64,000 nt of DNA, taken from positions 2,604,001 to 2,668,000 of the forward strand of contig NZ_CAJHAF010000001.1 of assembly GCF_904846315.1 (NCBI RefSeq), in the 5' to 3' direction. The notes below the pieces were generated by a model. It had not been told where the DNA came from, searched no databases, and worked only from the letters and a program-made list of their open reading frames with translations. Position 1 is the first letter of the stretch. Every line of letters begins with the position of its first letter. The DNA is from Psychrobacter jeotgali. GTDB taxonomy: Bacteria > Pseudomonadota > Gammaproteobacteria > Pseudomonadales > Moraxellaceae. The translations under genes and the position numbers were made by a program. This document shows, piece after piece, positions 1 through 64,000 of the stretch.

Positions 1-640
1 AAAACTCTGGAATCATATGCCGGCGTATCAAAAATGCCAACGCCCATGCGCCAGCCATGCCAATGGCTGTTGCCAACACTACAATTTTGGCAAATAGAAA
101 GATACTACTGGCCTCACCGCCCGAGATGATATATTCATAGATCAGAACCACCGCAATAGCGCCGATAGGATCGATGATGATACCTTCCCATTTTAGAATA
201 TTGGCAATGGTTTTATTAGGCCGGACACTGCGCAGTAGCGGCATAATTACCGTCGGACCTGTTACACAGACCAGCGCACCGAACAACAAGGCAATCAGCG
301 GATCAACATCGAAGAGTAAGTAGGTGGACAAGGCCACGATAACGATGGTGATGACCACCCCAACCGAGACTAGCATCTGTACCACGCTACCATGCTGCTT
401 GATCTCGTCGAACTCTAGGGTTAAAGAGCCCTCGAATAAAATAATCGCTACACCCAAAGAGATAAAGGGAAACATTAGCTCCCCCAAGATCAAGTCAGGA
501 TCGAAAATACCCAAGACTGGGCCAATAATGATGCCAATCAATAATAAAAACAAAATGGACGGTTGCTTTAAATACCAAGCCAACCATTGGGCGGCGATGC
601 CGATCCCAACCACGCCGGATAACAATAGGGCGGTATCCAT
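1..640 (-). CDS. CPA1/NhaP-type sodium:proton antiporter, N-terminal part
   Basis: This is the first ~213 residues of a membrane cation/proton antiporter that exchanges Na+ or K+ for H+. The gene runs off the left edge. Translation on the minus strand from ATG at 640 opens with MDTALLLSGVVGIGIAAQWL and continues as hydrophobic segments separated by short loops. Family-like blocks are VTGPTVIMPLLRSVRPNKT and WEGIIIDPIGA; the acidic residue of the latter fits the ion-binding helix of the family. The C-terminal part, where many long homologues carry a TrkA-like cytoplasmic domain, is outside the window. Substrate is inferred from the family only. Confidence 0.85.
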   Translation of the reverse strand, partial: MDTALLLSGVVGIGIAAQWLAWYLKQPSILFLLLIGIIIGPVLGIFDPDLILGELMFPFISLGVAIILFEGSLTLEFDEIKQHGSVVQMLVSVGVVITIVIVALSTYLLFDVDPLIALLFGALVCVTGPTVIMPLLRSVRPNKTIANILKWEGIIIDPIGAIAVVLIYEYIISGGEASSIFLFAKIVVLATAIGMAGAWALAFLIRRHMIPEF

Positions 641-1134
641 AAATTAATCCTTTTATAAGCTTTATAGACGTCTTCTATATTAAGTTTTGCCTAGAGTTTT
701 ATAGACAATTTTGATTATAAGTAAATAATCACTAATCGTTTGACGATAGCTGTTAATTTGAAATCGTCAGTCATAACAAAATAAATAGCTGTTTATAGAG
801 CAGTGATTTCTTATGATAAGTTAAGGTTAATAGAGCGGTTTGAAGATAATAGTTAAGTAATAGACAATCAAGCTTCTAACGCTTTTCTATTTCATTTAAC
901 TTGCATTGATAGACTTTTGTTTGCTATATAAGGTGTTGAGTTTGTCATCATAGCATGATTTTATTTTACCTGTATTCGCACCCTTTAAACAGAACATAGC
1001 CATAATGGGCGTTATCCTGCATAATATATAGCTATATAATTAGCTTCAGCATTATATTAGAAGCGATACCGGGTTATATGCCTTGTTATATATAATAACC
1101 ATTAATATTATAAAGAATAGCATAAGAGGATAAT
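641..1134. other. AT-rich intergenic region between antiporter and Do protease
   Basis: This 494-bp spacer separates divergently transcribed genes and must hold both promoters. It is very AT-rich with many TATA-like stretches (for example around 1021-1110). I could not single out one promoter or a palindromic operator. No coding region or RNA gene was recognised. A ribosome binding site (AGAGGA) lies just before the protease start at 1135. Confidence 0.5.
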
Positions 1135-2601
1135 ATGCAGAATCATTCGACCATCTATAAGTTTCAGCGCCGCTCGAAACGCTGGTTAAAACACAGTGCG
1201 CTCAACAGTGCCTTGGCTATCGCCTTAGGCAGTGTAGCGATAACCGGTGCTAGCGTCGTCTTAAGTCCAAGCGCACAGGCGGCAGTGTCTACTACAGATT
1301 TTTCTAATCTGGTGCAGCAAGTCACTCCAGGGGTTGCCAGAGTTAACGTTACCAAAACCGTCAGTCAGGCCGAGCTGGCGCAAGCGCAAACCGCAGAACT
1401 GCTGCGTCAGTTCTTTGGTGATCGCTTACGCATTCCTAACCAGCCAGCGGTTCCAGCGATTGAGCACGCTTACGGTACTGCTTTTTTTATAACCAGTAAT
1501 GGTTATATGCTAACCAATCATCACGTGGTTGAAGGCGCTGATAAAATCACAGTGACGCTGAATGATAGAACGGAGCTTGATGCGACCTTAGTGGGCAGTG
1601 ACGAGCGCTCAGATGTGGCAGTATTAAAGGTAGTGGGTAGCCAGTTTCCTGCTCTGCCTATCGGTGACTCTAACAATATAAAGGTCGGTGAGCCGGTATT
1701 GGCTATTGGCTCGCCTTTTGGTTTTGATTACTCTGCCTCAGCGGGTATCGTCAGTGCCAAATCGCGTAGTTTCTCCCGTGAGACCAGTGTGCCTTTTATT
1801 CAAACCGATGTGGCATTGAACCCCGGTAATTCTGGCGGTCCATTATTTAATCAGCGCGGAGAAGTGGTGGGGATTAACTCGCGTATCTTTAGTGGTACGG
1901 GGGGCTATATGGGCTTGTCGTTCTCTATTCCTATTGATGCGGCGATGGATATTTATGAGCAGCTCAAAAACAATGGCGAGGTCATGCGTGCTTATTTAGG
2001 CATTTATCCACAAGATATAGATCGCAACTTGGCAGAAGCTTATAATTTATCGCGGCCACAAGGTGCGCTGCTCACCCGAGTATCACCCGATTCGCCAGCA
2101 CAAAAAGCCGGTCTTAGAGCTGGTGATATTATTTTAAAATACAATGAGACGCAAATTGTACGCGCCTCCGATCTATTGAACCTAATTAACCGTGCGCGGC
2201 CCAATGATACGTTTCAGGCGCAAGTACAGCGTAGTGGTAAACCGCTTATCGTAACCGGTAAACTGACTCGTGCGCCGAGCGATGTCCAATCAGAGGGGCG
2301 CAATCAGCAAGACAATGACGTGCGCTTGGGCTTGCGTTTACGTAACCTAACCCCTGATGAGCAAGCGGAGCTATCAGTAGATAAAAAGTCAGGTATCTTG
2401 GTCACCGCTGTTGATCCGACTGGACTTGCGGCACGCTCAGGACTGATGGCTGGCGACATTATTACTAATTTGCATCAAAAATCGATTGGTGATGTGACTG
2501 ACTTTACCAGTGCGTTATCTTCATTGCCTAAGAGTGGGGTGGTGACTATCGAAGTGATACGCCAAGGTATACCCGCTATTATTGGGCTGAGAATAGAGTA
2601 A
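1135..2601 (+). CDS. Do-family (DegP/DegQ/MucD-like) periplasmic serine protease
   Basis: Periplasmic HtrA-type protease/chaperone that degrades misfolded envelope proteins. The 488-residue product starts with a long signal peptide (basic residues to ~20, hydrophobic core ~25-45, likely cleavage after SAQA near residue 49). The trypsin-like domain holds the triad: His130 in TNHHVV, Asp160 in ERSDVAVL and Ser233 in GNSGGPL. Two PDZ domains follow at about 280-370 and 395-485, as in DegP, DegQ and MucD. AGAGGATAAT before the ATG supports the start. The gene stands alone between the divergent antiporter and dapA. Assignment to DegP versus DegQ is not possible from sequence alone; induction by envelope stress is family knowledge. 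Confidence 0.93.
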   Translation: MQNHSTIYKFQRRSKRWLKHSALNSALAIALGSVAITGASVVLSPSAQAAVSTTDFSNLVQQVTPGVARVNVTKTVSQAELAQAQTAELLRQFFGDRLRIPNQPAVPAIEHAYGTAFFITSNGYMLTNHHVVEGADKITVTLNDRTELDATLVGSDERSDVAVLKVVGSQFPALPIGDSNNIKVGEPVLAIGSPFGFDYSASAGIVSAKSRSFSRETSVPFIQTDVALNPGNSGGPLFNQRGEVVGINSRIFSGTGGYMGLSFSIPIDAAMDIYEQLKNNGEVMRAYLGIYPQDIDRNLAEAYNLSRPQGALLTRVSPDSPAQKAGLRAGDIILKYNETQIVRASDLLNLINRARPNDTFQAQVQRSGKPLIVTGKLTRAPSDVQSEGRNQQDNDVRLGLRLRNLTPDEQAELSVDKKSGILVTAVDPTGLAARSGLMAGDIITNLHQKSIGDVTDFTSALSSLPKSGVVTIEVIRQGIPAIIGLRIE

Positions 2602-2964
2602 TTTCTATCAGTGCGTATCAGCGGACTATCACACTGTTGATAATTCGTTACTTTCTTTTAAAAGGTTTTAGCAGCGCTGTTCTATTAAGTTAGACTGGTA
2701 TTACACCAAAATAGTAGGTTAATAAGCGCTGCTTTAAGTTGAGGGCGTGTTTGATGATTTGGCCGCCAATCAACAACTGGTAGCACCATAAAAATATGCT
2801 ACACTAGCAGGCATTTATTGCGCTAAAGTAAGACCATAACGCAAAACAAACCCAGTAAAACCTGCGTTTATTTGTAACATTATACAGTGAGCAAGGTTTT
2901 ATCTTTGCTCTCGACTATCATGACAGCTTTGAGAAAAGCTAGGATAATACAGTAAGGCACAGTT
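2602..2964. other. Intergenic region upstream of dapA
   Basis: A 363-bp spacer between two genes on the same strand. A small inverted repeat (GAGCAA...TTTGCTC, about 2889-2910) lies in the dapA leader. It lacks a U-tract, so it is not a clear terminator. I see no lysine riboswitch and no coding potential. The dapA promoter is presumably here but was not pinned down. Confidence 0.4.
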
Positions 2965-3885
2965 ATGAGCACAGCATACGACGATATTAAGACCCGATTA
3001 CAAGGCTCGATGGTAGCCTTGGTAACGCCCATGCACCCTGACGGTCAAGTTGATTATAAGCGTCTGGCAGACCTCATAGACTGGCAAATTGAGCAAGGTA
3101 CTCATTGCTTAGTAGCGGTGGGGACGACTGGCGAGTCGGCAACCCTATCTATGCAAGAGCATAGCGAGGTGATTCGCTATTTTGTCCATCATGTCAAAGG
3201 CCGTATACCTGTTATTGCCGGTACGGGCGCTAACAATACTATGGAAGCGATTAAGCTGACCCAAGATGCCAAAGATGCAGGTGCGGACTGCGCTTTATTG
3301 GTAGCCCCTTATTATAATAAGCCGCCGCAAGAAGGTTTATATCAGCACTATAAAGCCATTGCTGAAGCGGTTGATATGCCGCAAATGCTCTATAACGTCC
3401 CAGGCCGTACAGTGGTCGATATCGCCCAAGAAACCGTCGAGCGTTTAGCTGATATCGATAATATCGTAGCCATTAAAGACGCTACTGGTTCAGTGGGCCG
3501 TGGAGAGCAGCTCATTAAAGCGCTAGGGTCACGTTTAGTCGTATTATCAGGGGATGATGGTACAGCGCTGGATCTAATGAAAGTGGGCGCAAAAGGTAAT
3601 ATCTCCGTAACCGCAAACGTCGCCCCAAAAGCGATGAGTGCCACCTTTACCGCTGCTCTTAATAACGATTTTGAGATCGCTAATGCCGCACATGATGTCA
3701 TCAAGCACTTACACCGTGATTTATTCATCGAATCAAGTCCTATTCCCGCTAAGTATGCTCTTTATAAAATGGGCATGATAGATAAAGGGATTCGTCTGCC
3801 TTTAGTTTGGTTGGCTGATCAGCATCATGCCACGATTGATGAAGCTTTAGTACGAGCAGACTTAATACGAGCAAATAGCGTCTAA
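2965..3885 (+). CDS. dapA: 4-hydroxy-tetrahydrodipicolinate synthase
   Basis: Condenses pyruvate with aspartate semialdehyde, the first committed step of the diaminopimelate/lysine pathway, in the cytoplasm. The 306-residue protein is a complete TIM-barrel aldolase. Visible catalytic elements are the GTTGES loop (Thr54-Thr55), Tyr143 in MLYNVPGRT and the Schiff-base Lys171 in IVAIKDATGS. Length is close to the usual ~292 with a short N-terminal extension. It is followed by a small lipoprotein gene and purC, the same order as dapA-bamC-purC in E. coli. AGTAAGGCACAGTT precedes the ATG. Confidence 0.97.
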   Translation: MSTAYDDIKTRLQGSMVALVTPMHPDGQVDYKRLADLIDWQIEQGTHCLVAVGTTGESATLSMQEHSEVIRYFVHHVKGRIPVIAGTGANNTMEAIKLTQDAKDAGADCALLVAPYYNKPPQEGLYQHYKAIAEAVDMPQMLYNVPGRTVVDIAQETVERLADIDNIVAIKDATGSVGRGEQLIKALGSRLVVLSGDDGTALDLMKVGAKGNISVTANVAPKAMSATFTAALNNDFEIANAAHDVIKHLHRDLFIESSPIPAKYALYKMGMIDKGIRLPLVWLADQHHATIDEALVRADLIRANSV

Positions 3886-4000
3886 AACTGGCTTTTATTT
3901 TGCTAGCGCATTCAACAACTATTGTAAAATAACGGGCAAGCCTAGCATTATCCTTTAGGAAATACCGGTTGCCCATTTTGCGAGATAATACAGAGATACT

Positions 4001-4324
4001 ATGATGAAGCAATCCTTCACCACTTCAAAACCATTTGCTGCTCTACTTACCATCGTATTAGGCAGCACAGTCGTATTAAGCGGTTGCCAAACCGTCAAAG
4101 GTTGGATGGGTCAGCGTGATAATGGCAGCCTAGATTATCAAAACAGTGGAAAGTTGGCGCCATTGGAGTTGCCAGCAGCTCAACAAGCAGCTCCGTTTGT
4201 GCCGTTATATCCAACGCCTAGTTTGGGTGCTAATACGCTAACGTTAGAAAATGAGTCTGGTAAGCAGTATCAGCTACCAAAACCTGAGCGTACCATAGCC
4301 ATAACCTCTGCTCCTACAGAATAA
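4001..4324 (+). CDS. Short lipoprotein in the bamC position (reduced BamC/NlpB-like)
   Basis: A 107-residue predicted lipoprotein. Residues 1-28 form a signal peptide ending in the lipobox LSGC with Cys29 as the lipidated residue. The mature part is short and proline/alanine-rich, with no recognisable globular domain. It sits between dapA and purC, exactly where E. coli has bamC, the lipoprotein of the outer-membrane BAM complex. The pattern DYQNSGKLAPLELPAAQQ around residues 44-61 resembles the unstructured N-terminal BamD-binding segment of BamC. Both BamC helix-grip domains are absent. BamC identity is inference from position and this weak similarity; it may be an unrelated small lipoprotein. 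Confidence 0.7.
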   Translation: MMKQSFTTSKPFAALLTIVLGSTVVLSGCQTVKGWMGQRDNGSLDYQNSGKLAPLELPAAQQAAPFVPLYPTPSLGANTLTLENESGKQYQLPKPERTIAITSAPTE

Positions 4325-4479
4325 ACTTTCTAAATCCTACTTATGCCGTCATATTTTTATTGTTATTAAAATAAACGGCAGCGTTATCAGTGAATTACGC
4401 TGTCATCAAAATGGCAATCTAAATCTTAGCGGTAGTGCTATATTTTTCCCCTAAGCTTGAACGAACAGGAATCCCTGCA

Positions 4480-5193
4480 ATGCAAAAACAACAATTGCTT
4501 TATAAAGGTAAAGCCAAATCCGTTTATGAAACCGATGATAACGATTATTTGATTCTGCACTTTCGTGACGATACTTCAGCTCTTGATGGCGCGCGTATTG
4601 AACAATTGGCACGAAAAGGGCAGGTGAATAACCGCTTTAATAGCTTTATTATGCAAAAACTAGCAGATGCAGGTATCGAAACCCATTTTGTCGAGCAACT
4701 GTCACATGACGAAGTGCTGGTTAAGCGTTTGCATATGATTCCAGTTGAGTGTGTAGTCCGTAACTTTGCTGCTGGTAGCCTGGTGCGTCGTTTGGGATTA
4801 GAGGAAGGTCAGGCGCTGACACCACCGACTTTTGAGCTATTCTATAAAGATGATGCACTTGGCGACCCTATGGTTAACGAGTCGATTTCTGTAGCTCTTG
4901 ACTGGGCAACCGAAGCGCAATTAGCACAAATGAAAAAGCTAACTTATCAAGTCAATGAGGTCCTCAAAGCGCTGTTTGATGCCGGTGATTTGATGTTAGT
5001 AGATTTCAAGTTAGAGTTTGGCGTGTTTCATGATCGGATCATTTTGGGTGATGAATTCTCACCTGATGGTTGCCGTATTTGGGATAAAGCTACTAAGAAA
5101 AAATTGGATAAAGACCGCTTCCGTCAGTCATTAGGTGATGTCATCGAAGGTTATGAAGAGGTTGCTAAACGTATTGGCGTACCTTTAGATTAG
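4480..5193 (+). CDS. purC: Phosphoribosylaminoimidazole-succinocarboxamide synthase
   Basis: SAICAR synthase of de novo purine synthesis: joins CAIR and aspartate using ATP. I place the start at the ATG at 4480 ([18 protein letters not shown]). It gives 237 residues, the E. coli length, follows ACAGGA by about ten bases, and matches the family N terminus; an in-frame start 45 bp upstream adds residues unlike PurC. Conserved blocks are [47 protein letters not shown] and [15 protein letters not shown] rho-independent terminator follows the stop. Confidence 0.97.
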
Positions 5194-5229
5194 ATGCTTA
5201 CGCAGGTGCTTAATAATCAATAGAAAAAA

Positions 5230-5253
5230 CTGAGCTTGATGCTCAGTTTTTTT
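5230..5253 (+). terminator. Rho-independent terminator after purC
   Basis: Stem CTGAGC / GCTCAG with a five-base loop followed by seven T residues, 36 bp after the purC stop. Confidence 0.85.
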
Positions 5254-5332
5254 ATGCCATATGCAAAAGGCTTAACCCGCTCTAATATTAATACTCGGTT
5301 CATTATCATTTAAACTTGAAAAGGCTTAATCA

Positions 5333-5980
5333 ATGTCAGCCGTTATAACTACTCCTTCTAAACCTCAACTATTAAAACCGATATGGTTTACTCGGCCAAC
5401 CTGTGTGGTCGCCGCTGACCTGATAGGTAAAGTATTATGTCGGCAGCTGGTTGATAGCGACGGCGTTACTAAGATATTACGGATGCGTATCTCCGAGACT
5501 GAGGCTTATATTGGTGAACAAGATGCCGCTTGTCATACTCATGCTGGCTCACGCACGCAAAGAACGCAGATTATGTACCATGAAGGCGGGGTCTTTTATG
5601 TTTATCTTACCTACGGCGTCCATCATATGCTCAATCTAGTGAGCGGCTTAGCTGAATCGCCTGAATCAGTATTGATTCGTGCCGGATTTTTGAGTGAGAG
5701 CAGCGATAGATTGGTCACTGAACAGTCTTTAAAGCCTGATCAGCAGTTAACTCATCCCAAGCAATTCGCAGGCCCTGGTAAGCTGACTCAACGCTTGCAG
5801 ATAGATCGCAAGTTATATGGTAAGCCCATTGAGCCGGCAGCAGGGGTTTGGATTGAAGATGATGGCTGCAAGCCGCCTATCTCATTGCGACCCAGAATTG
5901 GTATTGATTATGCGGGCGAGGCTAAAGACTGGTTACTACGCTACATTTGGACAGATCATCCCTCACTCTCTAAAAGATAG
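5333..5980 (+). CDS. DNA-3-methyladenine glycosylase, AAG/MPG family
   Basis: Base-excision repair enzyme that removes alkylated purines such as 3-methyladenine. The 215-residue sequence matches the monofunctional AAG (MPG) fold. It contains RMRISETEAYIGEQDAACH, whose ETEAY glutamate corresponds to the catalytic water-activating residue (Glu125 of human AAG), and YVYLTYGVHHMLNLV, which forms part of the nucleotide pocket. PKQFAGPGKLTQRLQI is the conserved C-terminal block. Length is typical of bacterial members. AAAAGG precedes the ATG. It is separated from purC by a terminator, so it is probably transcribed alone or with the downstream small gene. Confidence 0.9.
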   Translation: MSAVITTPSKPQLLKPIWFTRPTCVVAADLIGKVLCRQLVDSDGVTKILRMRISETEAYIGEQDAACHTHAGSRTQRTQIMYHEGGVFYVYLTYGVHHMLNLVSGLAESPESVLIRAGFLSESSDRLVTEQSLKPDQQLTHPKQFAGPGKLTQRLQIDRKLYGKPIEPAAGVWIEDDGCKPPISLRPRIGIDYAGEAKDWLLRYIWTDHPSLSKR

Positions 5981-6118
5981 TAAGCAAAAATATAGTAAGC
6001 AAAAAGAATATGCGAGGATGGTAAGCGCTTATAAGGACTGTTATTGTTTGAGAGATATCCGTTTTCTGTTAAGTTATAAATATCAAACTTATGGATAGTG
6101 ATTTTATAAGGTGAAATT

Positions 6119-6430
6119 ATGTATAAGTTAACCGTGTTCATTCCTGAAACGGCACTAGAATCTGTCAAAACCGCATTATTTGCGGCAGGCGCTGGTAGCA
6201 TCGGTAATTACCAACAGTGCTGCTGGCAGGTCAAAGGAGAAGGGCAGTTCACCCCGGTAGCTGGTAGCACGCCCCATATTGGTGAGCAGGATAAGCCTGA
6301 AAAGGTTGACGAGTGGCGAGTAGAAATGGTGGTTGATGAGCATGTTATCAACGAGGTAATTAGCGCATTAAAGCAGGCGCACCCTTATGAGACCCCTGCT
6401 TATGATGTGCTTCAAGTCTTAGACTTTTAA
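6119..6430 (+). CDS. YqfO/NIF3-associated domain protein
   Basis: A 103-residue protein matching the small PII/CutA-like domain found inserted in NIF3 (YqfO) proteins and also stand-alone in many proteobacteria. Typical features are the opening YKLTVFIPETALESVKTALFAAGAGSIGNY and the closing HPYETPAYDVLQV. The biochemical role is not established; metal or nucleotide sensing has been suggested from the fold. AAGGTGAAATT gives a good ribosome binding site. It is the last plus-strand gene before two minus-strand lipoprotein genes that converge on it. Confidence 0.85.
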   Translation: MYKLTVFIPETALESVKTALFAAGAGSIGNYQQCCWQVKGEGQFTPVAGSTPHIGEQDKPEKVDEWRVEMVVDEHVINEVISALKQAHPYETPAYDVLQVLDF

Positions 6431-6488
6431 AGGTTTCAGATTGAGGACACGGCCTAATCAATACTGCTGTTAGCTGAGCCCGCACGTT

Positions 6489-6857
6489 TTAATCTTCTTT
6501 GATTTTAATCACATTATAGCCCGGGTAGCCAAGCTCGATCTTGTAATCTTTGTTGCCACGAATGGCTTTGACTTTGATAGTACTACTGCCTTTCTTATAT
6601 TTGACATCTCGAACGCGGTATCCCATACCGGCCACTTTATTAGCCGCTTGCTGCTCAATCGCTGGCAGGTAAATATCCTTTTCGAGTGTCTTGATGGTCT
6701 TTTTATGCTTTTTATAGACAGATGAATCTTTATAAATGTCTTCATAGACATCGCCATAGGCGTTATAGCCCGGGGTAGCGCAGCCGGTAGTCACGGCTAG
6801 AAGGGCGGCGACTATGCTGGTAGCAGTGAGGGTTTTTAATGCAGATAAGGTGCTCAT
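6489..6857 (-). CDS. Small PepSY-like lipoprotein (paralogue 1)
   Basis: Predicted lipoprotein of 122 residues: hydrophobic signal to residue ~25 with lipobox VTTGC. A lysine-rich linker precedes a C-terminal PepSY-like region, IEQQAANKVAGMGYRVRDVKY...YKIELGYPGYNVIKIKED. The same architecture and several identical residues (GMGY, YxIELxYP, VIK) occur in the neighbouring gene at 7130-7546, so the two are paralogues. PepSY domains are often linked to protease inhibition or periplasmic binding, but no function is known here. It runs convergent to the YqfO-like gene. Confidence 0.75.
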   Translation of the reverse strand: MSTLSALKTLTATSIVAALLAVTTGCATPGYNAYGDVYEDIYKDSSVYKKHKKTIKTLEKDIYLPAIEQQAANKVAGMGYRVRDVKYKKGSSTIKVKAIRGNKDYKIELGYPGYNVIKIKED

Positions 6858-6929
6858 AATCCATTCTCATTGTGGTTAAGGGTGGTTAAAATCAAAATAA
6901 CTTTTGATCATTATAGTCAAAAATAGAAT

Positions 6930-6969
6930 AAAAAACGGTCAAACAAGACCAGAGCGGCTTGTTTGACCG
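6930..6969 (-). terminator. Terminator downstream of paralogue 2 lipoprotein
   Basis: Inverted repeat CGGTCAAACAAG / CTTGTTTGACCG (6936-6947 and 6958-6969). Read on the minus strand it is followed by a T-run. It ends transcription of the 7130-7546 gene, so the two paralogues are probably separate transcripts. Confidence 0.8.
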
Positions 6970-7129
6970 GCGGTACCAAAGGTGGGGTACCAAAACTAAA
7001 ATTATGCTATAAGAAATCACTTCATCCTATCCTCAACTATTTAGCTTTACAGAAGTAGGTTAATGCTATTAGCTATGTGGGCTAATGCTAATGTCACTTA
7101 ACACATCACATCAATAGGTCCGATATTCT

Positions 7130-7546
7130 TTAGTCACGCTCAAGTTTAATAACCCTTAAATCAGGATAGCTCAGTTCAATCTCATACTCTTGTCCGCCTC
7201 GTTTGGCTTCAATCTCAAAAATACCGCGATTATTTTTTTCATCCAGCTCGATATCAGTAACTTGATAGCCCATCCCATTAACTTTTCTAATAGCACGCTG
7301 TCTGATCGCCGGATAACGTGCTTCTTGTTTTATTCTATCTTCAATATCGTCATCTTTGTGGCGCTGGTATTGACCTTTGTTTTTATAGCTTTTGTTTTTA
7401 TAAATGTTACCTGTATCATGATAAATAGGTCTATCGTCGTATCTTGGGCTGACAGTAGTCGTACAGCCAATAGTAGCCGCTAGCAAGGGAATAGTTACAC
7501 CAGCGGTCAACACTGTTTTTATCTTTGAATGAGATAAGAATGCCAT
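7130..7546 (-). CDS. Small PepSY-like lipoprotein (paralogue 2)
   Basis: Predicted lipoprotein of 138 residues with a signal peptide ending ATIGC. A polar, Tyr/Lys/Asp-rich linker (about residues 35-75) leads to a C-terminal PepSY-like region: YPAIRQRAIRKVNGMGYQVTD, then EIEAKRGGQEYEIELSYPDLRVIKLERD. It is a tandem paralogue of the 6489-6857 product, with a longer linker and a more acidic C-terminal half. Function is unknown. The upstream region holds the CsrB-like RNA locus, transcribed away from it. Confidence 0.75.
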   Translation of the reverse strand: MAFLSHSKIKTVLTAGVTIPLLAATIGCTTTVSPRYDDRPIYHDTGNIYKNKSYKNKGQYQRHKDDDIEDRIKQEARYPAIRQRAIRKVNGMGYQVTDIELDEKNNRGIFEIEAKRGGQEYEIELSYPDLRVIKLERD

Positions 7547-7781
7547 GATATTTTATTCCTACAATGGGTGAGTGGCAAAAATGCTTATAATAGTATTGAA
7601 TAGTCTCTTGAAATAATTTATTACATTTGCATCATAGGGGCAATAGCTTGGAGATAGATGTCGTTTACGTTTATAAAATGTAAAAACTAATAAGCTTAGG
7701 TAAATATCAAATATTATAAATAATAATAGGTTCTATAAATAATAGTGGTCAGACCTTCAAAAATAAGCGTTCTAGACTGGA

Positions 7782-7799
7782 TGTAAGCATATGCTTACA
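7782..7799 (+). promoter_or_regulatory. GacA upstream activating sequence (Gac box)
   Basis: TGTAAGCATATGCTTACA is an 18-bp perfect palindrome and an exact match to the Pseudomonas Gac-box consensus TGTAAG-N6-CTTACA, bound by GacA ahead of rsmX, rsmY and rsmZ. Its centre is about 67 bp upstream of the inferred start of the GGA-rich RNA, in the spacing range known for such genes. Confidence 0.88.
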
Positions 7800-7820
7800 A
7801 GCAATGACGCTCACGCTACT

Positions 7821-7858
7821 TAACAGAAGCCTAACATTTTGGCATTATAGTCACACGG
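7821..7858 (+). promoter_or_regulatory. Putative promoter of the CsrB/RsmZ-like RNA
   Basis: A -10-like TATAGT lies at 7846-7851. The -35 region (around 7821-7828, TAACAGAA) is poor, as expected for an activator-dependent promoter. It places transcription start near 7857-7859, just at the first GGA hairpin. The start site is inferred, not measured. Confidence 0.6.
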
Positions 7859-8131
7859 TACAGGGGATTGTAGCTCAAGGATTGAGTTGACCGCATTAGG
7901 GATAATGATTCATAAGCTGGCATCAGGATGATAAAAGCTTATGGAGTAAGGATACAGCCTGTACGGACCGATAGTCGTAAGACTATTATGATGTAAAGTA
8001 AGTCACGGGCAGGATGCCTGACTATCACCCCATACTAACTATAGTTCAAGGATGGATTATAATAGTCGTGATAGCTAACATGGATAGTTAACAATAAAAC
8101 CGCATAATCATTAATGGCTATGCGGTTTTAT
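7858..8131 (+). ncRNA. CsrB/RsmX/Y/Z-type CsrA-sequestering small RNA
   Basis: About 275 nt with eleven GGA motifs (7865, 7879, 7900, 7926, 7943, 7950, 7965, 8012, 8050, 8054, 8082). Most lie in loops of short hairpins: TACA-GGGGAT-TGTA (7859-7872), CTCA-AGGAT-TGAG (7874-7886), CATTA-GGGA-TAATG (7894-7907), ATC-AGGAT-GAT within an eight-pair outer stem (7911-7943), GTA-AGGA-TAC (7946-7955), GGC-AGGAT-GCC (8008-8018) and TAAC-ATGGATA-GTTA (8076-8090). It ends in a 12-bp terminator stem. Loop-presented GGA repeats are the hallmark of RNAs that titrate the regulator CsrA/RsmA. With the Gac box upstream, this is a GacS/GacA output RNA. No protein-coding potential was seen. Exact ends are inferred. 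Confidence 0.85.
8095..8130 (+). terminator. Terminator of the CsrB-like RNA
   Basis: A twelve-pair stem TAAAACCGCATA / TATGCGGTTTTA with a 12-base loop. The T-rich right arm continues into TTTTATCG. It closes the GGA-rich transcript. Confidence 0.85.
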
Positions 8132-8219
8132 CGTGTCTAGAGTTTGTCTATAATTCATTTGGCTATGTTAGCTAAAAGGGGTAGCTAAAATCTAGACCCT
8201 TAAATACCTACTTACGCTC

Positions 8220-8259
8220 AAATAGAAATAGCACTGATTGATCAGTGCTATTTCTATTT
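8220..8259 (-). terminator. Strong terminator downstream of csbD-like gene
   Basis: A perfect 19-bp inverted repeat (8220-8238 with 8241-8259) separated by two bases, A-rich on one side and T-rich on the other. It can work in both directions. It lies 54 bp past the stop of the minus-strand CsbD gene and also insulates it from the CsrB-like RNA. Confidence 0.85.
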
Positions 8260-8312
8260 GTAAAGCTATTTAGGAAAGAAAATTATAGCTATAAATTGTA
8301 TTCTAATCAGAA

Positions 8313-8516
8313 TTAGTAATTATGTTCACGGCGCCAGTCATCTACTTGACGCTCAGCTTCATCTTTACTATGGCCATAACGCTCTTGCACGCGGCCAACC
8401 AACTTGTCACGGCTGCCTTCAACGTGTAGTAAATCGTCATCCGTTAAATCTGCCCATTTTTGTTTTGCTGAGCCTTTGAGTTGATTCCAATCACCTTTAA
8501 AAGTATGTTTATTCAT
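8313..8516 (-). CDS. CsbD family stress-response protein
   Basis: A 67-residue, highly charged helical protein of the CsbD/YjbJ family, cytoplasmic proteins that accumulate under general stress. The family pattern is clear: GDWNQLKGSAKQKWADLTDDDL, then GSRDKLVGRVQERYG and a final EAERQVDDWRREH. AAGGAGAAGCTTT is a strong ribosome binding site. Molecular function is unknown in the family. It is flanked by its own terminator and a 280-bp upstream spacer. Confidence 0.92.
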   Translation of the reverse strand: MNKHTFKGDWNQLKGSAKQKWADLTDDDLLHVEGSRDKLVGRVQERYGHSKDEAERQVDDWRREHNY

Positions 8517-8798
8517 AAAGCTTCTCCTTGTTATGATTATTAATTTATTAATTACTGCTGTATTCAGCTAACAGGTTATCCAGCTGATAAATTTTAGTAT
8601 AGGTGCTCACAGTTTTACCGTCTATATAATCATTGTTTATAGTGTTGCTTAATAATAGCAGAATAAGCTTTTATGTTATGAGCACACCGGTTATGTAGAG
8701 AGCTATGTAAATTACATATCCAGTATGTAATAGCAGAATTAAATAATGGGTTTGTTTTATGAGATTACACTGATGCAGCTAGTAGATTTTGCAATTTG

Positions 8799-10121
8799 TT
8801 AAGTCTCAGAACCTACAAAATCAAAGTCGACTTTTGGTGTTTCGCCTTGCATCATCAAGCTAATAGCTTTAGCTGAACCGCAAGCAAAAGTCCAGCCAAG
8901 AGTGCCATGTCCAGTATTAAGCCAGAGATTATCGAAGGTCGCTTCGGTATTGTGACTGCCGTGATAGTTTCTACCTTTATGTGCCCGCCCAATTAGAGGC
9001 ACGCTTGAGGGGGTCATCGGATGCAAGCTTGCCCAAAACTGCGCTGAATTAGCAACAATGCCTTTGGGGAAAAGCTGCCGTATGCGTTCAGTGATTTCAT
9101 CGCAGCGAGCTTGATTCAAATCTAGACTGTAACCATTAAATTCAATGGCGCTTGCCACTCGTAGAGTATCACCAAGGCGCGATATAACCAGTTTATACTC
9201 GTCATCAATTAGGCTAATAAAGGGCGCTAGGTGCGGCGCACGTGGATTGACTTTATAAGTGGCAGTATAGCTTTTTGCCGCAAAGATAGGCAGCTCAACC
9301 TCCAAAGGCTTTAATAGTGGCATGCTATCATGACCTAGTGCTAGTACATGGCTATCAGCGCTAAAGGTTTGGGCGTTTTCATCAATAGGTTGAATGGTAA
9401 TACTATGGATATGCGGCTGTTCGGAGTGTGCATCAACATTGAGGGCTAAAACCTCAGTATCGTACATAAAGCGTACGCCTGCCTGCTGACAACGTTCAGC
9501 CAAACGTTTGGTAAATAAGTAAGGGTTGCCTGACTCATCAAGACTGGTATAGGTGGCACCAATAAGCTTATGAGCAATAGGATAAAGGGCTGGCTCTAGA
9601 CTAGCTGTGTTATTAATATCAATAAACTGTCGATTGCAGCCCAGCTCTTGTATGCGTTTAGTAGCAGCGTTTGCAGCTTCAAAATCCACTTTATTAGTAT
9701 AAAAATGCATAACCCCACGAGTTTTATGCTCGTACTTTATGTTCATGTCAGCACGTAAGTATTTTAGCGCTTGTTGTGAATACAGCCCTAAACGTACCAT
9801 CTGTACCAGATTGGCATCAGACTTTTCAGCTCGGCATTCGCGCAAGAATTGCATGGCCCATTGACGCTGTGATTTATCAGCACGCAGGCGATAGAGTAGC
9901 GGTGCATCCTCGCTAAAAAATCCTTTGAGCGCCTCAAACGGGGTTTTGGGATCTGCCCAAGGTTTGGCATTGGCCACTGATAAGCTGCCACTGGCGAATA
10001 AAGTCTGTATCCCTGCCGCTGACTCGCGCTCAATGACAGTAACGTCAAAACCAGCTTGGCGCAAATACCATGCGGTAGTTATGCCCACCACACCGGCCCC
10101 AAGTACTGCAATATGTGCCAT
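8799..10121 (-). CDS. dadA: D-amino acid dehydrogenase, small subunit
   Basis: FAD-dependent inner-membrane-associated dehydrogenase that oxidises D-amino acids (D-alanine in catabolism) to 2-oxo acids, feeding electrons to the respiratory chain. The N-terminal Rossmann motif is HIAVLGAGVVGITTAWYL. The C terminus has the DAO-type blocks HPMTPSSVPLIGR and NLWLNTGHGTLGWTFACGSA. Length (440) fits DadA (~432). I prefer the ATG at 10121; an in-frame TTG three codons upstream is less likely. No alanine racemase (dadX) is adjacent. Confidence 0.9.
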   Translation of the reverse strand: MAHIAVLGAGVVGITTAWYLRQAGFDVTVIERESAAGIQTLFASGSLSVANAKPWADPKTPFEALKGFFSEDAPLLYRLRADKSQRQWAMQFLRECRAEKSDANLVQMVRLGLYSQQALKYLRADMNIKYEHKTRGVMHFYTNKVDFEAANAATKRIQELGCNRQFIDINNTASLEPALYPIAHKLIGATYTSLDESGNPYLFTKRLAERCQQAGVRFMYDTEVLALNVDAHSEQPHIHSITIQPIDENAQTFSADSHVLALGHDSMPLLKPLEVELPIFAAKSYTATYKVNPRAPHLAPFISLIDDEYKLVISRLGDTLRVASAIEFNGYSLDLNQARCDEITERIRQLFPKGIVANSAQFWASLHPMTPSSVPLIGRAHKGRNYHGSHNTEATFDNLWLNTGHGTLGWTFACGSAKAISLMMQGETPKVDFDFVGSET

Positions 10122-10230
10122 AGATAACAATCTCGAGAGTAGGGTTATGGTTGAATGCGAGCAGCTGGCTAGTTCAGAATAAGATAGTAGGCCATGGGAG
10201 ATCGCTCAACCTGGCCTACGCTTGCTGTAT

Positions 10231-10983
10231 TTATTGCGGACGCGCAATATCTGCTTGCAGCGCTGGTGGTAAGTCAAGAATAGTTAAATCACTGTCTTCT
10301 AGCTGCTGCGGGCGGGCTACGACCAACGCTTCAAAGCCTGTTTCAGCCGCAATCGCATTGACCACTTGGATTTTACCTAGCTTCTCGCCTGCTGCAGGAG
10401 TGTCCCCTGACCCTTCTACCAAATGCAAAAACGCTTTTGGCGCCGCTTTAAAATAGATACGGGCGATAACTTCTTGGCCTAAATAGCAGCCTTTATCATA
10501 GTCCATACCACCACGTTGATGCAGACGCAGCTCTTGCGGTTGAAACTGTCCTTGGGTGTCTGCGACTATCCAATAGTTACCGGTTGCAATACTGCGCTGC
10601 ATCCATGCTTGAATATCCTCTGGGGTATTATGCTCTTCTTTATGGCTAAAAGTAGGCTCATCATCTAACACACAAGGATGAATGGGAGTAGGCGGGCTGG
10701 TTTCGAACTTTGAAAAAGCGCCATACTTCTTCAAATGAGCTTGGAATGATTCGACACAGTCGGCGCTGATAACCACATCGTATTGCTTCTCATCCTGCTT
10801 TTTTATCCAAAGGCCGAAATCAATACGCCCTTTTAAGTTACTAAGTGCCGTAGGCTGATAGCTGAGTCCGATTTTAGTTACGTCGGTAGTAATTTGACCT
10901 TGTAAAAACTTTTCAGCCTCCTCACCTTCGATAGTCAGTTGTACGAACTGGGGTAGGCTTGAGGCGTTTAGAGAATCACTCAT
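10231..10983 (-). CDS. ygfZ: YgfZ/GcvT-like folate-binding protein
   Basis: Folate-dependent protein that aids maturation or repair of certain iron-sulfur enzymes. The signature KGCYLGQEVIARI, including the essential cysteine, is at about residues 164-176. The N-terminal part (FVQLTIEGEEAEKFLQGQITTDV) is GcvT-like. I place the start at the ATG at 10983, preceded by AGAGGA; an upstream in-frame start would add 13 atypical residues. At 250 residues it is shorter than E. coli YgfZ (326), so one subdomain appears reduced. It lies 109 bp upstream of dadA on the same strand. Confidence 0.88.
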   Translation of the reverse strand: MSDSLNASSLPQFVQLTIEGEEAEKFLQGQITTDVTKIGLSYQPTALSNLKGRIDFGLWIKKQDEKQYDVVISADCVESFQAHLKKYGAFSKFETSPPTPIHPCVLDDEPTFSHKEEHNTPEDIQAWMQRSIATGNYWIVADTQGQFQPQELRLHQRGGMDYDKGCYLGQEVIARIYFKAAPKAFLHLVEGSGDTPAAGEKLGKIQVVNAIAAETGFEALVVARPQQLEDSDLTILDLPPALQADIARPQ

Positions 10984-11290
10984 TGTTATTATTCCTCTAT
11001 AAATGGGCGCAATAGTGCACAATGTTCTATATTCATTTAACAGTCATTAATAAATGCTTTATAGCAAATATCATAAACTCGTCAAAAGCAAAATGGATGT
11101 CAATAAGAGTAGCATAAAAAAAAGATGAGAAAAATGCTCAGCTTAAAGAATAGATTGGGCGCAAAGCTTGGTTTTCAACCGTGCTGATTGGTCAAAGGGT
11201 ACGACTTGGGCTACAATGCTGAGACGAGAACTAACCTAGTAACTTTATTAAAAGCTATAGGATCAAAAGCTATAGGCTAACGAGGATATT
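10984..11290. other. Divergent intergenic region ygfZ / yjdM
   Basis: A 307-bp spacer between divergent genes. It contains a run of A residues followed by TGAG-AAAAATG-CTCA (about 11116-11141). Read on the minus strand this hairpin ends in eight T residues and could be a weak terminator for antisense transcription across yjdM. No gene was recognised. Confidence 0.4.
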
Positions 11291-11647
11291 ATGAGCTTAC
11301 CCAATTGCCCAAAATGTGATGCTGAATACACTTATGAAGATGGTGCATTGTTAGTCTGCCCGATGTGTGCCCATGAATGGACGGCCGCTGAAGCTGATGC
11401 TGCAGAGGCTCAGGCTGAAGAAGAGGGTATCGTTCGCGATGCTGTCGGTAACGAGCTGCAAGACGGCGATGCGGTAACGGTCATTCGCGACTTAAAAGTA
11501 AAAGGGTCTTCAACTTCCATCAAAGTTGGTACCAAAGTTAGAAGTATCCGCCTGCTCGATGATCCGGTAGACGGACACGATATCGACTGTAAGGTAGATG
11601 GCTTTGGACAAATGAAGCTTAAGTCTTCGGTAGTAAAAAAGGCTTAA
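11291..11647 (+). CDS. yjdM: YjdM/PhnA family zinc-ribbon protein
   Basis: A small cytoplasmic protein of 118 residues, historically called PhnA or alkylphosphonate utilisation operon protein although not needed for phosphonate use. The N-terminal zinc ribbon is [28 protein letters not shown] with two CxxC pairs. The C-terminal SH3-like part has [19 protein letters not shown] and the conserved ending [14 protein letters not shown]. Length matches the family (~111). CGAGGATATT precedes the ATG. Its stop overlaps the stop of the convergent minus-strand gene by a few bases. Confidence 0.93.
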
Positions 11648-12075
11648 TCAACCATTTTACCGAACTTTAGCAGCCGTGAAGAGATTGAGCCTTTAGTACG
11701 TTGATGAGCTTCGACCAAAGCAGCAATAGAGCTGCCTTCATCAAAAGCGGCCAGCAGCTGTTGATCTTCCTCATCATTCCAAGGTTTGCCAGCGTTGGCA
11801 GGGAGCTTGGATCTGCGAAGATCATATCTGATTCTGCTTTCAAGCGCTGGAATAGCGGTTTGCAACGCCCTTTGAATATCGCTATTAAGACATAAGCTAT
11901 TCTCGGCTAAAGGTTCGTCCGATAATGGATTGAAACCATCGCTAAGGGTCTGAATAATATTGAGAGCTTCTTGATTGTTCATGGTGACATTTATAGCACT
12001 ATTAATAGTGCTATTTATAGGGTCAGTGGCTGCGGTATTTGTGCTTTGATCGAGAGCCTGACTATTATCGTCCAT
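11644..12075 (-). CDS. Hypothetical protein with SANT/Myb-like HTH
   Basis: A 143-residue protein. The first ~70 residues are polar and low-complexity (Ser, Thr, Asn, Gln-rich). Residues ~97-140 form the compact motif [20 protein letters not shown], then [23 protein letters not shown]. This is the small SANT/Myb-like helix-turn-helix found in many uncharacterised bacterial proteins. DNA binding is plausible but unproven. AAGGATCAAATTATC precedes the ATG. It converges tail-to-tail with yjdM, overlapping by four bases. Confidence 0.75.
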
Positions 12076-12141
12076 GATAATTTGATCCTTTTTGATTGGG
12101 CTTGATTGGTTTTATAGTTAACACACTTTAAAATAGGTACT

Positions 12142-12217
12142 GTGCTACTGGTACTAATTTCCCTTGCGTGCTGTGTCTACGCTGACAGAGGCTGCGCGAA
12201 ATTAATACCAGTAGCAC
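12142..12217. repeat. 76-bp hairpin repeat element, copy 1
   Basis: Left arm GTGCTACTGGTACTAATTT (12142-12160) is complementary to 12199-12217 with one mismatch. The centre holds a 32-nt core, starting GCGTGCTGTG and ending GAGGCTGCGC, that is identical in the element at 57649-57724. The core itself folds (GCTGTGTC against GACAGAGGC). It lies between the SANT-like gene and the cydC end, outside coding sequence. Probably a dispersed REP/MITE-like element; no transposase is attached. Confidence 0.85.
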
Positions 12218-12328
12218 GTGGCATAGTATGTGCCAGTTTTATTTAGGATTGACTATAATTATGCCACTTCACTATATTCTAATTTAAGTAAAGTTAATAG
12301 CTAAAACTTATTTACTAAATACAAGCTT

Positions 12329-14122
12329 TTAAGCTTTATTGGTAAATATATTTTCCTCAAGCGTGAGCGTTTGACAGTGCCCCATGTCCCATTGGTGGTG
12401 ACTGACGATAATCAATAAGTCGTCTTTTTGCTGTTCGCGTACATTTTGCCAAACCTGCGCACGTGTCGCACTATCCAAACCAGCGAATGGCTCATCGAGC
12501 AATAACACCCGCCGAGGTTTGAGCAGGAGCCTTGCCAGCGCAACCCGCCTTGCTTGCCCACCAGAAACAGCAGCGCCGTATTCACCAAGAGGAGTAGCAA
12601 GCCCTTCAGGCTGCGCTTGCAGCCAAGGTGATAAACCGACTTTGTCCAAAGCGCTGAGCAGTTCAGCATCACTGGCATCTGCTTTACCTAAACGCAGATT
12701 GGCAGCCAAGCTTTGGTCAAAGATATCAAGCTGTTGACCTAAATAGCCCAGCTGATCGCGCCAGTCGTAATCATGCCAAGGCGCACCATTTAGCGTCACA
12801 TCTCCTTTTAATAGCGGCAGCTCGCCAGCCAGCATCTGCAATAAGGTTGATTTACCACAGCCTGATGGCCCTCGGATAATAAGCGGCGTACCTGATTCTA
12901 TGGTGACGCTTACATCTTGAGCGCCTACTAGTGCCTTGGGTATTTTGGCATAAACGTTATTAAGTTCTGCAGTTAGAGCCTCTGTTGGTAGCACCAAATG
13001 AGATTTGGGCTTATTTAGTTCTTTAGCCATTGTCGATGATTGAGCGGGTTGAGACGTTTTGGACGGCGTTGCCAATAGCGCATTGAGACGATGCTTTGCC
13101 GCCACGCTACTGCCAAGCGAGAGATAATGCTGACCCAAAGGCACCACAATCTCTTGAATACCTAGCAAACCTAAAACCACCGCCAACACTAAAGGCACGC
13201 TTATAGCTGTACTGTCTGCTATTGGGTTTTGTGATAACTGCGATATTGCCACTAATACCACTAGGATACTGGCATAAAACAACCACTGCATAACGAGCAT
13301 ATAAGCTGAACGGCGCTTTTGTGCTTGCCACTCCAAATCCTGTAGAGCGTTATCTTGGGCGATGTAGTCTGTGGTTTGCGTGCGCCATTGCTGCCACAAT
13401 AACAGCTGGGTGATAATCGCTAGCGGCGCTAATAGTTTATGTCGGCGTGCCTCAGCGCTCTCAGCCAGTTGTCTCGCTTGATTAATACCCAAATAAGTAC
13501 CCAAAAACGGCACTAGCAAGGCCAAAGCAAGCAGAGCATAAATGATAAGCTTGAGCACAGGGTCAATAGGCAATACCAAGCCTATAAACACCGCTAAGAG
13601 CATGATGACTATGGTGCTGATCAACCAAGGAGAGACCACGCGCAAGATGAACTCATCGAGCTTATCAATATCACTGACCAGCCTATGCATATATTGTGAG
13701 GCGTGCAAGGCACTGCGCTGCTGCACTAAAGGCAGAGCTGCCAGACGATTAAAGAACCGCAGTCTCAAGGTTTTTAGTAAGTCAAAGACCGCATGGTGTG
13801 AGACCATAAGCTCGCCATAGCGACTGGCGGTGCGCGCTATTGCCAGCATCCGGATAATACCTGCTGGCATCATATAGTTAAAGGCGTGCGATCCAACAGC
13901 CAGCATGCCAGCCAGCGCCGCACTGGTAATAAACCAACCCGATATCATTAGTAGCGCAATGATAGAGATGGCAAATATCAGTCCTAGTAGCCAAGAGATC
14001 ACCCATAAGTCAAACGAGGGTTTGAACATATCACGCAGAAGAAAGGCAGGAGCGTGCTCATTATTATGATTACTGTAGTCATTGCTTGATGGGGGCGAGT
14101 TAGGCGATAAGTTTTTATTCAT
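12329..14122 (-). CDS. cydC: Heterodimeric thiol/heme ABC exporter subunit CydC
   Basis: ABC transporter half of CydDC, which exports glutathione/cysteine and is needed to assemble cytochrome bd. It has 597 residues: six membrane helices in roughly residues 35-330, then a nucleotide-binding domain with Walker A GPSGCGKSTLL, signature VSGGQARRVALARLLL and Walker B RVLLLDEPFAGLD. A poorly conserved linker (about 350-390) joins the domains. The start overlaps the cydD stop by four bases, indicating translational coupling. The partner cydABX lies divergently upstream. Confidence 0.95.
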   Translation of the reverse strand: MNKNLSPNSPPSSNDYSNHNNEHAPAFLLRDMFKPSFDLWVISWLLGLIFAISIIALLMISGWFITSAALAGMLAVGSHAFNYMMPAGIIRMLAIARTASRYGELMVSHHAVFDLLKTLRLRFFNRLAALPLVQQRSALHASQYMHRLVSDIDKLDEFILRVVSPWLISTIVIMLLAVFIGLVLPIDPVLKLIIYALLALALLVPFLGTYLGINQARQLAESAEARRHKLLAPLAIITQLLLWQQWRTQTTDYIAQDNALQDLEWQAQKRRSAYMLVMQWLFYASILVVLVAISQLSQNPIADSTAISVPLVLAVVLGLLGIQEIVVPLGQHYLSLGSSVAAKHRLNALLATPSKTSQPAQSSTMAKELNKPKSHLVLPTEALTAELNNVYAKIPKALVGAQDVSVTIESGTPLIIRGPSGCGKSTLLQMLAGELPLLKGDVTLNGAPWHDYDWRDQLGYLGQQLDIFDQSLAANLRLGKADASDAELLSALDKVGLSPWLQAQPEGLATPLGEYGAAVSGGQARRVALARLLLKPRRVLLLDEPFAGLDSATRAQVWQNVREQQKDDLLIIVSHHQWDMGHCQTLTLEENIFTNKA

Positions 14123-16113
14123 TTTATCCCTCCTAACGGCTCTATTTTACGATTATTAATATCGCTATCTATTGATTGATTAACGGACTGGTTATCTGGT
14201 TGATTAATAGATTGATTGTTTATAGCACTGGTTTTATGAGTAGTAGGCGGTAAAGATAATCGTATCACGCCATCTAACCACTCTAATTGCTCATGAGCAT
14301 GGGTTATCCAGATTACAGTTTTGTGGCGGCTCACTTGTTCAAGCAGCTCATGAATACGCTGAGCGGTATCGGGGTCTAAATGTTCGGTGGGTTCATCGAG
14401 CAGCCACAGACTATCATCACGCAGTAGCAACTGCGCAATACCCAAACGCTGCTGTTGACCGCCCGATAGGCCTTGACCACGATCACCAAGCTGCGTATGC
14501 AGACCATCCGGCAAGCGATTAATCAGATCCCATAGCGCTACTACCTCAAGCACCTCTATCAGCTCCTTTTCGCTCGCTTTAGGGTTGGCAAGACGTAAGT
14601 TTTGTGCAATGGTCAGAGGCATTAAGGCGACTTGCTGCGCTAAATAGCCGATATTTTGTCGCAAGTTTTCAAGATTAGCATCAGTAAGTTCGACTTGCTG
14701 TTGAGCATTTTTACTAACCAGCTTGATACTACCTTCATAACTTACAAAACCCATCAGTGCTTGCAGTAGACTGGATTTGCCACTGCCGCTATCACCAATC
14801 AAGGCAATGCGCGCCCCCGCTGGTACTTCAAAGCTCACTGATGCTAAGCGTGTGCGATAAATAGGCTGTTCGGCTGTCGTTACTGAATTTGTACTTAAAG
14901 CGTTGGTTGGCTGTTGTGTCGCTAATGCTGTTGAAGTTGCTATCGGGCTACGAATACTTAGATTCGATAATTGCAGACCAAAGGCTTGCGAGACGTCCAC
15001 TTGCTCGGTGTTAGCTTTTGCAGCAGGAATGTGGGTTAAATCGGTATCGATATGAGAGTCAGAAACGGTATCCTCAAGGTGCTCAGTGGCGTTATCAGCG
15101 ATATCGTCAGCAGCATTGATAATAGGTAGCAAGCTTTGTACGGCGCCCTCAGCTTCTGCTTTGGCATGATAATCAGCGCCCAGTTGGCGCAGAGGTACAT
15201 AAAATTCTGGCGCTAATAGTAAGATAAATAAAGCACCAAAATAAGCCACCGGCACCTCGCCTTTAGCCCATGGCAAGATACCCATTAAGCCAAAACCCAG
15301 ATAGACCGCTACTAGAGCGATACTTAGAGCAGCCAGTAGCTCTAGGACAGCACCATTTAAAAAGGCGATTTTAAGCACATCCATAGTACGGCGGCGATAG
15401 TCTTCACTACTAATAGCCAAGTCGCGCGCCGCCATATCAGTCGCTTGCAAACGCTTCAATGTAGGCATACCGCGTACCCAGTCCAAAAACCGTCCACTTA
15501 GCTGAGCGAGCGCGCTGAATTGCTCGGCGCTTTTACGTGCGGTTAAATGTCCAATTAGGATCATAAATATAGGCACTAAAGGCGCAGTCAGCAGCAGCAG
15601 TGCCGCTGCAACCCAGCTTTGCCAAGCAACAGCGATCAGCAGGATAATAGGGGTACTGGCAGCGACTTTTTGCTGCACGCTAAAGCTACTGATATAGCCA
15701 TCTAGCGCATCGGTTTGGTCAATAATTTGACTTGATAAACTGCCATCGCTACCGAAATAACGCAGATTGGGCCCAAGCGTTGCCATGGTAGTGAGCAGCG
15801 ACTCACGCAGCTCGCTACGCACTTGTAGACTGGCACGCTGACTTATGAGCTCACGGCCACTATTAAGGAGTGGCCGTAGTAAAAAACAGACCACTAATCC
15901 GATGAACCAAGAGCTTGCGACCCCAGTGGCTAATGGCAACTCATTAAAGTAATTGCTCAGCCAAGCGCTAAACAGGCTGGCAAGCAGCCAGGCCTGCCAG
16001 ACAAATAGCAGCGCACTAATAACGGTGAGCGTCCAAGCCAAATTCAGCGGCCGCTTTACCGATGCAATAAGTTGCTCTAGAAAACGCTTTTCAGCATTCG
16101 AGAGGGTTGCCAT
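14119..16113 (-). CDS. cydD: Heterodimeric thiol/heme ABC exporter subunit CydD
   Basis: Partner of CydC in the exporter required for cytochrome bd maturation. Membrane domain over about residues 25-310, then a nucleotide-binding domain with Walker A GDSGSGKSSLL, signature LSGGQQQRLGIAQLLL and Walker B LWLLDEPTEHLD. Odd features: an acidic linker of about 100 residues between the domains, longer than in E. coli CydD, and a C-terminal tail rich in Asn/Gln/Ser with degenerate NQS repeats. I choose the ATG at 16113; an in-frame GTG at 16128 is an alternative. It is coupled to cydC by a four-base overlap. Confidence 0.94.
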   Translation of the reverse strand: MATLSNAEKRFLEQLIASVKRPLNLAWTLTVISALLFVWQAWLLASLFSAWLSNYFNELPLATGVASSWFIGLVVCFLLRPLLNSGRELISQRASLQVRSELRESLLTTMATLGPNLRYFGSDGSLSSQIIDQTDALDGYISSFSVQQKVAASTPIILLIAVAWQSWVAAALLLLTAPLVPIFMILIGHLTARKSAEQFSALAQLSGRFLDWVRGMPTLKRLQATDMAARDLAISSEDYRRRTMDVLKIAFLNGAVLELLAALSIALVAVYLGFGLMGILPWAKGEVPVAYFGALFILLLAPEFYVPLRQLGADYHAKAEAEGAVQSLLPIINAADDIADNATEHLEDTVSDSHIDTDLTHIPAAKANTEQVDVSQAFGLQLSNLSIRSPIATSTALATQQPTNALSTNSVTTAEQPIYRTRLASVSFEVPAGARIALIGDSGSGKSSLLQALMGFVSYEGSIKLVSKNAQQQVELTDANLENLRQNIGYLAQQVALMPLTIAQNLRLANPKASEKELIEVLEVVALWDLINRLPDGLHTQLGDRGQGLSGGQQQRLGIAQLLLRDDSLWLLDEPTEHLDPDTAQRIHELLEQVSRHKTVIWITHAHEQLEWLDGVIRLSLPPTTHKTSAINNQSINQPDNQSVNQSIDSDINNRKIEPLGGIK

Positions 16114-16858
16114 GGTGAGATTGGTCACAGAAATTTAAGGGTTAATAGGTAACAGTCAATAAACTTTTAAATACAAGCTTATCCATTACATTTGTGGGCA
16201 TGTTCAGGCTGTTTCAATAAGAGGATTGTAAGCGCTAAATAGGTTAAAAGCCAATTAACTAGCTTGTGGATGGTTGATCTATCAAGACAAACTTAGGTTT
16301 GATAGAGAGAATATAGGTAAGTGACTGATTAGTATTTATATTAAATAAAGAATGGGAAAATTAAAATTTGTTGAGTAAATCAAGCCATGTAAGTTAGTAG
16401 CTAAAACATTTGGAGTGAGTTTTAGGCTGCTATTTGATAGTTCGATAGGCAACAATTTATCGCTAATCCCTTATAGTTTATAAGGATTTAATCCTTGAGT
16501 TGAGTTAGCGTAAACACTATACTGATAGTAATATTATTACTAAAGAAAATTGTTATTTTTAAACATCTCATTAATATAGATGAGGTGTCATGGTTTACTT
16601 ACGAGCTTCTTTGATGCCGATATGGTTGTGTTCAATGCGCAAATCGGATGCAGTTATTTATATAAACGGACGTATATCAATAAAGAGGCAAAATCCTGTG
16701 AGTTATAAGAAATAGAAAGGGAGCAGCTGGTTTTATCGAAGAATGGCAGAAAGAACCATTACCAATAAAGGAAAGTAATGGTTTTTTAAGTGCGTCGATC
16801 TATGGACTGTCATTGTGAAATAATCCAGCTACGTAGCCCTTATTGTTAGGAGTTTAGT
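16114..16858. promoter_or_regulatory. Long divergent control region cydDC / cydABX
   Basis: A 745-bp AT-rich spacer separates the two cyd operons and must carry both promoters. A palindrome, AAGGATTTAATCCTT, lies at 16482-16496, and TTGATCTATCAA at 16274-16285. Neither exactly fits the FNR consensus (TTGAT-N4-ATCAA). A 42-codon open frame at 16590-16718 has no recognisable similarity and I do not call it. Oxygen control is expected from the gene set but not proven by a site. Confidence 0.5.
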
Positions 16859-18466
16859 ATGATTACTGAACATCTAGTAGATATGTCGCGCTTACAATTT
16901 GCGGTAGTAGCACTTTACCACTTTTTGTTTGTACCGCTGACACTAGGATTAGTTTGGTTTTTGGTCATCATGGAAGCTGTCTATGTGACCACTGGAAAAC
17001 AAATTTGGAAAGATATGACCCGTTATTGGGGCAAACTATTTGGTATTAACTTTGCTCTCGGGGTGACGACTGGTATCACTATGGAGTTCCAGTTTGGTAC
17101 CAACTGGTCTTATTATTCACAATATGTGGGTGATATTTTTGGGGCTCCGCTAGCCATTGAAGGGCTAATGGCCTTTTTCTTAGAGTCGACTATGGTGGGC
17201 TTATTCTTCTTTGGGTGGAATAGACTGTCCCGAGTGCAGCATTTAGTGGTTACTTTTTTGATGGCGGTAGCGACTAACTTTTCCGCATTGTGGATTTTGA
17301 TTGCCAACGGCTGGATGCAAAATCCTGTCGGTGCAGAGTTTAATTATCAAACCATGCGGATGGAGATGACTGACTTTGCCGCTGTACTTTTGAACCCGGA
17401 TGCCCAAAATAAGTTCGTGCATACGGTCTCGGCAGGTTATGTGGTCGGTTCGGTATTTGTGCTCGCTATCTCTGCCTTATATTTGCTGCGTAAGCGTGAT
17501 GTTGAATTTGCCAAGCGCAGCTTTCAGGTCGCCGCAGCTTTTGGTTTTGCGTCGATTTGCAGCGTTATTGTACTAGGTGATGAGTCAGGTTACTCGATAG
17601 GTAAAGCTCAGCAAACCAAAATGGCTACTATAGAGGCAATGTGGCATACCGAACCAGCTCCAGCCTCTTTTAATTTGATTGCCAGTATCAATGAAGAAGA
17701 AGAGAAAAATAACTGGGAGCTACAAATACCTTATGCCATGGGTATCATCGGTACCCGCTCTTTTGATGAAGAAATACCAGGCATTCACGAAATCAAAGAG
17801 ACCAACCGTGAGCGTATTATTACAGGTATAACGGCGGTGACGCTATTAGAGCAGCTACGTCAAACTCCTGACGATATGGCACTTAGGAATCAGTTTGATG
17901 AGGTTAAAGACGATTTAGGTTTTGGTCTATTACTCAGAAAATATACCACTGACGTCTCGCAAGCGACGCCTGAGATGGTACAAAAGGCAGTAGATGATAC
18001 TATTCCTAAAGTAACACCGATGTTTTGGTCATTCCGTATTATGGTCGGTTTGGGCTTCTTGATGTTAGCGTTATTTGCCATCAGCTTATGGTATAGCCTT
18101 AAGGGAACTTTCCCCGAAAAGAAATGGTTGCTCAAATGGGCGGTCATTATGTTGCCAGCGCCTTGGATAGCCGCTGAGCTTGGTTGGATTGTATCTGAGT
18201 ATGGTCGTCAGCCGTGGAGTATTTATGGCGTCCTACCCACGCATATCTCAACGTCAAATATTGGCGTAGCGAATGTGTATTGGTCGCTTGCTGGGTTTGT
18301 TGGGTTTTATACCGTGCTGTTGATTATTGAAGTCTATCTGATGGTCAAGTATGTCAAGTTAGGGCCAGGTAGTCTGGGCACTGGACGTTACTACGGTGAA
18401 GAGGGTAACGATAAGATGCGTAATGTGACCCCAGCTTCAGATCAGGAGGTGAATCATGTTGTTTGA
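16859..18466 (+). CDS. cydA: Cytochrome bd ubiquinol oxidase subunit I
   Basis: Heme-bearing catalytic subunit of the high-affinity quinol oxidase in the inner membrane. The 535 residues include all key ligands two positions offset from E. coli: His21 (heme b595), His188 and Met395 (heme b558), with Glu101 and Glu109 of the proton path. A long E. coli-type Q-loop (about 240-390) contains GYSIGKAQQTKMATIEAMW. GRQPWSIYGVLPT is conserved. TTAGGAGTTTAGT is a strong ribosome binding site. The stop overlaps the cydB start by eleven bases, indicating coupling. Confidence 0.98.
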   Translation: MITEHLVDMSRLQFAVVALYHFLFVPLTLGLVWFLVIMEAVYVTTGKQIWKDMTRYWGKLFGINFALGVTTGITMEFQFGTNWSYYSQYVGDIFGAPLAIEGLMAFFLESTMVGLFFFGWNRLSRVQHLVVTFLMAVATNFSALWILIANGWMQNPVGAEFNYQTMRMEMTDFAAVLLNPDAQNKFVHTVSAGYVVGSVFVLAISALYLLRKRDVEFAKRSFQVAAAFGFASICSVIVLGDESGYSIGKAQQTKMATIEAMWHTEPAPASFNLIASINEEEEKNNWELQIPYAMGIIGTRSFDEEIPGIHEIKETNRERIITGITAVTLLEQLRQTPDDMALRNQFDEVKDDLGFGLLLRKYTTDVSQATPEMVQKAVDDTIPKVTPMFWSFRIMVGLGFLMLALFAISLWYSLKGTFPEKKWLLKWAVIMLPAPWIAAELGWIVSEYGRQPWSIYGVLPTHISTSNIGVANVYWSLAGFVGFYTVLLIIEVYLMVKYVKLGPGSLGTGRYYGEEGNDKMRNVTPASDQEVNHVV

Positions 18467-19583
18467 TTATGAAACCCTAAAAATCATCTGGTGGTTGTTG
18501 GTCGGCGTGCTGCTTATTGGCTTCGCTATTATGGATGGTCACGATATAGGCGTTTGTACGTTATTACCGTTTGTCGGTAAAAATGATGAAGAGCGCCGAA
18601 TTATTGTCACGACCGTCGGCGCGCACTGGGAAGGCAACCAGGTTTGGTTTATCACCGCAGGCGGGGCATTATTTGCCGCTTGGCCTATGGTTTATGCTAC
18701 TGCCTTTAGTGGATTTTATTGGGCCATGATGGCGGTATTGTGGGCGATGTTCTTTCGTCCAGTTGGTTTTAAATACCGCAATATGATCAAAGACCAACGC
18801 TGGCGCAACTCTTGGGATTGGGGGCTGTTTATCGGCTCATTTGTCCCTGCAGTGGTCTTCGGTGTGGCCTTTGGTAATCTATTTTTAGGCGTACCTTTCA
18901 ATTTCGATAGTAATCTACTGTCCACTTATACTGGTACTTTTTGGCAACTGCTGAATCCATTTGCTCTGCTTTGTGGTTTGGTTAGCGCTGCGCTGCTTAC
19001 TATGCAAGGGGGGACATTTTTAGCCCACCGTACTGTAGGTGTGATCCAAGAGCGTACTATTCGCTATACCATGTTTGCTGCAGTAGCGCTGGTGGTATTG
19101 TTTGTTGCTGCTGGTCTTTGGATACAGAATATCGACGGCTACGTTATTACTTCAGTGGTTGATACTGGCGGTTTGCCCAATGTGCTCGGTAAAGAAGTCG
19201 CCACGCAAACTGGGGGCTGGATGACTAACTTTGCCACCTATCCATGGGCATGGGCTTTTCCAGTATTAGGAGTGTTGATGCCTTTAGTAACAGTAGCTTT
19301 ATTAAAGATGGGTAAGACGTTAACGTCATTTGTCACCTCAAGTATTACGGTCTTAAGTGTGATTATGACTGCAGGGGTGGCGTTATTCCCCTTTGTCATA
19401 CCGTCATCAACCTATCCAAATGCAAGTCTAACTGCTTGGGATAGTGTCTCAAGTCATCTAACGCTTATGGTTATGCTCTACGCGGTGATTATCTTTATAC
19501 CGCTCATTGTGATGTATACCAGCTGGGCTTATAGCATTATGCGTGGCAAAGTGACAGCGGCCTATATGCGTGAAAATAGCTAG
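18456..19583 (+). CDS. cydB: Cytochrome bd ubiquinol oxidase subunit II
   Basis: Structural membrane partner of CydA. The 375 residues match the E. coli length (379). Conserved family blocks are FAIMDGHDIGVCTLLPF, GAHWEGNQVWFITAGGALFAAWP, FRPVGFKYRN and FPFVIPSS. About eight to nine hydrophobic segments are visible. The gene begins inside the end of cydA and is followed after 39 bp by cydX. Confidence 0.97.
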   Translation: MLFDYETLKIIWWLLVGVLLIGFAIMDGHDIGVCTLLPFVGKNDEERRIIVTTVGAHWEGNQVWFITAGGALFAAWPMVYATAFSGFYWAMMAVLWAMFFRPVGFKYRNMIKDQRWRNSWDWGLFIGSFVPAVVFGVAFGNLFLGVPFNFDSNLLSTYTGTFWQLLNPFALLCGLVSAALLTMQGGTFLAHRTVGVIQERTIRYTMFAAVALVVLFVAAGLWIQNIDGYVITSVVDTGGLPNVLGKEVATQTGGWMTNFATYPWAWAFPVLGVLMPLVTVALLKMGKTLTSFVTSSITVLSVIMTAGVALFPFVIPSSTYPNASLTAWDSVSSHLTLMVMLYAVIIFIPLIVMYTSWAYSIMRGKVTAAYMRENS

Positions 19584-19622
19584 ACAAATTACTGAAATAT
19601 ACAATAATTTGGAGAGAGAAAT

Positions 19623-19766
19623 ATGTGGTATTTTGCTTGGGTATTAGGACTAGGGTTTGCTGTATTACTGTCCATTGTCAATGCGGTTTGGTTAGAGAAC
19701 GAACAAGGTCGTATCGATGCCTTTTCATCTGACAATAAAAAACCGAAAACATCTGACGATGAGTAA
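19623..19766 (+). CDS. cydX: Cytochrome bd-I accessory subunit CydX
   Basis: A 47-residue single-helix protein starting MWYFAWVLGLGFAVLLSIVN, nearly the E. coli CydX opening (MWYFAWILG), followed by AVWLENEQ and a charged tail. CydX is a stable small subunit needed for activity and stability of cytochrome bd. GGAGAGAGAAAT gives a good ribosome binding site. The tail is longer than in E. coli (37 residues). It closes the cydABX operon just before a terminator. Confidence 0.93.
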   Translation: MWYFAWVLGLGFAVLLSIVNAVWLENEQGRIDAFSSDNKKPKTSDDE

Positions 19767-19858
19767 CTGCTTACACAAACCTAAGTAAGCCTAAAATAGT
19801 TTGCTAATATAGTTATTAGCACAAGCCTTATCAGCATTATTTATAACATAGATACAAA

Positions 19859-19888
19859 GTGAGCTCATAGGAGCTCACTTTTTTTTGA
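19859..19888 (+). terminator. Terminator of cydABX
   Basis: GTGAGCTC / GAGCTCAC stem with loop ATAG followed by eight T residues or more, 92 bp after cydX. Confidence 0.88.
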
Positions 19889-19967
19889 TAAGATAGACGG
19901 ACTAAATATAACCTTTTAGATAGACCCTTCCCATTACTAACTATTGTCGTGATAAAGAGTGATTATT

Positions 19968-21269
19968 ATGAGTACTAAGAACGAACAGCTTTTTGCCCAA
20001 GCCCGTAAACATATTCCGGGCGGGGTGAACTCCCCAGTACGTGCTTTTGCTGGAGTTGGTGGCACACCAGTCTTTATGCATCGTGCTGAAGGTAGCAAGA
20101 TTTATGACACCGAAGATAATGCTTATATTGACTATATCGGTTCTTGGGGACCGATGATTTTGGGTCATGCGCATCCAAAAGTGATTGATGCGGTCAAAAA
20201 GGCGGCGGACGATGGCTTAAGCTTTGGTACGCCAACACCTTTTGAAACCACGGTTGCGGACAAAATATGTGAGATCGTTCCTAGCGTTGAGATGATCCGT
20301 ATGACCAGTTCCGGTACTGAGGCGACCATGAGTGCCATTCGTTTGGCGCGCGGCTACACTCAGCGCGATAAAATCGTTAAGTTTGAAGGCTGTTATCACG
20401 GTCATTCAGATAGCTTATTGGTAAAGGCCGGCTCGGGCATGCTCGATATCGGTGAACCGACCTCAAAAGGGGTACCAGCAGATTTTGCCAAGCACACCAT
20501 TACCATTCCTTTTAACGATCCACAAGCGATAAAGGATTGCTTTGAAAAATGGGGAGAGCAGATCGCTTGCGTTATCGTTGAGCCTATTGCCGGTAATATG
20601 AATATGATCATCCCTGAGCAGGCTTTTCATGACACTTTACGTGAGCAGTGTACCAAGCATGGTGCGGTACTGATCTTTGATGAAGTGATGACCGGTTTTC
20701 GCATAGGCTTAGATGGCGCTCAAGGTCACTTTGGCATTGAGCCTGATCTAACTTGTTTTGGTAAGATCATCGGCGCAGGTCTGCCAGTGGGCGCTTTTGG
20801 TGGCAAGCAGGCTATTATGGAACATATCGCCCCGATGGGCGGCGTTTATCAAGCGGGTACACTGTCAGGTAATCCGCTAGCAATGCGTGCTGGTATTGCG
20901 ATGTTTGAAGACTTAACCGTCGATGGCTTTTATGATGAGCTATCTGCTAAAGTAGACAAGCTGGTAGATGGGTTTCAAGCGGCAGCTGACAAACACGGTA
21001 TCAATCTGCGCACCAATAAACTGGGCGGCATGTTTGGTTTGTTCTTTGTCAAAGACAGCGAGACCAAGACGCCACGTAACTTTGATGACGTAACGGCCTG
21101 CGATATGGATGCGTTTAACACCTTTTTCCACGGTATGCTAGAGCGTGGCATTCATCTGGCACCTTCTGCTTACGAGGCAGGCTTTATGTCGATTAAGCAC
21201 AGTGATGAAGATCTAGAGGCTTCTATTAAAGCTGCTGATGAGATTTTTGCCCAAATGGCCAAGGCTTAG
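19968..21269 (+). CDS. hemL: Glutamate-1-semialdehyde 2,1-aminomutase
   Basis: PLP enzyme converting glutamate-1-semialdehyde to 5-aminolevulinate, the C5-pathway step after HemA (also in this window). 433 residues. The PLP lysine is Lys266 in [17 protein letters not shown]; other family blocks are [46 protein letters not shown] and [10 protein letters not shown] start at the ATG at 19968 rather than the GTG three codons earlier. A palindromic terminator follows. Confidence 0.97.
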
Positions 21270-21340
21270 TTGGTGTAGGCTGGATTTTTAATCTAGCTTA
21301 CAATCGTTTGTACTAAGTTAAGAGCTAGGTATAAATAAAA

Positions 21341-21371
21341 ACAGCATCATATATATGATGCTGTTTTTTTA
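21341..21371 (+). terminator. Terminator of hemL
   Basis: A perfect palindrome with arm ACAGCATCATAT (21341-21364) followed by a run of T residues. Confidence 0.85.
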
Positions 21372-21397
21372 TGAGTAAATAATAGGGCTGACGGCTA

Positions 21398-21838
21398 TTA
21401 CTTCTGTCTTACTTTATCGAGCTTAGCGTCTTTTAGGCTGACCTTGCCACGCCATATATCACCGTACATCCGTATATCGCTGGCAAAGCTCTGTAGCGGA
21501 TATTTAAAAGTGGCAGGTTTATTTTTTTCAAAGAAAAAGTGACCCACCCAAGCGCAAGCATAACCGGCGGCAATCCCTTTAATTAGTGGTTTGGGTGAGC
21601 GATCTTTGATTGATTTGGTCAGTCCCAATAGTCCAAAAGTGCTACCAGCGAAATGCAGACGACGGCAGGCAATATTTTGATGCTCTTCTAAATAGAAGTC
21701 GTAAAACTTTTGCTTGGCAGGCTTATCTGTTTTGGCAACATTATTAGTAGTGCTGGCATTGATAGGGCTATCAGTAGCAGTGTTGGTGTCAGTGTTTGTC
21801 TTAGACGTATCTTGTGTTTGGGTATCTGAGCTTTTCAT
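21398..21838 (-). CDS. DUF962 / Mpo1-like membrane-associated protein
   Basis: The 146-residue product has a Thr/Asn/Asp-rich N-terminal ~45 residues and then the DUF962 core: FYDFYLEEHQNIACRRLHFAGS, AAGYACAWVGHFFFEKNKPATF, YPLQSFASDIRMYGDIW. The conserved histidines match the Mpo1 (YGL010w) family, whose yeast member is an Fe-dependent 2-hydroxy fatty acid dioxygenase. Only the family match is seen here; bacterial function is unproven. AAGGAAGCAAGT precedes the ATG. It converges on hemL. Confidence 0.85.
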   Translation of the reverse strand: MKSSDTQTQDTSKTNTDTNTATDSPINASTTNNVAKTDKPAKQKFYDFYLEEHQNIACRRLHFAGSTFGLLGLTKSIKDRSPKPLIKGIAAGYACAWVGHFFFEKNKPATFKYPLQSFASDIRMYGDIWRGKVSLKDAKLDKVRQK

Positions 21839-22174
21839 ACTTGCTTCCTTGCTAGTGAGTGGATTGTCTTTTATTTACTATATTTCAAGCATACATTAAA
21901 GAAGATCAGCTAAACAATGATTGTTTATGAACTACTGAGTTAAAAACATTAAGCGTTATCGTAGCTTTAACTCTCAAGTAATGACTTAAAAGTTCTCGTA
22001 AAATTCCCTTATTAGTCCTACTATTGAATGCAATATCATCCTTGTCAGGGTTTGGCATAAATGCTTTAATGACGCTGATTATTGGGGTTATAAGCGACCT
22101 AACAAGCAAGGCGTATCTCCTTGTAGTCAAACCCCTTATCTTTTTATTTATCCCTATATAGTGGTTGTCTTTTT
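21839..22174. other. Intergenic region before ppx
   Basis: A 336-bp divergent spacer. A 74-codon minus-strand open frame (21906-22130) has no recognisable domain and no good ribosome binding site, so I do not call it. No repeat or RNA was identified. Confidence 0.35.
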
Positions 22175-23704
22175 ATGCTCAATAAATACCTTGAAAACCC
22201 ACCGCTCGCTGATGACGAACTTATGGCTGCAATCGATATTGGCTCTAATAGCTTTCATCTAGCCATTGCTCGTCTCGATCATGGAGAAGTGCGAAAAGTC
22301 GTATCGATGTCTGAAAAGGTACAACTAGCGGCAGGCTTAGATGAGCATAATGTATTAAGCGCGGCGGCTGAAAAGCGTGGTCTGGATTGCTTAAGCCGTT
22401 TCGTTGCTCGTCTTGACTCAGTATCGCCTGAGCGCATACGGGTGGTGGCTACCAATGCTTTACGTCAAGCCAAAAATGCTGATGATTTTATTGAACGAGC
22501 TAATGAAATATTGCCAAAGCCTATCGAGATTATCGCTGGACGAGAAGAGGCTCGGCTCATCTATTTAGGGGTTTCTCATACTAATGGTAGTAGTGATAAG
22601 CGCCTGGTTCTTGATATTGGCGGCGGTTCAACAGAGTTCATCATCGGCGAAGGGTTTGAACCTTTATTGACTGAAAGTTTGCAGATGGGCTGTGTGGCTT
22701 ATACCAAAAAGTTTTTTGCCGATGGACAGATTACCAAAGAAGCCTTCAATAAAGCCATGACGTCTGCACGAAAAGAGATACTCGCTATTAATGGTCAGTA
22801 TCAAAAGGTAGGTTGGAGTAGCGTTATTGGCTCTAGCGGAACCATTAAAGCGGTGCGTAATGTGCTGGTCTCCAAAGGCTGGTCTGATGATCAAGAGCGC
22901 GTGACTTATCAAGGTGTCAAAAAACTAGAAAAGTTATTGATCAAAATTGGTAATGTTGAGGGTATTGAATTAGAAGGGGTCAAAGAACACCGTAAGGCTG
23001 TTTTTCCAGCAGGAGTGGCGGTACTGCGGGCAGCGATGAAAGTGCTCGGTATTGATACCATTACCTACTCAGATGGTGCCCTACGTGAAGGGGTTTTGTA
23101 TGACATGCTGGGACGTTTAGCTAGTGAAGATGTCCGTGATCGTAGTGTATTGGCATTAATAAAACGTTATTCAGTGGATAAAAAACAAGCCAGACAAGTG
23201 GTCAGAACCAGCAAGCATCTGTTTAAACAAGTTAAAGGCGAATTGCAATTGAGCAGTGATGATGCTGATGTATTGAGACGGGCAGCTTATTTGCACGAGA
23301 TTGGTTTGGCGATTAGTCACAGTAGCTATCATAAGCACAGCGCCTATTTGCTTGAGCACTCAGACATTCCAGGGTTTTCGCAGGTTGATCAAAAACGCCT
23401 GGCGCAGTTGATGCTCAGTCATAGACGTAAGCTAAAAACTGAAGTGCTTGAGCAAGTATGTCATATCGGCGGTAATCAATTAGTCTATCTATGTTTGCTG
23501 CTACGCTTGGCGGTGCTTGCTCATCATAGCCGCAGTGAGTATGAATTACCTTTATTACAGCTAGAAATTACCGATAGCCATTGCTGGCAGATTACGGCGG
23601 CGACGGATAAAGAGCATTATGCGTTTTTGTTAACAGACTTACAGGCTGAGATAGAGCAATTTGCGAAATGGAACATTAAACTTAGTGTGGTTGAAAAAGT
23701 GTGA
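22175..23704 (+). CDS. ppx: Exopolyphosphatase, Ppx/GppA family
   Basis: Hydrolyses inorganic polyphosphate processively, or pppGpp in the GppA branch. The 509 residues show the ASKHA phosphatase motifs AAIDIGSNSFHLAIARL near the N terminus, VLDIGGGSTEFIIGEG (about 148-163) and GSSGTIKAV. The C-terminal HD-like helical part contains AAYLHEIGLAISHSSYHKHSAYLL, typical of long gammaproteobacterial Ppx. No clear ribosome binding site precedes the ATG. Ppx versus GppA cannot be settled from sequence; length and order of motifs favour Ppx. Confidence 0.9.
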   Translation: MLNKYLENPPLADDELMAAIDIGSNSFHLAIARLDHGEVRKVVSMSEKVQLAAGLDEHNVLSAAAEKRGLDCLSRFVARLDSVSPERIRVVATNALRQAKNADDFIERANEILPKPIEIIAGREEARLIYLGVSHTNGSSDKRLVLDIGGGSTEFIIGEGFEPLLTESLQMGCVAYTKKFFADGQITKEAFNKAMTSARKEILAINGQYQKVGWSSVIGSSGTIKAVRNVLVSKGWSDDQERVTYQGVKKLEKLLIKIGNVEGIELEGVKEHRKAVFPAGVAVLRAAMKVLGIDTITYSDGALREGVLYDMLGRLASEDVRDRSVLALIKRYSVDKKQARQVVRTSKHLFKQVKGELQLSSDDADVLRRAAYLHEIGLAISHSSYHKHSAYLLEHSDIPGFSQVDQKRLAQLMLSHRRKLKTEVLEQVCHIGGNQLVYLCLLLRLAVLAHHSRSEYELPLLQLEITDSHCWQITAATDKEHYAFLLTDLQAEIEQFAKWNIKLSVVEKV

Positions 23705-23893
23705 TAAAAGTGGATGCTTCACCTATAAGTATTACAAAATGTACAGAGAGCAGTAATGCTATAAGCCTATAATTTGTGCTACTATAAGTTTTATTGAGTT
23801 TACAGGTGTACTTATTTATACTTGTTTGCTACTTAAATTTATCATTATAGCTAATAGCACACCACCATATAAAACGACCAAAAGGATCTGTCT

Positions 23894-24697
23894 ATGAGTA
23901 CTGTTTGGGACAGCGTACAGCTTGCACGGCATGCCAAACGTCCATTATTTATGGACTATGTTAATCAGATGTTTACTGAATTTGATGAGCTGCACGGCGA
24001 CCGAGCTTATGCTGATGATAAAGCCATTATTGGCGGTCTGGCACGTTTTGCAGGTAAGCCTGTGATGGTTATCGGTCAACACCGTGGCCGGAGTACTCGT
24101 GAGCGAATTGCCCATAACTTTGGCATGGCGAACCCTGAAGGTTACCGTAAAGTTATCCGCTTAGTAAAAATGGCTGAGCGTTTTAATATTCCAGTTATGA
24201 CCTTTGTCGATACCCAAGGTGCTTATCCGGGAATTGGCGCTGAGGAGCGTGGACAGGCGCAAGCCATTGCTGAAAGTATTGCGGTGTTCTCCAGCCTTAA
24301 AACACCTATTATCGTCACTATTATTGGCGAGGGTGGTTCAGGCGGGGCACTTGCTATTGGCGTTGGTGACAAAGTTAATATGCTGCAAAACAGCATTTAT
24401 TCAGTGATTTCTCCTGAAGGCTGTGCTTCTATCTTATGGAAAACCGCTGAAAAAGCCCAAGACGCCAGTGAGGCTTTAAAATTAAATGCGTTTAACTTGT
24501 ATCAAATGGGCCTCATTGATGCGGTTATCGAAGAGGGTGAAGGTGCTCATCTGCAGCCGCAGCCGGTGATGAATTCATTAAAGGCGCTACTGACTGAGCA
24601 ATTGAATGAAATCGTAGATATGGATGCTCACGAGCGCTGTGAGAAGCGTTATGAAAGGCTTAAGAGCTTTAATTCAGAAGTTATGCTCCCAGCCTAA
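23894..24697 (+). CDS. accA: Acetyl-CoA carboxylase carboxyltransferase subunit alpha
   Basis: Alpha subunit of the carboxyltransferase that makes malonyl-CoA for fatty-acid synthesis. At 267 residues it lacks the N-terminal ~50-residue helical region of E. coli AccA (319), as also in Acinetobacter, and begins close to the crotonase-type core. Conserved blocks: [72 protein letters not shown] and [24 protein letters not shown] precedes the ATG, so the short form is likely genuine and not a misplaced start. Confidence 0.95.
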
Positions 24698-24727
24698 CGT
24701 TCAATTGGTTTTTAATGCTAAGATAAA

Positions 24728-24755
24728 AGCGTGCTATTTTGTAGCACGCTTTTTT
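24728..24755 (+). terminator. Terminator of accA
   Basis: AGCGTGCTA / TAGCACGCT stem, loop TTTTG, followed by a T-run. Confidence 0.88.
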
Positions 24756-24803
24756 ATACCTTTTTTATCTCACAAAGCCAATAGGAATAAATAAGATTGA
24801 CCT

Positions 24804-26345
24804 ATGACTAGCCTCTCTATTAAACCGTACCCAATCGAGCCTATAGCAGAGCATTTACTGCCAGATCAAGGGCTTGCTGATGCTTTATTAGCCAGTATAG
24901 ATGAATATCGGGATCAGTTACGGGGTCGCCGTATTTGGCTGGCTTGTAGTGGTGGTCGAGACTCTCTCGCCTTAGCGGCGCTGTGTTCACAGCTTTATCG
25001 TCAAGGGAGTTTGCCATTTTTGCCGCAGCTCTTGCATGTCGATCACGGCTGGCAAGCAGATAGCAAGTATTGGGCCGCGCATGTTGCCAAGTGGGCACAA
25101 ACTCAGCAGCTACCTTGTCAGGTGTTGCAGGTAACGGTGCAAGGAACGGATGAGCAAGCTGCAAGGCAGGCACGCTATCAAGCTATGCTTTCTCATATCA
25201 ATCAACAGGATGTTTTGCTGTTAGCTCATCATGCCGACGACCAAGCGGAGACGGTACTTATGCGCCTTATTCAAGGTGCAGGGGTCAAAGGTCTCTCCGG
25301 TATGCAGCCGTGGCGGGTACAAGTGCGAGGGGCGCAGCACCATATATTATGGCGACCTTGGTTGTCCGTGCGCCGCACAAAGATTACTGCTTATGCTGAG
25401 CGCCTACAGCTGCCTTATATTGATGATCCTACCAATGACAGCGGCGATAATGTACGTAGCGGTTTACGGATTGCAGTGCTGCCGGTATTAGGTGGTTATA
25501 ACTCCAATGCTATTGAAAATATCGCCCGTAGTGCGCAGCTATTAAGCGAGGCACAAGCTATTGTGAGCGAACAAGCGGCGCAAGATTTACAGCAAAGCGC
25601 TATCGATCAGCTTAGATTTGGATCGGCGCAGCAAGTGTTAGATATTGATGCTTTGAGTAATCTACCGATTTATCGCCAGCGCCAGCTACTGCATTTTTGG
25701 TTGTCGCAGGATGAGCCGCTGCCGCCCTCAAAGCAGCTGGTGGATGAGGTGTTGACTCTCACCCAGCGTGATGACCACGATCATCAAACTCAGCTTGATT
25801 GGCATGCTAGAAAACAGTCTTACAGCATCTTTCGTTACCGCCAGCAGCTTTATCGGCTCAGTCATGGTTTACTCAATTGGCTAACATTGCCGATTGATGA
25901 ACAAACGCAGCTATTGGCTGACTTTACCTTATCCGCTGATAAAGAGTTAATCATTAATGTACGTAAAAGTGTAGATTATCATTGGCAATTCACCTTAGCG
26001 CTAGATGATGTATTGCCCTTTATTGATAGTAATGAGCACAATAGCGACAACCAAAAGTTAACCTTAAACGTAGCAGCACTGAGTCGGCGACAACGTATTC
26101 ATACTAAGCTGGCGAATCGTCCACAAGCAGGCAAAAAACTCTATCAAACCTTAGGCATCCCGGTATGGCTACGTGACAGCCTAGTGGTCATTAGCCTCAA
26201 ACTTGCCGACAGTAATTATGAATATCCGCTATTATTGCTTTCTCCTTTTGAGAGTTGGGTCTTGGTTAATGATAGCTCAAAGGAAAATACAGCGATGATT
26301 AGAGGCGATAATTGGTTTAATAATAAGCTGAGAGTTCATGAATAA
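24804..26345 (+). CDS. tilS: tRNA(Ile)-lysidine synthase
   Basis: ATP-dependent enzyme that converts C34 of the CAU-anticodon tRNA-Ile to lysidine so that it reads AUA. The PP-loop motif is ACSGGRDSLALAAL near residue 48. Further blocks are LLHVDHGWQ, LLAHHADDQAETVLMRLIQGAGVKGL and RPWLSVRRTKITAYA, then the DDPTN/R region. The C-terminal substrate-binding part (about 340-500) is present. At 513 residues it is longer than E. coli TilS (432). It follows accA beyond a terminator, the same neighbourhood as accA-tilS in other gammaproteobacteria. Confidence 0.95.
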   Translation: MTSLSIKPYPIEPIAEHLLPDQGLADALLASIDEYRDQLRGRRIWLACSGGRDSLALAALCSQLYRQGSLPFLPQLLHVDHGWQADSKYWAAHVAKWAQTQQLPCQVLQVTVQGTDEQAARQARYQAMLSHINQQDVLLLAHHADDQAETVLMRLIQGAGVKGLSGMQPWRVQVRGAQHHILWRPWLSVRRTKITAYAERLQLPYIDDPTNDSGDNVRSGLRIAVLPVLGGYNSNAIENIARSAQLLSEAQAIVSEQAAQDLQQSAIDQLRFGSAQQVLDIDALSNLPIYRQRQLLHFWLSQDEPLPPSKQLVDEVLTLTQRDDHDHQTQLDWHARKQSYSIFRYRQQLYRLSHGLLNWLTLPIDEQTQLLADFTLSADKELIINVRKSVDYHWQFTLALDDVLPFIDSNEHNSDNQKLTLNVAALSRRQRIHTKLANRPQAGKKLYQTLGIPVWLRDSLVVISLKLADSNYEYPLLLLSPFESWVLVNDSSKENTAMIRGDNWFNNKLRVHE

Positions 26346-26537
26346 AGTCTATAAAAAGACTTTTTAATAAATGAACTTCAATCATTTTAGTGCTGATTTT
26401 AAGCTTTTTAATTTAATAAACGAGAGCAATAGCAGTATGTTAAACTAAGCATCATTTTAGCAAGTGTCGTTTTAGATAGCTTTCAGCTTGAATATCTTAG
26501 AATGTTGCCAGTATGGGACGGTAGTTAGGAGATTAGC

Positions 26538-27368
26538 ATGTCAGTATTAGATAATAAGAAGATAAGTTTTATCGGTGGCGGAAATATGGCGCAAGCTTTA
26601 ATCAGTGGGCTGATTGGTTGCGGGGTCAAACCTGAGCAGATTACCGTTGCCGATCCTAGTGCCGATATACGTCAGCAGTTATCTACTCAAGGGTTGAATG
26701 CCGTTGATCCGAGCACTGATGCAAAAGCAGCTATTACTGATGCGGATGTGGTGGTGCTGGCGGTAAAGCCGCAAGTGATGAAAGCAGTGGTCAGCGCCTT
26801 TGCTGATGGGTTGGACAATCAGCTGGTTATCTCAGTAGCAGCGGGTTTATCGACAGATCTTCTATCTAATATGCTTGGCGGCTATCGTAATATAGTACGC
26901 GCTATGCCGAACACACCAGCGATGATTCAACAGGGTGCCACCGGTCTTTATGGCACTGACGATATCACTCAGGAGCAAAAGCTGCTGGCAAGCGCTGTGA
27001 TGGAAGCCTCAGGTATTATTATGTGGGTCGAGGATGAAGAGCAGATGCATGCGGTTACCGCAGTTTCAGGCTCAGCGCCTGCTTATGTATTTTATTTTAT
27101 TGAGTCGATGATTGACGGCGGCGTAGCATTAGGTCTCGATAAAGAACAAGCTTCAGCATTAGCTATGCAAACGGTATTGGGCGCGGCAAAAATGGCTATC
27201 GATAGCGATGACAGCCCAAGCGATCTGCGCCGCAAAGTCACCTCTCCTAATGGTACGACTCAAGCAGCCATCGAATCTATGCAAGCTGACGAGGTAGGTC
27301 GCCAAATCAGCGACGCCATGCAGGCCTGCTTTGATCGAAGCCAAGCGCTTAGTGAAGAGATGAGATAA
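26538..27368 (+). CDS. proC: Pyrroline-5-carboxylate reductase
   Basis: Last enzyme of proline synthesis, NAD(P)H-dependent. 276 residues. Rossmann motif ISFIGGGNMAQALISGLI, then VVVLAVKPQVM, RAMPNTPAMIQQGATGLYG and the C-terminal catalytic/dimer helix block AVSGSAPAYVFYFIESMIDGGV, LRRKVTSPNGTT. TTAGGAGATTAGC is a strong ribosome binding site. It is followed after 107 bp by yggT, keeping part of the common yggS-proC-yggT cluster; yggS is absent here. Confidence 0.97.
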   Translation: MSVLDNKKISFIGGGNMAQALISGLIGCGVKPEQITVADPSADIRQQLSTQGLNAVDPSTDAKAAITDADVVVLAVKPQVMKAVVSAFADGLDNQLVISVAAGLSTDLLSNMLGGYRNIVRAMPNTPAMIQQGATGLYGTDDITQEQKLLASAVMEASGIIMWVEDEEQMHAVTAVSGSAPAYVFYFIESMIDGGVALGLDKEQASALAMQTVLGAAKMAIDSDDSPSDLRRKVTSPNGTTQAAIESMQADEVGRQISDAMQACFDRSQALSEEMR

Positions 27369-27475
27369 ATGTATAATGTAGCTCGCTGTTATGATCGTCA
27401 CGATCCCCTCAGAGTCTCGGTACGGACTCTTATTCATCTAAGCTCTTACCAATCTAGTACATCGAGTAGCGTTTC

Positions 27476-28045
27476 ATGAACAATATGTTATTACAAATTT
27501 TTGATCTGGTCACCACTTTTGCCATGCTGCTGGTCTTCATCCGCTTCATGCTGCAATTTGCGGGTATGGATGCACGTGACCCTATGATTGCGCCGGCTTA
27601 CAAAGCGACTCATATCGTGGATGTATTTGGGCGTATTTTTCCAACGGTTGCTCAAGGCCGAATCAGTATCGCTGCCATTGTGTTGATGCTGCTCATTCGT
27701 CTGATTGATATCTCTGGTAAAGCGGCATTAACCCACCAAGGGATTGCTCCGGTTCCGCTGTTTTTCACCGGAACCATTAGTTTGGTGTTAGACTTTTTGC
27801 GGATGTGCCGTTACTTAGTAATTGGCTCTATCATTGTCAGCTGGATTGTGGTGTTTACTAACTCCATGCATCCTATTATCGGTATTATCATGCGCTTAGC
27901 AGAACCGATTTTGGCACCATTTCGCCGCATCACCCCGAATTTAGGGATGCTAGATCTGTCACCGATGGTTGCTTTTTTTGCTTTTTATCTGATAGAGATG
28001 ATTATCGGGGCGGTAGCTCAAAGCTTTATGCCTATGCTAGGCTAA
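27476..28045 (+). CDS. yggT: YggT family membrane protein
   Basis: Inner-membrane protein of 189 residues with two YGGT repeats (about residues 5-95 and 105-185), each with two hydrophobic segments. The second has the signature YLVIGSIIVSWIVVFTNS, then RLAEPILAPFRRITPNLGMLDLSPMVAFF. It is associated with osmotic shock tolerance in E. coli, and homologues have division-related roles in Gram-positives. Its place after proC is conserved. No own terminator is evident before the tRNA promoter. Confidence 0.92.
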   Translation: MNNMLLQIFDLVTTFAMLLVFIRFMLQFAGMDARDPMIAPAYKATHIVDVFGRIFPTVAQGRISIAAIVLMLLIRLIDISGKAALTHQGIAPVPLFFTGTISLVLDFLRMCRYLVIGSIIVSWIVVFTNSMHPIIGIIMRLAEPILAPFRRITPNLGMLDLSPMVAFFAFYLIEMIIGAVAQSFMPMLG

Positions 28046-28170
28046 GAAAAGATTAGGGTAAGAATAGGACAAGTCAGCATTGGTTTAAGCTAGGCGAGGC
28101 GTTAATAGGAGCTAATCGCTATAAATGTGTAAAATTATTGCAAAAGCCCGATGAAAAACGTTTACAACGC

Positions 28171-28198
28171 TTGCAATTCGGTTTGGCTTTGTTATAAT
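28171..28198 (+). promoter_or_regulatory. Sigma70 promoter of tRNA-Ser
   Basis: TTGCAA (28171-28176), 16-bp spacer, perfect TATAAT (28193-28198), about 90 bp before the mature tRNA. Confidence 0.75.
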
Positions 28199-28287
28199 AC
28201 TCGCCCACGACATAAGGCGTATCGTTAGCATCGATACTTTCTTTTATTGTTATTATACTAAATGATATAAAAGGTCTTAATTCGTTC

Positions 28288-28377
28288 GGTGAAGTGGGTG
28301 AGTGGCTGAAACCAGTTCCCTGCTAAGGAACCATACGTGTAAGCGTATCGAGGGTTCGAATCCCTCCTTCACCGCCA
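28288..28377 (+). tRNA. tRNA-Ser (GCU)
   Basis: Class II tRNA of 90 nt including encoded CCA. Acceptor GGTGAAG pairs with CTTCACC, discriminator G. Anticodon stem GTTCC/GGAAC encloses the loop CTGCTAA with anticodon GCT at 28322-28324 (reads AGC/AGU). The long variable arm and GGTTCGAATCC T-arm are typical of tRNA-Ser. Confidence 0.97.
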
Positions 28378-28465
28378 TTTATTCGGTTAATATTAGATAT
28401 AATCTTCTGTCTAAGCATTAAAGTAACAGTTTTTCGAATTAAAAATATTTTAATTAAGAAAGATG

Positions 28466-28493
28466 TTGACAGTTGCTAAATTATCTATATAAT
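28466..28493 (+). promoter_or_regulatory. Consensus sigma70 promoter of tRNA-Arg
   Basis: Perfect TTGACA (28466-28471), 16-bp spacer, perfect TATAAT (28488-28493). It lies between the two tRNA genes, so tRNA-Arg has its own strong promoter. Confidence 0.85.
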
Positions 28494-28556
28494 AGCCAAC
28501 CTAATTTGCTGTAATTGTTATCATCAATACAGTAGATGATGTGTAAAATGCAATAC

Positions 28557-28633
28557 GCGCCTGTAGCTCAGTTGGATAGAGCACTTGGCTACGAACTAAG
28601 GGGTCGGGAGTTCGAATCTCTCCAGGCGCACCA
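28557..28633 (+). tRNA. tRNA-Arg (ACG)
   Basis: 77 nt with encoded CCA. Acceptor GCGCCTG/CAGGCGC, D-arm GTAGCTCAGTTGGATAGAGC, anticodon loop CTACGAA with ACG at 28591-28593 (A34 normally edited to inosine to read CGN), T-arm GAGTTCGAATCTC. Pairs with the preceding tRNA-Ser as a small tRNA cluster. Confidence 0.97.
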
Positions 28634-28673
28634 TTTGCATAACACCGCTTTAAGTTTAATGAAATTCTAAATC

Positions 28674-28709
28674 AATCGCCTGTCTTCTGACATTTTGGCG
28701 ATTTTTTTA
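28674..28709 (+). terminator. Terminator of the tRNA cluster
   Basis: ATCGCC (28675-28680) pairs with GGCGAT (28697-28702), followed by a T-run. Confidence 0.75.
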
Positions 28710-28827
28710 TGTCTGCTTTTTTGTATTCCACATAATCCTATACTGTTACTGCTGCACAAGTTTTCCGCCTTACTCTAATTTACGGTACAATAGAGCCACT
28801 ATTCACTGCTTGCTATGAGCCTGCATC

Positions 28828-29493
28828 ATGTCAAAGAGTATGTCTAAAAGTAAATCCAAAGCTAGCGTCAAACCCAAGCGCCAACGAGAAGTTTCGCCTA
28901 ACCGCGTCCCTGAAGTCGAAGAACCAACGATTGCTAAGCCTGGCACTCGGCTGGTTGCTATTGTCTACGATGGCATGCTGATATTAGCCCTGCTGTTCTT
29001 AGTAGGTACAGTACTGACCGTCATTGGTACCTTGCTTACCATGCAGACGGGTACCGATTCTGCGCAGGCACAATCATTGCCGACGTGGTATCAAAACTTT
29101 ATTATGACGCCGTCTTTTATTCTGACCTTAGTAGGGTTCTACGGTTTATTTTGGCGGCGGGGCGGACAGACTTTAGGTATGCAAACTTGGCGGTTAAAGA
29201 CGGTTAATGATACCGGTCATCTATTGACCTGGGGACAGTCTTTTAAACGTATTTTAGCGGCTTGTTTAATGCCGCTTATTTTTGGGATTATTGGGAGTTT
29301 AGTCGGCGGTTCACGCGCTATTGTTCTGACTAGCGCATTTTTAGGCTTGATGTTTAACTATATTTTTTGCGTGTTTAACCCTCGCGGTTTAGCAGTGCAA
29401 GATATGCTATCGAATACCATCACCTTAAAGATGCCCAAACAAGAGCATGAAGGCTTGTGGCGCGGCTTTAAAAATCGTAAAAACAACAAGTAG
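28828..29493 (+). CDS. RDD family membrane protein
   Basis: A 221-residue protein. The first ~38 residues are basic and low-complexity (Ser/Lys/Pro). The RDD domain follows: PGTRLVAIVYDGMLILALLF (Arg and Asp conserved), a second hydrophobic stretch near 95-110, FWRRGGQTLGMQTWRLKTV, and further membrane segments. RDD proteins are small membrane proteins; some are linked to ion transport, but no activity can be assigned. It converges with the exchanger gene, with only 12 bp between the stops. Confidence 0.88.
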   Translation: MSKSMSKSKSKASVKPKRQREVSPNRVPEVEEPTIAKPGTRLVAIVYDGMLILALLFLVGTVLTVIGTLLTMQTGTDSAQAQSLPTWYQNFIMTPSFILTLVGFYGLFWRRGGQTLGMQTWRLKTVNDTGHLLTWGQSFKRILAACLMPLIFGIIGSLVGGSRAIVLTSAFLGLMFNYIFCVFNPRGLAVQDMLSNTITLKMPKQEHEGLWRGFKNRKNNK

Positions 29494-29505
29494 CAAGTAA
29501 GTACG

Positions 29506-30549
29506 CTATACATTGGCGGTTTGTATGAGCCATATCGTATAACCAGTAAAGCCTGCCAGCAAGGTAAAGCCAGAAGCGCGGCCAAATTTGCGATTGGAGA
29601 CAAAAGCGAATAGACACATCACAAAAAGAGCGAGAGTAATCAGCCCCATTACCAAAACGTCACGGGACAAAATGATAGGATTGGCAGTAATAGGAGTGAT
29701 AATAGCTGCCAATCCGACCACTGCTAAAGTGTTAAATAGGTTAGAGCCAATGATATTGCCCAGTGCCATATCGTGTTCGCCCTTACGTGCAGCGGATAGG
29801 CTAGAAACCAGCTCTGGTAGGGAAGTGCCAATAGCGACGACGGTTAAACCAATAACCAGCTCACTGACGCCCCATAGAGTTGCCAACTCGATTGCGCCCC
29901 AAACGATAGCTCGTGAGCTAATGACTAGCATCAGCATACCGATGAATAAGCTACTCAGGCCGCGCACTAAGCTTGGCTCTACATAGCCTGTATCCTTGTT
30001 GTCCACACTACCTATACTAAAACTGGGCTCAGATGGGTTCTCAGGGCTGATCTTAAGGCTATTTTGATCCTTAACCGCTAGTTTATTCTTTGAGCGGCTT
30101 TCACCTAGGCTCTGTACAATTTGAATGGTTAACACGATTACCAGCGCTACTAATAGTATCAGGCCATCAGCCAAGCTCAAGACTCCGTCGCGTAGTTGCC
30201 AAGCTGCTAAAGCCGTTATTAGTAATAACAGCGGCAAGTCGCGCTTGACGATGTCTTTACGAATGACAATAGGGCTTATTAGTACAGTGGCACCAAGTAC
30301 TAACGCAATATTGATAATGTTAGAGCCATAAGCGTTACCCAGTGCCAAATCAGGGCTGCCTTCTAACGCCGCCAATACCGATACCACCATTTCTGGTGCT
30401 GAGGTACCTATACCCAAGATTAGAACGCCAATCAAAAACCCAGGAACGTTAAACTTGGTGGCTAATGCGGTAGCACCATCAATGAAAACATCGGCACTCC
30501 AAACCAAGATTGCCAATCCAATTAATACTGCAATGACTGCCAACCACAT
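29506..30549 (-). CDS. Calcium/sodium antiporter, CaCA family (YrbG-like), copy 2
   Basis: Inner-membrane Ca2+/Na+ exchanger of 347 residues, about ten membrane helices in two inverted halves. The alpha-repeats are visible: GIGTSAPEMVVSVLAAL with LGNAYGSNIINIALVLG in the first half, and AIGTSLPELVSSLSAARKGEHDMALGNIIGSNLFNTLAVVG in the second. A hydrophilic loop (about 150-190) separates the halves. The adjacent gene at 30757-31764 is a close paralogue, so the pair arose by tandem duplication. Substrate is inferred from the family. Confidence 0.92.
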   Translation of the reverse strand: MWLAVIAVLIGLAILVWSADVFIDGATALATKFNVPGFLIGVLILGIGTSAPEMVVSVLAALEGSPDLALGNAYGSNIINIALVLGATVLISPIVIRKDIVKRDLPLLLLITALAAWQLRDGVLSLADGLILLVALVIVLTIQIVQSLGESRSKNKLAVKDQNSLKISPENPSEPSFSIGSVDNKDTGYVEPSLVRGLSSLFIGMLMLVISSRAIVWGAIELATLWGVSELVIGLTVVAIGTSLPELVSSLSAARKGEHDMALGNIIGSNLFNTLAVVGLAAIITPITANPIILSRDVLVMGLITLALFVMCLFAFVSNRKFGRASGFTLLAGFTGYTIWLIQTANV

Positions 30550-30621
30550 CAGGGTGATTTCCTATAAATAAGTAAAATTAGCGACCATCGCAACATTATG
30601 GGTGAGCATTGTTAGTGGACA

Positions 30622-30653
30622 TAAAAAAAGCTGAAGCGTGTCCCAAATTCAGC
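30622..30653 (-). terminator. Terminator between the tandem exchanger genes
   Basis: On the minus strand GCTGAA...TTCAGC followed by seven T residues. It resembles the hairpin at 31856-31890 upstream of the other copy, including the T-run and the adjoining ATG. Confidence 0.8.
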
Positions 30654-30756
30654 AATTATATTAACATAGGTTTTCTATCTCAATGGAAAAGGTATAACCA
30701 AACAAGATATTTACTTTATCTTATTAAACAACAGATGGGCTTGCTTTATTGACAAG

Positions 30757-31764
30757 CTACATATTGATAGTTTTGAGTAGCCAAATTGTATAGGCAATGA
30801 AGCTCAAAACTAAGGTAGCGCCTGAGAAACGGCCAAGTTTCCTATTGGTAATAAAGGCAGCGGTTGATAGCGTGAATAACAACAAGGTCAATATACCTAC
30901 CATCACTATATCGCGCGATAAAATGACCGGATTGGCAGCAATAGGAGTGATAAAAGCAGCTAAGCCTACGACTCCTAAAGTGTTAAATATATTGGAGCCA
31001 ATGATACTGCCTAGTGCCATATCGTGCTCGCCTTTACCAGCCGCTGATAAGCTTGCTACTAGCTCAGGTAATGAGGTGCCGATAGCGACTACGGTCAAGC
31101 CGATGACTAGCTCGCTAAGTCCCCAAAATGTTGCTAATTCAACCGCACCCCAAACTACAGCACGTGAGCTCAAAACTAACAATAGCATACCTATAAATAA
31201 GCTACTCATACCACGAGCTATACTGGGGGGAGGGGAGCTGTTTTTTGAAGTACTATTAGCATCTTTACTACTGATTATCTGCACACTATCTTTATGCTTG
31301 TTTTTTGGATTTCCCTCACGAATACTAAGAAAGATTTGAAAACCCAGAACAGCCGCTAGCGATATCAGTAATAGGGCGCCATCAGCACGACTCAGTTGGC
31401 CATCACGCAATTGCCAAGCCGCTAAAGCTGTCATAACGAGTAACAGCGGTAAATCTTGCGTAACTACGCTTCTACGAATGACAATAGGGCTAATGGTTGC
31501 GGTGATCCCCAAAACCAGTGCAATATTCATGATATTGGAGCCGTAAGCATTACCCAAAGCCAGCTCGGGGTTTCCTTGCAGGGCAGATAATGCCGACACA
31601 ACCATTTCTGGAGCTGACGTTCCAAATCCTAAGATTACCACCCCAATCAAAAATCCGGGAACCCTTAGTTTTTCCGCTAATAAAGTCGCTCCATCAATGA
31701 AGACATCGGCGCTCCAAGTCAGAACTATCAAACCAATGAGCACGGCAACGATGGCTAATCCCAT
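30757..31764 (-). CDS. Calcium/sodium antiporter, CaCA family (YrbG-like), copy 1
   Basis: Paralogue of the 29506-30549 product, 335 residues with a shorter central loop. The same alpha-repeats appear: GFGTSAPEMVVSALSAL, LGNAYGSNIMNIALVLG, and AIGTSLPELVASLSAAGKGEHDMALGSIIGSNIFNTLGVVG. About ten membrane helices. AAGGAATAACACTA precedes the ATG. The loop (about 150-180) differs strongly from copy 2, while the transport repeats stay nearly identical, suggesting both copies are functional. Confidence 0.92.
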   Translation of the reverse strand: MGLAIVAVLIGLIVLTWSADVFIDGATLLAEKLRVPGFLIGVVILGFGTSAPEMVVSALSALQGNPELALGNAYGSNIMNIALVLGITATISPIVIRRSVVTQDLPLLLVMTALAAWQLRDGQLSRADGALLLISLAAVLGFQIFLSIREGNPKNKHKDSVQIISSKDANSTSKNSSPPPSIARGMSSLFIGMLLLVLSSRAVVWGAVELATFWGLSELVIGLTVVAIGTSLPELVASLSAAGKGEHDMALGSIIGSNIFNTLGVVGLAAFITPIAANPVILSRDIVMVGILTLLLFTLSTAAFITNRKLGRFSGATLVLSFIAYTIWLLKTINM

Positions 31765-31855
31765 TAGTGTTATTCCTTATTAGAATTGAATAATTTAGTG
31801 CCCGAATGGTCATCATTTTCGCTTAAATGATCAGAGTTTTTGCCTAAACTGCCAT

Positions 31856-31890
31856 AAAAAAAGCTGAATCGCAACTGGGATTCAGCTTTT
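31856..31890 (-). terminator. Terminator of panD (bidirectional)
   Basis: GCTGAATC (31863-31870) pairs with GATTCAGC (31879-31886), flanked by A-run and T-run. It lies 37 bp beyond the panD stop on the minus strand. Confidence 0.85.
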
Positions 31891-31926
31891 ATTAGAGATG
31901 AGCAAGGTCAATAATGACCATGAGCG

Positions 31927-32307
31927 TTAAGCCACTTGTACTGGGATAATATTAGCCGTATCTTTGACGCTATTGTCTTCATTACAATAGACCAGCTTGG
32001 GCTGATAGGTTGAGGCTTCGACTTCATCAAAATGTGCGTAAGCACAGATGATAACGATATCCCCTAGATCGGCCATGTGAGCAGCAGCCCCATTGAGCGA
32101 GATGATGCCAGAACCGGCTTCAGCACGGATAGCGTAAGTGCGAAAGCGTTTGCCGTTGGTGACATTGTAAATGTCGATAGATTCGTTTTCACGAATACCA
32201 GCAAGATCCAACAAATCACCATCGATACCGCATGAGCCTTCATAATGAAGCTCAGCATGAGTAACTCGAGCACGATGTAATTTGCATTTAAGCATATTAA
32301 GTAGCAT
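31927..32307 (-). CDS. panD: Aspartate 1-decarboxylase precursor
   Basis: Makes beta-alanine for pantothenate/CoA synthesis. The 126-residue proenzyme self-cleaves between Gly24 and Ser25 in [11 protein letters not shown] to form the pyruvoyl group. Other conserved parts are [26 protein letters not shown] (with the key Arg and Tyr) and [19 protein letters not shown]. Length equals E. coli PanD (126). AAGGAAGCAATTC precedes the ATG. No panB or panC is adjacent. Confidence 0.97.
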
Positions 32308-32451
32308 GAATTGCTTCCTTAGTAACTGATATAAAGTACTGATATAAAATAACTAAAATAGAATACTGATAATAACGACCTGAATCAATTAATGAGGGCA
32401 AAAAGTCTCAATTAAAAGGGCAGGTTGCCTAAACCCAAAATATCATACCTG

Positions 32452-33033
32452 TCAGTCAGGCAATTTAAAACTATTAATTTGCGAACGCGCCCGTTCAATA
32501 TCACCACTCAATAATAGCGGTAAGGCCTCAAAAGCCACTGTCAGTGCACTATCAATAGCGATTTGTTCATCAGGGGCGGCCTTGGAAAGGACATGACCGG
32601 TGACTTTAGACTTATGACCAGGATGACCAATACCTACTCGCAGACGATGAAAGTCGTTGCCAATATGCGGGGTAATATCACGCAGGCCGTTATGCCCACC
32701 ATGACCACCGCCAGTTTTGAGCTTGATACTACCAGCAGGAATATCGAGCTCATCATGAGCGATGAGCAGCTCGTCATTATCGATATTATAATAATTAACC
32801 ATCGGCACTACAGACTGCCCCGACTTATTCATAAAGGTTAAAGGCAACAATAGGCGCACATCAGAACCGTGAATTTGTCCACGTCCGGTAACCCCGTGAA
32901 ACTTTTTATCAGGACTCAGCTCAATATTGAATTGATGCGCTATATGCTGCACGAACCAAAATCCTGCATTATGACGGGTATACATATACTGCTGACCCGG
33001 ATTACCAAGACCGACGATAAGCTTGATGGGCAT
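32452..33033 (-). CDS. pth: Peptidyl-tRNA hydrolase
   Basis: Recycles tRNA by hydrolysing peptidyl-tRNA released prematurely from ribosomes. 193 residues, normal length. Active-site elements: Asn11 in VGLGNPG, His21 in YTRHNAGFWFV, FMNKSG, HDELDIPAGSIKLKTGGGHGGHNGLRDI and FHRLRVGIGHPG. It lies downstream of rplY on the same strand, as in Pseudomonas (prs-rplY-pth), but a terminator-like hairpin separates them. Confidence 0.97.
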   Translation of the reverse strand: MPIKLIVGLGNPGQQYMYTRHNAGFWFVQHIAHQFNIELSPDKKFHGVTGRGQIHGSDVRLLLPLTFMNKSGQSVVPMVNYYNIDNDELLIAHDELDIPAGSIKLKTGGGHGGHNGLRDITPHIGNDFHRLRVGIGHPGHKSKVTGHVLSKAAPDEQIAIDSALTVAFEALPLLLSGDIERARSQINSFKLPD

Positions 33034-33145
33034 GAGAATACTCTATATATATTTGAAAATTTGTATTTAAAAGAAAAATAATAATAAAATGAGCTTTGAA
33101 AAGCTAAGATTAAAATACAGGCTTACTTTTTCAAAACTAACTTAC

Positions 33146-33178
33146 AAAAACAGCAGGAGACATCCATCCCCTGCTGTA
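33146..33178 (-). terminator. Terminator of rplY
   Basis: ACAGCAGG (33150-33157) pairs with CCTGCTGT (33170-33177); on the minus strand it is followed by TTTTTG. It lies between rplY and pth. Confidence 0.75.
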
Positions 33179-33236
33179 ATTTTAATCTAAAGTTTTACTT
33201 AAAGCGCTAGGCGTTTATAAAGTAAAGTATGGTGTA

Positions 33237-33938
33237 TTATTCACCATCTTTATCTTCGTTATCCGCTTGGTCTTCACCTGCTTTATCGCTTTGCTCAGTA
33301 GCAGGAACTTCATCAGCATCAACTTCGTCGTCTTCATCAACTTCTTCAAGCGTTGGTGGCAACAAGTTAACGATGGTGCGGTCAACCGCATCTTCCATAT
33401 CAAGATCAAAGAGGATAACGCCTTCAGGCAATTCGATATCTGATAAACGGAACAGATCACCGATTTCCATACCAGAAACGTCTACTTCTAGATACTCAGG
33501 TAACTGTGAAGGTAGAGCAACGATTTCAACATCAGAAACTAGTGTTGATAAAATACCACCTGCTTTAATACCAGGCGCTTCTTCACGACCTGAGAAATGT
33601 ACTGGGATATTCATGTTGATCTTCTGACCTTTTACAATGCGCTGAAAATCAGCATGCATTGGGAAGCCTTTAGCAGGATGGCGCTGCAAGTCTTTAATAA
33701 CGACTTGATGCTCATCACCTTTGTCGGTAGTAATGGTCAGAATCTGAGAGAAGAAAGCTTCATACTCAAGTGATTTTACCATCTCATTAAGTTTAATTGA
33801 GATAGCGGTAGGCTCTTCGTTACCACCATAAATAATAGCAGGAACTAAGTTCTGCTTACGTAGGCGGCGGCTCGCACCTTTACCTTGTTCGTCTACAGAG
33901 CGCTCAACTGCGTTTATTGCAAAATGATCAATACTCAT
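33237..33938 (-). CDS. rplY: 50S ribosomal protein L25/general stress protein Ctc
   Basis: 5S rRNA-binding ribosomal protein of the long Ctc type. I start at the ATG at 33938 (MSIDHFAINAVERS, preceded by AGGAT), giving 233 residues; an upstream in-frame start would translate the leader. The L25 domain (1-~95) has GKGASRRLRKQNLVPAIIYGG; the C-terminal beta domain (about 100-190) has FHVSGREE-like and LPEYLEVDVSGMEIGD blocks. The last ~30 residues are an extremely acidic Asp/Glu tail. Confidence 0.95.
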   Translation of the reverse strand: MSIDHFAINAVERSVDEQGKGASRRLRKQNLVPAIIYGGNEEPTAISIKLNEMVKSLEYEAFFSQILTITTDKGDEHQVVIKDLQRHPAKGFPMHADFQRIVKGQKINMNIPVHFSGREEAPGIKAGGILSTLVSDVEIVALPSQLPEYLEVDVSGMEIGDLFRLSDIELPEGVILFDLDMEDAVDRTIVNLLPPTLEEVDEDDEVDADEVPATEQSDKAGEDQADNEDKDGE

Positions 33939-34221
33939 GGATATAATCCTATAAAAAAATAAATGAAGTGGTGGGTCTAAAAGCGGATTTGCGACCAATC
34001 CACTAATGGATTCAACACTTTTCGTAGTGCTCAACCTATCTACTAAGTCTAAATACAAAATATTAATATAAAGACAATAAGTAAACAGTCAACACAGGCG
34101 CGCATTATACGTGGTTTTATAACAATAATAAAGACTTATACACAATAACAAGCGCCAAGCAGCATTTCTTAAAACCCTGTTGACGCTTTGTAGAAACTAG
34201 AAAGTCTATCGAATTTGCAAT

Positions 34222-35169
34222 TTATGCATCAAACATGGCGCTGATAGATTCTTCGTTATTAATACGGCGTAAGCTCTCAGCAAGCATAGGAGCAATAGAA
34301 ACTTGGCGAATTTTGCTACAAGCTTTTGCTGCTTCAGATAAAGGAATGGTATCGGTCACTACGATCTCATCCAACTCTGAGCCACTGATGTTTTTCAGGG
34401 CGTTACCAGATAAAACCGGGTGCGTGATATAAGCCACTACTCGGCGTGCGCCGTTTTCTTTTAAGGCTGCTGCGGCTTGACATAGTGTACCTGCGGTATC
34501 AACCATATCATCAACGATAACGCAATCACGATCGCTTACATCACCGATAATATTCATCACTTGTGATTCATTGGCACGCGCGCGGCGTTTATCGATAATG
34601 GCTAGGTCGGCGTCGCCTAATTGCTTGGCCATCGCTCGTGCACGCACAACGCCGCCAACATCAGGTGAGACTACCATGATATTATCGTAATCTTGCTTGA
34701 TCAAATCATTGAATAAAACGGGGGTACCATAGATATTATCTACTGGAATAGCAAAGAAGCCCTGAATCTGATCCGAGTGTAAGTCAACGGTCATAACCCG
34801 ATCAATACTAACGATATTGAGCATATCCGCCACCACTTTAGCAGAGATAGGCACCCGCGCTGAGCGTGGACGACGATCCTGACGAGCATAGCCAAAGTAG
34901 GGTATTACAGCGGTGATACGGCCTGCGCTTGAACGACGTAGAGCGTCGGCCATCATCATGATTTCCATCAAGTTCTTATCAGTCGGTGCACAGGTAGGCT
35001 GCATGATAAAGACGTCTTTACCGCGCACGTGCTCTTTAATTTCAACAGCGATTTCGCCATCAGAGAAACGGGTGATATCGGCTTTACCAAGAGGGATATG
35101 AAGATGGTCGGCTACAGTTTTCGCTAATTCAGGGTGGGCATTACCCGTAAAAATTGCCAAATAAGGCAT
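34222..35169 (-). CDS. prs: Ribose-phosphate pyrophosphokinase
   Basis: Makes PRPP from ribose 5-phosphate and ATP for purine, pyrimidine, histidine, tryptophan and NAD synthesis. 315 residues, the standard length. Conserved motifs: [40 protein letters not shown] (ATP loop), [15 protein letters not shown] and the PRPP-binding [25 protein letters not shown] precedes the ATG. It is downstream of two tRNA-Gln genes, the Pseudomonas arrangement, and may share their transcript. Confidence 0.98.
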
Positions 35170-35277
35170 GACTAAGTCCTATTGATTGACTCAAGCAGCG
35201 ACCGCTAAGCAGTGGCTAACTGCTCAAATTAAGAAGAAAAGTATAAAGAACGTTGATGATATTGTTGCAGTAGAAAA

Positions 35278-35353
35278 TGGCAGGGGTAGCTGGACTCGAA
35301 CCAACGGATGTCAGGATCAAAACCTGATGCCTTACCAACTTGGCTATACCCCT
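35278..35353 (-). tRNA. tRNA-Gln (UUG), copy proximal to prs
   Basis: 76 nt on the minus strand with encoded CCA. Acceptor AGGGGTA/TACCCCT, discriminator G, anticodon stem TCAGG/CCTGA with loop TTTTGAT and anticodon TTG (35318-35320). Identical to the copy at 35566-35641. Confidence 0.97.
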
Positions 35354-35492
35354 GTAATATTTAGCTTATGTCAGTGTCAAACTTGATAGTTAAGATAAAT
35401 CATAACCATCAATATGAAGCTAGAACTTCTAACAAAACCTAAAAAACAGTAAGACTGTCTAAAAGTGATTTCCCCAGCAGCGTTCGTTGCGA

Positions 35493-35522
35493 ACTATACC
35501 GAAATTGGGAAGGTGTTGTCAA
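35493..35522 (-). promoter_or_regulatory. Putative promoter between the tRNA-Gln copies
   Basis: Read on the minus strand: TTGACA (35522-35517), 18-bp spacer, TATAGT (35498-35493). It could drive the proximal tRNA-Gln and prs. Confidence 0.65.
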
Positions 35523-35565
35523 TTGCTAAACTATAAATGACTGATTAGCAATGGCAACTAGAAAA

Positions 35566-35641
35566 TGGCAGGGGTAGCTGGACTCGAACCAACGGATGTC
35601 AGGATCAAAACCTGATGCCTTACCAACTTGGCTATACCCCT
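35566..35641 (-). tRNA. tRNA-Gln (UUG), distal copy
   Basis: Identical in all 76 nt to the proximal copy, 212 bp away. Same acceptor, anticodon TTG and encoded CCA. The strong promoter at 35655-35682 lies just upstream. Confidence 0.97.
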
Positions 35642-35654
35642 ATTGTGGCGACCT

Positions 35655-35682
35655 ATTATAAATAAATATTTAGATTTTGCAA
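35655..35682 (-). promoter_or_regulatory. Promoter of tRNA-Gln
   Basis: On the minus strand TTGCAA (35682-35677), 16-bp spacer, perfect TATAAT (35660-35655), placing the start a few bases before the tRNA. Confidence 0.78.
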
Positions 35683-35845
35683 GGCATTTAGCCCTTTTTC
35701 TTATTTTTATTGATAATGAATCGATACTGGCGCTATTTTAGCAAATTAATAACATTAAGCCTACTACTGTTATTTTATTTAAGCTTGTGGAGGCCAAAGA
35801 CAGGTCATACTATAATGCGCTGGATGCCCTATCGCTCTTTTCAAC

Positions 35846-36808
35846 TCACAAACTCTCCACCACATAAGCTGGACAGGGCGCCTCGTCAATCCATTTACTC
35901 ATAAGATTCTTATCGTTAACGATACTCGCATCCAGTGGCAAAAATACTGCGCTACCAGAGCCAGTCATCCGTGCAGTGCCCAACGCTTTTATCTCTAATC
36001 CTTGCAAATAATTTAGCGCTTGATCAACGGCAGGAGCAAGCTGAGTGACTACTGGGGTAAATACATTATGATAAGGCGGCCTCAAGTTCTGCCCATAACT
36101 ATCGGACTGGTTTCGAATAGTTTGAACGCTTAAAGCTGCAATATCTCGGCGCAGCTTGGGATGCGCAAACAGCTTGGCGGTATTGACATGAGCATCTGGG
36201 GTCAACACTAGATAGTGTTGGTCAGGCAACTCAATAGCGGTAAGCTGCTCACCGATTCCCATGGCGATAGCGTCCCTACCAAAGATAAAAATCGGCACAT
36301 CAGCACCAATGGCTGCGCCTATAGTTATCAGTTTATTTTGCTCAAAATTAAATTGCCAAAGCTCATTTAATGCTAACAAGGTAGTAGCGGCATTAGAAGA
36401 GCCGCCGCCTAAGCCTGCGCCCATAGGTATATTTTTGTCTAAAATAATGCTGACCTTTGGTAACGATTCGGGCAAACTTCCTATTGAAATAGCATAATAT
36501 AGAAGGGTTTTAGCCGCTTTAAAAATAAGGTTTTCTGCTACATTTTCAGTAATGCCATTAGCACCATCAAGAGTAATTAGGCTCTTGCAAATAGTATTCG
36601 CTTGTTGATCTATATCAGCTGTGCTAAATACGTTAAAGGCTATGGATTCAGTCAGCGAAAAATGCAAGTAATCACCCCAATCGAGTAGGCGAAATACCGT
36701 TTGCAGATCATGATACCCATCATCCCGTTTACCGGTGATATGCAAGAATAGATTGATTTTTGCCGGCGATAAACGAGTAATAGCTGCACTAGTGAGGCTT
36801 TGGCTCAT
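35846..36808 (-). CDS. ispE: 4-(cytidine 5'-diphospho)-2-C-methyl-D-erythritol kinase
   Basis: GHMP kinase of the MEP isoprenoid pathway, phosphorylating CDP-methylerythritol. 320 residues, slightly longer than usual (~285). N-terminal SPAKINLFLHITGKRDDGYHDLQTVF, the ATP loop NIPMGAGLGGGSSNAATTLLALN and C-terminal ARMTGSGSAVF are all present. It lies between lolB and tRNA-Gln/prs, as in Pseudomonas. Stop of lolB and start of ispE are 52 bp apart, suggesting one operon. Confidence 0.96.
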   Translation of the reverse strand: MSQSLTSAAITRLSPAKINLFLHITGKRDDGYHDLQTVFRLLDWGDYLHFSLTESIAFNVFSTADIDQQANTICKSLITLDGANGITENVAENLIFKAAKTLLYYAISIGSLPESLPKVSIILDKNIPMGAGLGGGSSNAATTLLALNELWQFNFEQNKLITIGAAIGADVPIFIFGRDAIAMGIGEQLTAIELPDQHYLVLTPDAHVNTAKLFAHPKLRRDIAALSVQTIRNQSDSYGQNLRPPYHNVFTPVVTQLAPAVDQALNYLQGLEIKALGTARMTGSGSAVFLPLDASIVNDKNLMSKWIDEAPCPAYVVESL

Positions 36809-36860
36809 AAATTTGGGCCTATAAATAACAAATGGCTAATTATTAATGATAGTTTATCGC

Positions 36861-37487
36861 TTATTGATGATTAATAGTCATGATGACTTTTTGGCCTGTC
36901 GGCTGGGAGGCGCTGATTTTATTCGGCAGTTTGTCTGTGCCTTTATAGCTAAAGCTGGCAGACCAACTGCCGTTGACTGAACTGATTAACCGTCCTTGAG
37001 CATCCGTTTGTGGAGCGCTGTCTGAGGGAGCGGCACGCCCTGATATCCAATAAGGCATTTGTGAAATAGGCGCTTGCCAGCCGGTAGCCTTTTGTAGCAA
37101 GGTTTCAGGATTATCTGCGGTCAAAGTGCCGGTTTTTTCACTGACTAAGGTGGCGGTTTGCCCATCATATTCGATATTGGTTTTGCCGATACCCAAAGCG
37201 CCAATGAGCTCAATAGCGAAGCGCTCGTTTTGCTGACCCCAAGCATAAAACGCACTACCGCCTTCTGCATTAGGATTGGAGGTATTACTATTAGGCGCAC
37301 TCACGCCTATTTTACCATTGATATTGAAGCTATTAAGTTTTTGTGCTTCAAGGGTAGGGGAAGTAGTAGGCGTGGCTTTCGCACTGGGTAGTGACTGGCA
37401 ACCAGAAGTGATTAGCACGGCAGCAGCAACAGCACCAATAGTGAGCAAAGGCGTAGGACTTTGTTTTTTTACCAAAACAGTCGACAT
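36861..37487 (-). CDS. lolB: Outer membrane lipoprotein LolB
   Basis: Receives lipoproteins from LolA and inserts them into the outer membrane. The 208-residue precursor has a signal peptide with lipobox ITSGC at about residues 26-30. The mature beta-sandwich part has FNINGKIGVSAPN, GGSAFYAWGQQNERFAIELIGALGIGKTNIEYDG and GWQAPISQMPYWISGRAAPS, matching the LolB pattern. GAGGAATAAGA precedes the ATG. Gene order TPR-lolB-ispE matches Pseudomonas. Confidence 0.93.
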   Translation of the reverse strand: MSTVLVKKQSPTPLLTIGAVAAAVLITSGCQSLPSAKATPTTSPTLEAQKLNSFNINGKIGVSAPNSNTSNPNAEGGSAFYAWGQQNERFAIELIGALGIGKTNIEYDGQTATLVSEKTGTLTADNPETLLQKATGWQAPISQMPYWISGRAAPSDSAPQTDAQGRLISSVNGSWSASFSYKGTDKLPNKISASQPTGQKVIMTINHQ

Positions 37488-37611
37488 TCTTATTCCTCAA
37501 AATTAAAAAACTGACTTATTATATTTTATATAGCTTAACGTTATTTTGTTACCCAGTTATTAGCCTTCTTTCAATAGCCTGTAGTCATATAGCTTCAGTA
37601 AGCTACAGCAA

Positions 37612-39600
37612 TTAATAAAGCTGTACACGATCATTGACATTGCGCTGGCCGAAGGAGAAACGTTGCTGCAAATCAGCTAACAAGGACTCAACCTTTTGGT
37701 CTTCACCCAAACCTTGGTAAGCACGTAGTAGAAGCACACCAGAGCGTAGAGTAGGTAGGACGTCATAAGGCGTTTGTAAATAATTGACTACCTGAGTATA
37801 GTCCTTATTCGCTAAAGCATTGCTGGCCAGGACGTTCAATGCTTGCAGATGTAGCTCATTATCATAACGCGGGTCATCGTAACGAATCTGGATAACAGCT
37901 CTAGCAAGCGCCAAACCTTGCTCAGAATTTTGATCATTAGCAAGTAGCAGTTGAGCATAGCTAAGCTGATACGATATATTGCTCGGATCTAAGCTTTGTA
38001 AATGATTGAGAAGGGTACGCTTGACCACGTAATCGTTACGATCATCAAGCAGTTGTACCCGCGCAAAAAGTATGGTTTCGCTATTGGGATATTGACGACT
38101 GGCGCTGGTCAATAAACCTAGCGCCGCATCAAACTCGCCGTACTGGCGTAAAATATCGGCTTGGAGTACGTAGCTGTCGGGGGCAAAGACCTCAAACTGG
38201 CTACGAAGCTTTTCTAATACCGATATCGCCACAGCAGCGTTGTCTTCAAGAAGCTCCAGATCGACTACCTTTTTACGTGCCGCCAAAACCAAATCTTCTT
38301 GCATAACCCGATTTAGATAAGACTTTGCTTGCTCAAAGCGTTGCTGACGCTCAGCACTGATCCCTAAATAGTAATAGGCTTGATCGAGATAAGATGGGTC
38401 TCTTGCTAATATATTCAACAGCCTATCAGCGCTTGGGTAGGCTTCGATGTCTAAGCTCACCAACGCCGCTAATAGGGTAATTTCAGCATCTTCATTGAAA
38501 CGTTCATGAGCTTCGAGTAGTAACTCCCAGGCTGCCTGACTTTGTTTGAGATCAAGTAAATAACGAATCTCATACAGGTATAAGCTTTTGCTATTAGGAT
38601 TACGTAGACGTGCTTGGTTGATGTAATCAAGCGGAGCCACGGTTGGGGGTGTTATTACCGCTGTTGAATCGGTCGCCGCTCGCAATTCAAGCTTACGTAA
38701 GATATCCGTTTTTAGGGTAATAAAGGGTACGTAATTAGGCTGATTGGCTAAAGCGCGATTGATATGGACAAGGGCAGCTTGCGGCTCATCGAACTGATAG
38801 AGTAAGCCCGCTTTAAGCACTGACAATGAGGCGTTTTGTTCGCTATCAATAGGCTGTAAGGCAGATAAAAGCTCACGCTGGTCGCTGTCAGTATTGGGAT
38901 AAATACCAATCAGTATCTCGCTCAGGTCTGCACGAGGATCATAACGTAAGATACGATCTAGGGTCTCACCTGCCAAGCTGTAGTTATGCGCTTTTAACGC
39001 CAAATGGGCCATGTAGAACCAAGCTGGTACGTGATCCGGATTTCTATTCTGCCAAGCTTTGGCAAACTCTAACGACGATTCAACGTTCTCATTACGCAAG
39101 GATAAGCTCAATGCACGCTCGAAGACCGCAGTCGCATCCTCTTTAAAGGCTTGCTGCTTATATATAGTCAATGCTCGTTCAATATCCCCACGGTCGGCAG
39201 CAAATTCTGCATCAAGTAGAGCGTATAGGTTAGGTTCAAGCAATTGATTCTGGAGCACGCGAGCTGGCGGTAGCTCGGCAATCGAGCGCTTATTACTATC
39301 TTCAGCTATAGTCACTTCCGACTGAGCAAAATTAGCACTAATAGTGGTATCGATATTTGAAGGATTAGGATTGGTGCTGGACGACCAAGAAGTGGCCCTA
39401 GTGCCACTATCAGCATAAGCAGGCGTATAAGTATTCAGATACAGACAAGCGGCCAACATCAAAGTCAGCTTCGGCGGTGGGCACAGACGAGCAATAATGG
39501 CATTTAGTATAGCGCGAAGGCTAATCTGGCTACCATGCCGACTACTATAATGTCCCATCAAAGAGGTTGGCGCTTGAAAAAAAGACCCGAAAAAAATCAT
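37612..39600 (-). CDS. Tetratricopeptide repeat protein (PA4667-like)
   Basis: A 662-residue exported protein almost wholly made of TPR-type helical repeats (about residues 120-640), for example PDHVPAWFYMAHLALKAHNY and QAYYYLGISAERQQRFEQAK. A hydrophobic segment ending AYADSG (about 45-65) looks like a signal peptide after a long N-terminal extension; a later ATG (39558) may be the true start. Position between divergent hemA and lolB-ispE corresponds to the P. aeruginosa PA4667 neighbourhood. Probably a periplasmic or outer-membrane-associated scaffold; no catalytic function can be assigned. Confidence 0.85.
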   Translation of the reverse strand: MIFFGSFFQAPTSLMGHYSSRHGSQISLRAILNAIIARLCPPPKLTLMLAACLYLNTYTPAYADSGTRATSWSSSTNPNPSNIDTTISANFAQSEVTIAEDSNKRSIAELPPARVLQNQLLEPNLYALLDAEFAADRGDIERALTIYKQQAFKEDATAVFERALSLSLRNENVESSLEFAKAWQNRNPDHVPAWFYMAHLALKAHNYSLAGETLDRILRYDPRADLSEILIGIYPNTDSDQRELLSALQPIDSEQNASLSVLKAGLLYQFDEPQAALVHINRALANQPNYVPFITLKTDILRKLELRAATDSTAVITPPTVAPLDYINQARLRNPNSKSLYLYEIRYLLDLKQSQAAWELLLEAHERFNEDAEITLLAALVSLDIEAYPSADRLLNILARDPSYLDQAYYYLGISAERQQRFEQAKSYLNRVMQEDLVLAARKKVVDLELLEDNAAVAISVLEKLRSQFEVFAPDSYVLQADILRQYGEFDAALGLLTSASRQYPNSETILFARVQLLDDRNDYVVKRTLLNHLQSLDPSNISYQLSYAQLLLANDQNSEQGLALARAVIQIRYDDPRYDNELHLQALNVLASNALANKDYTQVVNYLQTPYDVLPTLRSGVLLLRAYQGLGEDQKVESLLADLQQRFSFGQRNVNDRVQLY

Positions 39601-40076
39601 AAATAGCGATATTCACTAATAAAGTCAATTCATTATAAAAGTGGCGGGCCATATTAAACAATAGCACTCATGTTACCAGCAGCAAACGATTGTTTTTGTT
39701 TGCTTAAACCTGCCTACTTCATTTAATATGGGGTTACGCTTAACAATTTAAAAGCCATCTTAACAGTTGATTTGTCATCGGCTTGCCCAGATAGAGTTTA
39801 TAAACAACCTTTAATTGCCGTGGTGCTTAGCAGCACTCAAACAGTAGCTATTAAATAAAATCATTAATAATGATATAATAAGCGGTTTTATATATGCTGA
39901 ATCTGTTTACGCGGCTTTTTTCACCTATTCAAATGAATAACGTACCATCATTGATGCGCAGTCTGATGCACAACTTGAGACCGCCTGGTTCTATCGCAGC
40001 ATTGCTTTAGAGCGGTTTTTTTGTCGCAATTAGGCTGCCTTTCATCAATGAACGTTATGCTTATGGTATATCAATA
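39601..40076. other. Divergent intergenic region TPR gene / hemA
   Basis: A 476-bp spacer that must carry promoters for both genes. AT-rich; TATAATAAG near 39874-39882 resembles a -10 element for hemA. No RNA gene, leader peptide or palindromic operator could be supported. Confidence 0.4.
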
Positions 40077-41468
40077 ATGAGATTAGTGGTCATTGGGGTC
40101 AATCATAAAACCGCACCAGTCGCTTTACGTGAGCGCTTGGCGTTTGGTAATGACGACTTGACGGCTGCGCATTCGCAATTGAAGCGCTTTACCGATGGCA
40201 GCGTGATTGTCTCCACTTGTAATCGTACCGAAATATATGCTTTAGTGCCACAAAGTTATAGCACGCCAGCGTCTGTTAATCATTTAGCTACGGCTGCCAA
40301 TGAGCAGCGTTATCGTAAAGTCAATGATAGCAATACGGCTAGAGTTGGCATTACGCCAGCAGTCATGAATGAGCATATTAATAAAATCAAATCATGGTTA
40401 GCTGCCTTCAAACAATTGCCGCTGGCGGAGATTGAGTCTTATCTATATATCCACCGTGATACGCAAGCGATTACCCACTGGCTGCGAGTCGCTGCTGGCC
40501 TTGATTCGATGATATTAGGCGAGCCCCAAATCCTCGGTCAAATCAAAAGATCGGTACATCTGGCGCAAGATGAGCATGCTCTTAGTAGTCAGCTAAGCTG
40601 GGTCGTTGATCAAGTGTTTGCCGCAGCCAAACGAGTACGCAATGAAACTCAAGTTGGTGCCCAAGCGGTATCACTTGGCTTTGCTGCGGCTAAACTTGCC
40701 ACCCAAATTTTTGATGATCTAGCCAATCGTACCTTGTTAATAGTTGCAGCGGGCGAGATGAATCGTTTGGTTGCTACTCATATTGCCGGGCTTGGCGTTG
40801 GACGCATCATTATCTGTAATAGAAGTCCTGAGCGCGCTGAGAGTTTGGCTGCTGAACTACGTCAACCGGGACGGAGTGTTGAGATTAGGTCTTTGCAAGC
40901 ATTGCCAGAAGTACTGGGCGAGGCCGATATTGTCAGTAGTTGTAGTGGCAGCATGGATATATTAATCGATAAAACCATGACCGTACAAGCGCTGAAACGT
41001 CGCCGTTACCAGCCTATACTATTGATAGATTTAGCAGTGCCACGTGATATTGATGCCAACATCAGCCGTATGGATGATGTGTACCTGTATTCAGTGGATG
41101 ACTTGCAGCACGTTATCGCTGGCAACCTTGAGCAGCGCCGGCAAGCAGCCGTTGATGCTGAGCTTTTGGTGAGCCAGCTGGTGGTTGAGATGGAACGCAA
41201 CTTCCAAGTGCGCCAAGTTGGCCGTGATATCGAGCAGTATCGTACCCGCACCCATGACCAAGTCGATAAACTCTTACATGAATCTATTGCAAGACTCCAG
41301 CATGATGATGCGGACCCTGAAGACATTATCATTGAGCTCTCGAGGCGTTTGACCCAGACCTTAACCCATGCACCATCGAAACTTATGCGTAAGGCCGCTC
41401 GGGAGGGTGATAGTGAGTTGCTAGATTTTGTGGTATCAGGGTTACATGATGCCTATCGTAGACGCTGA
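40077..41468 (+). CDS. hemA: Glutamyl-tRNA reductase
   Basis: First enzyme of the C5 tetrapyrrole pathway: NADPH-dependent reduction of glutamyl-tRNA(Glu) to glutamate-1-semialdehyde, which HemL then uses. 463 residues. Catalytic Cys48 in VSTCNRTEIYAL, N-terminal GVNHKTAPVALRERL, LRVAAGLDSMILGEPQILGQIK, NADPH site LLIVAAGEMNRLVATHI and the C-terminal dimer helix are seen. An insert of about 25 residues near 60-90 is unlike E. coli HemA (418). Divergent to the TPR/lolB/ispE cluster, as in Pseudomonas. Confidence 0.96.
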   Translation: MRLVVIGVNHKTAPVALRERLAFGNDDLTAAHSQLKRFTDGSVIVSTCNRTEIYALVPQSYSTPASVNHLATAANEQRYRKVNDSNTARVGITPAVMNEHINKIKSWLAAFKQLPLAEIESYLYIHRDTQAITHWLRVAAGLDSMILGEPQILGQIKRSVHLAQDEHALSSQLSWVVDQVFAAAKRVRNETQVGAQAVSLGFAAAKLATQIFDDLANRTLLIVAAGEMNRLVATHIAGLGVGRIIICNRSPERAESLAAELRQPGRSVEIRSLQALPEVLGEADIVSSCSGSMDILIDKTMTVQALKRRRYQPILLIDLAVPRDIDANISRMDDVYLYSVDDLQHVIAGNLEQRRQAAVDAELLVSQLVVEMERNFQVRQVGRDIEQYRTRTHDQVDKLLHESIARLQHDDADPEDIIIELSRRLTQTLTHAPSKLMRKAAREGDSELLDFVVSGLHDAYRRR

Positions 41469-41567
41469 CAAATTAGTGACATAATGAACAGAATAGACAG
41501 AGGTCTAAGCTAGATCTTATAAAATCAATCTTATTTGAATCATTTAATAGTAAACAAGGAGTGTCCC

Positions 41568-42701
41568 ATGACCGCATTACGTCAAGATGTTGATCCCAAT
41601 GGCTTATTAGAGTATTCAGTGGTCTATACTGACCGCGCGCTTAACCATATGTCAAAAGTCTTCCAGCAAGTGATGAATGACTTATCTAGCGATTTAAAAT
41701 CAGTTTACAACGCTGAAGCTGTAGTCATCGTTCCAGGCTCTGGTACTTATGGTATGGAAGCGGTTGCTCGTCAGTTGGCCCGTGATCAAGATTGCCTGAT
41801 TATCCGTAATGGTTGGTTTAGTTATCGCTGGACACAGATTTTAGAAAAAGGCAATATCGCCAAATCCTCTACCGTTTTGACTGCCAATCGTGAAGATAGC
41901 GCAGCGCCAAAGCCTTTTGCTCCAGTAGATATCGATGAAGCAGTAGCTAAGATAAAAGAGCAAAAACCTGCCGTTGTATTTGCGCCGCATGTCGAAACCT
42001 CAGCCGGTATTATTCTACCTGATGATTATATCAAAGCGCTGAGCGATGCCACCCATAGCGTTGGAGGTTTATTGGTTATCGACTGTATCGCCTCAGGCTG
42101 CGTTTGGCTTGATATGAAAGACTTAGGCATTGACGTCCTTATCAGCGCTCCACAAAAAGGCTGGAGCAGTACGCCATGTGCAGGTTTGGTTATGTTAAGC
42201 GAAGCGGCGGTCAATAAGGTTGAAAACACTGAATCTGACAGCTTCAGTCTTGATTTAAAACAGTGGTTGACCATTATGCGGGCCTATGAAAATGGTGGTC
42301 ATGCTTATCACGCAACCATGCCTACAGATGGCCTACGTCAATTCCGTGATACTATTAATGAGGCCAAAAAAGTTGGCTTTGATAAGTTATGTGAAGCACA
42401 GTGGGAATTGGGGCAGCGTATCCGTAAAGTACTTGACGATAAAGGTATTGAGAGTGTGGCTGCCGAAGGATTCAAAGCCCCAGGCGTGGTAGTCGCTTAT
42501 ACCGATCGTGATGATATGCATAAAGGCAGTGCCTTCGCTGAAGCTGGTATGCAAATAGCCTCTGGCGTACCTTTAAAAGTAGGTGAGCCTGAGAGTTTTA
42601 AGACTTTCCGTTTAGGGCTATTCGGTCTGGATAAACTAACTGATATTGATGGTGCGGTACAGCGTTTCGAAGATACTCTTGAAAAGGTATTGGCTAAATA
42701 G
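41568..42701 (+). CDS. Class V PLP aminotransferase (alanine/serine-glyoxylate type)
   Basis: PLP-dependent aminotransferase of 377 residues, similar to the serine/alanine-glyoxylate aminotransferase family. PLP lysine lies in LISAPQKGWSSTPCAGLVML; other parts are IVPGSGTYGMEAVARQL, FAPHVETSAGIILPDDYI and VIDCIASGCVWLDMKDLGIDVL. I start at the ATG at 41568, preceded by AAGGAGTGTCCC; an upstream in-frame start lacks such a site. It follows hemA by 99 bp without a clear terminator, so co-transcription is possible. Exact substrates are unknown. Confidence 0.88.
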   Translation: MTALRQDVDPNGLLEYSVVYTDRALNHMSKVFQQVMNDLSSDLKSVYNAEAVVIVPGSGTYGMEAVARQLARDQDCLIIRNGWFSYRWTQILEKGNIAKSSTVLTANREDSAAPKPFAPVDIDEAVAKIKEQKPAVVFAPHVETSAGIILPDDYIKALSDATHSVGGLLVIDCIASGCVWLDMKDLGIDVLISAPQKGWSSTPCAGLVMLSEAAVNKVENTESDSFSLDLKQWLTIMRAYENGGHAYHATMPTDGLRQFRDTINEAKKVGFDKLCEAQWELGQRIRKVLDDKGIESVAAEGFKAPGVVVAYTDRDDMHKGSAFAEAGMQIASGVPLKVGEPESFKTFRLGLFGLDKLTDIDGAVQRFEDTLEKVLAK

Positions 42702-42725
42702 TTGATACTTTTGTCAGTTAAATAG

Positions 42726-42766
42726 AAATACTGGGTCATTGTTATAATGGGCTCAGTATTTTTTTG
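42726..42766 (+). terminator. Terminator of the aminotransferase gene
   Basis: AAATACTG / CAGTATTT stem with inner pairing, followed by a T-run. Confidence 0.8.
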
Positions 42767-42851
42767 GCTATTTATTATGTTTTATTATATAATGTGTTTT
42801 TATAAATAGAATATAAGTAAATACTTAGCAAAAATTAATGGGTAATCGGTT

Positions 42852-43289
42852 ATGAGTATACAAATAGACTGGCAAGCATTCACGCCCATCTCTTTAGTCG
42901 GTGGGCTGATGATAGGGGTGGCGACCATGGTTTTGCTACTCGGTATTGGGCGTATCGCTGGTATTAGTGGTATTGCCTCAAGTCTGCTAAAGCCCAAACG
43001 CGTTGAGATGTGGCAAGTGTTATTTATACTGGGTTTGGTGGTGTCGCCATTACTATATCGGTTAGTAGCGCCACTGCCTGTAATGCAAATTACAGCGTCA
43101 TTACCATTATTAATCGTCGCCGGATTGTTGGTTGGTTTTGGTACGCGCTTAGGTTCTGGCTGTACTAGTGGACACGGAATCTGCGGTAATGCGCGACTGT
43201 CTCCGCGCTCCATGGCGGCTACAGTGACTTTTATGGTGTTCGGAGTAGCTACCGTCTATATTGGCCGGCAGGTCTTGGGTTTGATTTAG
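42852..43289 (+). CDS. YeeE/YedE family (thiosulfate-type) transporter, first half
   Basis: Inner-membrane protein of 145 residues with about four hydrophobic segments. The YeeE/YedE (DUF395) signature is VGFGTRLGSGCTSGHGICGNARLSPRS, with the conserved cysteines that line the thiosulfate path in YeeE. It is one half of a split pair with 43355-43783; E. coli YeeE is a single protein of ~350 residues. Similar split pairs occur near sulfur genes in other bacteria, but no sulfur enzyme gene is next to this one. Confidence 0.88.
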   Translation: MSIQIDWQAFTPISLVGGLMIGVATMVLLLGIGRIAGISGIASSLLKPKRVEMWQVLFILGLVVSPLLYRLVAPLPVMQITASLPLLIVAGLLVGFGTRLGSGCTSGHGICGNARLSPRSMAATVTFMVFGVATVYIGRQVLGLI

Positions 43290-43354
43290 ACGAGACCAGT
43301 TAAAACTGACAATCAATAGAAAAAAAGATGCAATAAAAGATAACGATAGCGAGA

Positions 43355-43783
43355 ATGAACATGCTAAAAAATATAATTGGATTACTGGCAGGGCTAATAT
43401 TCGGCTTCGGGCTGCTGATATCAGGTATGACCGATCCGGTCAAAGTACAAGGGTTCTTGGACGTGTTTGGGGCGTGGGATATTTCTTTAGCGCTGGTGAT
43501 GGGTGGCGGTTTAGCAGTGGCACTGGTGGGCGTGCAATTGATAGCTAAACGTCAAAAAACCAGCTGGATTGGTACCGAGATTGAGATGCCTACCAAAACC
43601 GTTATTACTAAACCACTGATTATCGGGGCGATGCTGTTTGGTATTGGTTGGGGCTTGGTTGGTATCTGCCCAGGACCGGGGGTGGTGCTACTTGGCACCG
43701 GACAATGGCAAGCTTATGTTTTTGTCCCCGCAATGATAGTAGGCATGCTGCTATATCAATGGTTTGAGCCCAAGCTCGGTTAG
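43355..43783 (+). CDS. YeeE/YedE family transporter, second half
   Basis: A 142-residue membrane protein with about four hydrophobic segments and the DUF6691/YedE-type blocks GLLISGMTDPVKVQGFLDVFGAWDISLALVMGGG and FGIGWGLVGICPGPGVVLLGTGQ, including the conserved cysteine in GICPGP. It lies 65 bp after the first half and is probably co-transcribed and forms one transporter with it. The substrate, thiosulfate or another sulfur compound, is inferred from YeeE. Confidence 0.88.
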   Translation: MNMLKNIIGLLAGLIFGFGLLISGMTDPVKVQGFLDVFGAWDISLALVMGGGLAVALVGVQLIAKRQKTSWIGTEIEMPTKTVITKPLIIGAMLFGIGWGLVGICPGPGVVLLGTGQWQAYVFVPAMIVGMLLYQWFEPKLG

Positions 43784-43827
43784 TATAAGCAGCCCTGAGC
43801 TCATATATAAGCAGCCCTGAGCTCATA
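43784..43827. repeat. Perfect 22-bp tandem duplication
   Basis: Two identical 22-bp units, 43784-43805 and 43806-43827, each TATAAGCAGC to GAGCTCATA, begin directly after the stop of the YedE-like gene. Probably a slippage product in the 3' untranslated region. Confidence 0.9.
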
Positions 43828-43830
43828 TAA

Positions 43831-43870
43831 AAGAGGGTCCAGCTACACTAACGTAGCTGGACTCTCTTTT
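43831..43870. terminator. Bidirectional terminator
   Basis: GTCCAGCTAC / GTAGCTGGAC stem extended by AGAG/CTCT, loop ACTAAC, with A-run and T-run on the two sides. It serves the YeeE/YedE pair and the convergent acyl-CoA synthetase gene. Confidence 0.88.
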
Positions 43871-43901
43871 TAACGCCTATTTTTTAACGCTCAGTTTTTA
43901 T

Positions 43902-45566
43902 TTACTTTGCACTGGGCAAAACTTTTGGGGTTTCATGCGCTAGTGATTTGGCCGCCTGACGCAGCTCAAATTTTTGTATCTTCCCCGTGCTGGTCTTTGG
44001 TACTTCAGCAAATAAAATATATTTGGGCACTTTAAAACCGGCCAAGTGCTGCTTGCAGTGCTCAATCACCGTATCGCGTTGTAAAGTACTGCCTTCATGA
44101 ATTTCAATAAAGGCCACAGGTACCTCACCCCATTTATCATGGGGAGCAGCGACTACCGCACAGCTTTGAATAGCGGGGATTTTATATAGGACGTTTTCAA
44201 TCTCGATACTGGAGATATTCTCGCCACCTGAGATGATAATGTCTTTGAGCCTATCCATGATCTTGATATAACCATCAGGATATTTCACTCCCAAATCACC
44301 GGTTCTAAACCAACCATCAGCAAAGGCGGCTTCGGTCGATTTACGGCTTTTGAGATAACCTTTCATGATCATATTGCCACGTAGTGCCAGCTCGCCCATC
44401 TCCTCGCCGTTGGCTTCCACAGACTCCGTAGTTCCTTGTCGCAAGACATCAAAACCATTCATCAGATGCGATCTGACTCCTTGACGAGATTTCTTTTGGG
44501 CGCGTCCAGCAACATCCAGCTCATCCCATTCAGCTTGCTCAGCACAAACCGTTACCGGCCCATAAACTTCGGTAAGCCCATAAACGTGGGAGATATCAAA
44601 GCCCATATCTTCCATCTGCGCCAGCATAGTCTCTGACGGCGGCGCACCAGCTACCCAACCTTTAACCTTGTGAGCGATCGCTTTTTTGTATTCGGTTTTG
44701 CCACCAGCAATCATATTATGTACCACCGGCGCCGCACAATAATGAGTCACTTGATGCTTAGCAATTAGTTGTAAAATCAGATTGCCATCAATCTTACGCA
44801 GGCAAATATTAGCCCCAGCCCGCTCAGCAATCGTCCATGGAAAGCACCAGCCATTACAATGGAACATAGGTAGCGTCCAAAGGTACTGCGGATGTTTGGG
44901 CATATCCCAATCTAGAATGTTGGAGACCGCATTCAGTGCGGCGCCGCGGTGGTGATAGACCACGCCTTTGGGCGTACCCGTGGTACCCGAAGTATAGTTT
45001 AGTGAAATGGCATCCCACTCATCTAAAGGTTTTTCCCAATTATCTAGACTATTTGAGCTGGCAATTAAATCTTCATAAGTCATCTTGCCAAAAAGTTCCA
45101 CATCAATAGCAGCATCGGTAGCATGAATGACGATTAAATTAGGAAAAGTCTCATCGATAATTTCAGCAAGATCGGCAAACTCACTGTCCATGATTAATAC
45201 TTTGGCTTCAGAGTGCTGGATACAAAAGGTCAGGGCATTGATATCGAGCCGTGTATTTAGGGTACAAAGTACACCACCTGACATCGGTATACCAAAAGCG
45301 GCTTCTACCATCGCTGGGGTATTGGGCAACATAACGGCGACGGTATCGTTCTTATCAATACCAAGCTTACGTAAACCATCAGATAATTGACGACAACGGG
45401 TATAAGTCTGTTGCCAAGTTTGGCTTAGATTGTTGTGTGTAAGATCGTCATAGATGATAGCGGTTTGGTTCGGATAAACTTGAGCACTGCGAATAATAAA
45501 GTCAATAGGGGTCAGCGGTTGATAATTGGCAGGAGTTTTGCCAAGACCTGTGTGGAAATCGGTCAT
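43902..45566 (-). CDS. AMP-binding acyl-CoA synthetase
   Basis: Adenylate-forming acyl-CoA ligase of 554 residues. AMP motif SLNYTSGTTGTPKGVVYHHRGAAL is split here as SLNYTSGTTGTPKGVVYH; further motifs are YGLTEVYGPVTVC, GWFRTGDLGVKYPDGYIKIMDR, DIIISGGENISSIEIE and the C-terminal PKTSTGKIQKFELR with the adenylation lysine. The chain resembles the AlkK/DmdB-type medium-chain or methylmercaptopropionate ligases. Substrate cannot be fixed from sequence. It is divergent from a FadH-like reductase, suggesting a fatty-acid or related acid breakdown role. AAAGGACTATCTTT precedes the ATG. Confidence 0.88.
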   Translation of the reverse strand: MTDFHTGLGKTPANYQPLTPIDFIIRSAQVYPNQTAIIYDDLTHNNLSQTWQQTYTRCRQLSDGLRKLGIDKNDTVAVMLPNTPAMVEAAFGIPMSGGVLCTLNTRLDINALTFCIQHSEAKVLIMDSEFADLAEIIDETFPNLIVIHATDAAIDVELFGKMTYEDLIASSNSLDNWEKPLDEWDAISLNYTSGTTGTPKGVVYHHRGAALNAVSNILDWDMPKHPQYLWTLPMFHCNGWCFPWTIAERAGANICLRKIDGNLILQLIAKHQVTHYCAAPVVHNMIAGGKTEYKKAIAHKVKGWVAGAPPSETMLAQMEDMGFDISHVYGLTEVYGPVTVCAEQAEWDELDVAGRAQKKSRQGVRSHLMNGFDVLRQGTTESVEANGEEMGELALRGNMIMKGYLKSRKSTEAAFADGWFRTGDLGVKYPDGYIKIMDRLKDIIISGGENISSIEIENVLYKIPAIQSCAVVAAPHDKWGEVPVAFIEIHEGSTLQRDTVIEHCKQHLAGFKVPKYILFAEVPKTSTGKIQKFELRQAAKSLAHETPKVLPSAK

Positions 45567-48027
<2,461 letters not shown>

Positions 48028-48061
48028 GTTTTAATTTTAAATCTTAGTTTGAATTTCTTAG

Positions 48062-48096
48062 ACGGTAGGGGAGCAATTCCCTGCCGTTTTTTTATA
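48062..48096 (+). terminator. Terminator of the FadH-like gene
   Basis: ACGGTAGGG / CCCTGCCGT imperfect stem followed by seven T residues. Confidence 0.82.
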
Positions 48097-48226
48097 TTTA
48101 CGCCTACTTCCCCTTTAACATATCCTTAATTGATAATTTAAATATGTGAGCTATGATAATACTAGTACCTGTAAATATCTACAGCCCTTATCTTTAATTA
48201 ATTATCATTAATGAAGGAGAATTATC

Positions 48227-48502
48227 ATGGGTAAAGAAACCAGATTATTTAAAAGTAAAGAAAGAAAATCTAGAGAAGAGGTGGTTACCTTTTTACATGA
48301 ATTGGCGGACAAAATCTCAACCGGAGCAGTGACCCTAAGCCAAGGCACAGAAGAGCTGCAGTTAGAGTTGCCAGAGAATCTTGTCTTGGAAGTTCAGGTC
48401 GAGGACGAAGAGAAAAAAACCAAGGGTACTGAGCACAGCCTTGAGGTTGAGCTAAAATGGTATGACAACGACCAATCAGCAGCTGCTTTAAAACTTAAGT
48501 AA
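48227..48502 (+). CDS. Amphi-Trp domain protein
   Basis: A 91-residue cytoplasmic protein of the amphi-Trp family. The pattern is KSKERKSREEVVTFLHELADK, IGTGAVTLSQGTEELQLELPENL-like core and the closing LEVELKWYDND. AGGAGAATTATC is a strong ribosome binding site. Function of the family is unknown; the domain often accompanies stress or gas-vesicle-related genes. It is upstream of hemG but has its own spacer of 76 bp. Confidence 0.88.
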   Translation: MGKETRLFKSKERKSREEVVTFLHELADKISTGAVTLSQGTEELQLELPENLVLEVQVEDEEKKTKGTEHSLEVELKWYDNDQSAAALKLK

Positions 48503-48578
48503 TTTCAATAGCTTAAGCAGCCCAACTGGTTAGTTATTTAAGAGTAGTAATAGACTCAAATGAAATAGGATGGCCGTC

Positions 48579-49112
48579 ATGAACAACACGCTTTTACTTT
48601 ATTCCACCACCGATGGTCATACCATCAAGATTATCGAGCGGATGGCGGCCAGATTAAAACAGCAAGCATTTGATGTGCAAATGATGCCTATTGCGCAGGC
48701 TACCCAAGCGCAAATCGCGCGCGCGGACAAAATTGTGGTGGGCGCCAGCGTGCGCTATGGGAAGCATAAAAAAGAGGTAAATCAATTTATTGATACGTAT
48801 ATTGCGTCATTAAATAGCAAGCCGAGTGCGTTTTTTAGCGTCAATGTAGTAGCCCGTAAAGCCGAAAAAAACACCTCCGAGACCAATCCGTATCTACAAA
48901 AGTTCTTGAGTAAAATTGAATGGCAACCAGCGCTGCTTGGGGTGTTTGGAGGGATGCTGGCTTATCCAGAATATGGGTTGGTGGATAAAACCATGATTCG
49001 CCTGATTATGAAAATGACCGACGGCCCAACTGATCCCGATACTGTCATTGACTATACCGATTGGGAAAAAGTCGATAAGTTCGCGGATAAGGTCGCAGCT
49101 TTATCTTTATAG
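48579..49112 (+). CDS. hemG: Menaquinone-dependent protoporphyrinogen IX dehydrogenase
   Basis: Flavodoxin-like HemG oxidises protoporphyrinogen IX to protoporphyrin IX in heme synthesis, passing electrons to quinones. 177 residues from the ATG at 48579, chosen because AGGA lies nine bases upstream; an ATG nine bases earlier has no such site. FMN loop LLYSTTDGHTIKI, then VVGASVRYGKHKKEVNQFI, SAFFSVNVVARKAEKNTSETNPY and the C-terminal IRLIMKMTDGPTD, YTDWEKV match E. coli HemG closely, including the long insert loop absent from flavodoxins. Confidence 0.95.
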   Translation: MNNTLLLYSTTDGHTIKIIERMAARLKQQAFDVQMMPIAQATQAQIARADKIVVGASVRYGKHKKEVNQFIDTYIASLNSKPSAFFSVNVVARKAEKNTSETNPYLQKFLSKIEWQPALLGVFGGMLAYPEYGLVDKTMIRLIMKMTDGPTDPDTVIDYTDWEKVDKFADKVAALSL

Positions 49113-49138
49113 TTCAGTAGTTCAGTTTTGTATTGGAT

Positions 49139-49167
49139 GAGCTAGAGTCGATTAACGGCTCTAGCTC
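49139..49167. terminator. Hairpin between convergent hemG and lplA
   Basis: GAGCTAGAG (49139-49147) pairs perfectly with CTCTAGCTC (49159-49167). No long T-run on either side, so it may be a weak bidirectional terminator. Confidence 0.6.
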
Positions 49168-49191
49168 AAACTTTGCTTTATAAATATTAAT

Positions 49192-50196
49192 CTAAGTTTC
49201 CATCTCGCCAAGTAGCCAGTTAGAGACCTCATCAACCGGCGCCGCCAAATCAGGATGTGCTTTGCTTAATTCAGCAAGCTTGGCTTTTACCTCATTACGA
49301 TTATATTTAATCCCCGTCAAAGTTTCTTTTAACAAGTCAATCAACTCGACGTTTAGTGCGTCAGAGAAGATAACAACTTCCTGAATGACGGCTTGCTTGA
49401 CATCCATATGTAAATCAATAATGCCCCAATCAAAGCGGGTCTCGACGTGATGCGAGAAGTCAGGGGTTTTACCAAAGCGCCAATTCCAATCGGCCATTTG
49501 CTCATAGTACGCCTTTAAACTGGGCTGTTTGGCAAGGCTGGCTTCGTCCAACTCTTGTACCGGCGCGGTGTCGCCATAATATTCGCAAAATGCTTCGATA
49601 ATCGCATCGGACAAGACTTCGTGATTGATGTCCTCATTAAACTCAACTAAGTTAGCAACGCGAGAACGTACGGATTTGATACCTTTGGCTTGCAGCTTGA
49701 GCGGATGCGGATTGAGATAATCACCCAGCTTTTGCATATTGGCATTGACCAACAATGTCCCGTGATGAAAGCTGCGGTCGGTCGCATGTTTAAAAGCACT
49801 GCCTGATATTTTCTTATCGCCAACTTGCATATCGTTACGTCCGGACTGTTCAGCGTCTATACCGAGCTTCTTTAGGGCATTAACGATAATAGTAAAGTTC
49901 GCTTCTTGGTCGTAGTCGTCTTTGGGCGATAAAAAGGTAAAGTTGGTATTGCCCAAGTCATGAAACACTGCGCCGCCGCCGCTCTGCCGCCGCGCCAAAA
50001 ACACCTCGTCTTCTTCCATCTTATCGATTTTGCATTCCACCCACGGGTTTTGCGAGCGGCCAATAACCACGGTCTCAGAATTGCGCCATAAAAAAAGTGT
50101 GTGCGAATCCGGGTCGAGGGTATTAAATATCCAGTCCTCGGTTGCAAGGTTAAACCACGGGTTGGTCACAGCAGATTTTAGGATGCGTAGTTTCAT
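49192..50196 (-). CDS. lplA: Lipoate-protein ligase A
   Basis: Attaches free lipoate, via lipoyl-AMP, to E2 subunits and GcvH. 334 residues, near E. coli LplA (337). Conserved parts: NLATEDWIF, VVIGRSQNPWVECKIDKM, the RRQSGGGAVFHDLGNTNFTF loop, KISGSAFKHATDRSFHHGTLLV and the C-terminal accessory domain (about 250-334). AAAAAGGACAAAAA precedes the ATG. It converges on hemG and diverges from an AT-rich orphan gene. Confidence 0.94.
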   Translation of the reverse strand: MKLRILKSAVTNPWFNLATEDWIFNTLDPDSHTLFLWRNSETVVIGRSQNPWVECKIDKMEEDEVFLARRQSGGGAVFHDLGNTNFTFLSPKDDYDQEANFTIIVNALKKLGIDAEQSGRNDMQVGDKKISGSAFKHATDRSFHHGTLLVNANMQKLGDYLNPHPLKLQAKGIKSVRSRVANLVEFNEDINHEVLSDAIIEAFCEYYGDTAPVQELDEASLAKQPSLKAYYEQMADWNWRFGKTPDFSHHVETRFDWGIIDLHMDVKQAVIQEVVIFSDALNVELIDLLKETLTGIKYNRNEVKAKLAELSKAHPDLAAPVDEVSNWLLGEMET

Positions 50197-50275
50197 TTTT
50201 TGTCCTTTTTAATATAAGTTATAGGCTTCATATATAATATTCTACATAACCTTTCTTATCTACAAGAAGTCTAAC

Positions 50276-50593
50276 ATGAGCGACTTAGATAAATTAGTAA
50301 GATTAGCCAACCTTTTTAATCAAATACGAGATATTTTAATTCAAGAGAATGAAGACAATTGGATAAGAGGTATTAGTTCAATTTTGAATCGAATAAACTA
50401 TTCACTAGAGAACAATGAAAATGCAAAAGATACGATTAAAAGTATAGGGAACACCTACAGCTTTATGAATAACGGTAATGGTAGTTTTTCGGACTTTTAT
50501 ATTTGGAGAGAAGATTTTGATGAAAGAGTTCTAGAGAATAAAAATTTTATGAAGATAAAAAATGAAATAAGTAGAATAATAGCTAATCAATGA
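50276..50593 (+). CDS. Hypothetical AT-rich orphan protein
   Basis: A 105-residue protein, not recognised with certainty; parts such as LIQENEDNWIRGI and GNGSFSDFYIWREDFDERV look like a conserved domain of small bacterial hypothetical proteins. It is rich in Asn, Ile and Lys, cysteine-free, without signal peptide or membrane segment. Its base composition is clearly more AT-rich than the neighbours (lplA, GMC oxidase). It sits next to the REP/RAYT locus, so recent acquisition is likely. Start has only a weak AGAAG site. Role unknown. Confidence 0.65.
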   Translation: MSDLDKLVRLANLFNQIRDILIQENEDNWIRGISSILNRINYSLENNENAKDTIKSIGNTYSFMNNGNGSFSDFYIWREDFDERVLENKNFMKIKNEISRIIANQ

Positions 50594-50613
50594 GTTTGAA
50601 GTGTAGCGCGTAG

Positions 50614-50723
50614 GGTGGGTTAGCGAATGCGTAACCCACCGAATTATTGCCTAATTTTAACGGTGGGTTACGCTTTGACCTCATTCTCTACGAGAAATCG
50701 ACAAGTCTAACGCCACCCTACGG
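50614..50723. repeat. REP-type repeats, left flank of RAYT
   Basis: Hairpin GGTGGGTTA / TAACCCACC (50614-50622 and 50632-50640) is followed by a ~63-bp segment (50661-50723) starting CGGTGGGTTACGC and containing TCATTCTCT and TCGACAAGTCTAAC. The same segment recurs right of the transposase gene at 51310-51372. Confidence 0.85.
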
Positions 50724-50751
50724 CGAACATTTTATGTGATTCGAGATTTCA

Positions 50752-51288
50752 TTAGCGCTCGCCAAAACGACTGTCCTCATAATCGATACCTGCCCAATTA
50801 AAGTCATAGCGACCCCTTTTGACTTCACGCATAAACGTTGAATGCTTCCAATCAGCAGGATTTTCAGCGTAGCCGTGTTTGACAGCGTTATAATGAATGT
50901 AATCCATATGGCAATTGTAGTCTATCTCATTTTGAATGGTGTGTTCCCAATAACGTCTTTGCCAAATGCCAGTTTCATTCTTTCTCTGACGGCTTTGATG
51001 GTTGGTTTGCTTGACGTGTGCTGGTAATTGCCTACTAAAATGGCTTTTAAATAGTCTGATACGGGTAGGGTAGTCATTGTCGTTTTCAGGAAGCGTCCAC
51101 ATGGTATGGATATGGTCTGGCAAGATTATGATAGCATCAGTAGTGAATGGCATTTTCTTTTGTGTTTTTTGATAGGATAGACGTAGTTCATTGATATACG
51201 TTGTGAGCAATTGGCTTTGACGATCGCATAAATTGATAGTGAAAAAGTAAGTCGCCCCTGCTTGATAGTTTCTCACGTAGTTTGGCAT
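50752..51288 (-). CDS. REP-associated tyrosine transposase (RAYT, Y1 HUH family)
   Basis: Single-strand DNA transposase-like protein that acts on REP hairpins. I start at the ATG at 51288 (MPNYVRNYQAGATYFFTINL), giving 178 residues; longer in-frame starts would translate the REP repeat. The HUH metal motif is in IILPDHIHTMWTLP; the presumed nucleophile tyrosine lies in the DYIHYNAVKHGYAENPADWKHSTF region, given here as positions ~138-161. WQRRYWEHTI is a typical RAYT block. It is flanked on both sides by REP repeats, forming a complete REPtron. Confidence 0.93.
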   Translation of the reverse strand: MPNYVRNYQAGATYFFTINLCDRQSQLLTTYINELRLSYQKTQKKMPFTTDAIIILPDHIHTMWTLPENDNDYPTRIRLFKSHFSRQLPAHVKQTNHQSRQRKNETGIWQRRYWEHTIQNEIDYNCHMDYIHYNAVKHGYAENPADWKHSTFMREVKRGRYDFNWAGIDYEDSRFGER

Positions 51289-51309
51289 AGTTTTAGGGCT
51301 TATATTATT

Positions 51310-51446
51310 CGGTGGGTTACGCCTTGTTTTCATTCTCTGCGAGAACTCGACAAGTCTAACCCAACCTACGCCAAAATACATAAGCTAAGTAAACTTTGCG
51401 AAAAAATTTTTAAGTATGCGTGGGGTGGGCGAATGCGTAACCCACC
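51310..51446. repeat. REP-type repeats, right flank of RAYT
   Basis: Segment 51310-51372 matches 50661-50723 with a few substitutions and one indel in the same orientation. A hairpin GGTGGG / CCCACC (51424-51429 and 51441-51446) with loop CGAATGCGTAA mirrors the left-end hairpin. Copy orders are symmetric around the gene: hairpin, long repeat, gene, long repeat, hairpin. Confidence 0.85.
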
Positions 51447-51502
51447 TTCTAACTAATTTTTAAGAACGTTTTCCATCTAACCAAACCCTAAACCCCAACT
51501 TC

Positions 51503-53101
51503 TTAACCAAAATCTTCCCTCAAAATCGTCGCCATATTACGCTCAGCAAGTCCAGTAATAAACACGTACGGATTGACGCCAGCACTGCCGGGTATTAACG
51601 CGCCATCTTGCACGTAGATATTGCTATGCCCCTTGACGCGACCAACTTCATCAGTCGCTAAGCCTAAGACGCAGCCACCAAGCGGATGATAACAAAAGTC
51701 ATCGCCAAAACCATTATTGAATAACAGGCGCGCCTTAGTGCCACCGCTGGCTTCGCTAAGCTTGTCTAGTAACTCTTGGGCGGCGTTTACCGAATACTGA
51801 TTTTGCTCACGTTTCCAGTTGAGTTTGACCGTTTGCGAGTCCTTATCGTAGTAATAGTTGCCACGCTCGGGGTTATCCGTGATGGCAAGATACAGTGTTG
51901 TCCACGTTTCAAGACCGAGCGGCAAAGGTGCAAGTTCGGCAAAGATTTTATACTTGGAGCCATCTCTATCACCGTCCCACATATTGATGCCTTTGACTGG
52001 AATGGTAGATTGGGTGGTGCCAGCGGCGTGGACAAAATTACGACCCGTCATGATATTGCCGTTCGGCCCCCAATATTGGCCGATATGCTCGTTTAGATTA
52101 TTCAGCTTGCCTTCGGCTTGGCTTTTGAGTAGTAGCTCTGAGGTGCCCGTGCTGCCAGCATTAAGGAATAATTTATCGCAGGTGTAATGCTCAATTTTAT
52201 CGACACCGCCTGTAGTGTTTAAAACGTGGACTTCTAATCTGAGTTGGTCGTTATCGAGCGCTTGGATACTGTTAACTTTGCGTAGCGTTCTGACCGAGAC
52301 GTTGCCCGTGGCTTCGGCATCTTTTAGGTAAGTTAAATCGAGTGAGAATTTGCCAGCGTTATTACCGTAGATGACTTCACCGCCCAATCCCGATTGATAG
52401 ACCTCACCGCGTGCTTCCTTTTGCATATAATCAAAGTCGTAGCTGTTGCCAAAGAATTCTGTTTTTAGTCCGGCTCTTTCGGCTTGGCGTTCAGCAGCAC
52501 GGGTGAATTCGTAATGCTCGGATTGGTTGAAAAACGACTCAGGAATTTGGCTGACTTTTAGCTCTTTCATCGCACGGGGAAAGTAAGTGTCGTACATCTC
52601 GCCAGAATTAATCCACGGAAAGACGGCTTCGAAATGCGAGCGTCTGGGCTGAATGGCAATCGCGCCATTGACGATAGAGCCGCCGCCATAAGCACGTCCG
52701 GCGAAGACTTTCATCTCGTCGTATTCAATTAAATCTAACACGCCGGGGTATTTTCTAATAGGGATGGGAATGGGGATAGGGGCGTTGGGCCTATTGCTAA
52801 ACCAGCTGGAGCGTTTATCGGCGCTAATCATTTTGCAAAAGGTGTCGTGCTCAGGCGTTCTATCCCAGCGCATACCCATCTCAAGGATGAGTACTTTATG
52901 ACCCTGTTCGCTCAAGCGTAGTGCGGATACCGCGCCGCCGTAGCCGCTACCGACGATGATATTATCAAAGTGTCCCGCTTGAGTGACAGTGCTGGGAAGT
53001 TTTTGTTGTTTGGCGAGAGTTTGGCAGCCGCTCATTGCAGCCGTAGCGCTGACCGTGGCGACCCCTAAGCCCATAGATTTTATAAATTTGCGTCTTTGCA
53101 T
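51503..53101 (-). CDS. Tat-exported GMC oxidoreductase, cholesterol-oxidase-like
   Basis: Secreted FAD enzyme of 532 residues. The N terminus MQRRKFIKSMGLGVATVSAT is a twin-arginine signal and AMSGC suggests a lipid-attached Cys26. FAD motif NIIVGSGYGGAVSALRLSEQG, then GVLDLIEYDEMKVFAGRAYGG. The sequence parallels Streptomyces class I cholesterol oxidase throughout, with its catalytic trio conserved: Glu389 in FAELAPLPLG, His472 in FCYHPLGGCVLG and Asn510 in SAGVNPYVFIT. Sterol oxidation is therefore plausible, but another 3-hydroxy substrate is possible. I start at the ATG at 53101, which places the twin arginines at the right position. Confidence 0.85.
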   Translation of the reverse strand: MQRRKFIKSMGLGVATVSATAAMSGCQTLAKQQKLPSTVTQAGHFDNIIVGSGYGGAVSALRLSEQGHKVLILEMGMRWDRTPEHDTFCKMISADKRSSWFSNRPNAPIPIPIPIRKYPGVLDLIEYDEMKVFAGRAYGGGSIVNGAIAIQPRRSHFEAVFPWINSGEMYDTYFPRAMKELKVSQIPESFFNQSEHYEFTRAAERQAERAGLKTEFFGNSYDFDYMQKEARGEVYQSGLGGEVIYGNNAGKFSLDLTYLKDAEATGNVSVRTLRKVNSIQALDNDQLRLEVHVLNTTGGVDKIEHYTCDKLFLNAGSTGTSELLLKSQAEGKLNNLNEHIGQYWGPNGNIMTGRNFVHAAGTTQSTIPVKGINMWDGDRDGSKYKIFAELAPLPLGLETWTTLYLAITDNPERGNYYYDKDSQTVKLNWKREQNQYSVNAAQELLDKLSEASGGTKARLLFNNGFGDDFCYHPLGGCVLGLATDEVGRVKGHSNIYVQDGALIPGSAGVNPYVFITGLAERNMATILREDFG

Positions 53102-53214
53102 GCTCGCCCCTTTAATTATGACAAATTTTGATAGGCAAGAGTCTAGCAAACAAAAATCTCTTTATTATTACGTTAATAGTATTTCACGATACTTATTAGT
53201 CATTTTTCAAACAC

Positions 53215-53520
53215 TTAAACCTTAATCTTCTTGCCAATATCAGGTAATAATTCATCAATCTGATGCTGATTAAAGACTTTAGCACCACGTGAGACAGTAG
53301 CAATACCGACACCAAGCTGGGCGCTGATTTCTCTTTGAGTAACGCCTTGTTGGAGTAGCGCAAAGATGGTTAAACGATTGGCAAGCTCCACCTGCTCTTT
53401 GTCGGTAAGTAGGGCATCGAATAGTGCGGCTAGGTGCGCTTGATCATCGGTTTTACTTAATAAATTTATTAAGTAAGCGTAAGCGTTGTAGGTATTGTTG
53501 TCCTGTTTTTCTTCTGGCAT
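53215..53520 (-). CDS. trpR: Trp operon repressor
   Basis: Tryptophan-activated transcriptional repressor of 101 residues, all helical. LAALFDALLTDKEQVELANRLTIFALLQQG matches helices B-C; the reading-head HTH is VTQREISAQLGVGIATVSRGAKVF, shown by QREISAQLGVGIATVSRG. It is divergent from trpB with a 166-bp shared region. TrpR is typical of enterics and Chlamydia; here it is next to a lone trpB, the most likely local target. The ribosome binding site is weak. Confidence 0.92.
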   Translation of the reverse strand: MPEEKQDNNTYNAYAYLINLLSKTDDQAHLAALFDALLTDKEQVELANRLTIFALLQQGVTQREISAQLGVGIATVSRGAKVFNQHQIDELLPDIGKKIKV

Positions 53521-53612
53521 CTTGCTGACCTTTTAATTAAAAAGTGAATCGACTATATAAACCAATCCTAATACTTGACCTAAAATAGGACTTAGCTTAA
53601 AATCTGTTTCAA

Positions 53613-53645
53613 CGTACTAGAACATGATAATAATAGTGTTATTAT
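53613..53645 (+). promoter_or_regulatory. Candidate TrpR operator and trpB promoter
   Basis: CGTACTAG (53613-53620) equals one half of the E. coli trp operator core. The second half is degenerate (about 53624-53634). A TATTAT -10-like box is at 53640-53645. The operator would overlap the promoter of trpB, as in E. coli trp. Inference only. Confidence 0.45.
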
Positions 53646-53686
53646 AACGTACATAAAATTTATTTGAACATTCTAAAGGGCTAAAT

Positions 53687-54928
53687 ATGATAACGGATAG
53701 TAGCAGCGCAAATAACAGTACAGAAACCTATGAGCTGCATCACTCGATACTGCCTAATAATGATGGTTTATATGGGGAGTTTGGCGGTAAAATCGCCCAT
53801 CCTGAGCTGGCCAAAGCCATGGATGAGATAGAAAAAGGCTTTCGAGAAATTATCAAAGATGCTGATTTTATCGAAGAAATGACTCGCCTGCGTAAGACCT
53901 ATATCGGCAGACCTAGCCCGATATTTCATGCCAGACGCTTAAGCGAACATTGCGGCGGGGCGCAGATTTACTTTAAGCGTGAGGATTTAAACCACACGGG
54001 TGCTCACAAAATCAATCACTGCTTGGGCGAAGTATTACTAGCAAAAAAGCTGGGTAAAACCAAAGTCATCGCCGAGACTGGAGCCGGGCAACACGGCGTA
54101 GCATTAGCCACCGCCGCCGCCTTAATGGGCGTTGAGTGTGAGATACACATGGGCGTGGTCGATATCGAAAAAGAGCATCCTAATGTCAGCCGCATGAAAA
54201 TATTAGGCGCCAATATCGTACCGGTATCGCGCGGTGCTGGGACGTTAAAAGAAGCGGTCGATAGTGCCTTTGAGGCTTATCTTGATGATTTGGATAATTG
54301 CATGTTTGCGATTGGCTCAGCACTTGGGCCAGCCCCTTATCCTGAGATTGTCAGCTATTTTCAATCGGTGGTAGGACGCGAAGCAAGAGCGCAGTTTTTA
54401 GAAACCACGGGCAAACTGCCCAATAAAGTGGTTGCTTGTGTCGGCGGCGGCTCTAATGCTATTGGTATTTTTAGTGGCTTTTTAGGGGATGCGGAAGTTG
54501 AAAAAGTAGGGGTAGAACCTGCGGGTGAAGGTCTGGATACGCCTAAGCATGCGGCGACGATGTCGCTAGGGGTTAAAGGAGAGATTCATGGCTTCAAGTG
54601 CTATGTCCTACTTGATGAAAATGGCGAGCCCGCTCCTGTGCATTCGATTGCCTCTGGTCTTGATTATCCCGGTATTGGTCCGCAGCATTCATTGCTAAGG
54701 GATCAAAAGTTAGCCACCTATGACTCAGCAACCGATAGTGAATGTCTGGACGCCTTTATGGCACTATCACGGCTAGAAGGAATTATCCCGGCGTTAGAAT
54801 CCGCCCATGCCATTGCTTATGCGATGAGAGTCGCCAAAGATATGTCATCTGATGAGACTATTTTGGTTAATTTATCAGGGCGTGGTGATAAGGATATCGA
54901 CTTTATTTTGGATAAAGTGGATTTGTAA
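53687..54928 (+). CDS. trpB: Tryptophan synthase beta chain (solitary)
   Basis: PLP enzyme joining indole and serine to make tryptophan. 413 residues with a ~14-residue polar N-terminal extension. The PLP lysine is in [19 protein letters not shown]; others are [49 protein letters not shown] and SGRGDKDI. It belongs to the TrpB1 type that normally pairs with TrpA, but no trpA follows; the next gene is a convergent lipoprotein. Either trpA is elsewhere or this is an extra copy salvaging indole. AAAGGGCTAAAT precedes the ATG. Confidence 0.95.
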
Positions 54929-54948
54929 TCATTAGCAGCTATTAATGA

Positions 54949-54997
54949 AAAAAGAGTGGATTAGTAACAGCTAAGTCAATCTTAAGCCACTCTTTTT
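54949..54997. terminator. Bidirectional terminator trpB / lipoprotein gene
   Basis: AAAAAGAGTGG (54949-54959) pairs with CCACTCTTTTT (54987-54997). The 27-base loop holds an inner TTAG/CTAA hairpin. Confidence 0.8.
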
Positions 54998-55017
54998 CCG
55001 CTTTACTACTTGGGTTT

Positions 55018-56208
55018 TTAGTTAACATCATAATCTATGCAAGTAATGCTACTCAAGCAGTCTTTATTATTATGGGAGTCCCAAGGTGACGGTATTGTCA
55101 GCGCCTCTTTTAGCTGATAATAAGCGATATCTGATTGCTCTATTGCGTTTTCTTTCTTACTGTCATCGGCATTCACATTACCACTAATACTGCCATCTTC
55201 GTCGGCTAATGGATACTTTTCTAGACGTTCTTTATCAGACAACTCCATAAATGCTAAAAAGGCTTGGGCGGTCTTAGCCAGACTACTGTTTTGGCGCTTG
55301 GACAACTGCACTAGTAGAAATTTATATTCAGGCCCGAGAAATTCACGGATAGCATCGTCCGTCCACCGAGTATTGTCTGAACCAAAAAATAGCGTATAAC
55401 GATAGATATTAAATAAATTTTCAGCGTCTTTAATAAAATAGCTATCTGGATACTGCTTGATGTAATCCTCCCAAAATATAGCCCGTTTAATCAACTGATA
55501 ATATGAAATAGTAATCGCAGCGTCGTTCCAAAAAATATCTTGATTGTCTTTTGCCATCCGCTCAATGAATACCGCTTGATCTTCGGGCAGGTAAGGAGCG
55601 AATAGATCTGCCATTGCTTGTAGGTCATGATGAAAAGCATATACCCCTTCACCTAAGTACTGTACACTCACGTCCGCATTACTTCTTACCAAACTAACCA
55701 GGTAACGAATACGAGGATTTACCAGCCTCAGCTGTGCCACCGTTATCGTTTTACCTTGATCGAGAGTGCTCATAACGTCGTAAAATGCCCCATTGTCCCA
55801 ATCTCTATCAGCTCCTAAGAAGCGTCTATACATTGCTTGATAGTCTGCTAACCATTGTAATGTCTGAGCATTATCCGCTGTTGGCAAGCAAGCTCTTAGC
55901 TGATGCTGAAGCGCTTGAACATCATTAATTTCACTTTTACTACCTACCGCCCTTATAGTCGTCGTCAATTTAGAGCATATCAGCTGGTCTTTTAGCTTTT
56001 TTTCAGAAATATCGACTAAGGCGCTAGTGAGTTGCCTAGGAGTTTTTGCGTCTCTGAGGGACTGAGTACTGGATGGTTCTTCGACTTGTTCAGGTTGCTC
56101 AGGCTTAGGCTCAGGCGCTGAGGAAACAGATTTTTCTGGTGGTGGCTGGCAAGAACTTAGCACCAACAATACGCTGGTCATCATAAGTGCTAAGGTAGTT
56201 TTTTGCAT
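55018..56208 (-). CDS. Hypothetical large lipoprotein
   Basis: A 396-residue predicted lipoprotein: signal to residue 19 with lipobox LSSC, Cys20. A Pro/Glu-rich linker (about 22-50, with PEPKPEQPEQVEEP) follows, then a mostly helical globular part rich in Tyr, Trp and Phe (about 55-345) and a short acidic tail. Two Cys near the end (CLSSITC) and others may form disulfides. No catalytic motif or family was recognised. GAGGATAGAATTC precedes the ATG. Envelope location is inferred from the lipobox. Confidence 0.8.
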   Translation of the reverse strand: MQKTTLALMMTSVLLVLSSCQPPPEKSVSSAPEPKPEQPEQVEEPSSTQSLRDAKTPRQLTSALVDISEKKLKDQLICSKLTTTIRAVGSKSEINDVQALQHQLRACLPTADNAQTLQWLADYQAMYRRFLGADRDWDNGAFYDVMSTLDQGKTITVAQLRLVNPRIRYLVSLVRSNADVSVQYLGEGVYAFHHDLQAMADLFAPYLPEDQAVFIERMAKDNQDIFWNDAAITISYYQLIKRAIFWEDYIKQYPDSYFIKDAENLFNIYRYTLFFGSDNTRWTDDAIREFLGPEYKFLLVQLSKRQNSSLAKTAQAFLAFMELSDKERLEKYPLADEDGSISGNVNADDSKKENAIEQSDIAYYQLKEALTIPSPWDSHNNKDCLSSITCIDYDVN

Positions 56209-56388
56209 GAATTCTATCCTCTATGCTGGTGTTTTCGTTTGTAATGAGCGCTTGAATAATGCCCGACATCCCCTATAAAGAGAAACACTTATTTAATTAT
56301 AAATAGATTTTATAATAATAAATTGGTAGCAATAAAACATACTAATCACCTTAATAATTAACTTAACAACTAAACTATAAGGCACATC

Positions 56389-57501
56389 ATGGCATACGAC
56401 AACTTATTTGAACCCATTAAAATGGGCAACCAGACTCTAAAAAACCGCATTATTATGGCACCGCTTACTCGCCTGCGGGCTGTTGAGCCGGGTGACGTCC
56501 CAACTGCATTAGCAGGAGAATACTACTCACAGCGTGCGGCTGGAGCAGGACTGGTCATCGCTGAGGCCACCCAAGTTTCGTTTCAGGCCAAAGGTTATGC
56601 TGGCGCGCCCGGTATCCATACGCAAGACCAAACTACGGCGTGGAAAGCGATTGTCGATAACGTTCATGCCAAAGGCGGTAAGATCGTTGTACAATTATGG
56701 CACACTGGCTTGGTGGCGCACGAAAGTGTCCAGCCTGATGGCAAAGCACCTATTTCAGCCTCCGATGTCAAAGTAGGGGCTCGCACTTCTCTTCGTGATA
56801 GCAATAATCAAGCCATTCGGGTTGAAGCAACACCGCCGCGTGCAGCAACTATAGATGAGATTCAGCAAGTGATCGCAGACTTTGCTCATGCGACCAAATG
56901 CGCCAAAGAAGCTGGTTTTGATGGCGTTGAGATTCATGGTGCGCATGGCTATCTATTGCATCAGTTTTGGGTTGAACAAACCAACAAACGTGATGATGAG
57001 TATGGCGGTAGCCGTGAAAACCGTGCACGCTTGACGCTGGATGTTATTGATGCTTGCGTTGATGCTTGGGATAACGATCATGTCGGTATTCGCATTTCTC
57101 CTCAAGGCACGTTTAATGCGGTGGAAGCGGGCTACGATGAAGACGACAACATTTGGCTTATCGAGCAAATTAATAAACGCGATTTGATGTATCTGCATTT
57201 ATCTGAACCTGATTGGGCAGGCGGCACGCCCTATAACGATGGTTTCCGTCAGCGTATCCGTGACGCTTTTGATAATACAATTATCTCAGCTGGCGGCTAT
57301 ACGGCCGAAAAAGCAGAGAGAAATATCAAAGCCGGCTATATCGATGCCGTCGCTTTTGGTCGTGACTTTATTGCCAATCCTGATTTAGCAGAACGTATCC
57401 GTCAAGATGCGCCGCTTAATGAGCAGCATCCACAAACCTTTTATGGTGGCGGTGCAGAAGGTTATACCGACTATCCTTATTTAGAGCAAAAACAGGCTTA
57501 G
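56389..57501 (+). CDS. nemA: Old Yellow Enzyme family alkene reductase (NemA-like)
   Basis: FMN-dependent, NADPH-using reductase of activated alkenes, nitro compounds and maleimides. 370 residues, the length of E. coli NemA (365). Barrel motifs: NRIIMAPLTRLRAVEPGDVPTAL-type start shown by IMAPLTRLRA, VQLWHTGLVAHE, GVEIHGAHGYLLHQFW and TNKRDDEYGGSRENRARL, with the FMN-binding AFGRDFIANPDLAERI at the end. AAGGCACATC precedes the ATG. No NemR-type regulator is adjacent; regulation is unknown. Confidence 0.92.
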   Translation: MAYDNLFEPIKMGNQTLKNRIIMAPLTRLRAVEPGDVPTALAGEYYSQRAAGAGLVIAEATQVSFQAKGYAGAPGIHTQDQTTAWKAIVDNVHAKGGKIVVQLWHTGLVAHESVQPDGKAPISASDVKVGARTSLRDSNNQAIRVEATPPRAATIDEIQQVIADFAHATKCAKEAGFDGVEIHGAHGYLLHQFWVEQTNKRDDEYGGSRENRARLTLDVIDACVDAWDNDHVGIRISPQGTFNAVEAGYDEDDNIWLIEQINKRDLMYLHLSEPDWAGGTPYNDGFRQRIRDAFDNTIISAGGYTAEKAERNIKAGYIDAVAFGRDFIANPDLAERIRQDAPLNEQHPQTFYGGGAEGYTDYPYLEQKQA

Positions 57502-57559
57502 TCTGTAACCTTCAACCTAGCCTACGCAAAAACTCTAGCTAGTATCATTTTGAAGATTC

Positions 57560-57595
57560 AAAAGCCCCGATAGTGTAATGCTATTGGGGCTTTTT
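57560..57595 (+). terminator. Terminator of nemA-like gene
   Basis: AAAAGCCCCGATAG / CTATTGGGGCTTTTT imperfect stem with a T-run, 58 bp past the stop. Confidence 0.88.
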
Positions 57596-57648
57596 ACTTT
57601 CCATTAGTTCTAGTCGGCAAAAAATAAAATTGATATGTTGATATCGAC

Positions 57649-57724
57649 GTGCTGCTGGGATGAGTTTTACTGGCGTGCTGTGTCTACGCTGACAGAGGCT
57701 GCGCAAAATTCATCCCAGCAGCAC
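57649..57724. repeat. 76-bp hairpin repeat element, copy 2
   Basis: Left arm GTGCTGCTGGGATGAGTTTT (57649-57668) pairs with 57705-57724 with one G.T exception. The 32-nt core between them is identical to that of the element at 12142-12217, while the arms differ by compensated changes. It lies between the nemA-like and BaiN-family genes, outside coding sequence. Confidence 0.85.
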
Positions 57725-57770
57725 TACACTGTACCGATTTTAAAAGGTCTTAACTATATAAAATGCTCTT

Positions 57771-59072
57771 CTATACCACCTCTCCGCAAACAAAGCCGCT
57801 CGCCCACGCCCACTGAAAATTATAACCGCCAAGCCAGCCCGTTACATCGAGCACTTCGCCGATAAAGTACAGCCCCTCCTGTAATTTACTTTGCATGTTT
57901 TTCGAGGACACTTCATCGGTTTTAATACCGCCGCGGGTGACCTCAGCAGTACGATAACCTTCGGTGCCAGAGGGTTTGAGCTGCCAGCCGTTAATGGTTT
58001 GTCCAATCTCGGTTAAGCGCTCATCTTTAATATTCGACAGCTCCGTATCTTTAATATCCGCCCAAAGCATGGTTTGCAGAGTGGCAAGAAGTTTTTTAGG
58101 TAAAGCGTTACTGGTATTTTCGCTCAACACCGTGCGAATCAGCTGCTTTGGATGCGCCTTTTTATGGGTTAGTAATAGCTCAGTGATATCAGTTTCGGGC
58201 AATAGATTAATCTCAATGGTTTCGCCTGCATACCAATAATTTGACAGCTGCAGCATGGCAGGACCAGACAGACCGCGATGGGTAAAGAGCAGGGGCAACT
58301 TAAATGCAGTACGGCTATTACTGGCAACGACTGGTAAGCTAATACCCGCTAGCGCTTTTAGCAGCTCACCGGTTTTATCGGTAAAGGTAAAGGGCACAAG
58401 ACTGGCATCAATAGGCGTAAGCGTATGTCCAAATTGCTGCGCGAGCTCATAACCAAAGCCGCTTGCGCCTAAAGTAGGGATAGATAAGCCGCCGGTGGCA
58501 ACTACTAAGGACTCGCAGCTATAAAGGGTTTGTGTAGGTTTTAGATCATTGAGCTGCTCTTTTTGTTCTCTCTTACCTAGCTTTTTAGTCGTCACTATTT
58601 TAAAGCGTTTATTTTCCTTACCTTCATTGTTAGCTTTATTGTTAGTTTCATTAACTGTCACTTGATCAATTTGGGTGTTAATACGTACTTGCACACCGAC
58701 AGCAGCACATTCAGCGAGTAGCATAGTAACGATGTCTTTAGCCGAATCATCACAAAATAGCTGACCGTGTTCACGCTCATGATAGGCAATATGGTGTGCC
58801 TCAACCATGGCGATAAATTCCCAGCTGGAATAACGGCTCAGCGCTGATTTACAAAAGTGAGGATTGTCACCAATAAAATGCTCAGCCTCAACGAAGTAAT
58901 TGGTAAAGTTGCAGCGACCACCACCTGACATCAGGATTTTTTTGCCAACTTTATTGGCATGATCGAGTACCAGCACCCGGCGACCACGGCGACCGGCGGT
59001 AAGCGCGCAATATAAACCTGACGCGCCAGCACCGATGATGATGACGTCATAATGAGTAGTATTGTTATCCAT
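57771..59072 (-). CDS. BaiN/YhiN (HI0933) family flavoprotein
   Basis: NAD(P)/FAD-dependent oxidoreductase of 433 residues. N-terminal FAD site VIIIGAGASGLYCALTAGRRG, followed by the family-specific LMSGGGRCNFTN. The C-terminal block TAEVTRGGIKTDEVSSKNMQ, then GLYFIGEVLDVTGWLGGYNFQWAWASG is diagnostic. Members include bile-acid reductase BaiN and E. coli YhiN of unknown role. A Lys/Glu-rich loop near residues 150-170 is an insertion. It converges on the nemA-like gene with the hairpin repeat between them. Confidence 0.92.
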   Translation of the reverse strand: MDNNTTHYDVIIIGAGASGLYCALTAGRRGRRVLVLDHANKVGKKILMSGGGRCNFTNYFVEAEHFIGDNPHFCKSALSRYSSWEFIAMVEAHHIAYHEREHGQLFCDDSAKDIVTMLLAECAAVGVQVRINTQIDQVTVNETNNKANNEGKENKRFKIVTTKKLGKREQKEQLNDLKPTQTLYSCESLVVATGGLSIPTLGASGFGYELAQQFGHTLTPIDASLVPFTFTDKTGELLKALAGISLPVVASNSRTAFKLPLLFTHRGLSGPAMLQLSNYWYAGETIEINLLPETDITELLLTHKKAHPKQLIRTVLSENTSNALPKKLLATLQTMLWADIKDTELSNIKDERLTEIGQTINGWQLKPSGTEGYRTAEVTRGGIKTDEVSSKNMQSKLQEGLYFIGEVLDVTGWLGGYNFQWAWASGFVCGEVV

Positions 59073-59394
59073 AAAGCATCCGATTGTAAAATTCAGTCAT
59101 TATAAAAGATATTAGGGCGGCTTACCTGCTCACAAGACAAAAGAGATTTAAAGATAGTTTGCAAGTCATGGCAAAGCAGATAAAAAATCAAAATAAATGA
59201 GCGCTCTAACCCATAAGTGCACAGCTGTGCAGCCAAATTGTTGTCATTGATGGTTGATGTCTTGCATCAGTGAGGCTTATTTGTCAAACTATAGTCAAGT
59301 GTCATGCATTAAGGAAGATGACCTTTATTACCAGTATTAAGACTATCGGCAATGATAGTTGGTACCGGTCATAATAACTAAAAAGGATACTATC
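59073..59394. promoter_or_regulatory. Divergent region BaiN-like / acs
   Basis: A 322-bp spacer. A perfect 14-bp palindrome TGCACAGCTGTGCA lies at 59218-59231 and is a candidate operator. A TTGTCA box at about 59281 is a possible -35 for acs. No gene was recognised. Confidence 0.5.
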
Positions 59395-61371
59395 ATGACT
59401 CAGAAATCATTTCCCCTTACGGCTGAATTTATCGCCGCCGCCAATACTACTGCCGAGCAATACGCTAATAATTATCAGCAGTCTATTGCTTCATCTAAAG
59501 CCAGTGATAACTTTTGGGCTGAGCGTGCTGAATGGATCGATTGGTTTAAAAAACCAACCAAAATCAGCGATGTTAGCTATGACTTAGACGACTTTCGGAT
59601 TAAATGGTTTGAGGATGGTGAGCTCAATATCTCTGTCAATTGTTTGGATCGCCATCTAAGAAACAACCCCTATAAACCGGCCATTATTTGGGAGGGGGAC
59701 CACCCTTCACAGCACAAGATTGTCTCCTTTAAAGAGCTACATGCCGAAGTTTGCCGCCTAGGTAACGCTATGCGCAAGTTGGGTATCAAAAAGGGTGACC
59801 GTGTGACTCTTTATATGCCTATGATACCTGAAGCGATGGTTGCTATGCTTGCCTGTGCGCGTATTGGAGCCGTACATTCGGTGGTGTTTGGTGGCTTTTC
59901 AGCAGACAGCTTGGGCAACCGTATTATTGATAGCCAATCGAAGCTAGTCATTACCGCTGATGAAGGCTTGCGTGGTAATAAGCATACGCCGCTCAAGGTT
60001 AATGTTGATCGGGCGCTGGATATGGATGGGACTCAAAGTGTAGACAAAGTCATCGTCGTGCATCGGACGGGTAACTCAATCCCGATGAGTGGCCGCCGCG
60101 ATGTTTGGTATCATACCCTAATTGGCGGTGAGAGTGAGCACTGTGAGCCTGAAGTTATGAATGCCGAAGATCCGTTATTTTTGCTTTATACTTCCGGCTC
60201 AACCGGTAAACCTAAAGGTGTGCTCCATACTACTGGCGGCTATATCACTTATGCGCTCTCAACTTTTCGGGATGTGTTTGATATAAAAGACGATGACGTC
60301 TACTGGTGTACCGCTGATGTGGGCTGGATTACCGGTCATACTTATTCCACCTATGGACCACTTGCTAATGGCACCACGACGGTAATGTTCGAAGGCGTGC
60401 CCGAATATCCTACGTGGGCACGGGTGGGGCATATTATTGATAAGCATAAAATCAGTGTGCTATATACCGCACCTACCGCTATTCGTTCTATGATGAAAGA
60501 GGGCGATACCTTTGTCCGCGAGTCGGATCGCTCGAGTTTACGCCTGCTCGGCACGGTTGGCGAGCCCATTAATCCAGAAGCGTGGGATTGGTATTATCAT
60601 GTGGTGGGCGGCGGCCGATGTCCGATTGTTGATACGTGGTGGCAGACCGAAACCGGTGGTATTTTGCTGGCACCTATTCCAGGTACGGTAGCGCTTAAAC
60701 CAGGGGCAGCGATGAATCCTCTGTATGGTATCAAGCCTGAAGTAGTGGATAGTGACGGCGAAGTGCTTGAAGGTCCGGCCGAAGGTAATTTAGCCATCAG
60801 TAATAGCTGGCCTGGGCAGATGCGTACTATCTATAATGATCATCAGCGTTTTTTGCAGACCTATTTTACTGAATATCCAGGTTACTATTTTACTGGGGAT
60901 GGTGCCCACCGTGATGAAGATGGACATTACTGGATCACTGGCCGAGTTGACGATGTATTAAATGTCTCGGGGCATCGTTTAGGCACAGCAGAGGTTGAAA
61001 GCGCAGTAGACGCTCATCCGGCTACCGTTGAAGCTGCGGTAGTGGGTATGCCGCACGATATTCGGGGTGTAGGTATAGCTGCTTTTATTATACTAAGATC
61101 AGGTGAGGTCGCAAACGAATATCTAAAGTCTGAAATCAATCGTCATGTCCGTAATGAGATTGGTCCGATTGCTAATTTAAACGCCATTTATATCGTTGAC
61201 GCTTTACCTAAAACCCGCTCGGGCAAAATCATGCGCCGCATATTACGTAACCTTGCGGCTGGGCAGTATGTCGGGCTTGGCGATTTATCTACGCTTGCAG
61301 ATAGCTCAGTGATTAACCAAATTATTGAGGTAGTTAAAGTTGAGCGTGAGCAAAACCGAAATCAATGTTAA
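59395..61371 (+). CDS. acs: Acetyl-CoA synthetase
   Basis: Converts acetate, ATP and CoA to acetyl-CoA. 658 residues from the ATG at 59395, chosen because AAAAGGATACTATC precedes it and the length matches E. coli Acs (652); an upstream in-frame start adds 12 residues. ATP loop [55 protein letters not shown] and C-terminal [15 protein letters not shown] with the acetylatable lysine are all present. An Acs-type regulator is not adjacent. Confidence 0.97.
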
Positions 61372-61452
61372 TGCTCAAGATATACTAATGCTAAGCGTTT
61401 AAAACTAAATATCTAAAACTAAGCAATTAGAACCATCATAAAATAACTATTA

Positions 61453-61488
61453 AAAGGTCATGTTGTCATAAGCAACGTGGCTTTTTGT
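61453..61488 (+). terminator. Terminator of acs
   Basis: Imperfect stem AAAAGGTCATGTTG / CAACGTGGCTTTTT with loop TCATAAG, ending in T residues, about 85 bp past the stop. Confidence 0.7.
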
Positions 61489-61580
61489 TTATGTATCTCG
61501 TTTATGATATTTACGGACGCCAATCTGTTATAAACTGTACCTCACTATTTAATCGACACTTTAAAAGGCTCCTCATAATC

Positions 61581-62825
61581 ATGACTGATCTATCTTCTCC
61601 TGCCACTGATATTATTGACTTTAATAATAAAGCCACGCCTAAGATTGCTATTATTGGTGGCGGTCTTACCGGTTTGTTTACCGCTACTTTATTGGAGCGC
61701 AGTTTTAGTCAACGAGGAGGTCGTTCGTCATCAGATTCTAAGTCGATTTTGAGCTTGCCAGAGATTCATATTTTTGAAAAATCTCGTAGTGTTGGCCGTC
61801 TAGCCACACGCTATCGCACGGATAATAAGACGAATAGAAATTGGCAATGGGCCTTCGGAGCCCAGTTTTTCACTGCCAAATCAACGCCTTTTTCACAATT
61901 TATTAAGCCGTGGTTAGAGACGGGTTTATTGCAACCTTGGTGGGCAAAAGTAGTTGATTTAACACCTATTGATGAGCTTACTGAGCATAGCAATCAAACA
62001 CCTGTTATAGATTATAAAGAGCAGTGGGACGCCATTCACGCCCGTTATATTAGCACCCCAAAGATGACCAGTTGGGGGCGGGAGCTGGCAGGTCAGTTGC
62101 AGCATACCATTATTAATTATAAAACTCGGGTAGCACCATTAAGCCAACACTCTTTTATAGAAAGTAGCGCCAAAAAGACCGAACTTTTTGATGAGAAAGG
62201 CGCTAGTTTAGGCCAATTTGATTGGGTGATTTGTACTGCGCCTAATATTCAGGCCATGGAATTGATGGTGGATAGCGGTTTTAATGAACAAGCTAAAATA
62301 ACGCAACCAAAAATGCTCGCCTGCTACACGCTGATGCTGGGTTGGGAAGATTTGCAAACGCTACCGAATACTTTACAAAGTACAAGCCAGCAGCTATGGG
62401 ATGTGGCTTATGTGCAAGATTCAATACTGGGTAGAGTATTTGTTGAGCATCAAAAGCCTGCTCATGATAATCTGCTGCCAAGCGTTACGATTCATGCGCG
62501 TAATGATTGGTCAGAGCAACATGTTGATGAAGATATCGAATCTATACAAGCGCAGTTGCTAGCAGCTGCCAAGCAAGCATTGAACTGGAATGACAATACC
62601 GCGCCGAGCCAAGTGGATTGTCACCGCTGGCGTTATGCTGCAACCGCCGCTGATGCTAAAAACGATGCACTCGGAATACTAGTCGATAATGAACATCAGT
62701 GGATCGTCAGTGGCGACTGGTGCGGGCAGGGGAATATCGAAAGTTGCTATCAAATGGCGGAGGAAACCGTTCAAACTATGACAGCTACTATTAACTATAT
62801 GGCCACTAACCACCAGGACATATAG
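61581..62825 (+). CDS. Renalase-like NAD(P)/FAD-dependent amine oxidase family protein
   Basis: A flavoprotein of 414 residues from the ATG at 61581; upstream in-frame sequence is leader-like. FAD site KIAIIGGGLTGLFTATLLE with HIFEKSRSVGRLATRYR, then FGAQFFTAKSTPF, DWVICTAPNIQAMEL and the C-terminal CHRWRYAATAAD, GDWCGQGNIESCYQM. This order fits bacterial renalase-like proteins, some of which oxidise dihydro-isomers of NAD(P)H. Polar insertions (about 35-50) are unlike short homologues. Its 3' end overlaps the next minus-strand gene by 20 bp. Confidence 0.85.
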   Translation: MTDLSSPATDIIDFNNKATPKIAIIGGGLTGLFTATLLERSFSQRGGRSSSDSKSILSLPEIHIFEKSRSVGRLATRYRTDNKTNRNWQWAFGAQFFTAKSTPFSQFIKPWLETGLLQPWWAKVVDLTPIDELTEHSNQTPVIDYKEQWDAIHARYISTPKMTSWGRELAGQLQHTIINYKTRVAPLSQHSFIESSAKKTELFDEKGASLGQFDWVICTAPNIQAMELMVDSGFNEQAKITQPKMLACYTLMLGWEDLQTLPNTLQSTSQQLWDVAYVQDSILGRVFVEHQKPAHDNLLPSVTIHARNDWSEQHVDEDIESIQAQLLAAAKQALNWNDNTAPSQVDCHRWRYAATAADAKNDALGILVDNEHQWIVSGDWCGQGNIESCYQMAEETVQTMTATINYMATNHQDI

Positions 62826-63090
62826 ATTCGCAAGGTACGCCGTCTTTATCACGATCCAATTTAGTGTTGCCGCATTTCAATGCTTGTTTGGCTTGCTCAC
62901 AACTTACCATCTCTTTACAAGTGCGCGGGAGGTTTTTGCACTGTGCGCCGCCTTTACCTTTGACAAATAAAGGATGGTCGATTTCGACATCATTGTAAAA
63001 TGGGCTTTGCGTCCCATTGTTGACATTGACAGCAGCATTTGAAGTGCCGGAAAGGATAGACAATGCAGCGGCAAGAATGAGTTTCTTCAT
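62806..63090 (-). CDS. Exported excalibur-domain protein
   Basis: A 94-residue secreted protein with a signal peptide (MKKLILAAALSILSGTSNAA, cleavage near 19-20). The C-terminal half is an excalibur domain: CKEMVSCEQAKQALKCG and LDRDKDGVPCESIC, with the DxDxDG calcium-binding loop and paired cysteines. AGGACTTCTATT precedes the ATG. Excalibur domains often occur with nucleases, but here it is alone. Calcium binding is inferred. Confidence 0.88.
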   Translation of the reverse strand: MKKLILAAALSILSGTSNAAVNVNNGTQSPFYNDVEIDHPLFVKGKGGAQCKNLPRTCKEMVSCEQAKQALKCGNTKLDRDKDGVPCESICPGG

Positions 63091-63766
63091 AATAGAAGTC
63101 CTGTGCTAAGGTTCAACTAGAGCTAAAAAGGCAGAGATTAGAGTCGACTACACCTTTGTTTAATTAAATAAAAGGTTACTATAGCCAAAAGGTGTTATTT
63201 GGGCAATAGTGACTCCTCATTAACCTTCAATATGCTTCTTCTAAGGGTTTAAACAAAAAAAGACCCACAGAGGAGAACCTGTGGGCTGAGGAAAACGAGA
63301 TAAATCAAAAAGTATAATGACAATTACTTAAATTACTGTTTTCATTAAAACTAAAAGCTTAAAAGCAGTCATAAAATTAAATAATCCGTAGGCTCATTTA
63401 ATATTAAACTAGTGATATCAAACTAGATCGAGTATACATATGTTTCCTACTATGTTCATCATAACGGATATAGTAGGAGTTATACCAGCTTTATTACATG
63501 AGATTACGTTTAAAAAAAATAACATACATTGTCATAATTTGAAACATATCTTTATATTCGTAAGGATATGCTACAGGCATTGGTACATATGGCTTTAAGT
63601 CTCGTTGATGAAGAAATATCAGTACTATAAGTATGGTTTTGAGGTCTGAAACCGTCTAATCTGCCATTATATTAATATCGATGCGCCCACACAGACGGCA
63701 TGACGGCTGCCACGAAAAATGCTAAGCTAGCGTTCATCATTATGTCGATATCAAATTGGTTTTGTC
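63091..63766. other. Long AT-rich intergenic region before pgsA
   Basis: A 676-bp spacer between divergent genes. Its only strong structure is the minus-strand terminator at 63254-63287. An inverted repeat pair CCTACTAT.../ATAGTAGG occurs around 63447-63475. No reliable coding region or RNA was found. The pgsA promoter must be near the right end. Confidence 0.4.
63254..63287 (-). terminator. Minus-strand terminator without an obvious gene
   Basis: CCCACAG (63265-63271) pairs with CTGTGGG (63279-63285). Read on the minus strand the stem is followed by TCTTTTTTTG. It lies upstream, not downstream, of the excalibur gene, so it would end a transcript coming from 63.3-63.7 kb or leftward read-through from the pgsA side. 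Confidence 0.7.
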
Positions 63767-64000
63767 ATGACCGAAAGTACACGTCTAAATACGCAGCAAG
63801 CGCCAAGCGAAAAGAGCATTTTCAACTTACCGAACAATCTTACGATTGCCCGTATTTTGATGATTCCGTTGTTTGTGGCGATCGCTTATTGGCCCCCAGC
63901 TATGGGCATTGGTATGCCTGCCATTTCTGACAACGTCATCGCTCGAGTGGGTATGAGTGAGTTTAGTGATAGCTTACTGCGTCATTTATTGCTGACAGGG
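63767..64000 (+). CDS. pgsA: CDP-diacylglycerol--glycerol-3-phosphate 3-phosphatidyltransferase, N-terminal part
   Basis: First 78 residues of the inner-membrane enzyme that makes phosphatidylglycerophosphate. After a polar N-terminal ~17 residues comes FNLPNNLTIARILMIPLFVAIAYWP, the conserved first membrane segment of PgsA. The CDP-alcohol motif (DGxxAR...GxxxD) lies beyond the window edge. An insertion of ~35 residues after the first helix differs from E. coli. Start ATG at 63767. Confidence 0.82.
   Translation, partial: MTESTRLNTQQAPSEKSIFNLPNNLTIARILMIPLFVAIAYWPPAMGIGMPAISDNVIARVGMSEFSDSLLRHLLLTG

Follow-up and report, generated by a model that had tools for sequence, protein, structure and literature searches.

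A probable GacA-controlled, CsrA-sequestering RNA with a diverged second copy in Psychrobacter

Does the intergenic stretch that follows a palindromic Gac box in Psychrobacter jeotgali specify a regulatory RNA of the Csr/Rsm type, and is it an isolated locus or a member of a family? We examined it within a window of 64,000 nucleotides, the whole stretch of DNA that was analysed, to which the positions below refer. A sequence-only reading had proposed an RNA of the CsrB/RsmZ type at this place, and everything that the sequence itself can test (box, spacing, GGA loops, covariation, the lack of any ORF above 30 aa, partner genes) agrees with it. We consider it very probable that positions 7857-8131 of the plus strand correspond to a non-coding CsrB/RsmZ-like RNA, here called RNA A, which is switched on by GacA and draws CsrA off its targets. 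The sequence shows a Gac box with promoter elements, loops that keep their GGA, stems that covary and a conserved gene order, and partner genes are found in the genome. The features of the RNA itself are the following, all on the plus strand.

7857..8131, plus strand: RNA A, predicted CsrA-sequestering small RNA of about 275 nt, both ends predicted
7871..7889, plus strand: GGA hairpin 1 (GGA 7879); no variation in the loop or in five of six consensus pairs
7894..7907, plus strand: GGA hairpin 2 (GGA 7900); CG/UA covariation at the outer pair
7909..7945, plus strand: GGA hairpin 3 (GGA 7926); long stem with compensatory change in 10 of 14 pairs
8006..8020, plus strand: GGA hairpin 4 (GGA 8012); from the fold and the 54-row alignment
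8040..8061, plus strand: GGA hairpin 5 (GGA 8050); from the fold and the 54-row alignment
8076..8090, plus strand: GGA hairpin 6 (GGA 8082); found in the consensus fold but absent from the minimum-energy fold of the single sequence
8094..8131, plus strand: terminator-like hairpin with A-tract and U-tract; 99.4% of stem cells paired over 54 rows

The eleven GGA motifs attributed to about 275 nt were recovered, with 11 counted in 7860-8131, against a window mean of 2.0 per stretch of equal size and a maximum of 10 elsewhere; 11 of 2000 shuffles reach this number. The count of ANGGA in the same interval is 8 (at most 4 elsewhere, reached by 1 of 2000 shuffles), and that of A.GGAT is 6 (at most 3 elsewhere, reached by 0 of 2000). 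With either strand considered, the densities of all three motifs have their window-wide peak in the RNA A stretch. The single-sequence fold has an energy of −80.7 kcal/mol (z = −4.31), and 0 of 200 shuffles are equally stable. By reading of this fold, six GGA lie in hairpin loops (7879, 7900, 7926, 7950, 8012 and 8050), and the consensus fold brings GGA 8082 into a hairpin loop too. The statement that at least seven GGA are in hairpin loops is fair for the window sequence, as six plus 8082, whereas across the 54 rows of the alignment described below the number of GGA in conserved loops is six. As for the strong terminator of the same reading, the stem of the long A-tract/U-tract hairpin at 8094-8131 is kept, but the strict terminator scan found 0 terminators, this hairpin not being among its calls.

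Upstream of RNA A, the elements that could drive its transcription are arranged as follows.

7782..7799, plus strand: Gac box (predicted GacA binding site), a perfect palindrome of TGTAAG, CATATG and CTTACA, TGTAAGCATATGCTTACA
7805..7809, plus strand: TGACG element, 5 nt past the Gac box and conserved with it in RNA A and in a second copy, RNA B
7820..7825, plus strand: −35 hexamer TTAACA, invariant in 21 aligned RNA A rows
7840..7851, plus strand: extended −10, with TG at 7840-7841 and CATTAT at 7843-7848, conserved in RNA A rows

The exact 18-bp Gac box was confirmed, and it is the sole exact match within the window. It is identical and in a fixed register in 51 of 57 usable named Psychrobacter rows, and TATA follows 46 nt after it in 49 of these 57. 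A −10 element had been placed 46 bp after the box, where TATAGT (7846-7851) gives one possible register, but the better fit is the TG-extended CATTAT with TTAACA, at a spacing of 17 nt. A promoter scan of the region returned 6 sites of the sigma-70 type versus 3.8 in shuffles, so that the promoter match of RNA A gains weight solely from its conservation.

Exact Gac boxes are present in 89 of 91 genomes of the genus, versus 3 of 91 for a reversed-pattern control. In the source genome there are three: that of RNA A, one at C1:2803076, which shares the six-base spacer of the RNA A box, and one at C1:1300663. The third palindrome (C1:1300663-1300680, L001) lies between convergent ORFs with no GGA-rich stretch alongside, and we rejected it as a promoter of a small RNA; it is perhaps a terminator hairpin. 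Among the 30 box-bearing loci that we retrieved from other genomes, only three (L106, L119 and L120) have at least four ANGGA downstream, and 27 have fewer than four on either side. The Gac box alone thus proves little, given these loci and the third box, and for the same scarcity of ANGGA-rich loci we set aside plain counting of boxes across the family and used no counts from beyond Psychrobacter as evidence. That 27 of 30 boxes lack such a stretch and that the third box separates convergent genes would also suit a chance origin of the locus, with a palindrome and a handful of GGA coming together in AT-rich intergenic DNA. We regard chance as scarcely credible here, in view of the conservation and covariation of RNA A.

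In a first draw of 38 genomes, a DNA search with RNA A matched 22 (the source genome included), all of the same genus and out of 25 genomes of that genus in the draw. A diagnostic pattern of 20 positions retrieved 62 stretches from named genomes. The record title gives Psychrobacter for 60; the remaining two (L058 and L088) are not homologous (no match, and 21 bp only) and were rejected. The alignment of RNA A has 54 rows, namely 53 distinct records from the 60 Psychrobacter stretches plus the window, after leaving out L058 and L088, three stretches that are cut off (L049, L062 and L069), one whose end did not fit the end pattern used (L066) and exact duplicates. Conservation of the GGA hairpins among Psychrobacter orthologues, which the sequence-only reading had proposed to check, is borne out: eight of the eleven GGA recur in no fewer than 48 of the 54 rows, with 7879, 7926, 8012, 8050 and 8082 in 54/54 and 7900 in 52/54. 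Six of the eight lie in conserved hairpin loops, 7865 and 7950 falling outside them, and the other GGA, at 7943, 7965 and 8054, are private to the window sequence or nearly so (15/54, 1/54 and 1/54).

The stems change in a compensatory manner. The computed consensus structure comprises 72 pairs, 29 of which show compensatory change, and replacing two of its weak pairs by a hand-drawn hairpin 2 gives a structure of 75 pairs. In the latter 97.7% of cells are paired, versus 27-44% when the partner is slid by one to three columns, and double changes occur in 31 of the 75 pairs versus 7-17 when slid, a comparison that favours the structure over its slid versions because one and the same alignment served both to derive it and to count its pairs. 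None of 500 shuffles reaches the 75-pair structure on any of five measures.

RNA A lies between two minus-strand genes that serve as markers of synteny.

7130..7546, minus strand: upstream neighbour with a PepSY_2 match, outside the RNA gene
8313..8516, minus strand: downstream neighbour, CsbD-like protein, convergent with RNA A

The csbD gene is found downstream in 53 of 60 Psychrobacter RNA A loci, the other seven having only 109-416 nt of sequence left, and in 51 of the 53 no more than 0.62 kb separates its midpoint from the first conserved hairpin. A PepSY-type gene or a relative of it is upstream in 49 of 60 loci; among the 11 loci lacking one, upstream sequence amounts to at most 0.53 kb in five and to 1.07-7.04 kb in the other six, which makes this side more variable than the csbD side. 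Genes further upstream also recur among relatives, with names such as purC being a reading of their translations only. Two other features of the neighbourhood were noted. A near-perfect inverted repeat of 40 nt (8220-8259), between RNA A and csbD, is perhaps the minus-strand csbD terminator, and the adjacent small minus-strand genes at 6489-6857 and 7130-7546, both of which match one and the same place in several relatives, suggest a duplicated pair.

The constancy of the convergent csbD gene (53 of 60 loci, with too little sequence in the other seven) would also suit a structured RNA with a different role, such as regulating the csbD mRNA by base pairing, in which the GGA loops would be incidental. 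We hold this to be very improbable, since the GGA loops belong to the least variable parts while the stems around them show compensatory changes, and since RNA B, which lies between other genes, keeps both the GGA motifs and the promoter plan. The reading of RNA A as a CsrA-sequestering RNA is thus preferred, and it extends to this second copy, which the single-locus picture of the sequence-only reading had missed, as it had the tandem copies described below.

C1:2803076..2803356: RNA B (L003/L135), diverged second copy, about 191 kb from RNA A and beyond the window

RNA B is built on the same plan, with a Gac box, TGACG and a TG-extended −10, followed by about 208 nt that hold seven GGA and a terminator-like hairpin, and it is flanked by genes for a tail-specific protease and an FKBP-type isomerase. 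A DNA search with RNA B matched 101 of 105 genomes of the genus at E 1e-3; matches are long (E 5.4e-27 or better) in 84 of the 105 and cover the promoter part only in the rest. We aligned 29 of the 30 loci that were fetched, which gave 27 distinct rows. Six GGA each persist in no fewer than 25 of these, and double changes are seen in 15 of 46 pairs versus 1-11 when the partners are slid.

Nine genomes of the genus (G005, G023, G137, G140, G167, G232, G259, G263 and, from the first draw, G021), in which the RNA A model scores low or finds no match, have two or three box-led stretches in tandem within about 2 kb (L211-L217, L219 and L220). Two of the boxes in these arrays carry one mismatch, four copies have only two or three ANGGA though six to nine GGA, and the start of the RNA is close to that of RNA A in most copies. 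The csbD gene is within seven of the nine tandem stretches, being absent from those of G259 and G021. In a further genome (L218, G270) three boxes are spread over about 7 kb, with ORFs in between.

To delimit the range of RNA A, its model was run over 249 genomes of the family, 91 of them in the genus. By count of the listed rows, 81 of the 91 score at least 174 bits, seven score 45-63 bits and three give no match; only matches of at least 174 bits were counted as RNA A, because the low scorers rest in part on the terminator hairpin and some are antisense. Of the three unmatched genomes, G143 reads N inside the RNA, and G261 and G263 have stretches with a box plus GGA. Outside the genus, the model gave weak matches in three genomes of genus g20 and one of g23, and under stricter filters it gave no match in any genome of g28 (taken to be Acinetobacter), in a comparison that did not include the published Acinetobacter loci. 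In 11 genomes of genera g16, g20, g22 and g23, hand-picked so as to include the four with weak matches, there are 20 exact boxes. Loci were fetched for 13 of these boxes, and 11 such loci have at least four ANGGA downstream, L201 lacking a clear −10. Other genera of the Moraxellaceae hold similar box-led, GGA-rich loci.

The element just past the box is conserved along with it in both RNAs. At 5 nt past the box, TGACG is found in 18 of 21 RNA A rows, 27 of 30 RNA B rows, 14 of 26 rows of the tandem group and 6 of 15 rows from other genera, and GACG in 21/21, 27/30, 23/26 and 6/15, respectively, the 26 tandem-group rows including one box read in the wrong direction. Within the source genome, box plus TGACG marks RNA A and RNA B only. 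The combination was found in 8 of 8 genomes of the genus versus a single one among 285 further genomes sampled from the order, a draw in which the TGACG-bearing genomes of other genera known from the row counts gave no match; the single match outside the genus runs into apparent coding sequence and has two ANGGA. The GACG/TGACG element may belong to the GacA contact or constitute a second site.

The protein partners are encoded in the source genome. A GacA-like protein scores about 245.6-245.8 bits with the GacA model and 158 with its next-best model, the second-best place in the genome reaching 115.9 with the GacA model, and its score of 245.6 is below the NCBI curated cut-off of 280. A BarA/GacS-like hybrid kinase of 1204 aa has HisKA, HATPase, receiver and Hpt domains and BarA as its best model (511.3 bits, below the NCBI curated cut-off of 890); the other of the two hybrid kinases scanned (901 aa) has no Hpt match and reaches 274.3 bits with the BarA model. 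There is one CsrA, at 119.1 bits, above its cut-off of 73. GacA-like proteins (E 1e-40 or better) and CsrA are each present in 91 of 91 genomes of the genus, and in 244 and 241, respectively, of 249 across the family. One genome (G087) gave zero candidates for both and was excluded from interpretation. Since both genes are nearly universal in the family, a test for joint loss of gacA, csrA and the RNA carries no information.

These data also bear on the possibility that RNA A binds CsrA but is not controlled, or not mainly, by GacA, with another LuxR-type regulator acting at the box or the GACG element being decisive. The sub-cut-off score of the GacA-like protein leaves some room for this, as does a GACG that is as constant as the box in RNA A (21 of 21 rows); against it, the box agrees fully with the Gac consensus, as taken from the sequence-only reading, and the GacA-like protein, the clear best match to the GacA model in the genome, occurs in 91 of 91 genomes of the genus. 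We judge control of either of these other kinds to be improbable.

For RNA A under GacA control, we infer, by analogy with CsrB/RsmZ, transcription, activation by GacA, and binding and titration of CsrA along the following route. The GacS/BarA-type hybrid kinase would lead to phosphorylated GacA, which would bind the box at 7782-7799, whose centre is some 66 bp ahead of the predicted start, and switch on the sigma-70 promoter at 7820-7848. The transcript would fold into at least six hairpins with GGA in their loops, and CsrA dimers that bind these loops would be drawn off their mRNA targets. As RNA B, with its six conserved GGA, shares the promoter plan of RNA A, the output of GacS/GacA would be a pair of RNAs. 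Paired outputs of this kind are those of RsmY/RsmZ and CsrB/CsrC. A wider proposal, possible but one that we would not bet on as a whole, is that the Moraxellaceae have a so far unrecorded RNA family, not covered by the Rfam models, whose members are driven by GacA and act as CsrA sponges, organised as an unlinked A/B pair in most Psychrobacter and as tandem arrays of two or three copies in more diverged members, with a two-part site (Gac box plus GACG) read by a second DNA-binding protein or through a lineage-specific GacA contact.

The prediction that such an RNA would escape standard searches proved right for Rfam. The CsrB model (RF00018) gave 16.9 bits (E 0.048) on 7000-9000, versus a gathering score of 71 and 380.4 bits for E. 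coli csrB with the same tool. The covariance-model search put forward as a check found no usable family: CsrC, RsmX, RsmY and RsmZ gave no match at the gathering score in the window, where any sub-threshold overlap of the same clan would be hidden behind CsrB, and at that level the whole window yields four tRNAs only and nothing Csr-like. Matches to trpB and other weak matches in 7000-9000, mostly on hairpins around 8088-8260, were set aside. An Rfam search of 20 loci (16 RNA A loci, RNA B and three from other genera) gave no Csr-type match at E ≤ 0.1, which excludes only stronger matches, because in 65.8 kb a match of 16.9 bits misses E 0.1.

A full-text search of freely readable papers found no Csr RNA of Psychrobacter, in line with the sequence-only reading, to which no published description in the genus was known; in the accessible part of PMC9927453 the genus appears in the reference list only. 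Predictions do exist for Acinetobacter, in the accessible parts of the sources: a table of two predicted Csr/Rsm RNA loci in strain ADP1 (PMC5568370), RsmX, RsmY and RsmZ given for A. baumannii (PMC7366521), and a figure legend that names a 'CsrB-like small RNA' (PMC12442408). As Rfam does not recognise RNA A and Csr RNAs of Acinetobacter have already been predicted, it is best seen as a known kind of RNA. RNA A would represent a lineage-specific sequence family within the Csr-type class, not previously described in Psychrobacter as far as our search goes.

The likely output of GacS/GacA can now be named for a genus in which Rfam annotation shows nothing. RNA A and RNA B are two concrete genes for the study of Csr regulation in Psychrobacter, and their alignment could give a model for an RNA family. 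The tandem copies and the A/B pair offer a case of sponge RNAs that multiply and diverge with their loops kept. Members of Psychrobacter are often found in cold or salty environments, as well as on animals and food.

How, then, does RNA A compare with known systems? The RNAs predicted in Acinetobacter come from the same bacterial family and are likewise predicted to regulate CsrA, in another genus. Pf1 of Pseudoalteromonas fuliginea is described in the accessible part of PMC9927453 as an experimentally tested Csr small RNA with a putative GacA box and 21 GGA motifs, whose 260 sequence matches all fall within its own genus. To judge from that part, Pf1 and RNA A are alike in being genus-bound and from a cold-living genus, but Pf1 belongs to another genus, has more GGA (21 versus 11) and has been tested.

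RNA A has several traits of the Csr/Rsm class: it appears non-coding with its own promoter (longest overlapping ORF of 30 aa and a conserved promoter match), carries several conserved GGA mainly in hairpin loops, and follows a Gac box in a genome with GacA, GacS and CsrA, the first two assigned by best model below the cut-offs. In Pseudomonas, transcription of RsmY, RsmZ and RsmX starts some 60-66 bp past a Gac box, and these RNAs have a single promoter, GGA in loops and a terminator; a genome has more than one such RNA, and they are shorter than the about 275 nt of RNA A. RNA A resembles them in box spacing, single promoter, loop GGA, a possible terminator and more than one RNA per genome, and differs in its length of about 275 nt, the GACG element past the box and the lack of an Rfam match to them: at E 10 none of these families appears for 7000-9000, the search reporting for the clan just its best overlapping match, CsrB. 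From CsrB as modelled in RF00018 it stands apart by its score, 16.9 bits being far under the cut-off, yet like E. coli CsrB/CsrC and RsmB it has numerous GGA hairpins and falls into a comparable range of length, and CsrB gives its best Csr-type signal.
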